Shown: positions 1 to 56,814 of the stretch, one piece after another
How the letters are laid out: each line of letters begins with the position of its first letter
How positions within the stretch are numbered: position 1 is the stretch's first letter
Source: Chloroflexota bacterium
GTDB taxonomy: Bacteria > Chloroflexota > Limnocylindria > P2-11E
DNA: 56,814 nt
Assembly (NCBI GenBank): GCA_021787445.1
Contig: JAJYLV010000001.1
Location: 70,968-127,781, forward strand
Direction of reading: 5' to 3'
Program-made: the position numbers and the translations under genes
The notes under the pieces: generated by a model
The model's database searches: none
The model's input: only the letters and a program-made list of their open reading frames with translations
Told to the model about the DNA's origin: nothing

Positions 1-89
1 CGACGGAGTTCACGACGCTCCTGCAGCCGCTCATCGGCATGACGCGGTCGACCGAGGGCGGCGACGGAAAGAAGCCGGCGGGCTCCTAG
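1..89 (+). CDS. C-terminal end of an unidentified protein (truncated by window edge)
   Basis: An open frame enters from the left edge (first full codon at base 3) and ends at a TAG at 87-89. The 28 visible residues end in a hydrophilic tail rich in Gly and Lys. Too little is present to name a family. It is the most plausible reading of the first 90 bases, but it rests only on the open frame and on lying on the same strand as the next genes. Confidence 0.35.
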   Translation, partial: TEFTTLLQPLIGMTRSTEGGDGKKPAGS

Positions 90-441
90 CGGATCGCGCC
101 GCCGCGCCCGCGGAAGGGCCACCAGCCCCGGCCAGCGGGGCGTCGGGCGTCTTCCGCGGACGCGAGCGGCACCGCCATGGCCCGGCGCTTACGGCGCCGG
201 AGCTCCGGCGCGTAGACGCGCGGCGGGAGCCGCCAGGGGGTCATCCCGACCCTGGCGGGGGCCCAGCCCTCGCCGCTGGCGACGCTCCCCTGCGCGCGAC
301 GTGGTGGGTGGGCGAGGCTCGGTGCCTGTGGGAAGAAGGCCGTTGCGGCGGACACGAAGTGGGACGATAGAACATCCGTTCACGATGTCAAGAGGGGGTC
401 CGAGCGGCGCTAGGATCGGCCGACGGGAGTTGAAAAGCCTC
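90..441. other. Intergenic stretch with no convincing gene
   Basis: About 350 bases separate the first stop codon from the conserved part of the ligase-like gene. Open frames exist on both strands, but their translations are Arg/Pro/Ala-rich and look like high-GC noise. A TAGGAT hexamer at 411-416 could be a -10 element for the ligase-like gene, with transcription starting near 423. If so, the in-frame GTG at 301 and ATG at 385 are not used. No convincing -35 element is visible. Confidence 0.4.
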
Positions 442-1029
442 GTGGAGGCCGACGTCGCCCCTCAGCGGCCACGATCCGCGCACGAGCGGACGGGAGCCGA
501 CGGGTATGTCCTGGAACCGGAGTGGGCGGGAACGCGAGCCCTGCTGCGGATCGGGCATCCGGAGCCGCACTTCGTCGGCTACCACGGAGCGTTCGAAGGG
601 CCGCGCGAGCTCTACGAGGCCGTCGGCGTGGGTGCGCGGTGCCGGACCGCGGTGATCGACGGCGTACTGGTGACCGAGTTCTCGGAGGAGGGCGACCTCG
701 AGCTCGACCCGGTGGGGAACGCGTTCATCCGGCAGCGCACGCCTCGCACGATCTTCGCCGCATTCGACCTGCTCGAGGTCGACGGCGAGTCGCTCCTCGA
801 GGTGCCGCTCCTGGAGCGGAAGCGGCATCTCGAAGGTGTGCTCCGTCCGAGCACCAACGTCCGCCTGACGGCATACCGTTCCCGTGACCTCCGGTCCTGG
901 CGCGACACGCTGATGGAGCAAGGATTCGGGCGAGTGGTCCTGAAGGACAAGAACAGCACGTACCGTCCCGGCTCGACGAACGACACGTGGCTCGTGGTCG
1001 AGAAGATCAAAGACACAGGGAGACGCTGA
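442..1029 (+). CDS. ATP-dependent DNA ligase adenylation-domain homologue, apparently catalytically dead
   Basis: A 195-residue protein matching only the nucleotidyltransferase domain of ATP-dependent (LigD/LigB-like) DNA ligases; there is no OB-fold domain. Recognisable parts are a motif III-like IDGVLV, motif IIIa (FAAFDLLEVDG followed by LLERK) and a motif IV-like VVLKDKNSTYRPG. Motif I, normally ExKxDGxR, reads EPEWAGTR around residues 25-32: the adenylated lysine is Glu (codon 520-522) and the Asp is Ala. The Glu of motif III is also lost, and motif V reads WLVVEKIK in place of WLKVK. Covalent AMP transfer therefore looks impossible. The GTG at 442 puts motif I at the usual distance from the N terminus and has GGGAG 12 bases upstream; ATG 385 and TTG 430 are alternatives. 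The stop overlaps the gdhA start (TGATG), so the two are probably translationally coupled. Confidence 0.75.
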   Translation: MEADVAPQRPRSAHERTGADGYVLEPEWAGTRALLRIGHPEPHFVGYHGAFEGPRELYEAVGVGARCRTAVIDGVLVTEFSEEGDLELDPVGNAFIRQRTPRTIFAAFDLLEVDGESLLEVPLLERKRHLEGVLRPSTNVRLTAYRSRDLRSWRDTLMEQGFGRVVLKDKNSTYRPGSTNDTWLVVEKIKDTGRR

Positions 1030-2300
1030 TGCAGAGCGCGGCCGTCATCGATCACACCCAACGAGATCCCTACCAGGTGGCGCTCGAGCAATTCGACATC
1101 GCCGCCGACCGGCTGCACCTCGATCCGAACATGAGGGCGATCCTGCGTGAATGCCAGCGCGAGCTGATCGTGCACTTCCCCGTGCGCATGCAGGACGGGG
1201 TGGTGAAGGTGTTCACCGGCTACCGGGTACAGCACAACACCGCGCGCGGCCCGGCGAAGGGCGGGATCCGCTACCACCCCTCCGTCTCGCTCAACGAGGT
1301 GCGCGCGCTGTCGATGTGGATGACGTGGAAGTGCGCGGTGGTGGGGATCCCGTACGGCGGCGCGAAGGGCGGCGTCGTGTGCGACCCCAAGCAGATGACG
1401 TCCCAGCAGCTCGAGACGCTGACCCGCCGCTACACGACGGAGATCGCGCTCCTCATCGGGCCCGACCGCGACATCCCGGCGCCCGACGTGAACACGGACG
1501 CGCAGACGATGGCCTGGATCATGGACACCTACTCCATGCATCAGGGCCACACCGTGCCCGCCGTCGTGACCGGCAAGCCGCTCTCGATCGGCGGGAGCGA
1601 GGGACGCCGCGAGGCGACCGCGCGCGGCGTCGTCTACACGATCATCGAGGTCGCCAAGCACCTCGACGTCGACCTCGAGGGCGCGCGCGTCGCCGTCCAG
1701 GGCTTCGGCAACGTCGGCAGCAACACCGCGATCCTCCTGCACCAGCTCGGCGCGACCGTCGTCGGCGTATCCGACGTGACGGGCGGCGTGTACAGCGCCA
1801 AGGGCATCGACATCCCGCGCCTGCAGGCGTACGCCCGCGAGACCGGGCAGGTCGCGGGGTTCCCGGGCGCCGAGCGCGTGACGAACGCCGAGCTCCTCGA
1901 GCTCGACTGCGACATCCTCGTTCCCGCGGCGATCGAGAACCAGATCGGCGAGACGAACGCGCCGCGGATCAAGGCGAAGATCGTCGCCGAGGCGGCCAAC
2001 GGCCCGACCAGCCCCGAGGCCGACCGCATCCTCCAGGACAAGGGCGTGATGCTCATCCCGGACATCCTCTGCAACGCCGGCGGCGTGACCGTCTCGTACT
2101 TCGAGTGGGTGCAGGATCTCCAGAACCTGTTCTGGCGCGAGGCGACGATCAACGCGCGCCTCAAGGAGGTCATGGTCAAGTCGTTCAACGACGTGCTCGA
2201 CCTCTCGCGCAAGCACAAGGTCGACATGCGGACGGCGGCGTACATGCTCGCGGTGCAGCGCGTCGCCGACGCCACGCTGACCCGGGGCATCTACCCGTAG
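1029..2300 (+). CDS. gdhA: Glu/Leu/Phe/Val dehydrogenase (glutamate dehydrogenase)
   Basis: A 423-residue cytosolic enzyme interconverting glutamate and 2-oxoglutarate plus ammonia with NAD(P). The N-terminal substrate domain carries PAKGGIRYHP (residues about 75-84) and the family signature PYGGAKGGV (about 109-117) with the catalytic lysine. The C-terminal dinucleotide domain has the Rossmann motif VQGFGNVGS near residue 220. Length is normal for the hexameric bacterial family. The ATG overlaps the ligase-like stop by one base, with AGGGAG just upstream. Glutamate is the expected substrate, but leucine or phenylalanine dehydrogenases share the fold, so specificity is not certain. A strong hairpin follows the gene. 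Confidence 0.93.
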   Translation: MQSAAVIDHTQRDPYQVALEQFDIAADRLHLDPNMRAILRECQRELIVHFPVRMQDGVVKVFTGYRVQHNTARGPAKGGIRYHPSVSLNEVRALSMWMTWKCAVVGIPYGGAKGGVVCDPKQMTSQQLETLTRRYTTEIALLIGPDRDIPAPDVNTDAQTMAWIMDTYSMHQGHTVPAVVTGKPLSIGGSEGRREATARGVVYTIIEVAKHLDVDLEGARVAVQGFGNVGSNTAILLHQLGATVVGVSDVTGGVYSAKGIDIPRLQAYARETGQVAGFPGAERVTNAELLELDCDILVPAAIENQIGETNAPRIKAKIVAEAANGPTSPEADRILQDKGVMLIPDILCNAGGVTVSYFEWVQDLQNLFWREATINARLKEVMVKSFNDVLDLSRKHKVDMRTAAYMLAVQRVADATLTRGIYP

Positions 2301-2325
2301 ACGCGACGGAAGCGCTCGGCGTACC

Positions 2326-2375
2326 GAGCCCCTCTCGAGGCCAGGACCTCGATCCGTAAGCCTCGGGAGGGGCTC
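2326..2375. terminator. Hairpin terminator after gdhA
   Basis: Two 15-base arms, GAGCCCCTCTCGAGG (2326-2340) and CCTCGGGAGGGGCTC (2361-2375), pair throughout with a single G-T wobble and enclose a 20-base loop. It starts 25 bases after the gdhA stop. No run of T follows, so it may act as a non-canonical terminator or an mRNA 3' end stabiliser. Its right arm lies just upstream of dinG. Confidence 0.6.
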
Positions 2376-2425
2376 CGCTAATCTTCCGGCAGCATTCCGC
2401 CGGGTCGGCGGCTAGAAGAGGCTCT

Positions 2426-5119
2426 ACGGCAGAGCTCGTCGCGGTCGACATCGAGACGACGGGCTTCGACCCGAGCGTCGACCGGATCGTCGAGATCGGA
2501 GCGGTCCGTCTCGGCGTCGCCGACGACGGCGCGGTGATCCCTGGAGACCGCTTCGTCACGCTCGTCGATCCCGGCCGCGCTCTCGCGCGGGGCATCGCGC
2601 GCCTCACCGGCATCTCCGACGCCGATCTGTCGGGTGCGCCGTCACTCGACGAGGCGATGCCGCTCTTCGTCGCGTTCATCGGCGACGACCCGACGCTCGT
2701 CGGACACAACGTCGGCTTCGACGCCGCCTTCCTCGAGCGCGCCGGCATGGCCGTCGGTCTGCGGCGCCTCGACACCGCGGAGCTCGCCTCGATCCTGCTG
2801 CCGACGGCGCCGTCGTACGCGCTGCAGCGGCTCGCCGCCGACGAGGCGATCGTGCCGGAAGCGGCGCACCGCGCGGTGCACGACGCTCTGACCTGCGCGA
2901 GCGTCCTCACCGCGCTCTCGCGCCGCGCGCGCTCCCTGCCGCCGCTCGTGCTCGAGGAGTGCGCCGGACAGGCATCGCTGCTCGGACCGGCGTATGCCTC
3001 GTTCTTCGAGCGAGCGCTCCGATCGGTGTGGGCGGGCGGCAGGTCGGCGGCGGCCGGCGGCGGCGACATCGCCTCGGAGGCCCCGTCCGTCACGCAGCGG
3101 CCGGCGGAGCCGGGCGCGTCACCCGGCCGAGCGCTGAGCTCGGCACAGGCATTCGCACGACTCGCCGAGCGGATGCCCGGATACGAGGACCGTCCCGAGC
3201 AGCGCGAGCTCGCGATAGCCGTCGAGCGGATCATGGAGACCGGCGGCGTCCTCGTCGCCGAGGCCGGAACGGGCATCGGCAAGAGCCTCGCCTACCTCGT
3301 CCCCGCGCTCCGGCGCGCGGAGATGGGGGAGCGCGTCGTCGTCAGCACGCACACCCTCCCGCTGCAGGACCAGCTCGTCCGCAAGGACCTGCCCGCGCTC
3401 CAGGCGGGGCTCGGCACGAGCGTGCCCGTCGCGACGCTCAAAGGCCGGTCGAACTACCTCTGTCCGCGGCGCTGGCAGATCTTCCGCACCTCGGCGGTGA
3501 CGCGCGACGAGACGCGGCTCGCGCTCAAGACGCTGGTCTGGCGCAGCCTCACCACCGCCGGCGACCGCGTCGAGGTCAACCTCATGCCGAGCGAGGCCGC
3601 TCTGTGGCCGCGCATCTCCGCGGACGACGAGACGTGCGACCGCGCGCGGTGCGGCCGGGTCGTGGGAGGGTGCTACCTGGAGAACGCGCGCGAGCGCGCC
3701 TCACGTGCCGGGATCGTCGTCGTGAACCATGCCCTCCTCCTGTACGACGCACGCATGCGCAGCGCGCTGCTTCCGGAAGCCGACCACGTCGTCGTCGACG
3801 AGGCGCACCGCTTGGAGGACGTGGCGTCCGACGTGTTCGGCTATCGCCTCGAGGACGGGCGGCTCCGGCACGATCTCGATCGCGTCGCGCGGTCGCCGCT
3901 CGTCCTTGCCGCGCTACGCGACGACCGCGCGCCGATCGCCGAGTCGCTGCGAGGCGAGATCGAGCGTGCGCGCGAGCGCGCCGGCGAGACCTTCGCGGCC
4001 CTCCAGGCGCTGCTGCCCGGCGACGGAGGCGAGGACCGGCGGCGCATCACGGCCGCCGTGCGCGCCGGCGACGACCGCTGGCTCCCCGTCGAGCTGGCCG
4101 CGGAGCGTCTGGCGGACTCGCTCGCCGCCATCCTGGCGGGGTGCGGGCGGCTCGAGGAGCGCGCCGCCGCCGAGGAGGAGGACCCGCGAGACGAGCTCGT
4201 CGGCGCCGCGACCGAGATCGTCGGCGCGCGTGTCGCGATCTCCCGCGGGATCCACGAGCCGAAGCCGAACGACATCGTTTGGCTCGCGACGCTCCCGTCG
4301 GATCGGGCGACCGGCTTGTACGTCGCGCCGGAGCACGTCGGGGGTCCGCTGCGCCGCGCGCTCGTCGAGCGCTATCGCTCGGTCACGCTGACCTCGGCGA
4401 CGCTCGCGGTCGCCGGTTCGCTCGACTTCACCCTGGAGCGCCTCGGCGTGCGCGACGTCGCCGGCGGCCTCGTGCTCGGCTCGTCGTTCGACCACTTCGG
4501 CCGGTCGGTCCTCGTCGTGCCCAACGACATCCCGTATCCGAGCGATCCCGGGTTCGCGGACGAGCTCGCCACGACGGTCGACGAGATCGCCCGCGCCATC
4601 GGCGGCCGGACCCTGGTCCTCTTCACCGCCCACGCGTCGATGCGCGAGGTCGCCGCCCTGCTGGACCCTCTCGAGGACGACGGCATCGCCGTGCTCACGC
4701 AGGGGCTGGGCGGGTCCCGGCGCGCGATCGTCGAGCGCTTCATGCAAGGCTCTGCGGTGCTGCTCGGGACGCAGTCGTTCTGGGAGGGCGTGGACCTCCC
4801 CGGCGACGTGCTGCGCTGCGTCGTGGTCGCGAAGCTGCCTTTCGCGGTGCCCGACGATCCGCTCGTCGCCGGACGGTCGGAGCGATACGACGACCCCTTC
4901 CGGGAGTTCCAGCTGCCGCAGGCGGCGCTGCGCCTGCGCCAAGGCTTCGGCCGCCTCCTGCGCACGCGAACGGACCGCGGCGCGGTCGTCCTCATGGACC
5001 GTCGCGTCGTCGAGCGCGACTACGGACCGACGTTCATCGCCTCGCTGCCCGACGTCCGCGTCCGCCGGATCCCGCGCGACAGCGTCGCGGCGGCCGTCGC
5101 GGAAGCGGCGGCCGACTAG
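2426..5119 (+). CDS. dinG: DinG-type helicase with N-terminal DnaQ-like 3'-5' exonuclease domain
   Basis: About 897 residues. The N-terminal domain opens with the DEDD exonuclease motif VAVDIETTG, followed by GHNVGFDAAF and the later H..HDAL region. The helicase part has Walker A EAGTGIGKS (near residue 280), a DEAH box VVVDEAHRL (near 456) and four cysteines in CPRRW and CDRARCGRVVGGC, the XPD/DinG 4Fe-4S site. It should unwind forked or R-loop DNA during repair. The frame has no ATG, GTG or TTG between the upstream region and the exonuclease motif; the first GTG (2534) would delete it. An AGAAGAGG Shine-Dalgarno-like run at 2414-2421 lies 4 bases before ACG 2426, which would give an N terminus of M-AELVAVDIET. 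I take ACG as start; ATC 2381 after GGGAGGGG is an alternative. Confidence 0.88.
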   Translation, partial: TAELVAVDIETTGFDPSVDRIVEIGAVRLGVADDGAVIPGDRFVTLVDPGRALARGIARLTGISDADLSGAPSLDEAMPLFVAFIGDDPTLVGHNVGFDAAFLERAGMAVGLRRLDTAELASILLPTAPSYALQRLAADEAIVPEAAHRAVHDALTCASVLTALSRRARSLPPLVLEECAGQASLLGPAYASFFERALRSVWAGGRSAAAGGGDIASEAPSVTQRPAEPGASPGRALSSAQAFARLAERMPGYEDRPEQRELAIAVERIMETGGVLVAEAGTGIGKSLAYLVPALRRAEMGERVVVSTHTLPLQDQLVRKDLPALQAGLGTSVPVATLKGRSNYLCPRRWQIFRTSAVTRDETRLALKTLVWRSLTTAGDRVEVNLMPSEAALWPRISADDETCDRARCGRVVGGCYLENARERASRAGIVVVNHALLLYDARMRSALLPEADHVVVDEAHRLEDVASDVFGYRLEDGRLRHDLDRVARSPLVLAALRDDRAPIAESLRGEIERARERAGETFAALQALLPGDGGEDRRRITAAVRAGDDRWLPVELAAERLADSLAAILAGCGRLEERAAAEEEDPRDELVGAATEIVGARVAISRGIHEPKPNDIVWLATLPSDRATGLYVAPEHVGGPLRRALVERYRSVTLTSATLAVAGSLDFTLERLGVRDVAGGLVLGSSFDHFGRSVLVVPNDIPYPSDPGFADELATTVDEIARAIGGRTLVLFTAHASMREVAALLDPLEDDGIAVLTQGLGGSRRAIVERFMQGSAVLLGTQSFWEGVDLPGDVLRCVVVAKLPFAVPDDPLVAGRSERYDDPFREFQLPQAALRLRQGFGRLLRTRTDRGAVVLMDRRVVERDYGPTFIASLPDVRVRRIPRDSVAAAVAEAAAD

Positions 5120-5452
5120 CATCGGTCGCGGATCGACGCCGAGCAGGCGCGTGCCGCGGTGCGGCTTCCTGCGCCTGCGGGCGGAGCTCGAGACGTCCGG
5201 CGAGATCTTCGGGTGCAGCCTGGACGAGCTCCGGGACCGCGCCGCCATCCACCCGCCCCAGGCGGCCCGCGGGTGGCAGCCGAAAAGCCCGCTGGAGGCC
5301 TTCGGGACGAGGTGGTGGCAAAAGGGCATCCGGACTCCCGTTAGGACGTTCGGGCTACTGCCGTGGCCATTGCCCACCGACTAGACTCCCCGCCAAGCGA
5401 GCAGAGGCACGACCTCGGCTCGGACCGTTTTGAAAGGAAGGAGGTGAGGTGG
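5120..5452. other. Intergenic region upstream of the Flp pilin gene
   Basis: This 333-base stretch contains an open frame (GTG 5151 to 5384, 77 codons) with mixed composition but no recognisable family and no ribosome-binding site, so I do not call it. A TAGACT hexamer at 5382-5387 could be a -10 element giving the pilin mRNA a leader of about 60 bases. I looked for a cyclic-di-GMP riboswitch, which would suit a pilin, but saw no matching core. Confidence 0.35.
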
Positions 5453-5605
5453 GTGCTCGAGTTCTTCCGTGACGACGAAGGCCAGGGACTGGTCGAATAC
5501 GCACTCATCATTGCCGTCATCGCCATCGCGGTCATCGTCGCCATGATCTTCCTACGGGGTCAGCTGCAGAACATCTTCAGCAACATCGGCAATAACCTGA
5601 CCTAG
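5453..5605 (+). CDS. Flp-type (type IVb) pilin precursor
   Basis: A 50-residue prepilin. The cytosolic leader ends in DDEGQG and is followed by LVEYALII, the Flp/Fap signature in which prepilin peptidase cuts after Gly and Glu5 of the mature protein is conserved, then one hydrophobic helix (IAVIAIAVIVAMIFL) and a short polar tail. An almost perfect anti-16S site, AGGAGGTGA (5439-5447), precedes GTG 5453 by five bases, which sets the start; GTG 5444 is less likely. The leader is shorter than in many Flp pilins. No tad assembly genes or prepilin peptidase are in the window, so this is an orphan pilin locus, possibly strongly expressed. Confidence 0.9.
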   Translation: MLEFFRDDEGQGLVEYALIIAVIAIAVIVAMIFLRGQLQNIFSNIGNNLT

Positions 5606-5961
5606 AGGCGATACGGAAGCGCGCTTCGGGGCCCGGCCTCTCCGGGGCCGCGACCCCAAGCGGCAGCAGCGGCGCAAAGTCCGGGCCCTGGTCTCTCGGA
5701 GGCCAGGGCCCGGGCCGTCTCTATGCGGTACGCCGTCTCCGCCGACCGACGCCCTCATCCGCGCCGCACGGGCTTGCCGTCGTAACGGGCCCGAACGCGC
5801 GCGACCCCGTCCTCACCTGCGTGTAAACTGGGCGTGGACCGGGCCCACCCGGTACTTCGCACGCGGTCTCCGAACACGAACGCTCCCTGGTCGGCTGCCC
5901 GGCGGGCAGCGGCTGGACGGCTTTGGCGGGGGACCGCGGAGGGATGAAAGGGAGACCGACC
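5606..5961. other. Intergenic region between the pilin gene and the rpsB operon
   Basis: Apart from the hairpins near its left end, no gene is visible. The promoter of the large rpsB-rseP operon should lie here. TAAACT at 5824-5829 is a possible -10 but lacks a matching -35, so I do not call it firmly. No ribosomal-protein S2 leader structure is obvious by eye. Confidence 0.35.
5681..5713. terminator. Hairpin terminator after the pilin gene
   Basis: Arms CCGGGCCCTGG (5681-5691) and CCAGGGCCCGG (5703-5713) are perfect complements with an 11-base loop, followed by a weakly pyrimidine-rich GCCGTCTCT. It lies about 75 bases after the pilin stop, in a 356-base gap before rpsB. Another GC-rich imperfect hairpin lies at about 5622-5660. 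Confidence 0.6.
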
Positions 5962-6864
5962 GTGGCCGTTGTCACCATGAAGCAGCTCCTGGAGTCCGGC
6001 GTCCATTTCGGGCACCAGGCGCGCCGCTGGAATCCCAAGATGCGCCGCTTCATCTTCATGGAGCGGAACGGCATCCACATCATCGACCTGCAGCAGACCC
6101 TGACGCGGATCGAGGACGCCTACGCCTTCGTCCGCGACCTCGCGTCGAGCGGCGGGAGCCTGCTTTTCGTCGGCACCAAGAAGCAGGCGCAGGAGTCCAT
6201 CTCCGACGAGGCCAAGCGGGGCGGGATGCCCTACGTCAACCAGCGCTGGCTCGGCGGATTCATGACGAACTTCGTGACGATCCGCAAGCGCATCGACCGT
6301 CTCAACGAGCTCCACGAGCGCAGGGAGCGCGGTGACTTCGCGACGCTCCCCAAGAAGGACGCGCAGGTCCTCGAGGACGAGCTGGAGCACCTCGACCGCT
6401 ACTTCGCGGGCGTGCGCGAGATGAAGCGCCTCCCGTCGGCGGTGTTCGTCGTCGACCCGCATCGTGAGCACATCGCCGTCGACGAGGCGCGTCGTCTCGA
6501 GATCCCCGTCGTCGCGATGGTCGACACGAACTGCGACCCCGACCTCATCGACGTGATCATCCCCGCCAACGACGACGCCATCCGCGCCGTCAAGCTCATC
6601 TGCCAGAAGATGGCCGACGCCGTCATCGAAGGGCGCGCCGAGTTCGACGCCGGGAAGAAGGAGGGCGCGACACCCGAGGAGATGGGCTACGCGCCCGTTG
6701 CGGAGGGCGAGCTGGAGGTCGGCGTGCCGCGGGCGCGGCGCACGCCGCGCGTGTACGAGCCGGAAGAGGAAGAGGAATACCCGATCGGCGGGTACACCGA
6801 AGAGACGGCGGAGACGGCGGCCGCGGAGGCCGCCCCGAGCGACGAGAAGAGGGCGGAGTCATGA
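5962..6864 (+). CDS. rpsB: 30S ribosomal protein S2
   Basis: A 300-residue S2 protein that joins the small subunit late and helps dock S1. The N terminus [19 protein letters not shown] is canonical, which chooses GTG 5962 (with AAAGGGAG upstream) over the in-frame ATG 5944. Family landmarks include [15 protein letters not shown] and YVNQRWLGG. The C terminus has an acidic extension ([10 protein letters not shown] onward) of about 60 residues beyond the core. It is the first gene of the rpsB-tsf-pyrH-frr-uppS-cdsA-dxr-rseP run; its TGA overlaps the tsf ATG by four bases. Confidence 0.97.
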
Positions 6865-7421
6865 CGGAGAAGACGGCGAGCGTCGATGCGCGCGAGGTCC
6901 AGCGGCTGCGCACCGAGACGGGTGCCGGCGTGATGGACTGCAAGCGCGCGCTCGAGGAGGCCCGCGGCGACTACGAGAAGGCGAGGGACCTCCTCAAGCA
7001 GAAGGGCCTCGCCGCCGCGGCGAAGCGCGCGGGACGCGAGGCGCGGGAGGGCGTCGTCGAGTCGTACATCCACTCCGGTGGCCGTATCGGCGCGCTCGTC
7101 GAGCTCAACAGCGAGACCGACTTCGTAGCGGCGACCGCCGAGTTCAAGGATCTCGCCCGGAACATCGCGATGCAGGTCGCGGCGATGTCGCCGCTCGTCG
7201 TGTCCGAGGAGGATCTGACGCAAGAGGCGCGCGCCGAGCTGCTCAAGGAGCACGGCGGCGACGAGAAGAAGGCGATCGAGGCGTCCGTCCTCCTACGACA
7301 GCCCTACATCCGCGACAACGCGAAGACGGTGGGAGACCTGGTGACCGCGCTGGCGCAGACCACGGGCGAGAACGTCAGGGTCCGGCGTTTCGCACGATTC
7401 CAGCTCGGGGCCACGGCCTAG
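6861..7421 (+). CDS. tsf: Elongation factor Ts (short form)
   Basis: A 186-residue nucleotide-exchange factor for EF-Tu. The N-terminal UBA-like domain carries the signature [16 protein letters not shown], and the core has [13 protein letters not shown], which contacts EF-Tu. The protein is about 100 residues shorter than the E. coli form and resembles the Thermus-type short EF-Ts, lacking the second dimerisation subdomain and coiled coil. The start overlaps the rpsB stop (ATGA). It ends 15 bases before pyrH, and a possible pyrH promoter begins at its stop codon. Confidence 0.95.
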
Positions 7422-7424
7422 ACT
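7419..7424 (+). promoter_or_regulatory. Candidate -10 element for a near-leaderless pyrH transcript
   Basis: TAGACT starts at the tsf stop codon and ends 12 bases before the pyrH GTG. Since pyrH has no Shine-Dalgarno sequence, an internal promoter giving a 5' leader of only a few bases is plausible. No clear -35 is seen. It is one of several similar cases in the window. Confidence 0.3.
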
Positions 7425-7436
7425 CTGCCGCCGAAC

Positions 7437-8213
7437 GTGGATGCGCCTAAGGGGTGGCGGGGGGCGCAGCCCCTTGCGAAGAAGGAAGGCGGCTCCGCCG
7501 CCAAGTACTCGCGCGTCCTGCTGAAGCTGAGCGGCGAGGCGCTGCTCGGCGACCGCAAGTTCGGGATCTCGCCGCAGTACACGCGCTACCTCGCGGACGA
7601 GGTGCGCGGGCTCCACGAGCGCGGCATCCAGGTGGCGATCGTGGTGGGCGGCGGCAACTTCCTCCGCGGCGCCGCGGCCGCGGAGCAGGGCATCGAGGAG
7701 GCGACGGCCCACTATATGGGCATGCTCGCCATGGTCATCAACGCCCTCGCGCTGCAGTCCGCGCTCGAGACGATCGGTATCCCGGCGCGCGTCCAGTCCG
7801 CCCTCGAGGTCCGCGCCGTCGCCGAGCCGTACATCCGGCGGCGGGCGATACGCCACCTCGAGAAGGGGCGCGTCGTCATCTTCGCCGCGGGCACGGGGAA
7901 CCCGTTCTTCACGAGCGACACGGCGGCCGCTCTCCGCGCCGCGGAGATCGACGCCGGGGTGATCCTCATGGCCAAGAACGACGTCGACGGCGTGTACGAC
8001 GCGGACCCGAAGATCGTCCCCACCGCGAAGAAGTACACCGACCTCACGCACCACGAGGTCATCGAAAGGCGGCTCGCCGTGATGGACACGACCGCGGCGG
8101 CGCTCGCGAGCGAAAGGGCCATGGACATCATCGTCTTCGACATCGGCGAGAAGGGCGCGATGCTGCGGGCCGCGCTCGGCGAGCCGGTGGGAACACTCGT
8201 GCACTCGGGGTGA
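7437..8213 (+). CDS. pyrH: UMP kinase
   Basis: A 258-residue cytosolic kinase making UDP from UMP, of the amino-acid-kinase fold. Landmarks are RVLLKLSGEAL, VVGGGNFLRG, TAAALRAAEI and AKNDVDGVYDADP. Residues 1-22 are a non-conserved extension before YSRVLLK. It is encoded by a palindrome-rich stretch with AAGGGG/CCCCTT, GGGGC/GCCCC and GGCGG/CCGCC pairs at 7449-7505. GTG 7437 is the only start codon available in frame; it has no Shine-Dalgarno site, consistent with a leaderless message or coupling to tsf. Confidence 0.95.
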   Translation: MDAPKGWRGAQPLAKKEGGSAAKYSRVLLKLSGEALLGDRKFGISPQYTRYLADEVRGLHERGIQVAIVVGGGNFLRGAAAAEQGIEEATAHYMGMLAMVINALALQSALETIGIPARVQSALEVRAVAEPYIRRRAIRHLEKGRVVIFAAGTGNPFFTSDTAAALRAAEIDAGVILMAKNDVDGVYDADPKIVPTAKKYTDLTHHEVIERRLAVMDTTAAALASERAMDIIVFDIGEKGAMLRAALGEPVGTLVHSG

Positions 8214-8218
8214 GAGAG

Positions 8219-8779
8219 ATGCCGCTCGAGGAGATCATCGCCCAGACCGAGACGCGCATGAAGAGGGCCATCGAAGCGCTGCGCCACGAGCTGACGACCG
8301 TACGCACCGGCCGCGCCGCGCCCTCGCTCATCGAAGGCCTCGAGGTCGAGGCCTACGGCGCCGCGACGCCGCTCATCCAGCTCGCATCGATCACCGCGCC
8401 CGAGCCGCGTCTGATCGTCGTTCAGCCGTGGGACCGCAGCCTCATCCGTCCCATCGAGAAGGCGATCCAGGCCAGCGACCTCGGGATCACGCCGAGCAAC
8501 GACGGCACGGTCATCCGCCTGCCGATCCCCACGCTCACGGAGGAGCGGCGGCGTGACCTCGTGAAGCTCGTGCACAAGAAGCTCGAGGAGGGCCGCGTCG
8601 AGATCCGCACGCTCCGCCGCCACTCGCACGAGGAGATGCGCAAGAAGGAAGAAGGGGCGGGGGTCTCCGCCGACGAGCTGAAGCGTCTGGATCAGCAGCT
8701 CCAGAAGCTCACCGACCGCTACATCCTCGCGGTGGACGAGATCGGGGAGGCCAAGGAGAAGGAGATCGTCTCGGTCTGA
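8219..8779 (+). CDS. frr: Ribosome recycling factor
   Basis: A 186-residue protein that, with EF-G, splits post-termination ribosomes. The two ends form the three-helix bundle; landmarks are LRTVRTGRA-like ELTTVRTGRAAPSLIEG (about residues 25-41), VQPWD and IRLPIPTLTEERRRDLVK. Length matches the family (about 185). ATG 8219 lies five bases after the pyrH stop, with GAGAG acting as a weak binding site. Its place after pyrH is the conserved bacterial order. Confidence 0.97.
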   Translation: MPLEEIIAQTETRMKRAIEALRHELTTVRTGRAAPSLIEGLEVEAYGAATPLIQLASITAPEPRLIVVQPWDRSLIRPIEKAIQASDLGITPSNDGTVIRLPIPTLTEERRRDLVKLVHKKLEEGRVEIRTLRRHSHEEMRKKEEGAGVSADELKRLDQQLQKLTDRYILAVDEIGEAKEKEIVSV

Positions 8780-8781
8780 GC

Positions 8782-9474
8782 ATGGCCGGAGCGGACGCCG
8801 TCCCTCTCCACATCGCGATCGTGATGGATGGCAACCGTCGCTGGGCGCGCGAACGTCACCTCCCCGCGATAGCGGGACATCGCGCGGGCGTGGAGACGAT
8901 CCGGCGGACCCTCCGGCATGCGCGCGAGCGCGGCGTCCGCTATCTCACGCTCTACTCGTTCTCGACCGAGAACTGGCGGCGCGAGCCGGCGGAGGTCGAG
9001 GGGCTCATGCGGCTCCTCGAGGAGACGATCCTCCGCGAGACCGACACTCTCGTCCGCGACGGCGTCCGCCTCCGCGTCATCGGACGTGTCGGCGAGCTGT
9101 CGGAGCGGCTCCAGGGGGCGATCGCCCGGGCCGTGCGCGCGACGGAGGGCGGCCGCGACACGATGACGATCGCCTTCAACTACGGCGGCAGGGCCGAGAT
9201 CGTCGACGCCGTCCGCGCGATCGTACGCGGAGGCGTCGCCGCCGACGCGATCGACGAGGCGACGATCGCGGCGCATCTTTACGCCCCCGACATCCCGGAC
9301 CCCGACCTCTTCATCCGGACCGGAGGCGAGCTCCGGGCCTCGAACTTCTTGCTGTGGCAGGTCGCCTACGCCGAGATGTGGGCGACGCCCGTGCTGTGGC
9401 CCGAGTTCTCCGTGAAGGACCTCGACGAGGCGATCGCCGCGTTCGGATCGCGAGAGCGCCGCTTCGGCCGTTGA
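8782..9474 (+). CDS. uppS: Isoprenyl transferase (undecaprenyl diphosphate synthase)
   Basis: A 230-residue cis-prenyltransferase extending farnesyl diphosphate to the C55 carrier lipid of peptidoglycan synthesis. It shows IAIVMDGNRRWA with the catalytic Asp (residues about 12-23), AGHRAG, the YSFSTENWRR block and the C-terminal RTGGELRASNFLLWQVAYAE block with the diphosphate-binding arginines. ATG 8782 is two bases after the frr stop, so translation is likely coupled. The stop overlaps the TTG start of cdsA. Confidence 0.96.
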   Translation: MAGADAVPLHIAIVMDGNRRWARERHLPAIAGHRAGVETIRRTLRHARERGVRYLTLYSFSTENWRREPAEVEGLMRLLEETILRETDTLVRDGVRLRVIGRVGELSERLQGAIARAVRATEGGRDTMTIAFNYGGRAEIVDAVRAIVRGGVAADAIDEATIAAHLYAPDIPDPDLFIRTGGELRASNFLLWQVAYAEMWATPVLWPEFSVKDLDEAIAAFGSRERRFGR

Positions 9475-10136
9475 ACGACATCCGGCGACGCACCGTGACG
9501 GCGATCCTCTATGCGGCGGCCGTGCTCGCGGCCGTGCGCGGACCGAAGGAGCTCTTCATCCTCCTGCTCGCCGCGATGGGCGTGGCCGCGAGCGTCGAGC
9601 TGAAGCGCCTGGCCGGACGCGCGGGCGCGGCGGCGCTCCTCGAGCTCGTCGTCGTCGCAGCGGGTCTCCTCTCGCTCCTGTACCTGCGCTATGCCGACGC
9701 GCCCCGCCCGATCGGCTGCGGGATCGACTGCATGTGGGGGCCCGTCCTCATGACCATCGTCGCGGTGTGGGCGGGCGACGTCGTCGCCTATCTCGTCGGC
9801 TCGTCGGTCGGACGCCGGAAGATCGTCCCGCGCATCAGCCCCGGCAAGACGTGGGAGGGAACGATCGCCGGCGTCGTCGCCGCGGGGATCGTCGTCATCC
9901 TGTGGAGCCGGCCGGAGCTCGGACCGCCCGGATGGACGATGCTCATCGCGGTCCTCATCGGCGTCGTCGCGTTCGCCGGGGACATCCTCGAGAGCTGGGT
10001 CAAGCGCCGCGCGGGGGTGAAGGATTCGGGGACCCTGTTCCCGGGGCACGGTGGGATGCTCGATCGCATCGATTCGCTCGTCGCGGCGTCGACGCTCGTC
10101 GCGCTCGTCGTCGTGGCCGTCCGGAGGATGGGATGA
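9471..10136 (+). CDS. cdsA: Phosphatidate cytidylyltransferase
   Basis: A 221-residue integral membrane enzyme making CDP-diacylglycerol from phosphatidate and CTP. It has about six hydrophobic segments and the C-terminal signature VKRRAGVKDSGTLFPGHGG followed by MLDRIDS, the CDP-alcohol-synthase consensus. The likely start is TTG 9471, overlapping the uppS TGA (TTGA), giving MNDIRRRTVTAILYAAAV; the next candidate, GTG 9495, would cut the N terminus. It is somewhat shorter than the E. coli enzyme because N-terminal membrane spans are missing, as in many Gram-positive-type CdsA proteins. Confidence 0.93.
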   Translation: MNDIRRRTVTAILYAAAVLAAVRGPKELFILLLAAMGVAASVELKRLAGRAGAAALLELVVVAAGLLSLLYLRYADAPRPIGCGIDCMWGPVLMTIVAVWAGDVVAYLVGSSVGRRKIVPRISPGKTWEGTIAGVVAAGIVVILWSRPELGPPGWTMLIAVLIGVVAFAGDILESWVKRRAGVKDSGTLFPGHGGMLDRIDSLVAASTLVALVVVAVRRMG

Positions 10137-10143
10137 TGGGTCG

Positions 10144-11193
10144 ATGAGCACGACGCGCCTCGCGATCCTCGGCGTGACCGGGTCGATCGGACGGCAGGCC
10201 CTGGACGTCGTCGCGGCGCACCCCGACCGCCTCCGCGTGACGCGATCGGGACACCGCGGCGACGACCTCGTCGCGCTCGCCACCGCCGACGACGTCGACC
10301 TCGTGCTCGTCGCGACGCCGGGGGTCGCCGGGCTGGAGGCGACGGTCGCGGCGCTCGAGGCGGGGAAGCGGGTCGCGCTCGCGAACAAGGAGGTCCTCGT
10401 CGTCGGCGGCCACCTCGTCCGGCGGATCACGGGCGGCGCGGGCGACCTCCTGCGGCCGGTCGACAGCGAGCACTGCGCGATCTGGCAGTGCCTCGCCGGT
10501 GTGCAGAGCCGGGACGTCGCGCGGGTGACGCTCACCGCCTCGGGCGGCGCCTTCCGCGACCTGCCCGCGAGCGAGCTCGCCGGAGTGACGCCCGAGCGCG
10601 CCCTCCGCCACCCGACGTGGCGGATGGGCCCGAAGGTGACGATCGATTCGGCGACACTCGTCAACAAAGCGTACGAGGTGATCGAGACGCACTGGCTGTA
10701 CGGCGTCGACTACGACCGCATCGACGTGGTCCTCCATCCCGAGAGCGTCGTCCACGCCCTCGTCGAGCTCGTCGACGGCGCGGTCATCGCGCAGCTCGCC
10801 GAGCCCGACATGCGGCTGCCGATCCAGTACGCGCTCCTCTGGGAGCACACTCCCTCGCGCGCGCCGCGGCTCGACCTGTCGCGCGCGCGCGGACTGACGT
10901 TCCGAGGCGCCCCCGACGCCGAGCGCTATCCCTGCTTCGACCTCGTGCTGCGCGCCGCACGGAGCGGCGATGCAGGCGCCCTCATCGGCGTCTCCGCCGC
11001 GGACGAGATCGCCGTCGAGCGCTTCCTCAGCGGGGAGATCGGCTTCACGGACATCGCCGGGACGCTCCGTGCCGGGATCGCCGCCGCCGAGAGCGTGCCG
11101 CTGTCGAGAGATCCGTCGCTCGAGGAGATCCGCGCCGCGGATCGCGCCGTACGCGCCGCCCTCGCCGGCGAGGCGACGGCGGCGAGGGCCTGA
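10144..11193 (+). CDS. dxr: 1-deoxy-D-xylulose 5-phosphate reductoisomerase, compact form
   Basis: Converts DXP to 2-C-methyl-D-erythritol 4-phosphate with NADPH, the committed MEP-pathway step; ispG is also in the window. The 349 residues keep GVTGSIGRQALDVV, ALANKEVLVVGG, the metal-binding VDSEH, TASGGAFRD, HPTWRMGPKVTIDSATLVNKAYEVIE and HPESVVH. The NADPH-binding domain is unusually short: between RLRV and the DLVLVATPG strand there are about 20 residues where typical Dxr has 55-60, so roughly 35-40 residues are missing in frame, and the usual AAG(K/R)N loop reads RSGHRGD. ATG 10144 follows cdsA by seven bases. The stop overlaps rseP (TGATG). Confidence 0.93.
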   Translation: MSTTRLAILGVTGSIGRQALDVVAAHPDRLRVTRSGHRGDDLVALATADDVDLVLVATPGVAGLEATVAALEAGKRVALANKEVLVVGGHLVRRITGGAGDLLRPVDSEHCAIWQCLAGVQSRDVARVTLTASGGAFRDLPASELAGVTPERALRHPTWRMGPKVTIDSATLVNKAYEVIETHWLYGVDYDRIDVVLHPESVVHALVELVDGAVIAQLAEPDMRLPIQYALLWEHTPSRAPRLDLSRARGLTFRGAPDAERYPCFDLVLRAARSGDAGALIGVSAADEIAVERFLSGEIGFTDIAGTLRAGIAAAESVPLSRDPSLEEIRAADRAVRAALAGEATAARA

Positions 11194-12278
11194 TGCTTCA
11201 GATCTTCACCGACGCGCGCACGCTGATCCTCTTCATCCTCACCTTCACCGTGATCGTCGCCGTGCACGAGTTCGGGCACTTCCTCACGGCGCGCCTCCTC
11301 GGGATGCGGGTCCTCGAGTTCGCGTTCGGGTTCCCGCCGCGCGTCGCGTCGATCGTGCGCGGCGGCGTCCAGTACAGCATCAACGCCATCCCCGTCGGCG
11401 GCTTCGTGCGCATCCTCGGGCAGGACGACTTCGCGATCAAGCAGCAGGGCGAGGGCGATCCGGACTCGTTCACCGCGAAGCCCTGGTGGGCGCAGGCCGT
11501 CGTCCTCGTCGCCGGGGTGGTCATGAACTTCATCCTCGCGCTCGTCGTCCTCACGGCGGCATTCGCTCTCGGGAGCGCGGCGCCGACCGGGCAGGTGCGG
11601 GTCATCGACGTCAAGGCGGATTCGCCCGCATACGCCGCCGGGATCCGGTCCGGTGACATCGTGCAGAGCGTGGACGGACGGCCGGTGAAGAGCTCGCAGG
11701 ACCTCGTCGCCTACACCCAGAGCCACCGCGGCGACACGATCACGCTCCGGATCCTCCGGAACGGAAGGCCGATGCCGCCGGTCACGGCCGTGCCACGGGC
11801 GGAGCCCCCCGCGGGCGAGGGGCCGCTCGGGATCGTCCTCGAGGACGTGACGGCGCCGACCACGGGCGGCCTGCCGCAGGCCGCGGCCAACGCGTGGGGT
11901 CTGACGAGCGACATCGTCACGCAGATCGCGCAGCTGCCCGGGCAGCTCATCTCGGGGCAGAACGCCGGCGGCGCCGGCGCTCCGCAGATCGGCGGGCCGA
12001 TCGAGATCTACCGCGTGACGGCGCAGGTGAGCCAGTTCGGCGTGGCCGCGGTCCTCCGCCTCATCGGCGTGCTCTCCATCAACCTCGCCATCCTCAACAT
12101 CATCCCGTTCCCGGCGCTCGACGGCGGACGTCTCCTGTTCGTGCTCATCGGCGGGATCTTCCGCCGGCGGTTGTCGCCCCAGGTCGAGGCGGGGATCCAT
12201 GCCGTCGGGATGGTGCTGCTCCTCGCGCTGCTCGTGGCCGTCAGCATCTCGGATCTCCGGAGGGCCTTCGGGGGCTAG
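11193..12278 (+). CDS. rseP: Site-2 intramembrane metalloprotease RseP family
   Basis: A 361-residue membrane zinc protease that cleaves transmembrane substrates such as anti-sigma factors or signal-peptide remnants. The first helix holds the zinc motif HEFGH (residues 25-29). A PDZ domain follows around residues 125-200 (DSPAYAAGIRSGDIVQSVDGRPV). The second active-site helix carries NIIPFPALDGGR with the third metal ligand Asp. About four membrane spans are visible. ATG 11193 overlaps the dxr stop by one base. The gene ends convergently with a glycosyltransferase gene, sharing four bases. Its target anti-sigma factor is not in the window. Confidence 0.93.
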   Translation: MLQIFTDARTLILFILTFTVIVAVHEFGHFLTARLLGMRVLEFAFGFPPRVASIVRGGVQYSINAIPVGGFVRILGQDDFAIKQQGEGDPDSFTAKPWWAQAVVLVAGVVMNFILALVVLTAAFALGSAAPTGQVRVIDVKADSPAYAAGIRSGDIVQSVDGRPVKSSQDLVAYTQSHRGDTITLRILRNGRPMPPVTAVPRAEPPAGEGPLGIVLEDVTAPTTGGLPQAAANAWGLTSDIVTQIAQLPGQLISGQNAGGAGAPQIGGPIEIYRVTAQVSQFGVAAVLRLIGVLSINLAILNIIPFPALDGGRLLFVLIGGIFRRRLSPQVEAGIHAVGMVLLLALLVAVSISDLRRAFGG

Positions 12279-13348
12279 GCCCCCCGCGCGAGCCGCGCGT
12301 ACAGCCGCTCATGCGCATCGAGCATGCGTGCGATGGTCCACCGCTCCGCGTTGCGCCGGCACGCGGCGCGGTCGATCCCGCCGATGCGCCGGATCGCCGC
12401 CACGAAGGCATCCTCGTCGTCGGTCTCGACGAGGAAGCCGGTGCGGCCGTCAGCGACGAGCTCGACGAGCCCGCCGCGCGCGAACGTGACGACGGGCGTC
12501 CCCGCCGCCTGCGCCTCGACCGCGACGAGGCCGAAGGGCTCGTCCCACCGCACCGGGAGCAGGAGCGCGGCCGACACGCCCATGAGGCGGTAGAGGTCCG
12601 GACGCGCGAGCGCGCCGGCGTAGCGCGCGTCGCCCGCTAGGAGCGGCTCGACCGCGGAGACGAAGTGTGCGCGGTCGTACACCGGTCCCGCGAGCACGAT
12701 CTCGCGCCCGGCACGGCGGGCGGCGCGGATCGCGGTCGCCGGCCCCTTCTCCGGCGAGATGCGTCCGGCGAAGAGGAGGTCGGGTCCGCCGGTCGCGGAG
12801 TAGGGGATCGCGCCGACGTCCACGCCGTTCGGAAGGACGAGGTCGGTCCGCACGCCCGCGGCGGTCCACTCCCGCGCGTTCGCCCACGAGACGGCCGCGA
12901 GCACCGCACCGGCGCGGACGGCCGCCGCCGCGGCGGTGACGACGCCCGGGTCGAGGGGCGCGAGGTGGAGCGTGTGGATCACCGGCCGCAGCGGACGCAG
13001 CGCGTCGAAGGCGGGAGCGTCGTACGCGTGCGCGTGGACCACGTCCCACCCGCCGCGATGCTCGGCGAGCCAGCGCGCGATGAGGGCGAAGGCGAGGCGT
13101 TGGGCGGCGTCGTCGCTGCGCTCCGCGGCCCGTCCGAGGACCGCGGGGACGAAGCGCGCCGGATCGAGCCCGAGGTCGATCGTCTCGACGCCGCGCACGC
13201 GCGAGCCGCTCGCGGCGAGGAGCGTGACGCGGTGGCCGCGCGACGCGAGGCCGGCCGCGAGGTCCGCGAGCAGCGCCTGCGCGCCGCCCGGCGGTATCCG
13301 CTCGTCGTCGATCGGCGAGACGAGCGGCGCGACGAGCGCGATCCGCAT
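12275..13348 (-). CDS. Glycosyltransferase, GT4 family
   Basis: A 357-residue GT-B fold enzyme that probably transfers a sugar from a nucleotide donor to a lipid or polysaccharide acceptor. The N-terminal domain begins MRIALVAPLVSP with the Gly-rich PPGGAQ loop. The C-terminal domain holds VLPNGVDVGAIPY, FAGRISPEKGPATAIRAAR and the EPFGLVAVEAQAAGTPV block, whose EX7E pair binds the donor. The alternative GT4-like product glycogen/trehalose cannot be excluded; the acceptor is unknown. It is a single minus-strand gene, convergent with rseP and not in an obvious polysaccharide cluster. Confidence 0.85.
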   Translation of the reverse strand: MRIALVAPLVSPIDDERIPPGGAQALLADLAAGLASRGHRVTLLAASGSRVRGVETIDLGLDPARFVPAVLGRAAERSDDAAQRLAFALIARWLAEHRGGWDVVHAHAYDAPAFDALRPLRPVIHTLHLAPLDPGVVTAAAAAVRAGAVLAAVSWANAREWTAAGVRTDLVLPNGVDVGAIPYSATGGPDLLFAGRISPEKGPATAIRAARRAGREIVLAGPVYDRAHFVSAVEPLLAGDARYAGALARPDLYRLMGVSAALLLPVRWDEPFGLVAVEAQAAGTPVVTFARGGLVELVADGRTGFLVETDDEDAFVAAIRRIGGIDRAACRRNAERWTIARMLDAHERLYARLARGA

Positions 13349-13414
13349 AAGGGTCTGACCGGCTCCCGCGCGCTTATCGCTCGAGCGCGCTCCGCTTGAC
13401 GCGCTCGAACGGCC

Positions 13415-13867
13415 TCACGGCGTCGGCTTGACCACCATGAGGAACACGATGATGAGCACGAGGATCGTGACGCCGACGCCGAACTGCGTCGAGCGCGCGT
13501 CCGCCGCACGGTACGCGGGATCCGTCGGGCCGACGGAGTCGAGGAGGGTGCGCTGCCGGCGCACGACGCGCGAGTAGAAGACGGCGCCGACGATCGCGAC
13601 GAGGACCCACAGCGAGATCGATGTCGAGATCCAGAAGAGCGTGATGGGTAAGCCTCGGACGAAGACCATGGCGAGCCCCGTGACGAACAGCAGGCCGTAG
13701 CCGGCGTTGGCGACGCGGTCGAGGCGTCGGATCCCGTCGAGGGTGAAGCGGATCTTCGCCGGATCGCTCCCCGCGAGCCCGCGCCAGACGCCGTACGAGA
13801 GCGTGTAGCCGAACGCGAGGATGGCGAGGAGAACGTGCGCGAGCTTGAGGAGGACGTAGCCGCTCAT
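13415..13867 (-). CDS. DUF2269-like integral membrane protein
   Basis: A 150-residue protein with four predicted membrane helices: YVLLKLAHVLLAILAFG, VANAGYGLLFVTGLAMVFV, LFWISTSISLWVLVAIVGAVFY and VGVTILVLIIVFLMVV. The pattern and the early KLAHVLLAILAFG segment fit the DUF2269 family, whose function is unknown. ATG 13867 gives MSGYVLLKLAHV; translation upstream of it in the same frame is antisense noise over ispG. It is divergent from ispG, with 60 bases between starts that probably hold both promoters. Confidence 0.75.
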   Translation of the reverse strand: MSGYVLLKLAHVLLAILAFGYTLSYGVWRGLAGSDPAKIRFTLDGIRRLDRVANAGYGLLFVTGLAMVFVRGLPITLFWISTSISLWVLVAIVGAVFYSRVVRRQRTLLDSVGPTDPAYRAADARSTQFGVGVTILVLIIVFLMVVKPTP

Positions 13868-13927
13868 AGGTCGAGAGTGTGATCCGCGAGCAGGCTGCCT
13901 GCCGGAAGCGAGGGGTACGCTAGGAAC

Positions 13928-15133
13928 GTGGATGCGGCTCCGCTGACGGTCGACCTCACGCCTCCCTCCGAGCGCCCCGGACCGACGCCGCGGCGGCCGA
14001 GCAAGCGCGTGTACATCGGCGGGACGTCGATCGGCGGCGACTCCCCGATCCGCGTGCAGTCGATGTGCACGACGCTCACGCACGACGTCGAGGCGACGAT
14101 CCGCCAGATCGAGCGCCTCCACGACGCGGGCTGCGAGATCGCGCGCGTCGCCGTGCCCGACAAGCGCGCCGCGGAGGCGCTGCCGGAGATCGTTCGCCGC
14201 AGCATCCTCCCGGTCGTGGCCGACATCCACTTCGACTGGCGCCTCGCGATGGCGGCGCTCGACGCGGGCGTGCACAAGCTCCGTCTCAACCCCGGCAACA
14301 TCCACAACAAGGACGGCGTGCGCGAGGTCGTGAAGAAGGCCAAGGAGCGGGGGACGCCGATCCGGATCGGCGTGAACCACGGCTCGATCGGAGACCGCAA
14401 GCCGGACGACACGCGCGACGAGGCGCAGCGCATGGTCGACCTCGCCATGAGCGAGATCGGCATCCTCCGCTCTCTCGACTTCGACGACATCGTCGTGAGC
14501 GTCAAGGCGTTCGACGTGCCGACGATGATCGCGGCCTACCGGCGCCTGGCGAAGCTCGTCCCGTACCCGCTCCACCTCGGCGTGACCGAGGCCGGCACGC
14601 TCCTCGCGGGATCGATCCGCTCGACGGCGGGGATGAGCGTCCTCCTCTACGAGGGGATCGGCGACACCATCCGCGTGTCGCTCTCCGAGGATCCCGTGAT
14701 GGAGGTGAAGGCCGGCTTCGACATCCTCAAGTCGCTCGGCCTGCGCGACCAGGGGCTCACGCTCGTCGCCTGCCCATCGTGCGGGCGCGCGGACATCGAC
14801 CTCATCCCGCTCGCGAAGGTGGCCGAAGAGCGCCTCAAGGCACTGCCGCACCCGATGAAGGTGGCGGTCATGGGCTGCGAGGTGAACGGTCCCGGCGAGG
14901 CGAAGGATGCCGACGTCGGCATCGCCGGCGGGGTTGGAAAGGGCGCCATCTTCCGCAAGGGCAAGGTCGTGGGCACCTACCCCGAGAGCCAGCTGATGGA
15001 CGCCCTCCTGGCCGAGATCGACAAGATCCTCGTGGAGAACGGCCTGGAGCCGTATTCGGACAAGGCGCCCAAGCTGAGCCACGAGGGCCAGCTCACGCCA
15101 GGCCGCTCCGTCCCCGCGGGCCGGCGAAGCTAG
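13928..15133 (+). CDS. ispG: 4-hydroxy-3-methylbut-2-en-1-yl diphosphate synthase
   Basis: A 401-residue 4Fe-4S enzyme converting MEcPP to HMBPP near the end of the MEP pathway. A TIM-barrel domain carries the signature GGDSPIRVQSMCTT and VADIHFDWRLA. The C-terminal cluster domain has CPSCGR and, 30 residues on, MGCEVNGPGEAKDADVGIAGG, giving the three cysteines and the Glu ligand. GTG 13928 is preceded by TAGGAA. Residues 1-25 are a poorly conserved proline-rich extension. Together with dxr it shows that isoprenoids come from the MEP route. Confidence 0.96.
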   Translation: MDAAPLTVDLTPPSERPGPTPRRPSKRVYIGGTSIGGDSPIRVQSMCTTLTHDVEATIRQIERLHDAGCEIARVAVPDKRAAEALPEIVRRSILPVVADIHFDWRLAMAALDAGVHKLRLNPGNIHNKDGVREVVKKAKERGTPIRIGVNHGSIGDRKPDDTRDEAQRMVDLAMSEIGILRSLDFDDIVVSVKAFDVPTMIAAYRRLAKLVPYPLHLGVTEAGTLLAGSIRSTAGMSVLLYEGIGDTIRVSLSEDPVMEVKAGFDILKSLGLRDQGLTLVACPSCGRADIDLIPLAKVAEERLKALPHPMKVAVMGCEVNGPGEAKDADVGIAGGVGKGAIFRKGKVVGTYPESQLMDALLAEIDKILVENGLEPYSDKAPKLSHEGQLTPGRSVPAGRRS

Positions 15134-15210
15134 GAGGCGCGCCAAGAGGCGCCTGGAAGAGCGCGCGCGCGACGCTGCGCGGCCGAGACCCGATCGGCAC
15201 GCGCCGGCGT

Positions 15211-15216
15211 TAGGCT
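15211..15216 (+). promoter_or_regulatory. Candidate -10 element for a leaderless transcript of the pentapeptide-repeat gene
   Basis: TAGGCT ends 10 bases before the GTG start at 15227, and no Shine-Dalgarno sequence lies between. A start site about three bases upstream of GTG is plausible. The -35 region shows no consensus. Confidence 0.3.
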
Positions 15217-15226
15217 GTCGCCGCTC

Positions 15227-15967
15227 GTGGCTATCGTCGAGGCGGCCGGGCTCCCCGGCCTCGTGCTCCTACAGCGCGCCCGCGTCGCGGACGTCGACTT
15301 CGGCCGCGCGTCGTTCGACCGGCTCGCGCCGACCGGCTGCACCTTCGTCTCGTGCGATTTCCGCACGGCGACGATCGACAAGAAGCTCCTTCCGCTCTTC
15401 CGCGCGAAGGAGCGCAACGTCTTCCGCGACTGCCGCTTCGACGGCGTCGACCTCCGCGGCGTCGACCCGCGCGCCTCGCGCTTCGAGGGCTGCGTCTTCG
15501 ACCGCGCGGACATGAGCGGCTGGAACGCCACGACGGCCGAGTTCGTCGATTGCCGTTTCGGGGGCCGGACGGCGCACATCCGCTTCTACGGGCGGCCGTG
15601 GGGGCCCGGCGCGTCGGAGCTCGACCCGAAGCGCACGCTCAACGACTTCCACGGCAACGACTTCAGCGCCGCCGAGCTCGTCGACGTGACGTTCGTCATG
15701 GGGATCGACATCGCGAAGCAGCGCTGGCCCGAGTCACCGGAGTACGTGCGCCTCGACCGCATCCACCAGCGCCTCACCCGCGGTCGCGCGGAGATCCTGC
15801 GCTGGAAGGACCTCGAGCGACGCAGCGAGGCGCTCCAGATGCTCCAGTCGCTGTCCTTCCTCTACATGCAGCAGAACGACGTCGTGTCTCGCCGCGTCGA
15901 GCCGGCCTCGCCGACGGCGCCCGACATCCAAGAGGTCGTGTGGGGGACCCTCGCCCGGGTCCTCTAG
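15227..15967 (+). CDS. Pentapeptide-repeat protein
   Basis: A 246-residue protein. Residues about 20-110 carry A(D/N)LXX-like units: VDFGRASFDRL, CTFVSCDFRTATI, NVFRDCRFDGVDLRG, SRFEGCVFDRADMSG and AEFVDCRF, with F or L at the centre of each five. This predicts a right-handed quadrilateral beta helix, a fold known from gyrase-protecting Qnr/MfpA proteins but widespread among proteins of unknown role. A second short repeat run, NDFHGNDFSAAELVDVTF, follows, then a mostly helical C-terminal part. I cannot assign a target. GTG 15227 is the only suitable start. It sits alone between ispG and proS. Confidence 0.8.
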   Translation: MAIVEAAGLPGLVLLQRARVADVDFGRASFDRLAPTGCTFVSCDFRTATIDKKLLPLFRAKERNVFRDCRFDGVDLRGVDPRASRFEGCVFDRADMSGWNATTAEFVDCRFGGRTAHIRFYGRPWGPGASELDPKRTLNDFHGNDFSAAELVDVTFVMGIDIAKQRWPESPEYVRLDRIHQRLTRGRAEILRWKDLERRSEALQMLQSLSFLYMQQNDVVSRRVEPASPTAPDIQEVVWGTLARVL

Positions 15968-16018
15968 ACTGACCGCGATGTCCACGCCCCGAGGGTCACT
16001 GCGCCGATCCCCGCGCTA

Positions 16019-16040
16019 GCCGACGCCTTCCGGCGTCGGC
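16019..16040. terminator. Small stable hairpin upstream of proS
   Basis: GCCGACGCC (16019-16027) and GGCGTCGGC (16032-16040) are perfect complements around a TTCC loop. It lies 52 bases after the pentapeptide-repeat gene and 39 bases before proS. It could terminate the upstream transcript or act in the proS leader. The region is too short for a T-box. Confidence 0.5.
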
Positions 16041-16079
16041 CTCCACCCGCCGCCCCATAACATCCCTCGGGAGTCGATC

Positions 16080-17849
16080 ATGAGGCAGTCACATCTCTTC
16101 GGTCGCACCCTTCGCGACGCCCCCGCCGAGGCGCAGACGCCGGGCCACCAGCTCCTGCTGCGCGCGGCGGTCGCGCGTCCCCTCGCGTCGGGTCTGTACA
16201 CCTGGCTCCCCCTCGGCTTCCGCGTCGCGCGGAAGGTCGAGCAGATCATCCGCGAGGAGGAGGACCGAGTCGGCGCGCAGGAGCTGCGCCTGCCGGTCAT
16301 CACGCCGGCCGAGTACTGGAAGGAGACGGGTCGCTGGGACGCGCTCGAGCCCGTCACGTTCCGCACGCGCGACCACGGCGGTCACGAGTACATGGTCGCG
16401 TACACGCATGAAGAGCTCGTCATGCACCACGCGCGCACCGAGATCCAGTCGTACCGGCAGCTCCCCGCGGTCGTCTACCACTTCCAGGAGAAGGGGCGCG
16501 ACGAGGCGCGTCCGCGCGCGGGGCTCCTTCGCGTCCGCGAGTTCGTCATGAAGGACGCCTACTCGATCGACAAGGACATGGAGGGCCTCGAGCGCTCCTA
16601 CTGGCTGCAGTACGAGGCATACGCGCGGTCGTTCGAGCGCATGGGCCTGAAGGCGATCAGCGTCGAGTCCGACACCGGGAACATGGGCGGCGACGTCGCG
16701 CACGAGTTCCAGGTCCTCACCGACGTCGGCGAGGACCGCGTCGTGATGTGCACCGCCTGCGACCACCGCGCGAACATGGAGAAGGCGCGGCGGCGGATCG
16801 ACGTCGCGCCCGCCGGAGCGGCAGCGGTCCCCGCCCCCTCGGAGGTCCCGACGCCCGGCATCAAGACCATCCCCGACCTCGCCGCCTTCCTCCACGCGCC
16901 GGCCGCCGACCTGCTGAAGAGCCTCCTCTTCCGGCTGCCGTCCGGAGAGCGCGTCCTCGTGCTGCTGCCGGGCGACCGCGACCTCGGCGAGCCCAAGCTG
17001 CGCAAGCTCCTGGGCGTCCCGAACCTCGCCTACGCCGGCGACGCCGACTTCGTCGCGCTCGGCGCCGTCGCGGGCTCGATGGGCCCGGTCGGCCTCGGCA
17101 GCGCCCGGGTGGTCGTCGACGCGAGCGTCGAGGCCGGGAAGCCCTACGTCACGGGCGCGAACAAGCCCGACACGCACCTGCGCGACGTCGTGCTCGGGCG
17201 CGACTACGACGGCGAGCGCGCGGACGTCCACGACGTCCGCGAGGGCGACGTCTGCCCGCGCTGCGGCGGAAGGCTCGCGATCGAGCGCGGCATCGAGGTC
17301 GGGAACATCTTCAAGTTCGGGCCCTACTACGCCGACAAGATGAACGCGACGTACCTCGCCGAGGATGGCACGCGCAAGCCGCTGATGTTCGGCAGCTACG
17401 GCATCGGCATCGGGCGCGCCGTCCAGACGATCATCGAGACGAATCACGACAGCCGCGGCATCGTGTGGCCGATGAGCGTGGCGCCGTTCGAAGTCCACGT
17501 CGTCGCGCTGCCGGGGAAGGACGCCGCCGTCCGCGGGGCCGCCGAGGCCGTCGTCGCCGAGATCGAGGCGGCGGGCGTCGAGGTCCTGTACGACGACCGC
17601 GACGAGTCGGCGGGCGTGAAGTTCGCCGACGCCGACCTCCTCGGGATCCCCTTCCGGGTGACGGTGAGCACGCGCGGCCTGAAGGCGGGGACGATCGAGG
17701 TGAAGGCGCGGTCGCGCGACGACGTCGAGAACGTCCCGCGCGCCGGCGCGGTCGCGCGCGTCGTCGACCTCGTCACCCACGAGCGCGCGCGCTACCGGCT
17801 CCCCGCGGCGCCCCTCGGCGCGAGCACGCCGATCGGCACACCGGCGTGA
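16080..17849 (+). CDS. proS: Prolyl-tRNA synthetase (bacterial type with editing insertion)
   Basis: A 589-residue class II synthetase. Motif 1 region [13 protein letters not shown], motif 2 region with [19 protein letters not shown], and motif 3 [14 protein letters not shown] are present. Between motifs 2 and 3 is a YbaK-like domain (about residues 250-390, with [14 protein letters not shown] and [13 protein letters not shown]) that hydrolyses Ala-tRNAPro. The C-terminal anticodon-binding domain starts near residue 460. The start gives [15 protein letters not shown], normal for the family. The stop overlaps the ruvB GTG (GTGA). Confidence 0.96.
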
Positions 17850-18877
17850 GCGAGGTCCGCGCCGTCACGCCCCAGGCGCGCGAGGACGAGCGCTCGCTGG
17901 AGCAGACCCTCCGTCCGCGGCGCTTGACCGACGACGAGTACATCGACCAGCGCAAGGTCAAGGAGCAGCTGCGGATCCTCATCGAGGCGGCGCGCCGTCG
18001 CTCCGAGCCTCTCGAGCACGTCGCGCTCTACGGCCCGCCGGGAGTAGGGAAGACCTCCCTCGCGCACGTCATCGCCGTCGAGATGGACGTGCCCATCCGC
18101 GTGACGAGCGGACCGGCGATCGAGCGGGCGGGCGACCTCGCCGCGATCCTCACCAGCCTCGAGCCCGGCTCGGTCCTGTTCGTCGACGAGGTGCACCGTC
18201 TCCCGCGCGTCGTCGAGGAGGTCCTCTATCCCGCGATGGAGGACTACCACCTCGACATCGTGCTCGGCAAGGGGCCCGGGGCGCGGACGCTCCGCCTCCC
18301 GCTGCCGCGCTTCACGCTCGTCGGAGCGACGACCCGCATCGGGCGCCTGAGCGCACCGCTGCGCGACCGTTTCGGCGCGCAGTACCGCCTCGACCTCTTC
18401 GACGCCACCGACCTCGAGGAGGTGATCGCGCGCGCGGCGCGGATCCTGGCCATCGAGATCGACCGCGAGGCCGCGCACGAGATCGCGCGGCGTGCCCGCG
18501 GCACCCCGCGCATCGCGAACCGGCTGCTCAAGCGCGTGCGCGACCACGCCCAGGTCCTCCACGACGGGCGGGTCAGCGTCGCCATCGCCCGCGAAGCCCT
18601 CGGCGCGCTCGAGGTCGACGACGCGGGTCTCGACAATGTCGACCGCATGCTCCTGCGCGCGATCGTCGAGAAGTTCGGAGGCGGTCCCGTCGGGCTCGAG
18701 ACCCTGGGCGCGGCGCTGAGCGAGGACGCCGAGACCATCGAGGACGTCTACGAGCCGTACCTGCTGCGCGAAGGGTTCATCCAGCGGACGCCGCGCGGGC
18801 GCGTGGCGACGGAGCGCGCGTACGGCCACCTGGGGCTGATGCCGCCCGGCGGAACGCCTCTGTGGGAGCGCTCCTAG
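17846..18877 (+). CDS. ruvB: Holliday junction branch-migration ATPase RuvB
   Basis: A 343-residue AAA+ motor that with RuvA drives branch migration. It has Walker [10 protein letters not shown] (about residues 65-73), Walker [10 protein letters not shown], sensor [10 protein letters not shown] with the arginine-finger region PLRDRFGAQ, and a C-terminal winged helix ([17 protein letters not shown]). ruvA and ruvC are absent nearby, which is common. GTG 17846 overlaps the proS stop. The opening [19 protein letters not shown] departs slightly from the usual EYIGQ. Confidence 0.95.
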
Positions 18878-18984
18878 CGGCGAAGCGTCGCGAAGATCAG
18901 GGCAACGCCCGGTGGGACGGTGCGTTAGCGAGAGAGGCGCTGCTAGGATCGGCCGCTCAGCACAGCGGAAGGGACGAACGTTCA

Positions 18985-19515
18985 ATGCTGCGACGCTTCG
19001 GTGGCGACCCGACCAGACTACGGCCGGAGCCGGAGGCCCCTCGCTTCGAGGACGCACCCGAGCCGGTCGTGACGAGGGAGAAGAGCGAGATGGCGGACCG
19101 GGACCGCGACTATGCCCGCGACATCACACCTGCGGCGACGCCTGCTCCGACTGAAGAGCTCAACGCGCTCCTCGGCAAGGGTTCGGAGTTCGACGGGAAG
19201 CTCGCGTTCGAGGGGACCGTCCGCATCGACGGCACCTTCACGGGGGAGATCACGACGAGCGACACGCTGATCGTCGGCGAGGGGGCGAAGGTGCAGGCCG
19301 AGATCTCCTGTGGGACGATCGTCGTCCACGGGCAGGTCGGCGGCAACATCCACGCCACGCGCGCCGTGGAGCTGCACACGCCGGCGCGGGTCAAGGGCGA
19401 CGTCACGACCCCCTCCCTCATGATCGAGAAGGGCGTCGTCTTCGAGGGCCACTCGAAGATGGAAGAGACCGAGACGCGCAAGATCGTGCCGCTCTCCGCG
19501 GCCGAGGCCGACTAG
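18985..19515 (+). CDS. Bactofilin (polymer-forming cytoskeletal protein)
   Basis: A 176-residue protein. Its central domain (about residues 55-155) has regularly spaced Gly/hydrophobic repeats: GSEFDGKLAFEGTVRIDGTFTGEI, VGEGAKVQAEISCGTIVVHGQVGGNI and TPARVKGDVTTPSLMIEKGVVFEG, the DUF583 beta-helix that polymerises without nucleotide. Bactofilins scaffold cell-shape or envelope enzymes. A charged N-terminal tail of about 55 residues precedes the core. ATG 18985 has GGAAGGG 14 bases upstream and TAGGAT, a possible -10, at 18944-18949; ATG 19090 after AGGGAGAAG is an alternative. It is convergent with the Fe-S operon, sharing four bases. Confidence 0.85.
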   Translation: MLRRFGGDPTRLRPEPEAPRFEDAPEPVVTREKSEMADRDRDYARDITPAATPAPTEELNALLGKGSEFDGKLAFEGTVRIDGTFTGEITTSDTLIVGEGAKVQAEISCGTIVVHGQVGGNIHATRAVELHTPARVKGDVTTPSLMIEKGVVFEGHSKMEETETRKIVPLSAAEAD

Positions 19516-21311
19516 CCCCCCGTCCGGGCCGGCCGTGCGTGCAGGACGGCGCGCGCGGCCGCGCGGCCCTGCGCCATGGCTCCGACGACCGTCGCGGGTC
19601 CGACGAGCGCGTCGCCGACGACCCACACGCGCTCCGCGCGCGGCGCGCGCGCCTCGGCGGCCGCGGCTTCTTCCTGTCGCCGCCACAGCTGCCCCCACAG
19701 GTCCGCTCGGGATCGGGCGCGCGGCTCGCGTTGCCACAGCCGGACCCACCATCCCGAGTGGACGGCCGAGGCCGCCACGGCGAGACCGGCCTCGCGCTGC
19801 AGCGCCTGTGTCCCGACGGCCAGCGCCGGTCCCGTGGGGATGCCGCTCGCGATCCAGCGGCGGTCGGGGAAGGTGCGTGCCCGGTCGTCCACTCGCAGGG
19901 GAAGGTCGACGACGCTCCCCGCGACGGCACGGTCGACGCGGTAGCCCAGCGCGACGACGACGCGGTCGATCGCGAGAGGCTCCGGCGCACCCGGCACGAC
20001 CGCCGGAGGCTTGGTGCTCTGTCGCTGCACCGTGCGCCGCAGCCACGCCGTGCGTACGCCTTGCGCGTCACCCTCGAGACGGTCGACGGTCGTGGTGAAG
20101 CGGACGTCCACTCCTTCGGCGCGCGCGTCCGCGAGCTCGTCGGGACGCACGCGCCCGAAGCGCTCATCCATCCACTCGACCGCGGTGACCTCCGCGCCGC
20201 AGCGGCGGAGGGTGCGGGCCACGTCCATGGCGGTGTTGCCGCCCCCCAGGACGAGAACGCGGATGCCGCGCGGGTAGCCCTGCGGCTGCCCGCCGCTCTC
20301 GAGCGCGGGCTTCGCCCGCTCGAGGCACGCCGTCGCGTCCTCCACGCCGGGGAGGTCCATGCCCGATACCGGGAGGCGGAGCGGCATGGCGGCCCCGTGC
20401 GCGAGGATGACCGCATCGTGCTCGGCGAGGAGATCGTCGATCGCGACGTCCCGTCCGAGGGCGCGGCCCGTGGTCACGACGAGGCCGGCCGCGACGAGCG
20501 CGTCGAGGTAGCCTCGCCGGACGGCGACCGGCAGCGTGAAGGACGGGATGCCCCAGCGCAGGACGCCACCCGGCTCAGCGTCCTTCTCCAGCATCGTGAC
20601 GCGCGCCGACGCGGCGAGGAGCTCCCACGCGGCCGCCTGCCCCGCGGGGCCGGAGCCGACGATCGCGACGGACAGCCCCGCGCCTTCGACGCTCGCTCTC
20701 TGGACGCGCGGCTCCGGGCCGCGATCGGCGACGAAGCGCTCCAGACGGCCGATGGAGACCGCCTGACCGCCCGCGAGCGCCCAGGAGCAGGCCCCCTCGC
20801 ACTGCACGCTCTGGTCGCAGACGCGGCTGCACACGCCCGGAAGCATGGTCGAGCGCGATAGGACGTCGGCGGCGGCCACCAGGTCACGCTGCCGGACGGC
20901 GGCGATGAAGCCGGGGATGTCGTTGTGCGCGGGACAGCCCTCCATGCACGTCGGGTCGGGGCAGGCGAGGCATCTCTCGGCCTCGCGCAGCGCCTCGGGC
21001 CAGCCGGCGAAGCCCGAGCGCGTCTCGCGCCGGTCGCCGTCGAGGGGATCGGGACGCAGCGGAGCGTCGTCGATGCGCGGAGCGACGATGCGTGGGCCGG
21101 TCACCGCGATCGCGCTGTACGGACACACGCGCTCGCACTGGCGGCATCCGACGCAGAGCTCGTCGTCCGCGTCGGCGATCCACCGCTCCGTATCGATGGC
21201 GAGCGCGTGCGTCGGGCAACGGATGACGCATTCCTGGCAGCCCGCGCAGCGCTCCTCGTCGATGCTGACGCGGGCGTGGTCCGCGACGATGCTGCTGACC
21301 CGTACGCTCAC
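19512..21311 (-). CDS. GltD-like FAD/NAD(P)-dependent oxidoreductase with N-terminal ferredoxin clusters
   Basis: A 599-residue cytosolic flavoprotein. Residues about 15-60 contain two 4Fe-4S motifs, CAGCQECVIRCPTHAL and CVGCRQCERVCPYSAI. Next comes the glutamate-synthase-small-subunit-type cluster domain (CLACPDPTCMEGCPAHNDIPGFI and CSRVCDQSVQCEGAC). Then there are two dinucleotide folds, FAD VAIVGSGPAGQAAAWEL and NAD(P) VLVLGGGNTAMDVAR. No GltB partner or other catalytic subunit is nearby. GTG 21311 overlaps the stop of the membrane protein upstream (ACGTGAGC), so the two form one operon. It probably shuttles electrons between NAD(P)H and ferredoxin clusters, perhaps to or from that membrane protein. 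True glutamate synthase function is unlikely. Confidence 0.85.
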   Translation of the reverse strand: MSVRVSSIVADHARVSIDEERCAGCQECVIRCPTHALAIDTERWIADADDELCVGCRQCERVCPYSAIAVTGPRIVAPRIDDAPLRPDPLDGDRRETRSGFAGWPEALREAERCLACPDPTCMEGCPAHNDIPGFIAAVRQRDLVAAADVLSRSTMLPGVCSRVCDQSVQCEGACSWALAGGQAVSIGRLERFVADRGPEPRVQRASVEGAGLSVAIVGSGPAGQAAAWELLAASARVTMLEKDAEPGGVLRWGIPSFTLPVAVRRGYLDALVAAGLVVTTGRALGRDVAIDDLLAEHDAVILAHGAAMPLRLPVSGMDLPGVEDATACLERAKPALESGGQPQGYPRGIRVLVLGGGNTAMDVARTLRRCGAEVTAVEWMDERFGRVRPDELADARAEGVDVRFTTTVDRLEGDAQGVRTAWLRRTVQRQSTKPPAVVPGAPEPLAIDRVVVALGYRVDRAVAGSVVDLPLRVDDRARTFPDRRWIASGIPTGPALAVGTQALQREAGLAVAASAVHSGWWVRLWQREPRARSRADLWGQLWRRQEEAAAAEARAPRAERVWVVGDALVGPATVVGAMAQGRAAARAVLHARPARTGG

Positions 21312-22873
21312 GTTGCCGCTCCCATCGCGACGTACAGCGCCGCCACGGCGACGCCGCCGATGCCCCATGCCGCCGCGGCGACGACCGCGAGGGCACGCGG
21401 GTGGTCCGTCAGGGGTCCGAGGTCGCGCCGCGCGATCCGGAGCGTCGCATACACGGCGCCGAGCGTTCCGAGCGCGACGACGGCGACCTGCGTGACGATC
21501 ACGCCGCCCGTGCCGAGGATCTGCGCGTTGACGATCGGAAGGTGCGCGGTCCCGAAGAGGTTCCACCCGTATCCGAAGGGGTCCGAGACGGCCCCGATCA
21601 GCTTGGGCGCGTCGAGCCAGAACTTCGGGAGCTGCCGCGCCAGGTAGTCGACCGCCATGAGCGGGATGAGCCCGTACGAAAGCGGGACGAACCAGGCGCC
21701 GAAGCGCCGGACGGCGGGCGCACCGGCTGCCGGCGCTCCGCTGCGGCGCGCGAACGCCGACCGCACGAGCCAGATCCAGCCCGTCGTGAGGGCCGCGATG
21801 ACCGCGACGATACCGAGGTAGTCGACGGGATCCGGGTAGGACGGGAAGCTCAGGAGCTTGTTGAGCGCGTCGTCGAGGTTGCCGTAGACGTCGAGCGCGT
21901 TGACCTGCTGGAAGATGGCGAGGCCGAAGAGCACGACGACGATCAGCGCCACGTCGGCCCGCCGGCGAAGAGGCGCGATCACGGAGGTGAGAGGCTTCTG
22001 CACGAACAGACCGACGTTGTCCTTGGGGCAGTTCTTCACGCACTCGGTGCAGAGGCCGCAGAGGAGGTTCGACGTCGCGCTGCCCGGCCATTCGTACCAC
22101 GGGCACGGGTAGCCCCGCTCGCTCCCGCGCATGCAGTCCTTCGTCGCGCAGCTGAGACAGACGTCCCGGTCGCGCGTCCGGAGCCCCGCGACCATGCCGG
22201 TCGACCCGACGCTCCCGATGAGGCAGGTGAGGGGGCACAGGTACCGGCAGAACGTGCGCCGCTCGAACACGAAGAGCATCGAGACGGCGAGCAGGATGAT
22301 GAAGCTGACGAGGAGACCGGTGAGTATCGGCTTACCCGGTCCCGCGATGTTGAGGAACTCTTCGACCCACGTGAGCGCGAGGAAGACCGCGAGGGAAGGC
22401 AGCATCCCGTAGCGCGCCAGCCGGCGTGGCCAACGCCGGTGGAGCCCGATGGAAGAAGGGCGGCGCCGCCAGAAGCTGAGACGTTGGACCCATTCGCCCG
22501 CGCCGCCGAAGGGGCACATGAGGCACCACCCCCGGCCGACGCCCACCATGAGAAGGAAGACGACACAGAACCACACGAACCATGTGATGACGGTGGCGAA
22601 GTTGTGGTTCGGATGGGCGACGCCGATGAGCGCGGTCACGATGACCAGCCAGAAGATGATCTGATTCGGCAGGATGGCCGCGAACTGGAAGCGCCGGCTG
22701 TGCACCGCGCGGTCGAGCAGCTGGCCGACGAGCGGCAGGCGGAGAAGGTCGACCGCGGGGTCGGTCGGCCCGAAGTGCGCCTCCACCCCTTCGCGGCGTG
22801 CGGTCGCGAGGCGACGCGCGGGCGAGGATCCGAGGGTCGCGGCTTCCGGCTGCTCGACCGATCTGATGGCCAT
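21308..22873 (-). CDS. NapH/NosR-like membrane 4Fe-4S protein
   Basis: A 521-residue polytopic membrane protein with about eight hydrophobic helices. It carries the CxxCPxG-type motifs WCLMCPFGG and FCRYLCPLTC, a Cys-rich loop CLSCATKDCMRG, and a classic ferredoxin motif CGLCTECVKNCP. This architecture is that of the NapH/CcoG/NosR-type quinol-to-iron-sulfur electron carriers. ATG 22873 has GGGAGG five bases upstream and is preferred to GTG/ATG 22900. It is the first gene of a two-gene operon with the GltD-like flavoprotein. No reductase (NapA, NosZ) is present, so the terminal acceptor is unknown. The name is a family-level assignment. Confidence 0.8.
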   Translation of the reverse strand: MAIRSVEQPEAATLGSSPARRLATARREGVEAHFGPTDPAVDLLRLPLVGQLLDRAVHSRRFQFAAILPNQIIFWLVIVTALIGVAHPNHNFATVITWFVWFCVVFLLMVGVGRGWCLMCPFGGAGEWVQRLSFWRRRPSSIGLHRRWPRRLARYGMLPSLAVFLALTWVEEFLNIAGPGKPILTGLLVSFIILLAVSMLFVFERRTFCRYLCPLTCLIGSVGSTGMVAGLRTRDRDVCLSCATKDCMRGSERGYPCPWYEWPGSATSNLLCGLCTECVKNCPKDNVGLFVQKPLTSVIAPLRRRADVALIVVVLFGLAIFQQVNALDVYGNLDDALNKLLSFPSYPDPVDYLGIVAVIAALTTGWIWLVRSAFARRSGAPAAGAPAVRRFGAWFVPLSYGLIPLMAVDYLARQLPKFWLDAPKLIGAVSDPFGYGWNLFGTAHLPIVNAQILGTGGVIVTQVAVVALGTLGAVYATLRIARRDLGPLTDHPRALAVVAAAAWGIGGVAVAALYVAMGAAT

Positions 22874-23011
22874 GCGCGCCTCCCGTGGCGGCCCCCGCAT
22901 ACGACCCCAGGGACGGGGACCGAATGGCTCGGACTCTGAAGGCGGCCGGTCCCACGCGCTTGGGCCGACCGGGTATGTCCCGAGGGCTGAACGGCCTCAG
23001 CCGAGGGACCG

Positions 23012-23064
23012 GTCGGCCTATAGACCTCGCCGAACGGCGAGGGCGATAGAGCTATAGGGCCGAC
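23012..23064. promoter_or_regulatory. Nested inverted repeat in the divergent control region
   Basis: Outer arms GTCGGCCTATAG (23012-23023) and CTATAGGGCCGAC (23052-23064) pair with one bulged base. Inside lies a perfect inner hairpin CCTCGCC-GAAC-GGCGAGG (23025-23042). The element sits between the divergent starts at 22873 (minus) and 23128 (plus), so it is not a shared 3' terminator. A double operator or a structured leader is more likely. CTATAG also resembles -10 elements in both directions. Confidence 0.55.
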
Positions 23065-23070
23065 GCCGTC

Positions 23071-23092
23071 GATAGGCCCTGACCAGCCTATC
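23071..23092. promoter_or_regulatory. Operator-like inverted repeat GATAGG-N10-CCTATC
   Basis: Perfect 6-base arms (23071-23076 and 23087-23092) separated by 10 bases, one helical turn between half-sites, 36 bases before the DUF2905 start. It shares the ATAGG core with the nested repeat just upstream and with ATAGG-TGT-CCTAT at 24300-24312 in another divergent gap. The binding protein is unknown. Confidence 0.4.
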
Positions 23093-23127
23093 CACGGATG
23101 GGACAATGGATCGACACAGGAGGTCGG

Positions 23128-23367
23128 ATGTCGATGGAGCTATCTGCGGTCGGGCGGTCCCTCGTCGGCATCGGGGTCGTCCTGGTGCTCATCGGCCTCG
23201 CACTCATGGTCGGGGGCCGCATCCCGCTCCTGGGCCGTCTTCCGGGCGACATCCAGATCCGGGGCGAGCATTGGTCGATATACGCGCCGATCGCGACGTC
23301 CATCGTGCTCAGCGTCGCCCTTACCCTCGTGGTGAGCCTCGTCGGATGGCTTGCGACGCGCCGTTAG
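23128..23367 (+). CDS. DUF2905 small membrane protein
   Basis: A 79-residue protein with two membrane helices (SLVGIGVVLVLIGLALMVG and APIATSIVLSVALTLVVSLVGWLA). The short loop between them reads GRIPLLGRLPGDIQIRGEHWSIYAPI; GRLPGDI is the DUF2905 hallmark. The function is unknown. A strong AGGAGG at 23119-23124 places the start at ATG 23128 rather than the upstream ATG 23098. It is followed by the DUF59 gene 20 bases later and is probably cotranscribed with it. Confidence 0.85.
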   Translation: MSMELSAVGRSLVGIGVVLVLIGLALMVGGRIPLLGRLPGDIQIRGEHWSIYAPIATSIVLSVALTLVVSLVGWLATRR

Positions 23368-23387
23368 TAGAAGGAGGAGCCGGAGAA

Positions 23388-23717
23388 GTGACGGACGATA
23401 CGAAGGAGCCGAAGGCCGCGGAAGGAGCGGACCGCGTGGTCGGCGAGGCGGAGAAGCAAGAGAAGATCCTCAACGCGCTGCAGGCCGTGCTCGACCCGGA
23501 GATCGGCCTCTCGGTCATCGACCTCGACCTCATCCGCGAGGTCCGCTTCGACGATCCGGGCGAGGCCGAGGTGCGGATGGTCCTGACGACGCCCTTCTGC
23601 CCCTACGGCCCGATGCTCATCGATCAGATCCAGCAGGCGGCCGAGACGGCCGCGGAGACTCCCGTGAAGGTCACGGTGCTCCCCGACCGCTGGGAGCCGC
23701 CGCCGTGGCTGCGTTAG
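23388..23717 (+). CDS. DUF59/MIP18-type metal-sulfur cluster assembly factor
   Basis: A 109-residue protein. After a charged tail of about 20 residues comes the DUF59 domain: LNALQAVLDPEIGLSVIDLDLIREV, then TTPFCPYGPMLIDQI, which holds the conserved Cys in the TxxxCP motif, and a C-terminal VKVTVLPDRWEPP strand. Relatives (SufT, PaaD, the yeast MIP18 family) help build or insert Fe-S clusters. GTG 23388 has GGAGGAG 11 bases upstream. Its neighbourhood holds two Fe-S-rich proteins across the divergent promoter, which suits an assembly role for them. Confidence 0.85.
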   Translation: MTDDTKEPKAAEGADRVVGEAEKQEKILNALQAVLDPEIGLSVIDLDLIREVRFDDPGEAEVRMVLTTPFCPYGPMLIDQIQQAAETAAETPVKVTVLPDRWEPPPWLR

Positions 23718-23721
23718 CGGC

Positions 23722-24288
23722 TTAGCGGGGCGACCTGCCCGGCGGCGCGGAGGATGCCTCCGTGCGTGCCGACTCGAGCGCGCGTGCCAGCAGGTACACG
23801 ACGTCGGAGAGGCGGTTGAGCCACGGGACGAGATGCGTCCCGTCCACGAGCGTCGCGTCCGCGAGGCCGACGACCGAGCGCTCCGCCCGGCGAACGACCG
23901 TGCGCGCCACGTCCAGCGTCGCGGAGGGCACGTCCTCGCCGGGCACGACGAATCGGCCCTCGACGCCGGCGCGTTCGCGCAGGCCGGCGATGAGCGCGTC
24001 GATGGATGCGACCGCGTCCGCATCGATGCGTCCGCGGAGGCGTGGCAGGTCGGCCGACGGCGTGGCGACCTCGGCCATGACGCGGTAGAGGCCGCGCTGG
24101 AGCTCGAGGACGATGTCCCGCTCGGCGAGAGGGACGCTCGCGCGCGCGAGGCCGAGCGCGGACTGCGCCTCGTCGAGGTCGCCGAGGGCGACGACGCGCG
24201 GGTCGGTCTTGCGCACCCGGCCCTTCCCGAAGAGCGAGGTCTCGCCGGAGTCGCCCGTACGTGTCGTGACACGTGCGATACGGGGCAT
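23722..24288 (-). CDS. Cob(I)alamin adenosyltransferase, PduO/EutT-like ATR type
   Basis: A 188-residue enzyme transferring adenosyl from ATP to cob(I)alamin to form coenzyme B12. The ATP-binding N terminus VTTRTGDSGETSLFGKGRVRK, the RTVVRRAERSV helix (family R.(C/V)RRAER) and WLNRLSDVVYLLAR (LNRLSD..F..AR) are intact. Length is typical for the trimeric PduO class. ATG 24288 has no Shine-Dalgarno site; a TATAGT hexamer ends eight bases before it, pointing to a leaderless message. It is convergent with the DUF59 gene. B12 salvage or B12-dependent metabolism is implied elsewhere in the genome. Confidence 0.9.
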   Translation of the reverse strand: MPRIARVTTRTGDSGETSLFGKGRVRKTDPRVVALGDLDEAQSALGLARASVPLAERDIVLELQRGLYRVMAEVATPSADLPRLRGRIDADAVASIDALIAGLRERAGVEGRFVVPGEDVPSATLDVARTVVRRAERSVVGLADATLVDGTHLVPWLNRLSDVVYLLARALESARTEASSAPPGRSPR

Positions 24289-24296
24289 CGGCGGCG

Positions 24297-24302
24297 ACTA
24301 TA
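24297..24302 (-). promoter_or_regulatory. Candidate -10 element (TATAGT) for a leaderless adenosyltransferase mRNA
   Basis: Read on the minus strand, TATAGT matches five of six consensus bases and ends eight bases before the ATG at 24288. It overlaps the inverted repeat ATAGG-TGT-CCTAT (24300-24312), which lies between this gene and the lysine-rich gene on the other strand. No -35 consensus is visible. Confidence 0.4.
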
Positions 24303-24346
24303 GGTGTCCTATGCTCCGCCCGAGCGAAAGTGAAGGGGTGACCAGC

Positions 24347-24508
24347 GTGCCCAGTGGACGCGGCGACATCAAGGACAAGAAACAGAAGAAGAAGTCCAAG
24401 GACCAGCTGGAGCGGGATCTCAAGAAGAAGTCGTCGGGTCCGCCGGTGTTGGAGTCGATGACCTTCGAGGTCGTCAAGCCGAAGCGCAAGGAGCGCGACC
24501 AGTACTGA
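24347..24508 (+). CDS. Small lysine-rich protein of unknown function
   Basis: A 53-residue, strongly basic protein: GDIKDKKQKKKSKDQLERDLKKK followed by a neutral tail with VLESMTFEVVKPKRKERDQY. Lysines make up about a quarter of it and there is no membrane segment. GTG 24347 is favoured by a strong AAGGGGTGA five bases upstream (24333-24341). ATG 24311 and GTG 24338 in the same frame would lengthen it to 65 or 56 residues. It lies 86 bases before recA on the same strand. Nucleic-acid binding is possible from the charge, but I do not recognise a family. Confidence 0.55.
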   Translation: MPSGRGDIKDKKQKKKSKDQLERDLKKKSSGPPVLESMTFEVVKPKRKERDQY

Positions 24509-24594
24509 GCGCGGTCAGCCGGATGCCGATGCTTCCTTCGTGCAAGCCGGGACCGATCTGCGCGGCGACGAAGGCGAAATGAGGAAGTAACGGG

Positions 24595-26685
<2,091 letters not shown>

Positions 26686-26692
26686 AAGCACC

Positions 26693-27190
26693 ACGCAGAG
26701 ACCGCGTCGCGCGGCGACGTCGGGCGCGCCGAAGGGTGACGCGTACGACGTCGCCGTCCGCTATCTCGCGCCGCGTCCTCGGAGCGTGGCGGAGATCGCG
26801 CGTCACCTGCGGTCGAAGCGGTTCGACGACGCCGCCATCGAGAAGGCCATCGACACGCTGCGGGCGCAGCGCTACCTCGACGACGAGGCCTTCGCGCGCT
26901 ACTGGGTGGAGCAGCGCGACGAGCACCGCCCGCGCGGCGAGCGCGCGATCGTGAGCGAGCTCATGCAGAAGGGCGTGGCGCGCGAGGTCATCGAGGTCGT
27001 CCTGGGCGAGCGCGAGCCCGACGCCGAGGTGAAGCGTGCGCGCGAAGCGATCCGCCGGCCGATCACCCGCTGGCAAGCGATGGACGAGCCCGAGCGCAAG
27101 CGGAAGATCCACCAGTACCTCGCGCAGCGCGGCTTCTCCTACGAGGTCATCGAAGAGGTGATCGAGCACCCGGCGGAGGAAGAGCAATGA
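26693..27190 (+). CDS. recX: Regulatory protein RecX
   Basis: About 165 residues of three-helix repeats: AVRYLAPRPRSVAEIARHLRSKRF, DTLRAQRYLDDEAFARYWVEQRDEHRPRGERAIVSEL and RKIHQYLAQRGFSYEVIEEVI. These match RecX, which caps or modulates RecA filaments. The frame has no ATG, GTG or TTG between 26483, deep inside recA, and the conserved region. ACG 26693, 12 bases after GGAGG (26676-26680), is the best candidate; a second ACG is seven codons downstream. The frame is +1 relative to recA. It overlaps the DinB-like gene by four bases (ATGA) and so is in the recA operon. Confidence 0.85.
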   Translation, partial: TQRPRRAATSGAPKGDAYDVAVRYLAPRPRSVAEIARHLRSKRFDDAAIEKAIDTLRAQRYLDDEAFARYWVEQRDEHRPRGERAIVSELMQKGVAREVIEVVLGEREPDAEVKRAREAIRRPITRWQAMDEPERKRKIHQYLAQRGFSYEVIEEVIEHPAEEEQ

Positions 27191-27711
27191 CGAGGCGAGC
27201 GCATCCCGTCGTCGAGCAGCTTCGCTTCACGCGATCGGAGTGGCTTCGCGCCCTCGCTGGCGTGACCGCTGAGGACGCGCTCGTGCACCATGGCCAGATG
27301 AACTCGATCGGCTGGATCGTCGGGCACCTCGCGTGGCAGGAGCAGCGGTACCTTCTGCATCGTCCTTATCGGCTCATGCCTCGGAAGGACGTCCAGAAGC
27401 GGTTCGCGTTCGGCGCGAAGATGAGCACTCCCGCTCTCACCGAGACGCTCGCCGCCTGGCGCGAGATCACGACCGCGGCCGATCCGTACCTCGAGAGGTC
27501 GACGACGCGCGACCTGCTTCGCGACCTCCCGACGCCGGGCGGGAAGCGCAGCGGCCAAAGCCTAGGGTCGGCGATCCGCCGCATGACGTTCCACTACTGG
27601 TTCCACATCGGAGAGATCATGGCGATCCGGCAGATGATCGGAGCGAAACGCCTTCCGCAGTATGTCGGCGCGCTCGAGCAGAACGCGCCCTACCGCCCGG
27701 AACCAGCCTAG
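27187..27711 (+). CDS. DinB-like four-helix-bundle protein
   Basis: A 174-residue protein with the DinB/YfiT-like pattern: an N-terminal helix (VEQLRFTRSEWLRALAGVTAEDALVH), SIGWIVGHLAWQEQRYLL with the first metal-ligand His, and RRMTFHYWFHIGEIMAIRQMIG with the C-terminal HxxxH-like pair. Family members are metal-dependent thiol-S-transferases or of unknown role. Start and stop overlap recX (ATGA), so it belongs to the recA-recX transcript, although DinB-fold proteins are not DNA polymerases. It is convergent with the MFS gene. Confidence 0.8.
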   Translation: MTRRAHPVVEQLRFTRSEWLRALAGVTAEDALVHHGQMNSIGWIVGHLAWQEQRYLLHRPYRLMPRKDVQKRFAFGAKMSTPALTETLAAWREITTAADPYLERSTTRDLLRDLPTPGGKRSGQSLGSAIRRMTFHYWFHIGEIMAIRQMIGAKRLPQYVGALEQNAPYRPEPA

Positions 27712-28964
27712 GGCAGCGGCTCGGGGGGCGGGATCGTGAAGACCGGCACCGCCGCCGGCGCGCGCGCGGCGTGGATCCGCGCGAGGCCCAGGCCGAACAC
27801 GATCCCCGCGGCGCCGTAGGCGACGGCGCCCGCCAGGAGCGGTAGCGCGAGGACGCCGGTCCCGATCAGCACGCCGGCGACGCCCGGCCCGATGGCGTTC
27901 GTGACGCCCCAGACCGCGAATCCGATGCCGGCGGCGGCGCCGCGCTCCTGGGGTGCCACGGTGCTCATGAACAGCGACTGCTGGAAGGGCCACGACACGT
28001 TCGTGAGGAAGCTCCGCCCGAGGTAGAAGAGCGCCGCGAGCCAGAAGGCGGGCAGGCCGACCATCGCCGCGAGGATGACCCCGGACCCCAGCTGCATCGC
28101 CATGATGCTCCGGCCGGCGCCGAACCTCCGCTCGAGCCAGGGAACGAGCGCGACGCTCGCGATCGACGACAGCTGCGCGACGGCATACCAGGGCGCGAGG
28201 TCCGCTTCACCGACGCCGAAGCGCTCGCTGAACCAGAGCGGCATGAGCTGGACGGCGACGCCGAGGCCGAAGCCGAGGAGCCCGATGGCGAGCGAGTACA
28301 TCGCGATGGCTCGCCCGGACGCGCGCGGCAGCCACCCCGTCCGCCTGACCACCTGGTGCGATCGCTCTCGGAGGGGGAGGATGCTCGCCGTCGCGAGCAC
28401 GCCGATGGCGATGGCGGCGACGAATGCCGGGCGGTACGACGCGACGTCGCCCACGCCGTGTTCGCGGAGGAGCTGGGGGATGCCGGCGGTCGCGGCACCC
28501 ACAGCGAGCGCGAGGTTCCAGAGCGCCTGTGCCGACGCGAACACGCGCGTTCGCGTCCGCGGATCGGTGCGCTCCGCGAGGAGGGCGTCGTAGCTCGCGA
28601 CCGTCATCGCTCCGGCGGCGCCGTTCGCGAGCCCGACGCCGCCGAGGCCGGCGGCGACGACGAGCCACGCCGGGTCCGTCGTCAGTGCGAGGATCGCGTA
28701 GCTCGTGATCGGCAGCGCCGTCCCCGCGACGAGGAAGCGAACGCGTCCGAAGCGGTCGGCGAGGATCCCGCTGAACGCGACGAGGAGCGAGCTGACGAGG
28801 CCCGAGATGACGAAGAGGAGACCGATGAACGCCGGCTCGTGGCCGATCCGCGCGAGGTAGAGGGGGACGACGACCATCAGGAAGCCCATCGGCACCGTCG
28901 CGAGGAAGCTGTTGAGGAGCAGCAGGCGTGTGCCTGGCGGCGCGAAGGAGGCGAGCGTCCGCAC
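27708..28964 (-). CDS. Major facilitator superfamily transporter
   Basis: A 418-residue protein with 12 predicted membrane helices in two halves. Motif A between helices 2 and 3 reads SGILADRFGRVRF. The central loop holds PLRERSHQVVRRTGW, and the second half has WLERRFGAGRS. It resembles drug or small-molecule efflux carriers of the DHA1 kind, but no substrate can be read from sequence. The start is GTG 28964 and no good Shine-Dalgarno site is seen. It stands alone, convergent with the DinB-like gene, and ends in a proline-rich tail. Confidence 0.85.
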   Translation of the reverse strand: MRTLASFAPPGTRLLLLNSFLATVPMGFLMVVVPLYLARIGHEPAFIGLLFVISGLVSSLLVAFSGILADRFGRVRFLVAGTALPITSYAILALTTDPAWLVVAAGLGGVGLANGAAGAMTVASYDALLAERTDPRTRTRVFASAQALWNLALAVGAATAGIPQLLREHGVGDVASYRPAFVAAIAIGVLATASILPLRERSHQVVRRTGWLPRASGRAIAMYSLAIGLLGFGLGVAVQLMPLWFSERFGVGEADLAPWYAVAQLSSIASVALVPWLERRFGAGRSIMAMQLGSGVILAAMVGLPAFWLAALFYLGRSFLTNVSWPFQQSLFMSTVAPQERGAAAGIGFAVWGVTNAIGPGVAGVLIGTGVLALPLLAGAVAYGAAGIVFGLGLARIHAARAPAAVPVFTIPPPEPLP

Positions 28965-29072
28965 GAGGGAAGTGTGCCGGCTCTACGGCGGACGCTGGAA
29001 GCCCTCGAGCGTCCCGGCGCCGTTCCGCGCGGCGGGCGCGCTCATCGTGCTCGCGCTTCGGCGCGAGCGAGG

Positions 29073-29384
29073 CTACCGCGCTGTGCCCTCGACGAGCCCG
29101 TCGATCGTGGTCGCGAGGTCGACGTCGGAGCGTGAGATCCCGCCGCTCGCGTGCGTGGTGAGGACGATCCGAACGTTCTTGTAGTCCTCGATGTGGATGT
29201 CGGGGTGGTGATCGGCGGCGTTCGCCGCGTCGGCGACCCTGTTGACGAAAGCGACCGCGCCCGTGAAGCCTGTGAAGGTGAAGGTCTTCTCGAGCTTCGC
29301 GCCGTCGCTGCTCCAGTCGTCGAGCTCGCTCGTGAGCTCCGTCAGGAGGGGATCCTCGAGCTTGCGCTCGTGGGGGCGGATCAC
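29073..29384 (-). CDS. phhB: 4a-hydroxytetrahydrobiopterin dehydratase (pterin-4a-carbinolamine dehydratase)
   Basis: A 103-residue enzyme that dehydrates the carbinolamine formed by pterin-dependent hydroxylases; relatives also work in molybdopterin-related contexts. The core TFTFTGFTGAVAFVNRVADAANAADHHPDIHIEDYKNVRIVLTTHASGG-like run contains the catalytic signature HHPDI and the following THASGGIS. GTG 29384 begins MIRPHERKL, normal for the family. The upstream TACCGT six bases before GTG may be a leaderless -10. No aromatic-amino-acid hydroxylase is nearby. Confidence 0.9.
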   Translation of the reverse strand: MIRPHERKLEDPLLTELTSELDDWSSDGAKLEKTFTFTGFTGAVAFVNRVADAANAADHHPDIHIEDYKNVRIVLTTHASGGISRSDVDLATTIDGLVEGTAR

Positions 29385-29478
29385 GCGTCCACGGTACCGC
29401 CGGGCGAGGAAGTAAAGCCCGAATGCTCGTACGGTAGGCGTACAGCCTCTCGTGCGGTGATATCCTCGATCCGCTGAA

Positions 29479-29492
29479 ATCTGACATCAGAT
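29479..29492. promoter_or_regulatory. Operator-like inverted repeat ATCTGA-CA-TCAGAT upstream of rny
   Basis: Perfect 6-base arms around a 2-base centre lie 107 bases before the rny ATG, in a 214-base gap without genes. This gap should hold the promoter of the long rny-hflX gene run. Nearby GTAC repeats at 29430-29444 and a GATATC at 29459-29464 make the region AT-richer than its surroundings, as expected for a promoter. Confidence 0.4.
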
Positions 29493-29598
29493 CGGCTGTC
29501 GGGACGCGCCGTCCCGGGAGCCGTTACGCGAGCGGGCGCGTGCGCGCCCATGCGGCGTGGCGTGTCCGTGCGCGGCGATCGAGAAAGGGACCTTTGAC

Positions 29599-31131
29599 AT
29601 GCCCGACATCCTCGTCGTGGGCCTCGTGGCCCTCGCCGCGGGTCTTGTGGGCTTCGGCGTGGCCCTCTTTCTCCGACGCTCTTTCGCGCTCTCCAGCGAG
29701 CAGGCCGCTCGGGCCAACACCGAGCGCCTCGTCGCGGAGGCCCGCGCGAAGCAGAAGGAGATCATCCTCGAGGCCAAGGACGAAGCCCTACGCGTCGCCA
29801 AGAACGCCGAGACCGAGAACAGGGAGCGCCGCGCCGAGCTCCAGCGCTACGAGGCCCGGCTGGACAAGAAGGACGAGCAGCTCGACAGCAAGCTGGAGCA
29901 GGTGGAGGCGCGTGACCGCCGGCTCACCGACAAGGAAAAGGAGCTCGACGCGGAGCGCGCCGAGATCGCCCGCCTGCAGGACGAGCAGAAGGCCGAGCTC
30001 GCGCGCGTCGCCGGCCTGACGCAGGAGGAGGCGAAGCGCGTCCTGCTCGAGGAGATCGAGCAGGAGGTCCGCGACGTGGCCAATAGGCGCGTGCGCGAGA
30101 TCGAGCTGGAGACGCGCGAGCGCGCGGACGACCGGGCGCGCGACATCATCACGATGGCCCTTCAGCGATACGCCGCCGACCACACCGCCGAGCACACGGT
30201 GACGACGGTGGGGCTGCCGAGCGACGACATGAAGGGCCGGATCATCGGACGCGAGGGCCGCAACATCCGCACCCTCGAGCAGCTGACCGGCGTCGACGTG
30301 ATCATCGACGACACTCCCGAGACCGTCGTCCTCTCGGGATTCGACCCCATCCGCCGCGAGGTCGCGAAGCGCGCGCTCGAGCGGCTCCTCGTCGACGGCC
30401 GCATCCACCCCGCGCGGATCGAGGAGTCCGTCACCAAGGCGCGCAGCGAGATCGACCAGGCCGTCCGCGAGGCGGGGGAGGCGGCCGTGTACGAGGTCGG
30501 ACTCGGCGGCCTGCACCCGGATCTCGTCAAGCTCCTCGGCCGGCTCGCATTCCGGACCTCGTATGGCCAGAACGTCCTGCGCCACTCGATCGAGGTCGCG
30601 CACGTCGCAGGCATGCTCGCCTCGGAGACGGGCTACGACGCGCAGACGATGAAGCGCGCGGGGCTGCTCCACGACATCGGGAAGGCCATCGACCACGAGG
30701 TCGAGGGCGCGCACACCGTGATCGGCGGAGAGCTCCTCAAGCGCTACGGCTTCCCGCAGGCCGTCATCGACGGCGTCGTCGGCCACCACGGCGACGTGGA
30801 GCCGGTGACCATGGTCGGCACGCTCATCTCGGCCGCCGATGCCATCAGCGCCGCCCGCCCGGGGGCGCGGAGCGAGATCGTCTCGAACTACATCCAACGG
30901 CTGCAGGAGCTCGAGGCCGTCGCCAACACGTTCGCCGGGGTCGACAAGACGTACGCGATCCAGGCCGGGCGCGAGGTGCGCGTGATCGTGAAGCCCGAGG
31001 AGGTCGACGACCTCACCGCGACGCGCCTCGCGCGCGACATCTCGCAGAAGATCCAGGAGTCGCTCCAGTACCCGGGCCAGATCAAGGTCACCGTCATACG
31101 GGAGACACGCGCCGTCGACTACGCGAAATAA
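29599..31131 (+). CDS. rny: Ribonuclease Y
   Basis: A 510-residue membrane-anchored endoribonuclease that initiates mRNA decay. It has an N-terminal membrane helix ([20 protein letters not shown]), a coiled coil of about 150 residues (Glu/Lys/Arg-rich), a KH domain with [13 protein letters not shown], and an HD domain with [13 protein letters not shown] and [11 protein letters not shown], the metal-binding His-Asp. ATG 29599 gives MPDILVVG and has AAAGGGA nine bases upstream; the in-frame ATG 29557 has no binding site and would put charged residues before the anchor. Since RNase J is also encoded here, the cell has the Firmicutes-like RNA-decay set. ymdB follows seven bases later. Confidence 0.95.
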
Positions 31132-31138
31132 GGCCGAG

Positions 31139-31921
31139 GTGCGGATCCTCTTCGTCGGTGACGTCGTCGGGCGGCCCGGCCGAGAGGCGGTGAAGGCGAT
31201 CCTCCCGCCGCTGCGGCAGAAGCTCGCCGTGGACGTCGTCGTCCTCAACGGCGAGAACGCCGCGGGCGGCGCCGGCCTCACGGGGGAGATCGCGCGCGAG
31301 CTCCGCGACGCGGGCGCGGATGTCGTCACGAACGGCAACCACGTGTGGGATCAGCGGGTGTTCCTCAGCGAGATCGAGACGCTCGACTTCGCGATCCGGC
31401 CGATCAACCTCCCGCCGCGCAATCCCGGACGCGGATGGATCGTCGTCAAGGACGTCCTCGTCGTCAACGCGATCGGCCGCGTCTTCATGGCCGCCTACGA
31501 CGACCCCTTCCGCGCCGTCACCGCGCTCCTCGAGGAGCTCGGCGAGCGCGCGCCACGCGTGCGGATCCTCGACTGGCACGCGGAGGCGACGAGCGAGAAG
31601 AACGCGATGGGCTGGCACCTCGATGGGCGCTTCTCCGCCGTCGTCGGCAGCCACACCCACGTCGCGACCGCCGACGCGCGCGTGCTTCCGGGCGGCACGG
31701 CGTACGTCTCCGACACCGGGATGGTGGGGCCGCGCGACTCGGTGCTGGGGGTCGATCCGCGGGTTGTCGTCGAGCGCTTCCTCACCGGCATCCCCAAGCG
31801 CTTCGAGGTCGCCACGGGCGGCCCCGTCGTCTTCAACAGCGTGCTCATCGACGTGGACGCGTCGACGGGACGAGCGCGCTCGATCGACCGCGTGGACCGC
31901 ACCTGGGAGAAGGCGGCGTGA
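31139..31921 (+). CDS. ymdB: YmdB-family metallophosphoesterase
   Basis: A 260-residue dinuclear-metal phosphodiesterase (TIGR00282). Motifs are GDVVGRPGREAV with the metal Asp, LNGENAAGG, NGNHVWDQ, HAEATSEKNAMGWHLDG, and the GSHTHVATADARVLPGGTAYVSDTGM block. In Bacillus YmdB hydrolyses 2',3'-cyclic nucleotides or cAMP and affects motility and biofilm; its conserved placement after rny suggests a link to RNA turnover. GTG 31139 lies seven bases after the rny stop. The stop overlaps the next GTG. Confidence 0.92.
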   Translation: MRILFVGDVVGRPGREAVKAILPPLRQKLAVDVVVLNGENAAGGAGLTGEIARELRDAGADVVTNGNHVWDQRVFLSEIETLDFAIRPINLPPRNPGRGWIVVKDVLVVNAIGRVFMAAYDDPFRAVTALLEELGERAPRVRILDWHAEATSEKNAMGWHLDGRFSAVVGSHTHVATADARVLPGGTAYVSDTGMVGPRDSVLGVDPRVVVERFLTGIPKRFEVATGGPVVFNSVLIDVDASTGRARSIDRVDRTWEKAA

Positions 31922-32808
31922 CGCCGAGCGGCGACGCCTACCCGATCGACCTCCACACCCACTCGCTGCGCTCCGACGGCGCGTACGCGCCGGGAGAGCT
32001 GGTACGGATGGCGGCCGCGCGCGGCGTCCGGATACAGGCGCTCGCCGACCACGACACGCTCGCAGGCGTGGCCGAGGCCGTCGCCACCGGACAGGAGACG
32101 GGCGTTCGCGTCATTCCCGCGACGGAGCTCAATACCGAGTCGGAGTGGGGCGACGTCCACGTGCTGGGGTACTTCCTCGACCCCGCGGATGCCGTGCTGG
32201 GGGAGCGGCTGCGCTGGCTGCGCGAGGACCGCGGCCGTCGCGTCGAGCTCATGGTGGAGAAGCTCGGAGCGCTCGGGTATCCGGTCCGTCTGGAGCGCGT
32301 CATGGAGATCGCCCAGGGCGGCGCCCTCGGAAGGCCGCACCTGGCGCAGGCGCTGCTCGAGGCGGGACACGTCCCGTCGTACGACGCGGCCTTCGAGACG
32401 CTCCTCAGCAAGGACTCCCCGGCGTACGTCGCCCGCGTCGGCCTCACGCCGCTGGAGGCCGTCCGGCTCGTGCGCGCGCACGGCGGCGTGCCGGCGCTGG
32501 CGCACCCCGGGACGGTGGCGCTCGAGCTCGAGAAGGTCCTCCCAGAGCTCGTCGACGCCGGCCTCGCCGGGATCGAGTGCTATTACGGCTCGCACTCGGT
32601 CGATGCGACCGTGCGCTACCTCGCGCTCGCTGCGCGGTACGGCCTCGTCCCGACGGGCGGCAGCGATTTCCACGGCCGGGGGGAGCACGGCGCGCCGCTC
32701 GGGGGCGTCCGCGTCCCGGCCGCGTCGATCGACGCGCTCGACGCCCTCCGCGCGAGCGATGCTCGCGTGTCGGCCTACCATGTCGAGCCGTTGGGAAGGG
32801 CGCGCTAG
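31918..32808 (+). CDS. PHP-domain phosphoesterase (TrpH/YciV-like)
   Basis: A 296-residue metal-dependent hydrolase. The PHP motifs are all present: DLHTHSLRSDG (residues about 11-21), ALADHDT, IPATELNTE, the histidine ALAHPGTVALE and the closing GGSDFHG. The domain arrangement fits the YciV/RNase AM group, which removes 5'-phosphates from nucleotides or RNA ends, though histidinol-phosphatase relatives share motifs. GTG 31918 overlaps the ymdB TGA. Following rny and ymdB, a role in RNA metabolism is a reasonable inference. Confidence 0.88.
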   Translation: MTPSGDAYPIDLHTHSLRSDGAYAPGELVRMAAARGVRIQALADHDTLAGVAEAVATGQETGVRVIPATELNTESEWGDVHVLGYFLDPADAVLGERLRWLREDRGRRVELMVEKLGALGYPVRLERVMEIAQGGALGRPHLAQALLEAGHVPSYDAAFETLLSKDSPAYVARVGLTPLEAVRLVRAHGGVPALAHPGTVALELEKVLPELVDAGLAGIECYYGSHSVDATVRYLALAARYGLVPTGGSDFHGRGEHGAPLGGVRVPAASIDALDALRASDARVSAYHVEPLGRAR

Positions 32809-33261
32809 ATGGCCGGAGCGATACGCCCGGCCGTCATCCTCATCGCGCTGGCATCGATCCTCTTCCTCCTCGCCGGGGGGCTCGATGCGTGGCACCACGC
32901 GCCCGACTACGCCTCGTACGAGTCGTACGCCTTCGGGATCGTCAACCTCCTGGTCGCCGTCGCGATCGCGCGCGGGAACGAGCGGACCCTCGCGTTCCGG
33001 ATGGGCCTCGCTGCGTTCTTCGTCGTCGAGCGCCCCGTCACTGCGCTCGCCTTCCCGACGCCGCTCGACGCCGTCGTCGTGCACTTCGTCACGGCGGTCG
33101 TCGAGCTCGTGATCCTCCTCAGCACCCTGCGCATATGGCACCTCGGCCACAGCGTGGGCGCGGCGGAGCTGTCCATGCTGAGCCTGACGGCCGAGCCGGA
33201 CGCGCCGATCCCGGTGCCCGTGGCCCCGACCGACGGCGCGAAGAGCAAGAAGAAGAAGTGA
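32809..33261 (+). CDS. Integral membrane protein of unknown function
   Basis: A 150-residue protein with three or four membrane helices (PAVILIALASILFLLAGGL, YAFGIVNLLVAVAIARG, MGLAAFFVVERPVTALAF, VHFVTAVVELVILLSTLRIW) and a proline-rich cytosolic tail ending in lysines. It is not a family I recognise. Its ATG directly follows the stop of the PHP gene and its TGA overlaps the moxR start (GTGA). It is therefore embedded in the operon and may work with the MoxR-DUF58 system downstream. Confidence 0.75.
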   Translation: MAGAIRPAVILIALASILFLLAGGLDAWHHAPDYASYESYAFGIVNLLVAVAIARGNERTLAFRMGLAAFFVVERPVTALAFPTPLDAVVVHFVTAVVELVILLSTLRIWHLGHSVGAAELSMLSLTAEPDAPIPVPVAPTDGAKSKKKK

Positions 33262-34229
33262 GCGTCGAGGCCGTGCGTGACGCGACGGAGCGTCTCGTGG
33301 GCCAGGTCGGGCAGCTCGTCGTCGGCAAGGCGCGCGCGATCGAGGAGGTCTTCGGCGCGCTCCTCGTGGGTGGCCACGTCCTGCTCGACGACGTCCCGGG
33401 GGTGGGGAAGACGACGCTCGCGCGCTCGATCGCGCGCTCGCTGGACCTCGACTTCCACCGCATCCAGTGCACGCCCGACCTCGTCCCCTCCGACATCACG
33501 GGCGTCAGCGTGTTCGACCAGCGCAGCTCGACGTTCGAGTACCGGCCCGGTCCGGTGATGGCCAACGTCGTGCTCGTCGACGAGATCAACCGCGCGACGC
33601 CCCGAGCCCAGTCCGCGCTCCTCGAAGCGATGCAGGAGGGGCAGGTCACGGTCGACGAGGCGACGCACGCGCTGCCTGACCCCTTCTTCGTCATCGCGAC
33701 GCAGAACCCGATCGAGCTCGAGGGCACCTTCCCGCTCCCGGAGGCGCAGCTCGACCGCTTCCTGCTGCTCCTCAACCTCGGCTACCCGAGCGCCGACGAG
33801 GAGGACCGCGTGCTGCGGGTCCACGGGCCGCGGCAGCTCGGGACCGACACGCTGCACCCGCTCTTCGACCGCGCCCGGATCGCCGAGCTCCGTGAAGCGG
33901 TGCGGTCGGTGAGGATCGCTGACGCGGTCCGGCGCTACGTCGTCGACGTCGTCCGCGCGACGAGGAGCGCCGAGGGCGTCGAGCTCGGCGCGAGCCCGCG
34001 CGCGGCGCTCGCGCTCTTCCGCGCGACGCAAGCCCTCGCCGCGATGCGCGGCCGCTCGTACGCGCTGCCGGACGACGTGAAGGCGCAGGCTCCCGCCGTG
34101 CTGCGGCACCGGCTCTTCCTCGACGCCGACGCGCAGATGCGGGGACGGACGGCCGACACCGTCATTGGCGAGATCCTCTCGCGCGTTCCCGTCCCGGCGG
34201 AGGAGGCCGTGGCCGCCGCGCGCTCGTGA
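33258..34229 (+). CDS. moxR: MoxR-family AAA+ ATPase
   Basis: A 323-residue ATPase. Walker A is DDVPGVGKTTLARS (near residue 43), the signature region TPDLVPSDITGVSVFD follows, Walker B is VVLVDEINRATPRAQSALLEAMQE, and the sensor is FFVIATQNPIELEGTFPLPEAQLDRF. MoxR proteins act as chaperones, usually together with DUF58 and von Willebrand-type proteins. The downstream DUF58 gene overlaps by four bases. GTG 33258 overlaps the upstream stop. Confidence 0.93.
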   Translation: MSVEAVRDATERLVGQVGQLVVGKARAIEEVFGALLVGGHVLLDDVPGVGKTTLARSIARSLDLDFHRIQCTPDLVPSDITGVSVFDQRSSTFEYRPGPVMANVVLVDEINRATPRAQSALLEAMQEGQVTVDEATHALPDPFFVIATQNPIELEGTFPLPEAQLDRFLLLLNLGYPSADEEDRVLRVHGPRQLGTDTLHPLFDRARIAELREAVRSVRIADAVRRYVVDVVRATRSAEGVELGASPRAALALFRATQALAAMRGRSYALPDDVKAQAPAVLRHRLFLDADAQMRGRTADTVIGEILSRVPVPAEEAVAAARS

Positions 34230-35488
34230 GGACGGCCCTTCGCGCGCGCTGGGGGAGGTTCCCATGGGTCGAGGTCCTCGCCGTGGCGATCCTGGCCGCG
34301 ATCACGCGCTCCGAGACGGTGATCGTCGTCGCCGCCGCAGGGCTCGTCGCCTGGGGGCTGGTCGAGCTCACCGGCCGGCTCGCGCTCGTCGCGGTGGACA
34401 TCGAGGCCTCGCTCGATCCGGTCCGCCTCGTCGCGGGTGAGCGGGCGACGCTGACGATCCGGGTCACGAACCGGAAGCCTCTGGCCGTGCCGTGGATGGA
34501 GCTGCGCGTCGAGCTGCCCGAGGGGATCGCGCCGCCCCGCGAGGGTGGGCTTACCGCATCGTCCGTGAGCGCGAGCTTCGCGCCGCGCGCGCGGGAACGC
34601 CTGACGCTGCGTTTCCCGCTCGAGGTCGGTAGGCGCGGTGCCTACGTCGTCGGCCCGCTCGACGTGCGCGCCGGCGACTGGCTGGGGTTCGCCGAGGAGG
34701 AGCGGCATCTCCCCGTGGCGCTCGAGCTCGTCGCGCATCCCGCCCCTGTCGGCGTCGCCGATCGGCACCTCGCCTCGCTCCGTCCCGTCGCGGAGTCGCC
34801 GGCCCGCCGCGGCCTCGTGCCGGATCCGCTGCGCTTCCGCGGCGTGCGCGAGTATCGCGGCGGCGACCCCGTCAAGGAGATCCACTGGAAAGCGTCGGCG
34901 CGCCTCCGCGCGCTGCAGACGAAGGTGTACGAGCCGGCGACGAGCCTCGACGCGATCTTCCTCGTCAACGTCGCGTCGTACGAGCAGTACTGGGTGCAGG
35001 CGGACCCCGAAGGCGCGGAGCTCGTCATCGCGGCGTCCGCCGAGCTCATCCGTCTCGCCGCGCGCGCCGGGCGTCAGGTCGGGCTGGTCACGAACGGGCT
35101 CGACGAACGCACCCACCAGCGACCACGCTCCGCGCTCTCGCGCGGGCCGCGCGCCCTCGCGCGCTGTCTCGACATCCTCGCGCGCCTCGGGCCCTATGCC
35201 GGCGCCGCCCCTGACGCCGTCTTCTTGAGGGAGCGCGGGCGGATCGCGGTGGGCGCGACGTGCATCTGCGTCACGCCGAGCGTGTGGCCGCACCTCGCCG
35301 CGGCGCTCGTCGTCCTCCGTCGTTCGGGACACCGCGTGCTCGCGATCTCGAAGGACCGCCCCGACGATCGCATCGTCGCCCACCTGCACGCCGCCGACGT
35401 CGCGCTCAGCCTCCTCGAAGCGCCACGCGCGGCGTCAGCGTGGGAGCGACCTCGGGAGAGCGGGATGGGGGCGCGCCGTGCGGGCTGA
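34226..35488 (+). CDS. DUF58-domain membrane-anchored protein
   Basis: A 420-residue protein. Two N-terminal membrane helices (VEVLAVAILAAITRS and VIVVAAAGLVAWGLVEL) are followed by a beta-rich region and the DUF58 signature RFRGVREYRGGDPVKEIHWKASARL, where the GD..K.IHW core is conserved. A vWA-like fold continues to the C terminus. It is the usual partner of MoxR, thought to assist maturation or control of membrane complexes. GTG 34226 overlaps moxR (GTGA). The next gene starts within its 3' end. Confidence 0.9.
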   Translation: MRTALRARWGRFPWVEVLAVAILAAITRSETVIVVAAAGLVAWGLVELTGRLALVAVDIEASLDPVRLVAGERATLTIRVTNRKPLAVPWMELRVELPEGIAPPREGGLTASSVSASFAPRARERLTLRFPLEVGRRGAYVVGPLDVRAGDWLGFAEEERHLPVALELVAHPAPVGVADRHLASLRPVAESPARRGLVPDPLRFRGVREYRGGDPVKEIHWKASARLRALQTKVYEPATSLDAIFLVNVASYEQYWVQADPEGAELVIAASAELIRLAARAGRQVGLVTNGLDERTHQRPRSALSRGPRALARCLDILARLGPYAGAAPDAVFLRERGRIAVGATCICVTPSVWPHLAAALVVLRRSGHRVLAISKDRPDDRIVAHLHAADVALSLLEAPRAASAWERPRESGMGARRAG

Positions 35489-36818
35489 ACGCCGCGCCGA
35501 CCTCCTCGTCCTCGGCTCTCGCGCCCTGAGCGAGTCCGTCGCGTACGTGGCCGTCGCGGCGATGCTCGACGCCGCGACGGGCGGGCGCGCGCCCGTCGCG
35601 CTCACTCCGACGTCGGTCGGCGTCCTCGGCGTGACGCTCGTGCTCGTCGCGGTCCTTCGCGAGCGTGGGACGGTGCGCCAAAGCGGCGCGCTCGTCGCGG
35701 CGGTGATGGCGGGCTCGGTCGCGTGGTCGTTCAGCCTCGACGCGCGCGCGCCGGATGCGCTCGCCGTGCTCACGCGCGTCGTCGGCTTCGCGATCATCGG
35801 CGAGGCATACCTGTGGCGTCTCCTCGGCGTCGCCCGCGACGAGCGCCGCTGGCGCGCCGTCCGCAACGCGACGCTCCTTGCCCTCGCCGCCGTCGTCGTC
35901 GCGGCGCTCGTCCCCGGCCCCATCGACCGGGGTGCTCTGCCCGGGATCGGCCTGCTCGTCGCGGTCACCGGGGGCGTCGCGCTGTCGCTCGCGCGCTCCG
36001 TCGAGGAGCTGCACCTCTCGGGCACGCAGATCGAGGGGCGTCCCGCGACCTCCGCGGCCACCGGTACGGCTTTCGCGCTCGGCGTCGCCGCGATCGTCGT
36101 CGCGCTCGCGCTGCCGACGGCGCAGGCGCTCCTCGCGTCGGCCATGCGCGCGATCGGACCGTTCGTCGACGCGGCGCTCGTGATGGTCCTCACGCCGCTC
36201 GGCTACGGCGCGGCCATCGTCGTCGCCGTCGCGATCTGGCTGCGCGACCTGATCGGCGTGCGTTCAATGCCGCCGCTCCAGCTTCCCGCGTTCCAGATGA
36301 GCGACTCGGAGGTCGCACGCCGGATGCGCGAGATAGACCAGACGCGTCCGTTCGTCTTCGGCGCGGTCGAGGTCGTCGTCGCGCTCGTGGCCCTGCTGGT
36401 CGCCCTCGCGCTCGTCGCACGGCTCATCGAGGAGCGCCGCGCCGTGACGGGCGCAGGCGTCTCCGTCGCCCGGGAACCGGTCGAGGGTATCGGCCTTGGC
36501 GCCACGCTCGCGGCGCTCTTCCCGCGGCGCGGCCGCGCGGTCGGGCCACCCGCCGACGACGGGACCCCGGCGACGCGGCTGCGGCGCCTCTACTGGCGGC
36601 TGCTCGACGTCGCGGAGCGGGAGGGCCCGGGGCGGCGTGGGCCGAGCGAGACGCCGGCGGAGCACGAACGGCGCCTGCTCGCCGCGGCGGAGCGCTGGCG
36701 GGACGCGTCGCAGATCGTGCGGGCGTTCGAGGACATGCGCTACGGCGAGCGGGATCCCGACGCGGCGACGCTGGGGCGCGCCGCGGAGGCCCTGCGTCGA
36801 GTGGAGGCCGCGAGCTGA
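35478..36818 (+). CDS. DUF4129-domain polytopic membrane protein
   Basis: A 446-residue protein with about nine membrane helices in the first 320 residues and a cytosolic C-terminal domain (about 370-446). That domain reads RLRRLYWRLLDVAEREG, then SETPAEHERRL and VRAFEDMRYGERDPD, a DUF4129 pattern usually fused to transglutaminase-like proteins. Here no transglutaminase domain is present, either in this protein or next to it. GTG 35478 lies inside the end of the DUF58 gene (11-base overlap). It completes a MoxR-DUF58-DUF4129 module. Its TGA overlaps the probable CTG start of miaA. Confidence 0.8.
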   Translation: MRAERRADLLVLGSRALSESVAYVAVAAMLDAATGGRAPVALTPTSVGVLGVTLVLVAVLRERGTVRQSGALVAAVMAGSVAWSFSLDARAPDALAVLTRVVGFAIIGEAYLWRLLGVARDERRWRAVRNATLLALAAVVVAALVPGPIDRGALPGIGLLVAVTGGVALSLARSVEELHLSGTQIEGRPATSAATGTAFALGVAAIVVALALPTAQALLASAMRAIGPFVDAALVMVLTPLGYGAAIVVAVAIWLRDLIGVRSMPPLQLPAFQMSDSEVARRMREIDQTRPFVFGAVEVVVALVALLVALALVARLIEERRAVTGAGVSVAREPVEGIGLGATLAALFPRRGRAVGPPADDGTPATRLRRLYWRLLDVAEREGPGRRGPSETPAEHERRLLAAAERWRDASQIVRAFEDMRYGERDPDAATLGRAAEALRRVEAAS

Positions 36819-37696
36819 GCGTCGTCGCGATCGTCGGACCGACCGCGTCGGGGAAGAGCGCGCTCGCGCTGCGGCTCGCCGAGCGACGAGGCGGCGAGAT
36901 CGTCTCCGCCGACTCGCGGCAGGTCTACCGCGGGATGGACGTCGCGACCGCCAAGCCGACGCCCGAGGAGCGACGCCGCGTGCCGCATCACATGATCGAC
37001 GTCGCCGACCCGACGGAGCGCTACGACGCGGCGCGCTATCAGAGGGAGGCGCGCGCCGTCCTCGCCGGCCTCGAGAGCAGGGGCGTCCTCGCGGTCGTCG
37101 TCGGCGGGAGCGGCCTGTACGTGCGTGCTCTGCTCGACGGGCTCGATCTCGCGGCAGTGCCGCGCGATCCCGAGGTCCGGAGCGCGCTCGAGCGTGACGC
37201 GGAGCGCCTCGGCGGCGCGGCGCTGCACCAGCGCCTCGGAGCGCTCGACCCCGCCGCCGCGGCGGCCGTCGACCCGCGCAATGTCCGGCGCCTCATCCGC
37301 TACCTCGAGGTCGCCACGATGGCGGGCAGCGTCAGCGCCTTCTGGACGCGTGGCGCGCCGATCCCGGCGACCAAGGTCGGCCTTCGCCCGCCGCGCGACC
37401 TCCTCGCCCGACGGATCGAAGCGCGGGTGCGGGATATGGTGGCGCGAGGCGTCCTCGCCGAGACGTCGCGCTTGCTCGCCTGCGGCGTCGCCATCACGCT
37501 CCCCAGCATGAGCGGCCACGGATACCCGCACTGGGTCCGACACGTGCGCGGGGAGATCGACCTGGAGACGGCGATCGCGCTCACCGTGCGCGACACGAAG
37601 GCGTACTCGAAGAGGCAGATGACGTGGTTCCGGCGCGACGACGCGATCCGCTGGTACGACCCGACCCTCGAGGACCCGCTGGAGGAGCTGCTGTGA
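36815..37696 (+). CDS. miaA: tRNA dimethylallyltransferase, probably starting at CTG
   Basis: A 293-residue enzyme adding the dimethylallyl group to A37 of tRNAs reading UNN codons. It shows the P-loop VAIVGPTASGKSALALRLAER, ADSRQVYRGMDVATAKPTPEE, VVVGGSGLYVRALLDG, DPRNVRRLIRYLEV and TKAYSKRQMTWFRR. The frame contains no ATG, GTG or TTG upstream of VVAIVG. CTG 36815 overlaps the preceding stop (CTGA) and has GGAGG (36803-36807) exactly seven bases upstream, so a CTG start is well supported. The isoprenoid donor comes from the MEP pathway seen here (dxr, ispG). Confidence 0.93.
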   Translation: MSVVAIVGPTASGKSALALRLAERRGGEIVSADSRQVYRGMDVATAKPTPEERRRVPHHMIDVADPTERYDAARYQREARAVLAGLESRGVLAVVVGGSGLYVRALLDGLDLAAVPRDPEVRSALERDAERLGGAALHQRLGALDPAAAAAVDPRNVRRLIRYLEVATMAGSVSAFWTRGAPIPATKVGLRPPRDLLARRIEARVRDMVARGVLAETSRLLACGVAITLPSMSGHGYPHWVRHVRGEIDLETAIALTVRDTKAYSKRQMTWFRRDDAIRWYDPTLEDPLEELL

Positions 37697-37730
37697 GGTC
37701 GGCAGCCGCGCCGTGGGGGAGGGGCCGCGG

Positions 37731-38474
37731 ATGAGGTTCGAGAAGTGGCACGGCTGCGGCAACGACTTCATCGTCGTCGAGCGGTCGGAGCTGCCGGGTG
37801 AGCTCGGCCCCGAGCGCGTTCGCGCGCTCTGTCACCGCCGCTTCGGGATCGGCGCCGACGGCATCCTCGTGATCGGCGAGCCGAGCGGACGGCGCTGGCC
37901 GCTCGCTATCCACAACGCGGACGGCTCGGTCGCGGAGAGCTGCGGCAACGGATCGCGCTGCGTCGCGCGCTACCTGCTCGACCGGCACGGCGGCGACGAG
38001 TGCGACCTCGAGACCGCGGGCGGCATCGTCCACGCGCGGCGCGTCGGCGACGGGATCGGCATCGAGATCGCGCCGCCGCGCGTCGGCGGCCGGGTCGCCC
38101 TCGGCACGGAGCAGGGTGCGATCGCCGTCGACGTCGGCGCTCCTCACCTGGTGGTCTTCGTCGAGGAGCCCGCGGAGGCCCCGCTTGCGGCGCTCGCGCG
38201 GGCCGCGCGCGCGGCGGGCGGCGACGCGAACGTCGAGGCGGCCGCGGTCCGCAACCGTGCGCTGATCGACCTGCGCGTGGACGAGCGCGGAGTGGGGGAG
38301 ACGCTCGCGTGCGGAACGGGTGCGTGCGCGACGGTGGCCGCCGCCGCGGCGAGAGGCCTCGTCGACGACCTCGTGGCCGTACGACTGCCCGGAGGGACGC
38401 TCACCGTCCGCGTCGCGGGGCAGCGCTACGAGCTGTACGGACCGGCCGAGCGGGTCTTCGTGGGTGAAGCGTGA
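37731..38474 (+). CDS. dapF: Diaminopimelate epimerase
   Basis: A 247-residue cofactor-independent racemase converting LL- to meso-diaminopimelate for lysine and peptidoglycan. The two-domain fold carries KWHGCGNDFIVVE at the N terminus, the first catalytic cysteine in ESCGNGSRCVARY and the second in LACGTGACATVAA. ATG 37731 has a GGGGAGGGG run upstream, which makes it preferable to GTG 37713. The stop overlaps hflX by four bases. lysC and asd of the same pathway are elsewhere in the window. Confidence 0.95.
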   Translation: MRFEKWHGCGNDFIVVERSELPGELGPERVRALCHRRFGIGADGILVIGEPSGRRWPLAIHNADGSVAESCGNGSRCVARYLLDRHGGDECDLETAGGIVHARRVGDGIGIEIAPPRVGGRVALGTEQGAIAVDVGAPHLVVFVEEPAEAPLAALARAARAAGGDANVEAAAVRNRALIDLRVDERGVGETLACGTGACATVAAAAARGLVDDLVAVRLPGGTLTVRVAGQRYELYGPAERVFVGEA

Positions 38475-39775
38475 TCGACAGCAGCGCGCCCGCCGAGCGC
38501 GCATACCTCGTCGGACTCGACACCGGCGCTCCCGGCTTCGACGTCGAGGACTCCCTCGAGGAGCTCGGCGCCCTCGTCGAGGCCGCGGGCGGGCGCGTCG
38601 TGGGCCGCGCGACGCAGCGACGCCGCGCCGCCGATCCGAGCACGTACGTGGGCAAGGGCAAAGCGACGGAGATCGTCGCCGAGGCGCGTCGCGCGCGGGC
38701 CGAGCTCCTCGTGTGCGACGACGAGCTCACGCCGCAGCAGCAGCGCGATCTCGAGGAGCTCGCGTCGCTGCGCGTCGTCGACCGCTCCGCCGTCATCCTC
38801 GACATCTTCGCGAAGCACGCCCAGACGAAGGAGGGACGCATCCAGGTGGAGGTCGCGCAGCTCGAGTACGTGCGCCCACGGCTGCGCGGGATGTGGCGCC
38901 ACCTCGAGCGGCCGGGCGGCGGTGTCGGGACGCGTGGCCCCGGCGAGACGCAGCTCGAGACCGACCGGCGGGTGATCGAGCGGCGTCTCGGCGACCTGAA
39001 GCAGCGTCTGCGCGAGGTGGAGCGGCAGCGTGAACGGAGCCGCCGGTCGCGCTCCGAGGAAGGGCTGTTCCTGGCCGCGCTCGTCGGCTACACGAACGCC
39101 GGCAAGTCGACGCTCCTCAACTCCCTGAGCGGGGCGGAGGTCCTCGTCGCGGATCAGCCGTTCGCCACGCTCGACCCGACGACGCGGCGCGTCGCCCTCC
39201 CCAACGGGACGGTGATCCTCGTCTCGGACACGGTCGGCTTCATCAACAAGCTGCCCCCGACGCTCGTCTCCGCCTTCCACGCGACGCTCGAGGAGCTGCG
39301 CGACGCCGACCTCCTCGTCCACGTCGTCGACTCGTCGCATCCCGACCTCCACGAGCGGATCGCCGTCGTCGACGCCACGCTCGCGGAGCTCGGGCTGGCC
39401 GACCGCGCGCGCCTCGTCGTCCTCAACAAGGCGGATGCGCTGCGGGGTGTCGAGGGCGCCGCGATGCGCGAGGCGCTGTCGAGGGAGATGCCGGCCGCGG
39501 TGTGGACGTCCGCCGGGTCGGGGGAGGGCCTCGACGATCTCCGCACGCGGCTGGCGGAGCTGGCGCGCGCCGGCTGGATCTCCATCAACGCGCGGCTTCC
39601 TCACAGCGCCGGCGCGCTCGTCCACCGCATCCGCGAGCGCGGATCGCTGCGGCGGGCCGACTACACCGAGAGGGGCATCGAGGTCGAGGCGGAGGTCCCG
39701 CCGTCCCTCGCGGCCGAGCTGGCGCGCTTCTCCGCCGGGCGGCCCGGCGCGAAGGGGGCGGGCCGGACGGGCTGA
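38471..39775 (+). CDS. hflX: GTPase HflX
   Basis: A 434-residue ribosome-associated GTPase that splits stalled or hibernating ribosomes. The N-terminal domain contains DPSTYVGKGKATEI and HAQTKEGRIQVEVAQLEYVRPRL. The family block GVGTRGPGETQLETDRR precedes a coiled coil. The G domain has G1 GYTNAGKSTLLN, G3 DTVGF and G4 NKAD. GTG 38471 overlaps dapF (GTGA). It is the last gene of the plus-strand run that starts at rny. Confidence 0.96.
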   Translation: MIDSSAPAERAYLVGLDTGAPGFDVEDSLEELGALVEAAGGRVVGRATQRRRAADPSTYVGKGKATEIVAEARRARAELLVCDDELTPQQQRDLEELASLRVVDRSAVILDIFAKHAQTKEGRIQVEVAQLEYVRPRLRGMWRHLERPGGGVGTRGPGETQLETDRRVIERRLGDLKQRLREVERQRERSRRSRSEEGLFLAALVGYTNAGKSTLLNSLSGAEVLVADQPFATLDPTTRRVALPNGTVILVSDTVGFINKLPPTLVSAFHATLEELRDADLLVHVVDSSHPDLHERIAVVDATLAELGLADRARLVVLNKADALRGVEGAAMREALSREMPAAVWTSAGSGEGLDDLRTRLAELARAGWISINARLPHSAGALVHRIRERGSLRRADYTERGIEVEAEVPPSLAAELARFSAGRPGAKGAGRTG

Positions 39776-39799
39776 GACCCCTGTGACGCCGCCATCTGC

Positions 39800-39829
39800 G
39801 ACGAAGCCTCGACGGACGAAGCCTCGACG
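39800..39829. repeat. Two-copy 15-base tandem repeat
   Basis: GACGAAGCCTCGACG occurs at 39800-39814 and again at 39815-39829, in the 94-base gap between the convergent hflX and sulfurtransferase genes. It looks like a small slippage duplication. The repeat is not part of either protein. Confidence 0.7.
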
Positions 39830-39869
39830 GATGGTGCAGCTGCTGGGCGACGACGTCGGGACGGCGGGG

Positions 39870-40724
39870 TCAGGAGCGGCCCGTCACGACGGGCACGTCC
39901 GGGTCGTTGCCCCATTCCTCCCACGAGCCGTCGTAGGTGCGGACGTCCTCGTGCCCGAGCGCTGTGAGCACCAGATGCGTGAAAGCGGCGCGGACGCCGC
40001 CCTGGCAGTAGGTGATCGTCCGCGTGTCGGGGCCGAACCCGGCGTCGGCGTACAGCGACCCGATCTCGTCGGGGTCCTTGAGCGTCCAGTCGTCCTTCAG
40101 CGCCTCGCGCCACAGGATGTTCACCGCGCCGGGGACGTGGCCGCCTCGCGCGGCGCGGACCTCCTCGCCCGTGTATTCGCTCTCGCGGCGGACGTCGAGC
40201 AGCCACGGATCGCCCTTCCGGACCGCGTCGAGCACGTCCGCTTTCGAGGCGATCACGCCGGCGCGCGGATGGGGAACGAAGCGTGCCGGCGCGACGTGCG
40301 CCTCACCGCGCTCGAGCGGACGCCCCTCGCGCTGCCATTTCGGGAGGCCGCCCTCCATGACCGCGAACGCGTCGTGGCCGTAGGCGCGCAGCGCGAGCCA
40401 CAGGCGCGCCGCGCTGTGGCCTCCCTCCGAGTCGTAGCCGACGACCAGCGTGTCGTTCGAGATCCCGAGGCGGGCCATGACGCGAGCGAAGTCATCGGGC
40501 GCCGCGAGCATCCACAGCGGATGCCCCGACGGGGGAGGCGGCGCCGCGAGGTCGCTCGACCAGTCGCAGTACACGGCGCCGGGGAGATGGCCGGCGAGGT
40601 ACGCCGCTCGCTCGTCGCGGTCGAAGGCGAAGCGGCAGTCGACGATCCGCAGCGTCGGGTCGGTCAGCTTCGCCGCCACCTCGTCGGTCGACCAGAAGAG
40701 CTCGGGGCGCTCGAGCGGGCTCAC
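39870..40724 (-). CDS. sseA: Sulfurtransferase (thiosulfate/3-mercaptopyruvate type, two rhodanese domains)
   Basis: A 284-residue protein with two rhodanese domains. The first (residues about 10-130) is inactive in form, with DCRFAFD and GHLPGAVYCDW; the second (about 155-284) carries DVRRESEYTGEE, GHVPGAVNI and the catalytic loop YCQGGVRAA with the active-site cysteine. The six-residue CQGGVR loop leaves thiosulfate versus mercaptopyruvate specificity open. GTG 40724 starts 17 bases from the divergent glutaredoxin-like gene, so their promoters must overlap. Confidence 0.9.
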   Translation of the reverse strand: MSPLERPELFWSTDEVAAKLTDPTLRIVDCRFAFDRDERAAYLAGHLPGAVYCDWSSDLAAPPPPSGHPLWMLAAPDDFARVMARLGISNDTLVVGYDSEGGHSAARLWLALRAYGHDAFAVMEGGLPKWQREGRPLERGEAHVAPARFVPHPRAGVIASKADVLDAVRKGDPWLLDVRRESEYTGEEVRAARGGHVPGAVNILWREALKDDWTLKDPDEIGSLYADAGFGPDTRTITYCQGGVRAAFTHLVLTALGHEDVRTYDGSWEEWGNDPDVPVVTGRS

Positions 40725-40741
40725 GGGGAGAATGATGGCGG

Positions 40742-41077
40742 ATGCGACCGGGGGACCTCCGCCGCGCGCTCGCGCTCGTCCGGCGCCGCACGCACCGCGG
40801 CCCGCCGCTGCGCGTGCGCTTCATTGAAAAGGCCGACTGCCACCTGTGCGCCGACGCCTACCGCGCACTGCGGCGCGTCGCCCTCGACCGCCCGCTCGAG
40901 ATCGACCGCGTCGACATCCAGGGCGCGCCGCCGGAGGTGCACGACCGCTACGTGCTGCGGATCCCGGTCCTCGTCGTCCGCGGCGAGGAGCTGGACGTCG
41001 CGGGGCTCGACGACAAGGCGATCGCGCGCTGGCTCGCCGAGGTCGCGCCGCAGGGCTGGAACGGCGACCGCCCCTAG
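40742..41077 (+). CDS. Glutaredoxin-like (DUF836-type) thiol protein
   Basis: A 111-residue protein with a thioredoxin fold. After about 23 basic residues comes VRFIEKADCHLCADAYRALRRV, holding a CxxC redox pair, and later YVLRIPVLVVRGEELDVAGLDDKAI with the cis-Pro motif IPVL. This matches the glutaredoxin-2-like/DUF836 group. ATG 40742 is 17 bases from the divergent sulfurtransferase start; an internal start near the conserved domain is possible. The pairing with a rhodanese suggests thiol or persulfide handling. Confidence 0.85.
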   Translation: MRPGDLRRALALVRRRTHRGPPLRVRFIEKADCHLCADAYRALRRVALDRPLEIDRVDIQGAPPEVHDRYVLRIPVLVVRGEELDVAGLDDKAIARWLAEVAPQGWNGDRP

Positions 41078-41103
41078 ACCGAGCAAGGGGGGACCGATAT
41101 GAT
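41075..41103 (+). promoter_or_regulatory. Predicted sigma-70-type promoter of the recombinase gene
   Basis: TAGACC (41075-41080, four of six -35 bases) and TATGAT (41098-41103, five of six -10 bases) are separated by exactly 17 bases. Transcription would start near 41110. The -10 is embedded in a dyad CCGAT-ATG-ATCGG (41094-41106). It is the best-formed promoter I can see in the window. Confidence 0.5.
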
Positions 41104-41105
41104 CG

Positions 41106-41117
41106 GAACGATCGTTC
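41106..41117. promoter_or_regulatory. GAAC-GATC-GTTC palindrome, LexA-box-like operator
   Basis: A perfect 12-base palindrome of the GAAC-N4-GTTC form bound by LexA in Firmicutes and Actinobacteria. It begins two bases after the -10 element and covers the predicted start point, the position expected of a repressor site. The centre GATC differs from the preferred RNRY. A second, weaker dyad AACAT-N7-ATGTT (41152-41168) lies just before the recombinase start. Confidence 0.5.
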
Positions 41118-41130
41118 GCTCGGAGGCTCG

Positions 41131-41175
41131 ATGGCCATCTTTCTTCTAACGAACATTTCCGGCATGTTTAGGTGA
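41131..41175 (+). CDS. 14-residue leader peptide overlapping the recombinase start
   Basis: ATG 41131 is preceded by GGAGG (41122-41126) with a four-base gap, a good initiation site. It encodes MAIFLLTNISGMFR and stops at TGA 41173-41175, which overlaps the recombinase GTG 41172 as GTGA. The recombinase itself has no Shine-Dalgarno sequence, so translation coupling through this peptide would explain its expression. The DNA here is markedly more AT-rich than its surroundings. Confidence 0.5.
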   Translation: MAIFLLTNISGMFR

Positions 41176-42143
41176 GCGACGCTACGCTCAGCGAGCTGAC
41201 CGCGTCCTATCTCGACCAGCTCGCGCTTGCGGGCCGGTCCCCGCGGACGATCGATCATTACCGCCGCGGCCTGGACGAGTTCGCGGCGTTCGCCGCGCGC
41301 CACGGCGTGACCGATGACGGACCGGCGACCAAGATCACGCAGGGTCTGATCACCTCCTACCAGCTCCACCTCGCCGAGCGGCGCGGCCGCGACGGGCACG
41401 CGCTGTCGCTCGCCGCCCGGAACCTCCACGCTGCGGCTCTGCGCGGTCTCCTGCGGCACGGTATCCGCCTCTTCCAGCTGCCCCTGCCGCCTCCGGACGT
41501 GGTCGTCGTCGCCAAGGTCGGCGATCGGACGATGCGACGAATGGACGTCAAAGACTTCGAGAGGCTCCTCGAGGCGGTCCCGAGGGGGCCGAACGCCGTG
41601 CGTGACCGCGCGCTGCTACAGGTCCTCTTCGCCACAGGGTGCCGCGTCTCGGAGCTGTGCACGCTCACGCGAAGGCGCGTCGACCTGCGGACGCGCGAGG
41701 TCGAGGTCATCGGTAAGGGCAAGAAGGTGCGCGGGACCTTCCTCACGCCCGACGCCGCGACGGCGCTGAAGCGGTACCTCGACAGCCGGAAGGACGAAAG
41801 CCCGCATCTCTTCGTGTCGCGGCAGGAGGTCAGACGGCCGCAGGACCCGAAGACCGGCGAACGCAAGCCGGTCAAGGGGATCTTTCCGCTTACGACGCGC
41901 AGCGTGCACATGATCGTCTCGCACCTCGCCAAGCGTGCGGCGCTCCCGGACGACGTTTCGCCGCACTGGTTGAGGCACGGACGCTTGACGATCATCGCCC
42001 GACATTCGGGGCTTCTCGCCGCACAGGAGCTTGCTGGCCACGCGAGCCCACAGACCACGCGTAGGTACACGCGGATCACATCAAGCGAGCTCAAGCGCCA
42101 CTTCGACGAAGCTGAGCGGCGAGAGAAGCGGGCGCGAGGGTGA
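41172..42143 (+). CDS. Tyrosine recombinase/integrase
   Basis: A 323-residue site-specific recombinase. The N-terminal SAM-like domain (about 1-100) has LTASYLDQLALAGRSPRTIDHYRRGLDEF. The catalytic domain holds the Arg in FATGCRVSEL, the Lys in IGKGKKVRG, the HWLRHG box, LAGHASPQTT and the tyrosine nucleophile in RRYTRI, so all active residues are intact. Length fits XerC/XerD or a phage/transposon integrase, but HWLRHGRLTII departs from the usual LRHTFAT. No att sites or cargo genes are visible beside it. It follows a leader peptide, promoter and LexA-like palindrome and is convergent with the MFS gene. Confidence 0.92.
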   Translation: MSDATLSELTASYLDQLALAGRSPRTIDHYRRGLDEFAAFAARHGVTDDGPATKITQGLITSYQLHLAERRGRDGHALSLAARNLHAAALRGLLRHGIRLFQLPLPPPDVVVVAKVGDRTMRRMDVKDFERLLEAVPRGPNAVRDRALLQVLFATGCRVSELCTLTRRRVDLRTREVEVIGKGKKVRGTFLTPDAATALKRYLDSRKDESPHLFVSRQEVRRPQDPKTGERKPVKGIFPLTTRSVHMIVSHLAKRAALPDDVSPHWLRHGRLTIIARHSGLLAAQELAGHASPQTTRRYTRITSSELKRHFDEAERREKRARG

Positions 42144-42162
42144 GCTCGGTCGAAACGGCGAA

Positions 42163-43515
42163 CTAGGAGATCGTCGCTACCCTCTGCTCTCCGAGCTCCT
42201 CGAGGGATAGTCCCTTCGTCTCCTCCGCGAGCGCGAGGACGACGATGGCGGTCAGCAGGACGAGCCCGGTGAAGGCGGCGAACACGCCGCCCTGGCCGAG
42301 CGACGGGACGAGCAGCGGCACGGCGAAGGGCGCGAGGATGCCGAAGGCGCGGCCGATGGCCGCCGCGGCGCCCGAGCCGCCGCCGCGGATCGCCGTCGGG
42401 TACGACTCCGGGGTGTACGTGTAGACGACGCCCCATGCGCCGAGGTTGAAGAAGGACAGCAGCGCGGCCCACGTGAAGGCGAGCGTGCCCGTCCCGGCGT
42501 TGCCGAAGAGGAAGGCGGCGGCGGCGGTCCCGACCAGGTAGACGACAAGGGTGGCCTTCCTCCCCCAGCGGTCCACGAGCCACGCCGCGCTGAAGTACCC
42601 GGGCACCTGCGCGATCGTCGAGACGAAGAAGAACTCGTTGCTCCGCACCTCGGTCAGCCCGCGCGCCGCGAGGAGGCTCGGCAGGTACGTGAACACGCCG
42701 TAGTAGGTGAACGTGATCCCGGCCCACAGGAGCCAGAGCATCAGCGTTCGCTTGGCGAAGGCACGTGACCAGAGGTCGGCGAGCCCCACTTTCGGCGAGG
42801 GCAGCGGGGCGATCGCGCGCGCGACGGTGATGAGGGGCGCCCCCCCGGCGCGCTCGACGCGGCGCACGACGGCGTCGGCCTCGCTCGTCAGGCCCTTCGC
42901 CGCGAGGTAGCGCGGCGACTCAGGCAGCGCGCGCCGCAGGTACGCGACGTAGAGCGCCGGCAGGCAGCCGACGAAGGTCGCGCCGCGCCAGCCGAACGCC
43001 GGGATGACGAAGATCGCGATGAGGCCCGCGAGGATCGTGCCGTAGGCCCAGAAGGACTCGAGGAGCACGATCATCCGCCCGCGCTTGCTGCTCGGCGATA
43101 GCTCGGAGACGAGCGTCGACGCGACGGGCAGCTCTCCCCCGAGGCCGAGGCCCGCGACGATCCGGGCGGCGACGAAAGTCTCGAACGTCGGCGCCAGGGT
43201 CGTGAGGAGGCTGCCGATCGAGAAGAGGACGAGCGTGGCCTGGAAGACGGTGCGCCGGCCGTAGCGGTCGGCGAGGCGGCCGGAGACGGCGGCGCCGAGG
43301 AACATGCCGATGAACCCGGCGCTGGCGATCCAGGGAACGAGCGCGGCGCCGAGGTGGAAGTCGTCGCGGACGGGGGCGACGATGAACGCGACGAGGATCA
43401 CGTCCATCGCGTCGAACATCCAGCCGAGGCCGCTCACGACGAGGAGCCGGCGGTGGAACGCGTTGAGGGGCACGGCGTCGAGCCGGGCAATGAACGACGT
43501 CGCGCTCACGCCCAT
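42163..43515 (-). CDS. MFS transporter, AAHS/sugar-porter-like
   Basis: A 450-residue, 12-helix carrier. Between helices 2 and 3 is SGRLADRYGRRTVF, and the sixth-helix loop has RRALPESPRYLAAKG (PESPR motif). The repeat of motif A in the second half is DRWGRKATLV, and YTPESYPTAIRGGGSG follows near helix 10. These fit the metabolite:H+ symporter (aromatic acid, sugar, SV2-like) branch, importing an organic solute. The substrate cannot be read from sequence. ATG 43515 is directly preceded by TAGCGT. It stands between the recombinase and asd. Confidence 0.88.
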   Translation of the reverse strand: MGVSATSFIARLDAVPLNAFHRRLLVVSGLGWMFDAMDVILVAFIVAPVRDDFHLGAALVPWIASAGFIGMFLGAAVSGRLADRYGRRTVFQATLVLFSIGSLLTTLAPTFETFVAARIVAGLGLGGELPVASTLVSELSPSSKRGRMIVLLESFWAYGTILAGLIAIFVIPAFGWRGATFVGCLPALYVAYLRRALPESPRYLAAKGLTSEADAVVRRVERAGGAPLITVARAIAPLPSPKVGLADLWSRAFAKRTLMLWLLWAGITFTYYGVFTYLPSLLAARGLTEVRSNEFFFVSTIAQVPGYFSAAWLVDRWGRKATLVVYLVGTAAAAFLFGNAGTGTLAFTWAALLSFFNLGAWGVVYTYTPESYPTAIRGGGSGAAAAIGRAFGILAPFAVPLLVPSLGQGGVFAAFTGLVLLTAIVVLALAEETKGLSLEELGEQRVATIS

Positions 43516-43528
43516 ACGCTAGCCGTCT

Positions 43529-44578
43529 CTAGCCGAGGCGACCCTCCGCCACGAGGAGCTCGGCGTTGAGCACCGACGCGCCCGCGGCGCCGCGGATCGT
43601 GTTGTGCCCGAGGACGACGAACTTCGTCCCCAGGATCGGGTCCTCCCGCACGCGCCCGACGGTCGAGGCCATCCCCTTCTCGGCGTCGCGGTCGAGGATC
43701 GGCTGCGGCCTGTCCGGCTCCTCGCGCACGACGATGGGGTGCTCCGGGGCCATCGGCAGGCAGCGCTCCTGCGGCCGCCCGCGGAACGCGCGCAGCGAGG
43801 CCTTCACGTCGTCGACGCTGGGCCGGCCGCGCAGGCTCAGGCTCACCGTCTCGGTGTGGCCGTCGCGCACCATGACGCGGTTGCAGTGCACGGACATCGG
43901 GATGCCCGCGGGTACGAACGCGCTCCCGTCGTAGCTGCCCTGGAACTTGTTCGTCTCCTCGACGACCTTCTCTTCCTCCTGCGAGATGAAGGGGATGACG
44001 TTGTCGAGGGCGTCGAGCGAGGTGACCCCCGGGTAGCCGGCGCCGGAGAGGGCCTGCATCGTCGTCACGACGGCCTTCTCGACGCCGAAGTCGCGGTGGA
44101 GCGGAGCGAGGGCGAGGTTGAGGTGGATCGACGTGCAGTTGCCGTTCGCGACGATCGACCCCGTCCACCTGCGCTCGCGGCGCTGGCGCTCGAGGGCGCG
44201 CACGTGGTCGAAGTTCACCTCGGCGAGCAGCAGCGGCACGTCCGCGTCCATGCGGTGGGGCGAGGCGTTGGTGAAGACGTGGTGACCCGTGCGCGCGAGC
44301 TCGGTCTCGAGGTCGCCGGCGACCTCCGTCGGAAGCGCGCTGAAGCAGATCTCCGCGTCGACCGACCCGTCGGTCGGGAGGATCTCCATCTCGGCGACGC
44401 CGCCGGGCATGTCCTTCGCGAGCAGCCAGTGCACCGACTCGCCGAACCGCTTCCCCACCGACCGGTCGGACCCGGTGAGCGCGACGAGGTCGAAGAACGG
44501 GTGACCGGCGAGCAGGCTGATGAACCGCTGCCCGACGCTGCCCGTCGCTCCGAGGACCGCGACCTTCCGCTTCTTCAC
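43529..44578 (-). CDS. asd: Aspartate-semialdehyde dehydrogenase (archaeal/fungal-type)
   Basis: A 349-residue enzyme reducing aspartyl phosphate to aspartate semialdehyde with NADPH. The Rossmann motif VAVLGATGSVGQRF lies at the N terminus, the catalytic cysteine is in IVANGNCTSIHLNLAL, and QALSGAGYPGV and FVVLGHNTIRGAAGASVLNAE follow. Spacing of the cysteine block and the C-terminal GHNTIRGAAG place it with archaeal/fungal-type enzymes rather than the E. coli type. GTG 44578 overlaps the lysC stop (GTGA). It is the last gene of cinA-hom-lysC-asd. Confidence 0.93.
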   Translation of the reverse strand: MKKRKVAVLGATGSVGQRFISLLAGHPFFDLVALTGSDRSVGKRFGESVHWLLAKDMPGGVAEMEILPTDGSVDAEICFSALPTEVAGDLETELARTGHHVFTNASPHRMDADVPLLLAEVNFDHVRALERQRRERRWTGSIVANGNCTSIHLNLALAPLHRDFGVEKAVVTTMQALSGAGYPGVTSLDALDNVIPFISQEEEKVVEETNKFQGSYDGSAFVPAGIPMSVHCNRVMVRDGHTETVSLSLRGRPSVDDVKASLRAFRGRPQERCLPMAPEHPIVVREEPDRPQPILDRDAEKGMASTVGRVREDPILGTKFVVLGHNTIRGAAGASVLNAELLVAEGRLG

Positions 44579-46005
44579 GACACCAGTGTGCCGGATGCGG
44601 AGGGCCGCGTCGCGCTCGACGAATGGAACTCGTCGTGGATCGCGCGCACCGCTCGTGCCTGATCCGCCTCGGCGACGCAGAACGAGATGTTGAGCTCGCT
44701 CGATCCCTGGGCGATCGCGACGACGTTGATCCGGAGCCGTCCGAGCGCGCCAAAGACGCGCGCGGCGACGCCCGGCGTGCCGCGCATCCCATCCCCCACC
44801 GCCGCGACGACGGCGATGGGGCGCTCGACGGCGACGCGCTCGACGTCGTGATGCGCGAGCTCCTTCGCGAGCATGCGCTCGAGAGCGTCCTTGAGCCGAT
44901 CGACGGTGTCCGCGGGTACGACGATGCAGATCGAGTTCTCGCTCGAAGCCTGGCTGATCATGAGGACGGACACGTCCTGCGCCGCGGTCGTATCGAAGAC
45001 CTTGGCGGCGAAGCCAGGGATCCCGCTCATGCCGGCTCCCTGCACCGTGAGCAGGGCGAGCCCTCCCAAGGACGTGGTGGCCTTCACGACGCTCCCGTCG
45101 GGGACCGCCTCGCCGACGATCGTCGTCCCGGCGTCGCTCGCCGCGAACGTGTTGAGGATGCGCACAGGGATCCCGAGCTCGACCGCGGGCAGGACCGCGC
45201 GCGGATGGAGCACCTTGGCGCCGAAGTACGAGAGCTCGGCCGCCTCCGCATACGACAGCTGCGGGAGCGGCTTCGCCGACGGCACGATGCGCGGGTCGGC
45301 GCTCATGACGCCGCTCACGTCGGTGTAGATGAGGCACTCGTCGGCGCGCAGCGCCGCGGCGAGGATCGCCGCCGTGTAGTCGGACGCGCCACGCCCGAGC
45401 GTCGTCGTGACGCCGTCCCGCGTCGCGCCGATGAAGCCGGTCACGACGGGCACCTGGCCCGCCCGGAGCATCGGCCCCAGGACGCTCGTCGCGCGCGCGT
45501 ACGTCTCGTCGAAGACGGGCGCGGCGTTCCCGAACGCGTCGTCGGTGACGACGATCCCGGTCGCCGCCACGGGTTCGGCCTCCACCCCCCGCGCGCGGAG
45601 CGCGGCGGCCACGATCTCACTGGAGGCGAGCTCGCCGTACGCGAGGATCGCGTCCCGCGAGCGCCGGCTGCATTCGCGCAGCAGTCCGACGCTCCGGAGC
45701 AGGGCCTTCGTGCGCTCCGCGAGCTCCTGCAGGCCCGCGCAGACGACGTCGACCTTGGCCCGGACGACCTTCTGGTAGAGGAGGTCGTGCTCCCGCTGCA
45801 GCCTCTCGACCGCCGCCTCCGCGCCCTCCGCGTCGCCGGCACCGGCGGCGTTCGCCGCGGCAATGAGCGCGTTCGTCGTTCCGGCGGTCGCCGAGACGAC
45901 GATGACCCGGTCGCCCGCGACGCCGGACACGATCGACGCGAGGCGCTCGATCGCCTCGGGCGTCGCGACCGACGTGCCGCCGAACTTGAGGACGGTCGTG
46001 CTCAT
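44575..46005 (-). CDS. lysC: Aspartate kinase
   Basis: A 476-residue kinase starting the aspartate pathway. It has VLKFGGTSVA at the N terminus, GFIGATRDGVTTTLGRGASDYTAAILAAAL, YTDVSGVMSADPRIV and two C-terminal ACT domains (about 325-465), including VQGAGMSGIPGFAAKVF and VGDGMRGTPGVAARVFGALGRLRINVVAIAQGSSELNISFCV. Full-length ThrA/LysC-alpha architecture implies feedback control by lysine or threonine. ATG 46005 overlaps the hom stop by four bases. Confidence 0.95.
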   Translation of the reverse strand: MSTTVLKFGGTSVATPEAIERLASIVSGVAGDRVIVVSATAGTTNALIAAANAAGAGDAEGAEAAVERLQREHDLLYQKVVRAKVDVVCAGLQELAERTKALLRSVGLLRECSRRSRDAILAYGELASSEIVAAALRARGVEAEPVAATGIVVTDDAFGNAAPVFDETYARATSVLGPMLRAGQVPVVTGFIGATRDGVTTTLGRGASDYTAAILAAALRADECLIYTDVSGVMSADPRIVPSAKPLPQLSYAEAAELSYFGAKVLHPRAVLPAVELGIPVRILNTFAASDAGTTIVGEAVPDGSVVKATTSLGGLALLTVQGAGMSGIPGFAAKVFDTTAAQDVSVLMISQASSENSICIVVPADTVDRLKDALERMLAKELAHHDVERVAVERPIAVVAAVGDGMRGTPGVAARVFGALGRLRINVVAIAQGSSELNISFCVAEADQARAVRAIHDEFHSSSATRPSASGTLVS

Positions 46006-46958
46006 CGGAGGCCCCGCGCGATCTGGATCACGTCGCCGAGTATGGCCGAAGCGGTCGCGTCGCCTCCCGCGCCCGGTCCCATGAACGTGAGCGTCCCGGC
46101 GAGATCCGTCTCGATCCGTACGACGTTCGTCGGTCCGCTCGCCTGTCCCTCGAGGGACGACGACGACACCTCCTCCGGCCCGACGCGCGCCTTCGTCGCG
46201 CGCTCGCCGAAGTCGGCGACGGCGAGGTAGCGGATCCGCCGGTCGCGCGACGCCGCCTCGCGCACCGCGTCGACGGTGAGCGACCGGAGCGACGTCCGCG
46301 ACACCTGCTCCGGCCGGAACCAGCGCCCCTCCAGGAGGCTGACGAGGATCGAGAGCTTGTAGGCGGCGTCCCAGCCGTCCACGTCGGCGCTCGGATCGGC
46401 CTCGGCGTAGCCCTTGGCCTGGGCCTCACGGAGGGCCTCGTCGAACCCCGCGCCCGCTTCGATCCGCGAGCAGATGTACGTCGTCGTGCCGTTCACGAGG
46501 CCGCTCAGGATGCGCGGCCGGACGGCGCCGAGGGCGCGCGCGGCGGCGACGACGGGGACCGCGGCGGCGACCGCCGCCTCGAAGCGGAGCTCGCGCTTCG
46601 CGGAGCGCGCGGCCTCGTGCAGCACGCGCCACTCCTTGGCCACGACCTCCTTGTTCGCGGTCACGACGTGCTTGCCGCGCTCGAAGGCCGCCAGGTGCAG
46701 GTCGAGCGCCGGACGATGCCCGCCGATGACCTCGACGACGATCTGGATGCTCTCGTCGTCGAGGATCTCGAACGCGTCGGTGACGAGGCGCGCGTCGACA
46801 CCGCGCGGCTTCGTCGCGTCGCGGACGCACGCCCCGGCGAGCTCGAGCGGGTGCCCCGCCGAGGCTTCGAGGCGCTTCGCGCGCTCGCCCATGGCCTTCG
46901 CGACGGCGCCGCCGACGGTCCCGAGGCCGAGGAGGCCGACGCGCACGGGACGGCTCAC
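46002..46958 (-). CDS. hom: Homoserine dehydrogenase lacking the ACT domain
   Basis: A 318-residue enzyme reducing aspartate semialdehyde to homoserine. It shows the Rossmann motif VGLLGLGTVGGAVA, VVEVIGGHRPA, VVTANKEVVAKEW, FEAAVAAAVPVV, LSGLVNGTTTYI, and the family signature AQAKGYAEADPSADVDGWDAAYKL. It ends soon after GDATASAILGDVIQIARGL, so the C-terminal ACT domain of about 100 residues found in many bacterial enzymes is missing, and threonine feedback by that route is not expected. GTG 46958 overlaps cinA (TGA/GTG). Confidence 0.94.
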   Translation of the reverse strand: MSRPVRVGLLGLGTVGGAVAKAMGERAKRLEASAGHPLELAGACVRDATKPRGVDARLVTDAFEILDDESIQIVVEVIGGHRPALDLHLAAFERGKHVVTANKEVVAKEWRVLHEAARSAKRELRFEAAVAAAVPVVAAARALGAVRPRILSGLVNGTTTYICSRIEAGAGFDEALREAQAKGYAEADPSADVDGWDAAYKLSILVSLLEGRWFRPEQVSRTSLRSLTVDAVREAASRDRRIRYLAVADFGERATKARVGPEEVSSSSLEGQASGPTNVVRIETDLAGTLTFMGPGAGGDATASAILGDVIQIARGLR

Positions 46959-47458
46959 CCGACGGCCTCCTCGAGGAGGTCGAGCGCGGCGGCGACGCTC
47001 GCGCGGCGGTTCCCGGCGCGGTCGAAGGCGAAGCGGCACGTCCGCACGCTCGAGCGCTTGTCGCTGTCGATCGCGACGTACACCAGCCCGACGGGCTTCC
47101 CCGGCGTGGCTCCCGTCGGCCCCGCGATGCCGGTGATGCCGAGGCCGACGGCCGCGCCCAGCCGCTCGCGGGCGCCCCGCGCGAGCGCGGCGGCGACGAC
47201 GGGCGACACGGCACCGTGGCTGTGGATGAGGTCCGCGGGAACGCCCGCGAGCTCCGACTTGGCCACGTTCGAGTAGACGACCGCCCCGCCCTGGTAGTGG
47301 CCGCTCGATCCCGACAGCTCGCTGAGGACCGAGCCGAGGAGTCCGCCGGTGCACGACTCCGCAGAGGCGACGGTCAGCTTGCGACGGAGCAGGCGCGGCT
47401 GGAGCGCCTTCATGCGCGCGACGAGGTCGTCATAGGAGGGCGGGCTCTTGGGGGGCAC
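46955..47458 (-). CDS. pncC: CinA C-terminal-domain nicotinamide-nucleotide amidohydrolase
   Basis: A 167-residue protein corresponding to the C-terminal domain of CinA alone, which deamidates nicotinamide mononucleotide in pyridine-nucleotide recycling. Signatures are LTVASAESCTGGLLGSVLSELSGSS, GGAVVYSNVAKSELAGV and LGITGIAGPTGATPGKPVGLVYVA. The N-terminal MoaB-like domain is absent. GTG 47458 has no Shine-Dalgarno sequence, but TAGTTT ends six bases upstream, suggesting a leaderless transcript. It heads the cinA-hom-lysC-asd run. Confidence 0.9.
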   Translation of the reverse strand: MPPKSPPSYDDLVARMKALQPRLLRRKLTVASAESCTGGLLGSVLSELSGSSGHYQGGAVVYSNVAKSELAGVPADLIHSHGAVSPVVAAALARGARERLGAAVGLGITGIAGPTGATPGKPVGLVYVAIDSDKRSSVRTCRFAFDRAGNRRASVAAALDLLEEAVG

Positions 47459-47464
47459 GCCCGA

Positions 47465-47470
47465 AAACTA
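47465..47470 (-). promoter_or_regulatory. Candidate -10 element (TAGTTT) upstream of pncC
   Basis: On the minus strand TAGTTT ends six bases before the GTG at 47458, in an otherwise GC-rich 87-base gap after the rodZ-like gene. It would give a nearly leaderless mRNA for the threonine/lysine gene run. A -35 is not evident. Confidence 0.35.
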
Positions 47471-47545
47471 GCGGAGAACGCTGGTGGCGGCATCAGCCGA
47501 GAAGGGGTCGCACGCGGCAGACCGCGGCGGCGCGAGCCGCGAGGG

Positions 47546-48730
47546 CTACTGGAAGGTGAAGGTCTTCTCGACGACCTGCCCCGCTCCTCCGAGCGTCCCG
47601 ATGAGCTGGCCGTTGTAGACGACCTGCGTGACGCCGGCGTTGCCCGTCCGGATGAGCACCTGCTTGCCCTGGAAGGTCTGCACGGCGCCGCTGGAGAACA
47701 CCTTCCCGGTGCCCGGCGCCTGGGCGCCGTCGACCTGCGCGAGGAGCCACGCACTGCCGCCGGTGATGCGGACGGTGACGACCGCGGCGGTGAACGCGAC
47801 GGTGACGGTCCGCGTCTCCGTCGACTCGGCCCCGCCCCCGGTCCGCGCGACGAAGCGGACCGCGTGCGTCCCCGCGGGGTAGTTGATCGAGTCGGAGAAG
47901 CGGCCGTCCAGGCCGACGGCGATCGTCGCGCCGTTGACCGTGAGGCTCGTGACGCCGGCCTCGACACGACCCGCGATCGGGACCGCGGAGTTCGTGTACG
48001 TCGCGTTCTGCGCGGGCTGCTCGACGACGACCTGCGGCGGCTGCTCGGGGCCGGGCGACTGCGCGGTGACGTCGTAGAGCACGGTGCGCGAGACGACGCT
48101 CGTCTTCCCCGCGGCGTCGAGGACCTGGACCTCGATGTGGTTCGCCCCTGGACGGAGCTTCACCGGCACGGAGAAGGTGCCGTCGGGGTCGGGACGGATG
48201 TCGGGGTAGGTGTCCGGGCCGGGGAACACGCGGACCGTCACGCGCGCGTCGGCGAGCGTCTTGCCGCGGACGACGTAGTCCGCGCGGTCCGCGATGGCGT
48301 CGCCGGCGGGCTGAGACACGTCGATCCGCGGCGGCGTCGCGAACGAGGCGAACTCGTAGGAGAGGTAGCCGACGAAGAGGAGGACCGCCGCGAGCACGAT
48401 GACCGGTATGAAGATCGTCGGCGAGATGAAGAGCCCGCTGCGCATGACGGGCCGCATCGGCTCGAAGCGCCGCGGCGCCTCCGGCGTCATCGACCGCTCG
48501 GCGGTGTACATCCCGATGAGCTCGCTGGCGTCGAGGTCGAGGTAGTCGGCGTAGTTCCGGAGGAAGCCCTTGGTGTAGACGGCGCCGGGGAGCCAGCGGT
48601 CGTCGCCGCTCTCGAGCGCGGCGAGGAACTTCTCGCGGATGCGCGTGTCCTCGGCGGCCTGCTCGAGGGTGATGCCCTTGCCCTCGCGCCGCTGGCGGAG
48701 CATCTCGCCCAGCCGCTGGCCCTCGCTCAC
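47546..48730 (-). CDS. RodZ-like protein: HTH, membrane helix and extracellular Ig-like domains
   Basis: A 394-residue membrane protein. Residues about 5-70 form an HTH_25 helix-turn-helix (LGEMLRQRREGKGITLEQAAEDTRI, FLRNYADYLDLD), as in RodZ, which links MreB to the cell-wall machinery. A membrane helix (IFIPVIVLAAVLLFVGYL) follows near residue 110. Outside are Ig/bacterial-type beta repeats and a C-terminal DUF4115-like domain (TVRITGGSAWLLAQVDG and VLIRTGNAGVTQVVYNG). GTG 48730 overlaps the ftsK stop. No mreB lies nearby. Confidence 0.88.
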   Translation of the reverse strand: MSEGQRLGEMLRQRREGKGITLEQAAEDTRIREKFLAALESGDDRWLPGAVYTKGFLRNYADYLDLDASELIGMYTAERSMTPEAPRRFEPMRPVMRSGLFISPTIFIPVIVLAAVLLFVGYLSYEFASFATPPRIDVSQPAGDAIADRADYVVRGKTLADARVTVRVFPGPDTYPDIRPDPDGTFSVPVKLRPGANHIEVQVLDAAGKTSVVSRTVLYDVTAQSPGPEQPPQVVVEQPAQNATYTNSAVPIAGRVEAGVTSLTVNGATIAVGLDGRFSDSINYPAGTHAVRFVARTGGGAESTETRTVTVAFTAAVVTVRITGGSAWLLAQVDGAQAPGTGKVFSSGAVQTFQGKQVLIRTGNAGVTQVVYNGQLIGTLGGAGQVVEKTFTFQ

Positions 48731-51006
48731 TCGGATCCCCGCCGCGACGCCGCGCCGTACACCTCGCGCATCTTGCCGGGACCCTGCGCCGGCCCGATCA
48801 CGCCGCGTCGCTCCATGAGGTCGATGAGCCGGCCCGCGCGCGCGAACCCGATCGTCATCTTCCGCTGGAGCATCGAGACCGACGCCTGGCCCGCGCGCTG
48901 GATGATCTCCACCGCCTCTTCGTAGCGGTCGTCGTCCATCTCGTCGCTCTCGTCGTCGCGCAACCGGGAGCCTTCCTGCACCTCGAGGATGGCGAGGTCG
49001 TACCGCGGCGCGCGCTGCGCCTTCCAGTACCGCGTCACGCGCTCCATCTCGACGTCGGACACGAAGACGCCCTGCGCCCGCACCGGCTTCGGGGCGTCCG
49101 GGGGCAGCACGAGCATGTCGCCGCGGCCCAGGAGCTTCTCGGCGCCCGTCATGTCCAGGATGGTGCGCGAGTCGACGGCGGACGCGGTCGCAAAAGCGAT
49201 GCGAGCGGGGATGTTGGCCTTGATGAGCCCGGTGATGACGTCCACCGAGGGCCGCTGGGTGGCCACGACGAGGTGGATCCCCGTCGCGCGCGCGAGCTGG
49301 GCGATCCGCGTGATGGCCTTCTCCACCTGGATGGGGGCGCTGATCATGAGGTCCGCGAGCTCGTCGATGATGAGGACGATGTACGGAACGCGGTCAGATC
49401 CGGTGCGCATGTCGTTGTACTTCTCGATGTTCCGCGCCGTCGCCCGCGCGAACAGCCGGTAGCGCCGGTCCATCTCCCCCACCGCCCAGTAGAGGGCGTG
49501 GAGGATCTTGTCGTGGTCGGTCACGACGGGCACGACGAGGTGCGGCACGTCGTTGAATCCGGCGAGCTCGACGCGCTTCGGGTCGCAGAGGATGAGGCGC
49601 ACGTCGTCCGGCGTCGCGTTCATGAGGAGGCTCGTGATGACCGCGTTGATCGAGACGCTCTTCCCGGAGCCCGTCTGGCCGGCGATGAGCAGGTGCGGAA
49701 GCTTGGCGAGGTCGGCGACGATGGGCGACCCCGCGACGTCGCGACCGAGGGCGGCCGTCAGCTTCGAGCGGGCGTCGCGGAAGGCGGCCGACTCGGCCAC
49801 GTCCTTGAGCGAGACGAGGCCGATGGCGAGGTTGGGGATCTCGATCCCGACGACGCTCTTCCCCGGGACGGGGGCCTCGATGCGCAGGCTCCGTGCCGCG
49901 AGCGCGAGCGCGAGGTCGTCGGAGAGCGCCTCGATCCGTGAGAGCTTCACGCCGGCCGCGGGCTTCAGCTCGTAGCGCGTCACGACCGGGCCGACGCTGA
50001 CCTCGACGACCTTCGCCGCGATGCTGAAGTGCGCGAGCGTCTCCTCGATGACGCGCGTGTTCCGGAGGACCTCGTCCTTCCCGGAGCGCGCGGCCGACCC
50101 CTCGTCGAGGAGCTCGACCGGAGGGAGCGTCCAGGGCTTCTCGGGCGGATCGGCGTGCAGCACGCCCTCGGCCGCGACGGCGGCGGACGGAAGTCCGGCG
50201 ATCGACGCCGGCGCGGTGAGGAGGGGTGCCGCCGCCATCGGGGCGGTCGTCTCGGCGGCGGCGTGTGCCGCGAGCGCCGCCGCGCGCGCCTTCTCCTCCG
50301 CCGCGGTCCGCTTCGGCCGCTCCTCCGGGATGTTGATGCGCGGCGGGGCCTCGTCGCGCTCGAGCTCCGCGTCGTCCTGGGCGGCCTCTTCCTCCTCCTC
50401 GTCGTCGTCGGAGCGCGCGCGGTCTCCACGCCGCACCGGGGCCGCCGTACCGCTCGGGAGCGTCATCCCCGGGCGGAGCGTGAAGGCCGGGCGGTGCGCC
50501 GCCATGGGCGCGACGAGCTCGGCGATCCCGCGCTCCGCGGCGACGACGACGCCGACGACGAAGACCGCGAGGAGCGCGACCACGGCGCCGACGCTCCCGA
50601 GGAGGGCCTCCAGCGCGCGCCCGACGAGCCGCCCCAGGCCGCCGCCCGCGCCCGTCGTGGCCGGGTCCGCGAACGAGATCTCCGCGATGGCCAGCAGCGC
50701 GACGACGACGAGCGCGGCCCCGATGGCGGGCATGGCCAGGCGCGGCCGGATCGACGGTGACCACACCGCTACCGCCGCGACGACCAGCGCCAGCGGCACG
50801 AGCGCGGAGCCGGCACCCAGGGCGGACACGAGGACGTCCCGCCACCAGTGCAGGATCGTCCCCTCGTCGGTGGCGAGGGCGACCAGCGACAGCGCGGCGA
50901 CCAGGACGATGGCGATCGCCCCGACCTCGCCCTGGATCTCGCGCGTGCCCGGAGCCGACGCCCGCACCGCGCCGCGCCGCGAGGCGCGACCCTTCCCATT
51001 CCTCAC
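48727..51006 (-). CDS. ftsK: DNA translocase FtsK/SpoIIIE
   Basis: A 759-residue DNA pump. About four N-terminal membrane helices lie in residues 25-175, then an acidic/alanine-rich linker (DDDEEEEEAAQDDAELERDE) to about 330. The motor has Walker A LIAGQTGSGKSVSINAVI, Walker B VLIIDELADLM and IHLVVATQRPSVDVITGLIKANIPARIAF. The C-terminal winged-helix gamma domain (ASVSMLQRKMTIGFARAGRLIDLMERRGVIG) recognises KOPS-like sequences and, in other bacteria, activates XerCD. GTG 51006 starts MRNGKGRASRRG, 16 bases after the rnj stop. Confidence 0.95.
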   Translation of the reverse strand: MRNGKGRASRRGAVRASAPGTREIQGEVGAIAIVLVAALSLVALATDEGTILHWWRDVLVSALGAGSALVPLALVVAAVAVWSPSIRPRLAMPAIGAALVVVALLAIAEISFADPATTGAGGGLGRLVGRALEALLGSVGAVVALLAVFVVGVVVAAERGIAELVAPMAAHRPAFTLRPGMTLPSGTAAPVRRGDRARSDDDEEEEEAAQDDAELERDEAPPRINIPEERPKRTAAEEKARAAALAAHAAAETTAPMAAAPLLTAPASIAGLPSAAVAAEGVLHADPPEKPWTLPPVELLDEGSAARSGKDEVLRNTRVIEETLAHFSIAAKVVEVSVGPVVTRYELKPAAGVKLSRIEALSDDLALALAARSLRIEAPVPGKSVVGIEIPNLAIGLVSLKDVAESAAFRDARSKLTAALGRDVAGSPIVADLAKLPHLLIAGQTGSGKSVSINAVITSLLMNATPDDVRLILCDPKRVELAGFNDVPHLVVPVVTDHDKILHALYWAVGEMDRRYRLFARATARNIEKYNDMRTGSDRVPYIVLIIDELADLMISAPIQVEKAITRIAQLARATGIHLVVATQRPSVDVITGLIKANIPARIAFATASAVDSRTILDMTGAEKLLGRGDMLVLPPDAPKPVRAQGVFVSDVEMERVTRYWKAQRAPRYDLAILEVQEGSRLRDDESDEMDDDRYEEAVEIIQRAGQASVSMLQRKMTIGFARAGRLIDLMERRGVIGPAQGPGKMREVYGAASRRGSE

Positions 51007-51022
51007 CGTGCGCCGATCCTCT

Positions 51023-52690
51023 CTACAGCTGCATGACGACGGGAAGCACCATGGGGCGGCGCTTCGTGCGCTCGTAGAGGTACGCGCTCACGGTCGCGTG
51101 GATCTCGTCGCGCAGGGCCGACACCTCCGCGAGCCGGTCACCCGTCTGTGCCTGCTGGAGCCCTTCGACGATCCGCTGCTTCGACTCCTCGATGAGCTCG
51201 CCCGCCTCCTCCTCGGGGACGAAACCCTTCGTCACGATGTCCGGACCCGCGACGACGTGGCCCGTCTTGCTGTCGATCGAGACGACGATGAGGAAGATGC
51301 CCTCGCTGCCGATCGACCAGCGGTCCCGCATCACGGACTGGCTCACGTCCCCGACCCCGATCCCGTCGACGTACACGGCGCCCGAGGGGATGCCGTCCGT
51401 GAGCCGACCGCCGTTCTCGCCGAGCTCTACCACGTCCCCGTTGGTCACGACGAACGTCCGCTCGGGCGCCACGCCGAGGTCGAGCGCGATGCGGGCGTGG
51501 CGCACCAGCATCCGGTACTCACCGTGGATCGGGATGAAGTGCATGGGCCGCAGGATGTTGAGGAGCAGCTTCAGCTCCTCCTGGCTCGCGTGGCCGGACA
51601 CGTGCGGCCGGACGTCGGGCTCGTAGATGACCTCCGCCCCCAGCTTGAACAGGTTGTCGACGGTGCGGCTGACGAGCTCTTCGTTGCCGGGGATCGGGCT
51701 CGACGACATGACGATGGTGTCGCCTTCCTTGACGACGACGTGGCGGTGGTCGCCGAGCGCCATCCGCGAGAGGGCGCTCGTGGGCTCGCCCTGGCTTCCC
51801 GTCGTGATGATGCAGACCTCGTTGTCCGGGAGCTTTGCCAGCTCCGTGGGATGGGCGAGCGCGCCCTGGGCGACGTCTAGGTAGCCGAGCTCGCGGGCGG
51901 TGCGCGTGTAGTTCTCCATCGAGCGCCCGATGATCGCCGTCTTTCGGCCCCACGCGTACGCGATGTCGGTGATCTGCTTGATCCGAGAGATGTTCGAGGC
52001 GAACGTCGTCGTGATGACGCGGCCGCTCGCCCGCGACATGATCCCCTCGAGGATCTCGCCGACGTGCCGCTCCGACGGGGTGTAGCCGCCCGACTCCGCG
52101 CGTGTCGAGTCCGAGAGGAGCAGCAGGACGCCCTTCGCCGCGATCTCCGACAGGCGCGCGAAGTCCGTCTGGCGCCCGTCGACGGGGGTGTGGTCGAACT
52201 TCCAGTCGCCCGAGTGGACGATCGTGCCGTACGGGGTCTCGATGGTGAAGCCGACGGCGTCCGGGATGCTGTGGCAGACCGCGTAGGTGTCGCACGTGAT
52301 GTTGCCGACCTGGAACGGCGACCCGGTCGCGATCTCGCGCAGCTGGACCTTGTCGTGGAGCTTGTGCTCCTTCAGCTTCGTCCGGAGCAGCCCGAGCGTG
52401 AGCTTCGTCCCGTACACCGGGACGTCGCGCAGCTCGCGGAGCACGTACGGGAGCGCGCCGATGTGGTCCTCGTGACCGTGCGTGAGGAGGATCGCGCGGA
52501 CGCGTGAGCGGTTCTCGACGAGGTAGCGGATGTCGGGGATCACCAGGTCGATCCCGAGCATCTCCGCGTCGGGGAACATGAGGCCGGCGTCGATGACGAG
52601 GATGTCCTCGCCCACCTCGAGCACGGCCATGTTCTTCCCGATCTCGCCGACCCCTCCGAGGGGGATGACGCGGACCGGGAAGCTCGCCAC
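51023..52690 (-). CDS. rnj: Ribonuclease J
   Basis: A 555-residue metallo-beta-lactamase/beta-CASP nuclease with 5'-3' exo- and endoribonuclease activity in mRNA decay and rRNA maturation. It shows IPLGGVGEIGKNM, the zinc motif LLTHGHEDHIGALP, HSGDWKFDHTP, SDSTRAESGGYTPSE and beta-CASP motifs TTTFASNISR, ITTGSQGEP and HVSGHASQEELK. GTG 52690 gives MASFPVRVIPLGG; its first base overlaps the udg stop. With rny it gives a Gram-positive-type RNA-decay apparatus. Confidence 0.96.
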   Translation of the reverse strand: MASFPVRVIPLGGVGEIGKNMAVLEVGEDILVIDAGLMFPDAEMLGIDLVIPDIRYLVENRSRVRAILLTHGHEDHIGALPYVLRELRDVPVYGTKLTLGLLRTKLKEHKLHDKVQLREIATGSPFQVGNITCDTYAVCHSIPDAVGFTIETPYGTIVHSGDWKFDHTPVDGRQTDFARLSEIAAKGVLLLLSDSTRAESGGYTPSERHVGEILEGIMSRASGRVITTTFASNISRIKQITDIAYAWGRKTAIIGRSMENYTRTARELGYLDVAQGALAHPTELAKLPDNEVCIITTGSQGEPTSALSRMALGDHRHVVVKEGDTIVMSSSPIPGNEELVSRTVDNLFKLGAEVIYEPDVRPHVSGHASQEELKLLLNILRPMHFIPIHGEYRMLVRHARIALDLGVAPERTFVVTNGDVVELGENGGRLTDGIPSGAVYVDGIGVGDVSQSVMRDRWSIGSEGIFLIVVSIDSKTGHVVAGPDIVTKGFVPEEEAGELIEESKQRIVEGLQQAQTGDRLAEVSALRDEIHATVSAYLYERTKRRPMVLPVVMQL

Positions 52691-53295
52691 TATCCGAAGA
52701 GGGTCATCTGGTCGGCCGGCGGGGGCGGCTCGACCACGACCTGCGGCGCCGTCGCGAGGAAGATCGCGAGCGCCGCGAAGTCGGCCACCATCGCGGGACG
52801 GAGCGAGGGCGAGCGCAACGCCGCGGCGGGATGGAACATCGGGAAGACCGTGATCCCGTCGACGACGCGCGGCTTCCCGTGGATCCGCGTGATCGACTCA
52901 CCGGGCAGCCACTTCCCCATCGCGTGCCGGCCGAGGGTGACGACGACGCGCGGCTGCAGGACCGCGAGGTGGCGCCGGAGCCACACGTCGCAGGCGGCGA
53001 TCTCTTCCGGAAGGGGGTCGCGGTTCTCGGGGGGACGGTGGCGGACGACGTTCGTGATGAAGACCGCGGAGCGGTCGAGGCCGATGCCCGCGAGCAGCTC
53101 GTCCAAGAGGTGCCCGGCCGCGCCGACGAAGGGCCGTCCCTGCTGGTCCTCGTGGAACCCGGGCGCCTCGCCCAGGAAGAGGATCCCGCTCTCGGCGCTG
53201 CCCTCCCCGGGGACCGCCTGGGTGGCCGTCTTCCAGAGGGGGCACGACCGGCACGCGCGTATCTCGTCAGAGATAGCGGTCAGGCTGTCGGTCAT
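52690..53295 (-). CDS. udgA: Type-4 (family 4) uracil-DNA glycosylase with altered Fe-S ligand
   Basis: A 201-residue glycosylase removing uracil from DNA. Motif A is GEAPGFHEDQQGRPFVG and motif B is MFHPAAALR. Family-4 enzymes bind a 4Fe-4S cluster through four cysteines; here CRSC supplies two and AACDVWL one, but the remaining one, normally NxVKCRPPxNR, reads NVVRHRPPENR with His in place of Cys. A Cys3-His cluster or cluster loss are both possible. ATG 53295 lacks a Shine-Dalgarno site; GATAAT ends nine bases before it. The C terminus ends QMTLFG, resembling a clamp-binding QxxLF motif. Confidence 0.9.
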   Translation of the reverse strand: MTDSLTAISDEIRACRSCPLWKTATQAVPGEGSAESGILFLGEAPGFHEDQQGRPFVGAAGHLLDELLAGIGLDRSAVFITNVVRHRPPENRDPLPEEIAACDVWLRRHLAVLQPRVVVTLGRHAMGKWLPGESITRIHGKPRVVDGITVFPMFHPAAALRSPSLRPAMVADFAALAIFLATAPQVVVEPPPPADQMTLFG

Positions 53296-53304
53296 CCGCC
53301 CGAC

Positions 53305-53310
53305 ATTATC
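53305..53310 (-). promoter_or_regulatory. Candidate -10 element (GATAAT) for a leaderless udg-rnj transcript
   Basis: On the minus strand GATAAT matches five of six consensus bases and ends nine bases before the ATG at 53295. No ribosome-binding site fits between. It would start transcription two or three bases upstream of the codon and drive udg, rnj and probably ftsK and the rodZ-like gene. Confidence 0.4.
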
Positions 53311-53452
53311 GGTCGCGGAGGGTCGGATCGTCTCGCTCCGCTGGTCGAGCGCGACGGCGTCCTGGAGCGGCAGGGCGGCCGCGGTAGGCCGTGTCCTATC
53401 GTGCTGGGTCGCGGCGGTGGCCGATCGGTGGTGCGCGGTCAGGGGGATGGCG

Positions 53453-54259
53453 ATGTACGAGCTCGCGCGGCGCTACTGGAGCGGGTCGTTCCGGGGGCTG
53501 CGGAAGGTCCCGGAGATCACGGTGTACTTCTGGATCGTGAAGCTGCTCACCACGGCCATGGGCGAATCCACGTCCGACTTCCTCGTCTTCGGCATCAACC
53601 CGTACGTCGCGGTGGTCCTCGGCTGCCTGGGCCTCGTCGTCGCGCTTGCCCTCCAGCTGCGCGCGCGGCGCTACGTCGCCTGGACGTACTGGCTCGCGGT
53701 GGTCATGGTCGCGGTCTTTGGCACGATGGCCGCGGATGTCGCCCACGTCGTGCTCGGCATCCCCTACGTCGTCTCGACGGCGGTGTTCGCGCTGACCCTG
53801 GCCATCGTTCTCGTGGTCTGGTCCGCCGTCGAGCGCACGCTGTCGATCCACACGATCTACGACGGGCGTCGCGAGCTCTTCTACTGGGCCACGGTCATCG
53901 CCACCTTCGCCCTCGGCACTGCTGCGGGTGACATGACGGCCTCCACGCTGGGTCTCGGCTACTTCGCCTCGATCGTGCTCTTCGCGATCCTCTTCGTCCT
54001 ACCGGGGCTCGCGTATTGGCTGGCCGGTCTGAACGAGATCACGGCGTTCTGGGCGGCCTACGTCGTCACGCGGCCTCTCGGCGCGTCGTTCGCCGACTGG
54101 ACCGGCAAACCGTACCTCGGCGGACTGGGATGGGGTGACGGCAAGGTGGCGCTCGTCCTGACGTTCCTGATCGTCGGCTTCGTCGCCTACCTGAGCGTGT
54201 CGCGGGTGGACGTCGGCGACGAGCGGCAGGTCCGACTGCCCGGGGTGGAGGCTCGCTGA
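53453..54259 (+). CDS. COG4705-like membrane protein
   Basis: A 268-residue protein with about seven membrane helices. The N-terminal motif VPEITVYFWIVKLLTTAMGESTSDFLV, with the conserved K.LTTAMGE.TSD, is typical of the COG4705 group of uncharacterised membrane-anchored proteins, and a related RELFYWATVIATFALGTAAGDMTA repeats it later. This internal duplication suggests two homologous halves. AGGGGG at 53441-53446 favours ATG 53453 over ATG 53447, which lies too close. The function is unknown. It stands alone, divergent from udg. Confidence 0.8.
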   Translation: MYELARRYWSGSFRGLRKVPEITVYFWIVKLLTTAMGESTSDFLVFGINPYVAVVLGCLGLVVALALQLRARRYVAWTYWLAVVMVAVFGTMAADVAHVVLGIPYVVSTAVFALTLAIVLVVWSAVERTLSIHTIYDGRRELFYWATVIATFALGTAAGDMTASTLGLGYFASIVLFAILFVLPGLAYWLAGLNEITAFWAAYVVTRPLGASFADWTGKPYLGGLGWGDGKVALVLTFLIVGFVAYLSVSRVDVGDERQVRLPGVEAR

Positions 54260-54706
54260 CCCCATCGGGCACCGGGATCCATCCGAGATCGGATGTGGCG
54301 AGATCCTGGCACGCTTCGCCGGCCTCTGCCCGTACGACCGCGCGCTCATCCCCGGCGTCTGGAAGATCGAACCCAGCGCGCCCGCCGGGCCTCAGCCGTA
54401 CGCCGATCTGGTCCGCGCGGCCGAGTCGGTCTGGGAGGTGGTAGCGCGGCGCAGCCGCTCGGCTCGGACGAGTCATGCGGGGCCCCTCGATCCGAGGGGG
54501 CCATTCCAGGCCCTCTATCAAGGCGCCATTCCGGGGCTGAGCTACAGGGCCGTTCTCGACATACCCGTCGGGGCCTCTCGCGCAATGTTCACGGCCCTAT
54601 TCGCGTTCTCCGTTCCGCGCCGCGGCGACGGATCGGTCCGGAGGGGCGTGCTGCGTTCAACCCGCCTGAGGCCTTCGTTGTGGTACGCGATCCCCAGAGG
54701 GAGAAC
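54260..54706. other. Gene-poor gap, possibly containing decayed coding sequence
   Basis: Between two convergent genes there is no complete gene. In the frame of base 54300 a protein-like stretch reads EILARFAGLCPYDRALIPGVWKIE and runs on without a stop across about 400 bases into the lipoprotein gene. Its first 50 residues have a more natural composition than nearby noise, but there is no start codon and I recognise no family. It could be a gene remnant or chance. A hairpin lies at 54483-54499. Confidence 0.3.
54483..54499. terminator. Short hairpin in the gap between convergent genes
   Basis: CCCCTCG (54483-54489) and CGAGGGG (54493-54499) pair perfectly around ATC. There is no T-rich tail. 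Lying between the ends of the COG4705-like gene and the lipoprotein gene, it could serve as a bidirectional terminator. Confidence 0.35.
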
Positions 54707-56053
54707 TCAGGGGCCGCTTGAGAACGTGAGCTCCACGGTCTCGAACCGCTGGGTTGCCCAATCCGGGAATGCCCCGAAGCTCTGGAAGTACAACCGCGGG
54801 GCCTTCGCGGCTATGGTCGGATCTTCGGTATCGCCGATGAGCGAAGGGTAGATCAGTGTTCGCCCCGGTTCGGCGTAGGACGGTCCGAGCGGCTTGGTCC
54901 AGTGGAGCAGATCAGCCGACGCTCGCACTTCGATGCTGCCGGCACGCTGGTAGGTGGCCAGGTAGACGTCGAAGGCGCGGTCGTAGATGACCCATGTATT
55001 CGAGCTGCCGGCGTCGGTCCAGAGCGGCGAGTACGTGCCGGCAGTACCCGAATCGTCGGGCGTGTCGCTGGTTGCCGGCGCGGTCCAGGGATCGGGGGAT
55101 GACCCGTGGTATTTGTGGAACACCCTGGCGACCTGGTGGGGGTCGCCTGAGAGCGCGGCGGCAACGACGTCGAGGTAGGGTGCCCGCTCCACACCTGTGC
55201 AGACGTTGAAGCTGCAGACGCCGGGCGATCCCGGCCAGGAATCGGTGAAGACAACGTACATGAACGCCTGGCCGGGATCAGCGGGTGGGCTATCGAGGTG
55301 CTTGCCCTGCGCGTCGGCGACGATAAGCGACCCGTAGTTGGTAACCATGTTCTTGCCGCCGCCCATGAACGCCGACAACGGCTGACTGGGCTGCATGATC
55401 TGCCCCGCGATCCTAAAGGTTTTCGCATCGTCGGTCGAGACTGCCAGTCCGAGGCCCCCGTAGAAGCACGGCACTCCGCCGCAGAGGCCATCTGGGGTGG
55501 TCGGGTTCTTCCAGTGGATCTCGCTGTGGAAGGGCATCAGCCAGCCGCGCTTGCCCCCGCCGGCGAAACGCACGACTTCTCCACCGCCTGCGTAGTCGCG
55601 GGCGAAGGCCCAGCCAGCGGGGCCGTCGCTGGGACCAAAGAGTCGGGTGCAGCTGCTGCCGGTGAAATGGTCGAGCGTCCCGGTAAAGGTGAAGGCCCCG
55701 TTACCGGTGATGCGGGTTCCCTTGCACGACGACGAGGCTGCGGCAGCGCCGTAGAAGTCGAACTCCCCGCCCGCCGCGGGGATGGCTCCGAATGGACCGT
55801 CGGACGGACCCCACAAGAAGCCGTAGCGCGCAAGATCAGCGTGCGTGGCGAAGGTGGCCTGAGCGCCAAGCGTGTAGTGCAGCGATGGTGCGACGGTGGT
55901 CGCCGTGCGCGTGGGCGTGGCGGTGACGGCTGGCTTGGCCGAGGCGGACGCGGCTTGAGTCGGCGCTGGCGACGGCTGCGGGCTCGCGAGCGATGGCGCT
56001 GCGCACGCCGAGAAGGCGAGGCTTGTCGCGATCAGCCAGGGACCGTATCGCAT
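54707..56053 (-). CDS. Secreted lipoprotein of unknown function
   Basis: A 448-residue precursor. MRYGPWLIATSLAFSAC is a lipoprotein signal peptide with the lipobox LAFSAC, so Cys17 would be lipidated. A Pro/Ala/Thr linker of about 45 residues follows (PQPSPAPTQAASASAK). The rest is a beta-rich extracellular domain with two GPSDGP repeats, paired cysteines, and stretches such as VFTDSWPGSPGVCSFNVC and SADLLHWTKPLGPSYAE. The latter recall five-bladed propeller glycosidase or DUF4185-like folds. I cannot assign activity. ATG 56053 is chosen over ATG 56104 because it starts the signal peptide. Codon use is less GC-biased than in the rest of the window, suggesting transfer. Confidence 0.75.
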   Translation of the reverse strand: MRYGPWLIATSLAFSACAAPSLASPQPSPAPTQAASASAKPAVTATPTRTATTVAPSLHYTLGAQATFATHADLARYGFLWGPSDGPFGAIPAAGGEFDFYGAAAASSSCKGTRITGNGAFTFTGTLDHFTGSSCTRLFGPSDGPAGWAFARDYAGGGEVVRFAGGGKRGWLMPFHSEIHWKNPTTPDGLCGGVPCFYGGLGLAVSTDDAKTFRIAGQIMQPSQPLSAFMGGGKNMVTNYGSLIVADAQGKHLDSPPADPGQAFMYVVFTDSWPGSPGVCSFNVCTGVERAPYLDVVAAALSGDPHQVARVFHKYHGSSPDPWTAPATSDTPDDSGTAGTYSPLWTDAGSSNTWVIYDRAFDVYLATYQRAGSIEVRASADLLHWTKPLGPSYAEPGRTLIYPSLIGDTEDPTIAAKAPRLYFQSFGAFPDWATQRFETVELTFSSGP

Positions 56054-56459
56054 CGACAGCCCGCATGCTCGCGCGCTGACGCCATCCTCGATGCGCCATC
56101 GCATGACGGAAGCATAGGTCGAGGGGGATCGGGTGGCGCAGTTCGCGCCTGCCGCACCACGGATGCGCGTCGCGGTGGGCGAGCACGGCGGCCGCGGCGC
56201 TGTGCGCGCCGAGCTTGCGGTACGCCCTCGCGGCGAGGTTGGCGACGGTGTTGATCGAGACTGGACTTGCCTCCGCGGGCAGGGTCAAGACCCCGAGCTC
56301 GGCGGCGATGTCCTTGTGCGTGCGGTCGCGGCCGATGCGGTCGAGGATCATGCACTCGAGCTCGGTGAGCGGGTGCGCGCGTCGCGTTGCCGAACGACCG
56401 ACCAGAACGCGCGTCAGAGGAGGGACCCAGGCACTCCGCCAAGCGCTGGTCCCGGACAT
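55836..56459 (-). CDS. LuxR-type helix-turn-helix protein, possibly a fragment
   Basis: Around 56170-56380 the minus strand encodes HPLTELECMILDRIGRDRTHKDIAAELGV, then SINTVANLAARAYRKLGAHSAAAAVLAHRDAHP. This is the four-helix DNA-binding domain of the LuxR/NarL group, with a short insertion before the recognition helix. ATG 56459 gives a 207-residue frame. The part after about 56110 is noise-like and overlaps the lipoprotein gene in another frame for over 200 bases, so the true end is doubtful. No receiver or autoinducer domain is seen. It may be a truncated regulator of the adjacent lipoprotein. Confidence 0.4.
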   Translation of the reverse strand: MSGTSAWRSAWVPPLTRVLVGRSATRRAHPLTELECMILDRIGRDRTHKDIAAELGVLTLPAEASPVSINTVANLAARAYRKLGAHSAAAAVLAHRDAHPWCGRRELRHPIPLDLCFRHAMAHRGWRQRASMRAVDAIRSLADRDKPRLLGVRSAIAREPAAVASADSSRVRLGQASRHRHAHAHGDHRRTIAALHAWRSGHLRHAR

Positions 56460-56567
56460 CCCCTCTGCGCCCACATGCTCCGACACACCTGGGCCACCAA
56501 CTACAACCGCTCGGGCTCGGGGACGTCGTTCGATCCGCAGGTCGAGCTGGATCACGCGAACGCCTAA
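56436..56567 (+). pseudogene. Fragment of a tyrosine recombinase C-terminal domain
   Basis: The plus strand encodes CAHMLRHTWATNYNRSGSGTSFD followed by PQVELDHANA and a stop at 56565-56567. The HMLRHTWATN box is the His-x-x-Arg-His motif of tyrosine recombinases. The sequence then fails to continue into the GH and Tyr motifs, and nothing upstream in this frame looks like the N-terminal part. It is best read as a degraded integrase scrap marking an old insertion. Confidence 0.5.
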
Positions 56568-56605
56568 CGTAGCGCCACTCTTCCGGGAACGCCCACCTGA
56601 CCGCG

Positions 56606-56814
56606 TTATCCGCCTTCGCCCTCGCCTCGCACTCCGCGCGTCCGGCTTCCGGCCACTTCGCACCCCTCTATCTCACTTCCCCCGTCCCGCTCGAGCCACA
56701 CGGCGCGGGTACCGTTCACCATGACCCCGCCAATGCGCTTGTCACTGATGACGTTCATCGCGACGCCCGTTCCGGCGACGCCGGATCTCGTCCTCGTTCC
56801 CCACCGTGAGCCAC
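56606..56814 (-). CDS. C-terminal part of an unidentified protein (window edge)
   Basis: A minus-strand frame enters from the right edge (first full codon at 56812) and ends at TAA 56606-56608. The stretch GVAMNVISDKRIGGVMVNG and RAVWLERDG looks protein-like, followed by a Gly/Arg-rich tail. ATG 56758 could start a 50-residue protein. I recognise no family. The integrase scrap and HTH fragment to the left make this a disturbed region, so it may itself be incomplete. Confidence 0.3.
   Translation of the reverse strand, partial: GSRWGTRTRSGVAGTGVAMNVISDKRIGGVMVNGTRAVWLERDGGSEIEGCEVAGSRTRGVRGEGEGG

Follow-up and report, generated by a model that had tools for sequence, protein, structure and literature searches.

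How is a tyrosine recombinase gene controlled when a promoter, a LexA-like palindrome and a short reading frame running into its start codon lie directly in front of it? We examined this question in the window, the whole analysed stretch of 56,814 nucleotides from the genome of an uncultured Chloroflexota bacterium. The sequence-only reading had proposed a DNA-damage-induced recombinase gated by a leader peptide. In our analysis the control region appears to have been rewired locally and recently, and it does not look like a conserved leader-gated switch. The best explanation of the whole, which we hold with evenly balanced confidence, is a lineage-private SOS-type operator and a coupling leader placed before a swapped-in recombinase.

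Recombinase gene and the elements in front of it

The gene (41172..42143, plus strand) encodes a XerC/XerD-like tyrosine recombinase of 323 aa, assigned to clade A, with intact catalytic residues. The PF00589 match reached 106.8 bits, and R158, K182, H265, R268, H290, and Y299, whose roles were assigned by motif position, were invariant across five clade A members (alignment A1). The XerC, XerA, and XerD models matched over the full length, and XerD (1a0p) was the closest solved structure. XerC, XerD, and XerA (PDB 1a0p, 5hxy) are the best sequence relatives and resemble this gene in having a fixed chromosomal locus; unlike housekeeping Xer genes, however, it has given way to distant relatives there again and again. 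It also missed all curated cut-offs by far (XerC 151.8 against 335, XerA 133.8 against 220, XerD 125.2 against 330, XerS 62.3 against 267), so the scores do not support an equivalog assignment to any of the four. A phage or plasmid origin was likewise rejected, as only distant matches were obtained, all below 60% identity. True orthologs, with 62–67% identity, were found in only four other genomes of the class of 177; their named records are Chloroflexi metagenome bins.

The sigma70-type promoter TAGACC-N17-TATGAT (41075..41103, plus strand) showed 9 of 12 consensus matches, with the −35 at 41075–41080, a 17 nt spacer, and the −10 TATGAT at 41098–41103. TAG, the first three bases of TAGACC, also ends the glutaredoxin-like gene upstream. 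This was the sole sigma70-like match in 40900–41300, where shuffled sequences gave an expectation of 0.0. The palindrome GAACGATCGTTC (41106..41117), a probable LexA box, begins 2 nt past the −10 and spans the predicted start point near 41110, from which the predicted 5′ UTR would run about 21 nt to the leader ATG. The Shine-Dalgarno (SD) site GGAGG (41122..41126, plus strand) lies 4 nt ahead of that ATG, a slightly short spacing. By direct reading, the 14-codon leader frame MAIFLLTNISGMFR (41131..41175, plus strand) consists of ATG GCC ATC TTT CTT CTA ACG AAC ATT TCC GGC ATG TTT AGG TGA, and its TGA (41173–41175) overlaps the recombinase GTG at 41172 as GTGA. This GTG is the first possible start, with TAG as the preceding in-frame codon, and the letters before it hold no SD of its own. 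An AT-rich block with the inverted repeat AACAT-N7-ATGTT (41146..41172, plus strand) aligns with the promoter that lies next to the start in the orthologs, or may be a recombinase site. No terminator-like site was found in a scan of the leader region. The promoter, palindrome, GGAGG with ATG, 14-codon frame, TGA/GTG overlap, and SD-less GTG were all present as the sequence-only reading had described them.

LexA motif of the lineage and the box at the recombinase

Its position before lexA genes identifies GAAC-N4-GTTC as the lineage's LexA box. A perfect copy preceded each of the 27 lexA genes that the family and class yielded, 40–88 nt upstream of the match to the DNA-binding domain. In this genome, strong boxes occurred at lexA (C100), uvrB, an ImuA/RecA-like gene, an ATP-dependent DNA ligase gene (window 370), and a DnaB-type helicase gene. 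The motif type that the sequence-only reading had given for the palindrome is borne out by the lexA genes and by the repair genes of this genome. A genome scan had also been proposed, and it returned boxes at lexA and repair genes but none within 400 bp upstream of recA. The positional survey gives this Chloroflexota class a well-defined LexA motif.

The pattern occurred at 14 places genome-wide, compared with 6 for the reversed control pattern. In a 402-kb sample it was found 10 times, compared with 0, 0, and 3 for spacers of 1, 7, and 10, which have the identical codon-phase class. The core is thus about tenfold above phase-matched controls and well above chance in the genome, while its two occurrences in the window (0.59 expected from dinucleotide shuffling) are unremarkable. 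These genome statistics cover the 402-kb sample and pattern searches; the host draft comprises 2.51 Mb in 185 contigs. The score matrix was built from lexA and genome box sites, and the sample contains seven of this genome's eight training boxes. The eighth strong site in the sample, L225 (16.4 bits), lies outside the training set. Eight strong boxes of 16.4–27 bits stood clear of the background of the sample, and leave-one-out scores of the eight training boxes were 17.7–27.2. The strong box at window 366–385 (20.7 bits) lies ahead of a DNA-ligase-like ORF starting near 388. Another strong box (L001, 1501–1512) lies 15 nt ahead of the DnaB-type helicase ORF, an unusual SOS target.

The recombinase box GAACGATCGTTC scored 12.0 bits, compared with 16.4–27.0 for strong sites and 13.2 and 11.8 for unexplained sites. 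Its core is identical to the LexA box of the genome (exact GAAC-N4-GTTC at 41106). The G immediately before GAAC was absent from the 27 lexA boxes and the eight strong boxes of the genome. The gap between the −10 and the box is 2 nt here and 1 nt at several other boxes of the genome, and the recombinase promoter was the best of the box-bearing set. No box was present upstream of the four true orthologs and 13 further positional homologs from other clades (0 of 17; best score 3.0), and the 122-bp control region found no match in 28 relatives. The orthologs compared belong to other genera, so conservation, and any selection on the elements, is judged here between genera, with a single genome of the species in the comparison. 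The palindrome and leader had been expected to persist in close relatives if functional, and their lack of conservation in the orthologs at hand speaks against that claim in its original form. LexA control of the recombinase is favoured by the motif type and by the operator placement after the −10, but conservation argues against it and the score of 12.0 is marginal. On balance we consider it rather probable that LexA binds the predicted box at 41106–41117.

Integron integrases (IntI) are under SOS control through a LexA box that overlaps the −10 (PMC3108266), and they are the closest parallel: a tyrosine recombinase promoter with a LexA operator at the −10 or start point, which is predicted here and by which DNA damage would increase recombination. 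The window box differs in being of the GAAC-N4-GTTC type and private to one genome. The recombinase also lacks adjoining gene cassettes and fails the integron-integrase model (37.1 bits against a cut-off of 265), which excluded that assignment. Gram-positive-type SOS regulons share the GAAC-N4-GTTC core (PMC11442139) and resemble the present genome in the palindrome, the autoregulated lexA, and the uvrB and ImuA-like members. They differ in that the present host is a member of the Chloroflexota, its recA carries no box in the upstream interval given above, and membership of the recombinase is marginal. Should the box prove functional, a tyrosine recombinase has come under SOS control in a lineage beyond the known integron cases, by a local and recent gain, and the gain of such control becomes testable.

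Leader frame and leaderless starts

TANNNT about 12 nt ahead of the start is the signature of leaderless (TA-led) genes in high-GC bacteria (PMC3160421). Measured from candidate starts in the 402-kb sample, TANNNT peaked sharply at −15 to −12 (8, 6, 6, and 11 occurrences, compared with about 1 per position), and SD sites peaked at −13 to −10. This genome has starts of both types, leaderless and SD-led. The recombinase orthologs showed the common pattern TTGNNN-N17-NATGAT-TAGGTGA-GTG, in which six to seven nt separate the −10 from the start. The leaderless-geometry promoter before GTG scored 9 in G019, G018, and G006 (reached by 0.3–0.7% of local positions) and was weaker in G014, with a score of 7 (8% of local positions). 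Such promoters were also observed before several clade B and B′ homologs. From these patterns we infer a leaderless promoter directly before the start in at least three of the four orthologs. The window GTG scored only 4 of 14, a value that 83% of local positions reach; this copy lost the arrangement and has an SD-led upstream frame instead. The simplest history is that the lineage of the window lost the start-proximal promoter and now uses the upstream one.

The SD-led ATG leader was absent in all four orthologs, and its start, SD, and peptide were all unconserved. In G019 (L016) an SD-less ATG frame ends at the equivalent place, and G014 (L019) has an SD-less frame of 8 codons. G018 (L017) has no ATG start for a leader, and G006 (L018) has a stop inside the aligned frame. 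The frames end alike across clade A (MFR, MVR, MIR, LIR) because of the conserved DNA block NATGNTTAGG, which makes better sense as a −10 region. Frames of five or more codons that are led by an SD and abut a start were found at 15 of 5000 random positions (about 0.3%) and at 6 of 259 called genes; given this base rate, one such frame per window is unsurprising. The RNA of 41110–41220 folded worse than the shuffle mean (z = +1.12), and attenuation by RNA structure was rejected, as folding was not beyond chance. We also rejected the leader as a frameshifted N-terminal extension of the recombinase, since the orthologs start at their own GTG and their upstream frames are unrelated.

Of the coupled, gating leader proposed earlier, the SD-led frame with its stop overlapping GTG stands, but conservation and RNA structure gave it no support and its base rate is ordinary. 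The SD-less GTG alone is not evidence of coupling, because leaderless-type starts are common in this genome. Translational coupling is nevertheless the simplest reading of the predicted recombinase mRNA. Nothing in the sequence points to a sensing or gating role of the peptide; the frame may load ribosomes for GTG by coupling. Most likely the leader is a ribosome-loading frame only, with a functionless peptide.

Recombinase exchange at the locus and its control

Throughout the family the recombinase is flanked by a rhodanese-glutaredoxin pair on one side and an MFS gene on the other, with recA about 15 kb away. Its conserved neighbours in the window are the glutaredoxin-like (DUF836) gene on the left (40742..41077, plus strand) and the MFS transporter gene on the right (42163..43515, minus strand). 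Recombinases of clades A, B, and B′, each supported in the tree, alternate at this one chromosomal site, where species have exchanged them. The congeners of the window genome have B′ on the opposite strand. Clade A occupied it in G000, G006, G014, G018, and G019 (five genera), clade B in genera 4, 5, and 8, and clade B′ in the window's own genus and the sister family. The window and G001 showed 87% DNA identity up to 41049 and again 87% from 42163. Between these flanks the window carries an A gene on the plus strand and G001 a B′ gene on the minus strand, and the two recombinases are 40% identical. In G018 the A gene ends 70–140 nt before homology with B genomes resumes at 78–90% identity. The same gene (L046, upstream of 6077) starts just behind TTGACACATCGGTCGCACCC, which is near-identical to the promoter region of G020's clade B gene; this suggests that the exchange took place directly after the existing promoter. 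Genomes of the family that lack a recombinase, looked at for empty sites, are drafts with one or both flanks absent or split between contigs. The survey also yields a locus at which related recombinases take each other's place with precision.

In G019 an ORF with a LAGLIDADG-like motif (L045, 9661–10305; weak Pfam match) overlaps the end of the clade A recombinase. It is followed at 10362–10499 by a decayed 46-aa clade B C-terminal remnant, in which the catalytic tyrosine reads asparagine. An endonuclease VII-type HNH frame adjoins the B′ recombinase of G004 (L051, 1401–1961). Free-standing endonucleases of this kind could drive recombinase replacement. In L196 a 37-nt stretch from the 3′ coding region of the recombinase, around its catalytic tyrosine, occurs as a direct repeat of 95% identity (35–71 and 2931–2967). 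The two copies bracket 2.9 kb downstream of the clade B gene; the repeat is a possible attachment site. Cassette or module arrays at the loci of relatives were rejected, as repeats other than this one were mostly coding-type similarity. Element ends flanking the window recombinase were also rejected: its 5′ and 3′ flanks share no 10-mer, and the AT-rich block has no second copy in the window.

We propose that clade A replaced clade B′ in this lineage, or the reverse, and that recombinase expression was rewired. The SOS-type promoter probably arose with or after the swap. Transcription from the upstream promoter would read through the probable LexA operator, replacing a promoter directly before the start codon. 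Ribosomes would load at GGAGG and the ATG at 41131, read the 14 leader codons, and start again at the overlapping GTG; re-initiation is proposed because the recombinase has no ribosome site of its own. LexA would dampen recombinase transcription in undamaged cells, and DNA damage would raise it.

It is possible, although doubtful, that the box is a chance or dead one, that transcription from TAGACC-N17-TATGAT is constitutive, and that the leader is an accidental by-product bringing the ribosome to the overlapping GTG. This fits the marginal score, the unfavourable G before GAAC, the unconserved box and control region, and the rate at which SD-led frames abut a start by chance. CGATCG words are also frequent in the genome, with ACGATCGT occurring 36 times in 402 kb. 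Against it, an exact core exceeds the phase-matched controls about tenfold, and the site is placed where the LexA operators of the genome lie. A quite unlikely reading makes the window mRNA leaderless too, with the promoter in the AT-rich block (41140–41168) and the upstream promoter and leader irrelevant. The shared pattern of the orthologs and the TANNNT peak at −15 to −12 in this genome favour it, but the −35 of the window has decayed to TTTCTT, and a start point at GTG does not fit because GTG lies only 3–4 nt past the hexamer.

The AT-rich block (41146–41172) might instead be the recombinase's own attachment site or dif-like core, which would explain both the conserved block and the repeated precise swaps; we regard this as very unlikely. 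XerS and XerH act on sites near their own genes. Here AACAT-N7-ATGTT was found once against 0.00 expected, CAT-N7-ATG is kept in two orthologs, TTAGG is kept in all five clade A members, and the swaps end near gene ends. However, the inverted repeat is kept only partly in the orthologs, where the arms are not inverted repeats. The single-copy block and the flanks without a common 10-mer also count against such a site, and the conserved bases are equally explained by a −10 element. In a wider reading, the glutaredoxin-MFS locus would be a dedicated site of whole-recombinase exchange in the family, helped by resident homing-type endonucleases or a 5′-end recombinase site, with the newly installed recombinase under SOS control and a ribosome-loading leader. 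We consider this combination rather unlikely.

RecA (window 24595–26685, 696 aa) is intein-interrupted: splicing-region models matched, and the RecA match was broken at residue 199–206. RecA was split in the same way in G006 and G012.
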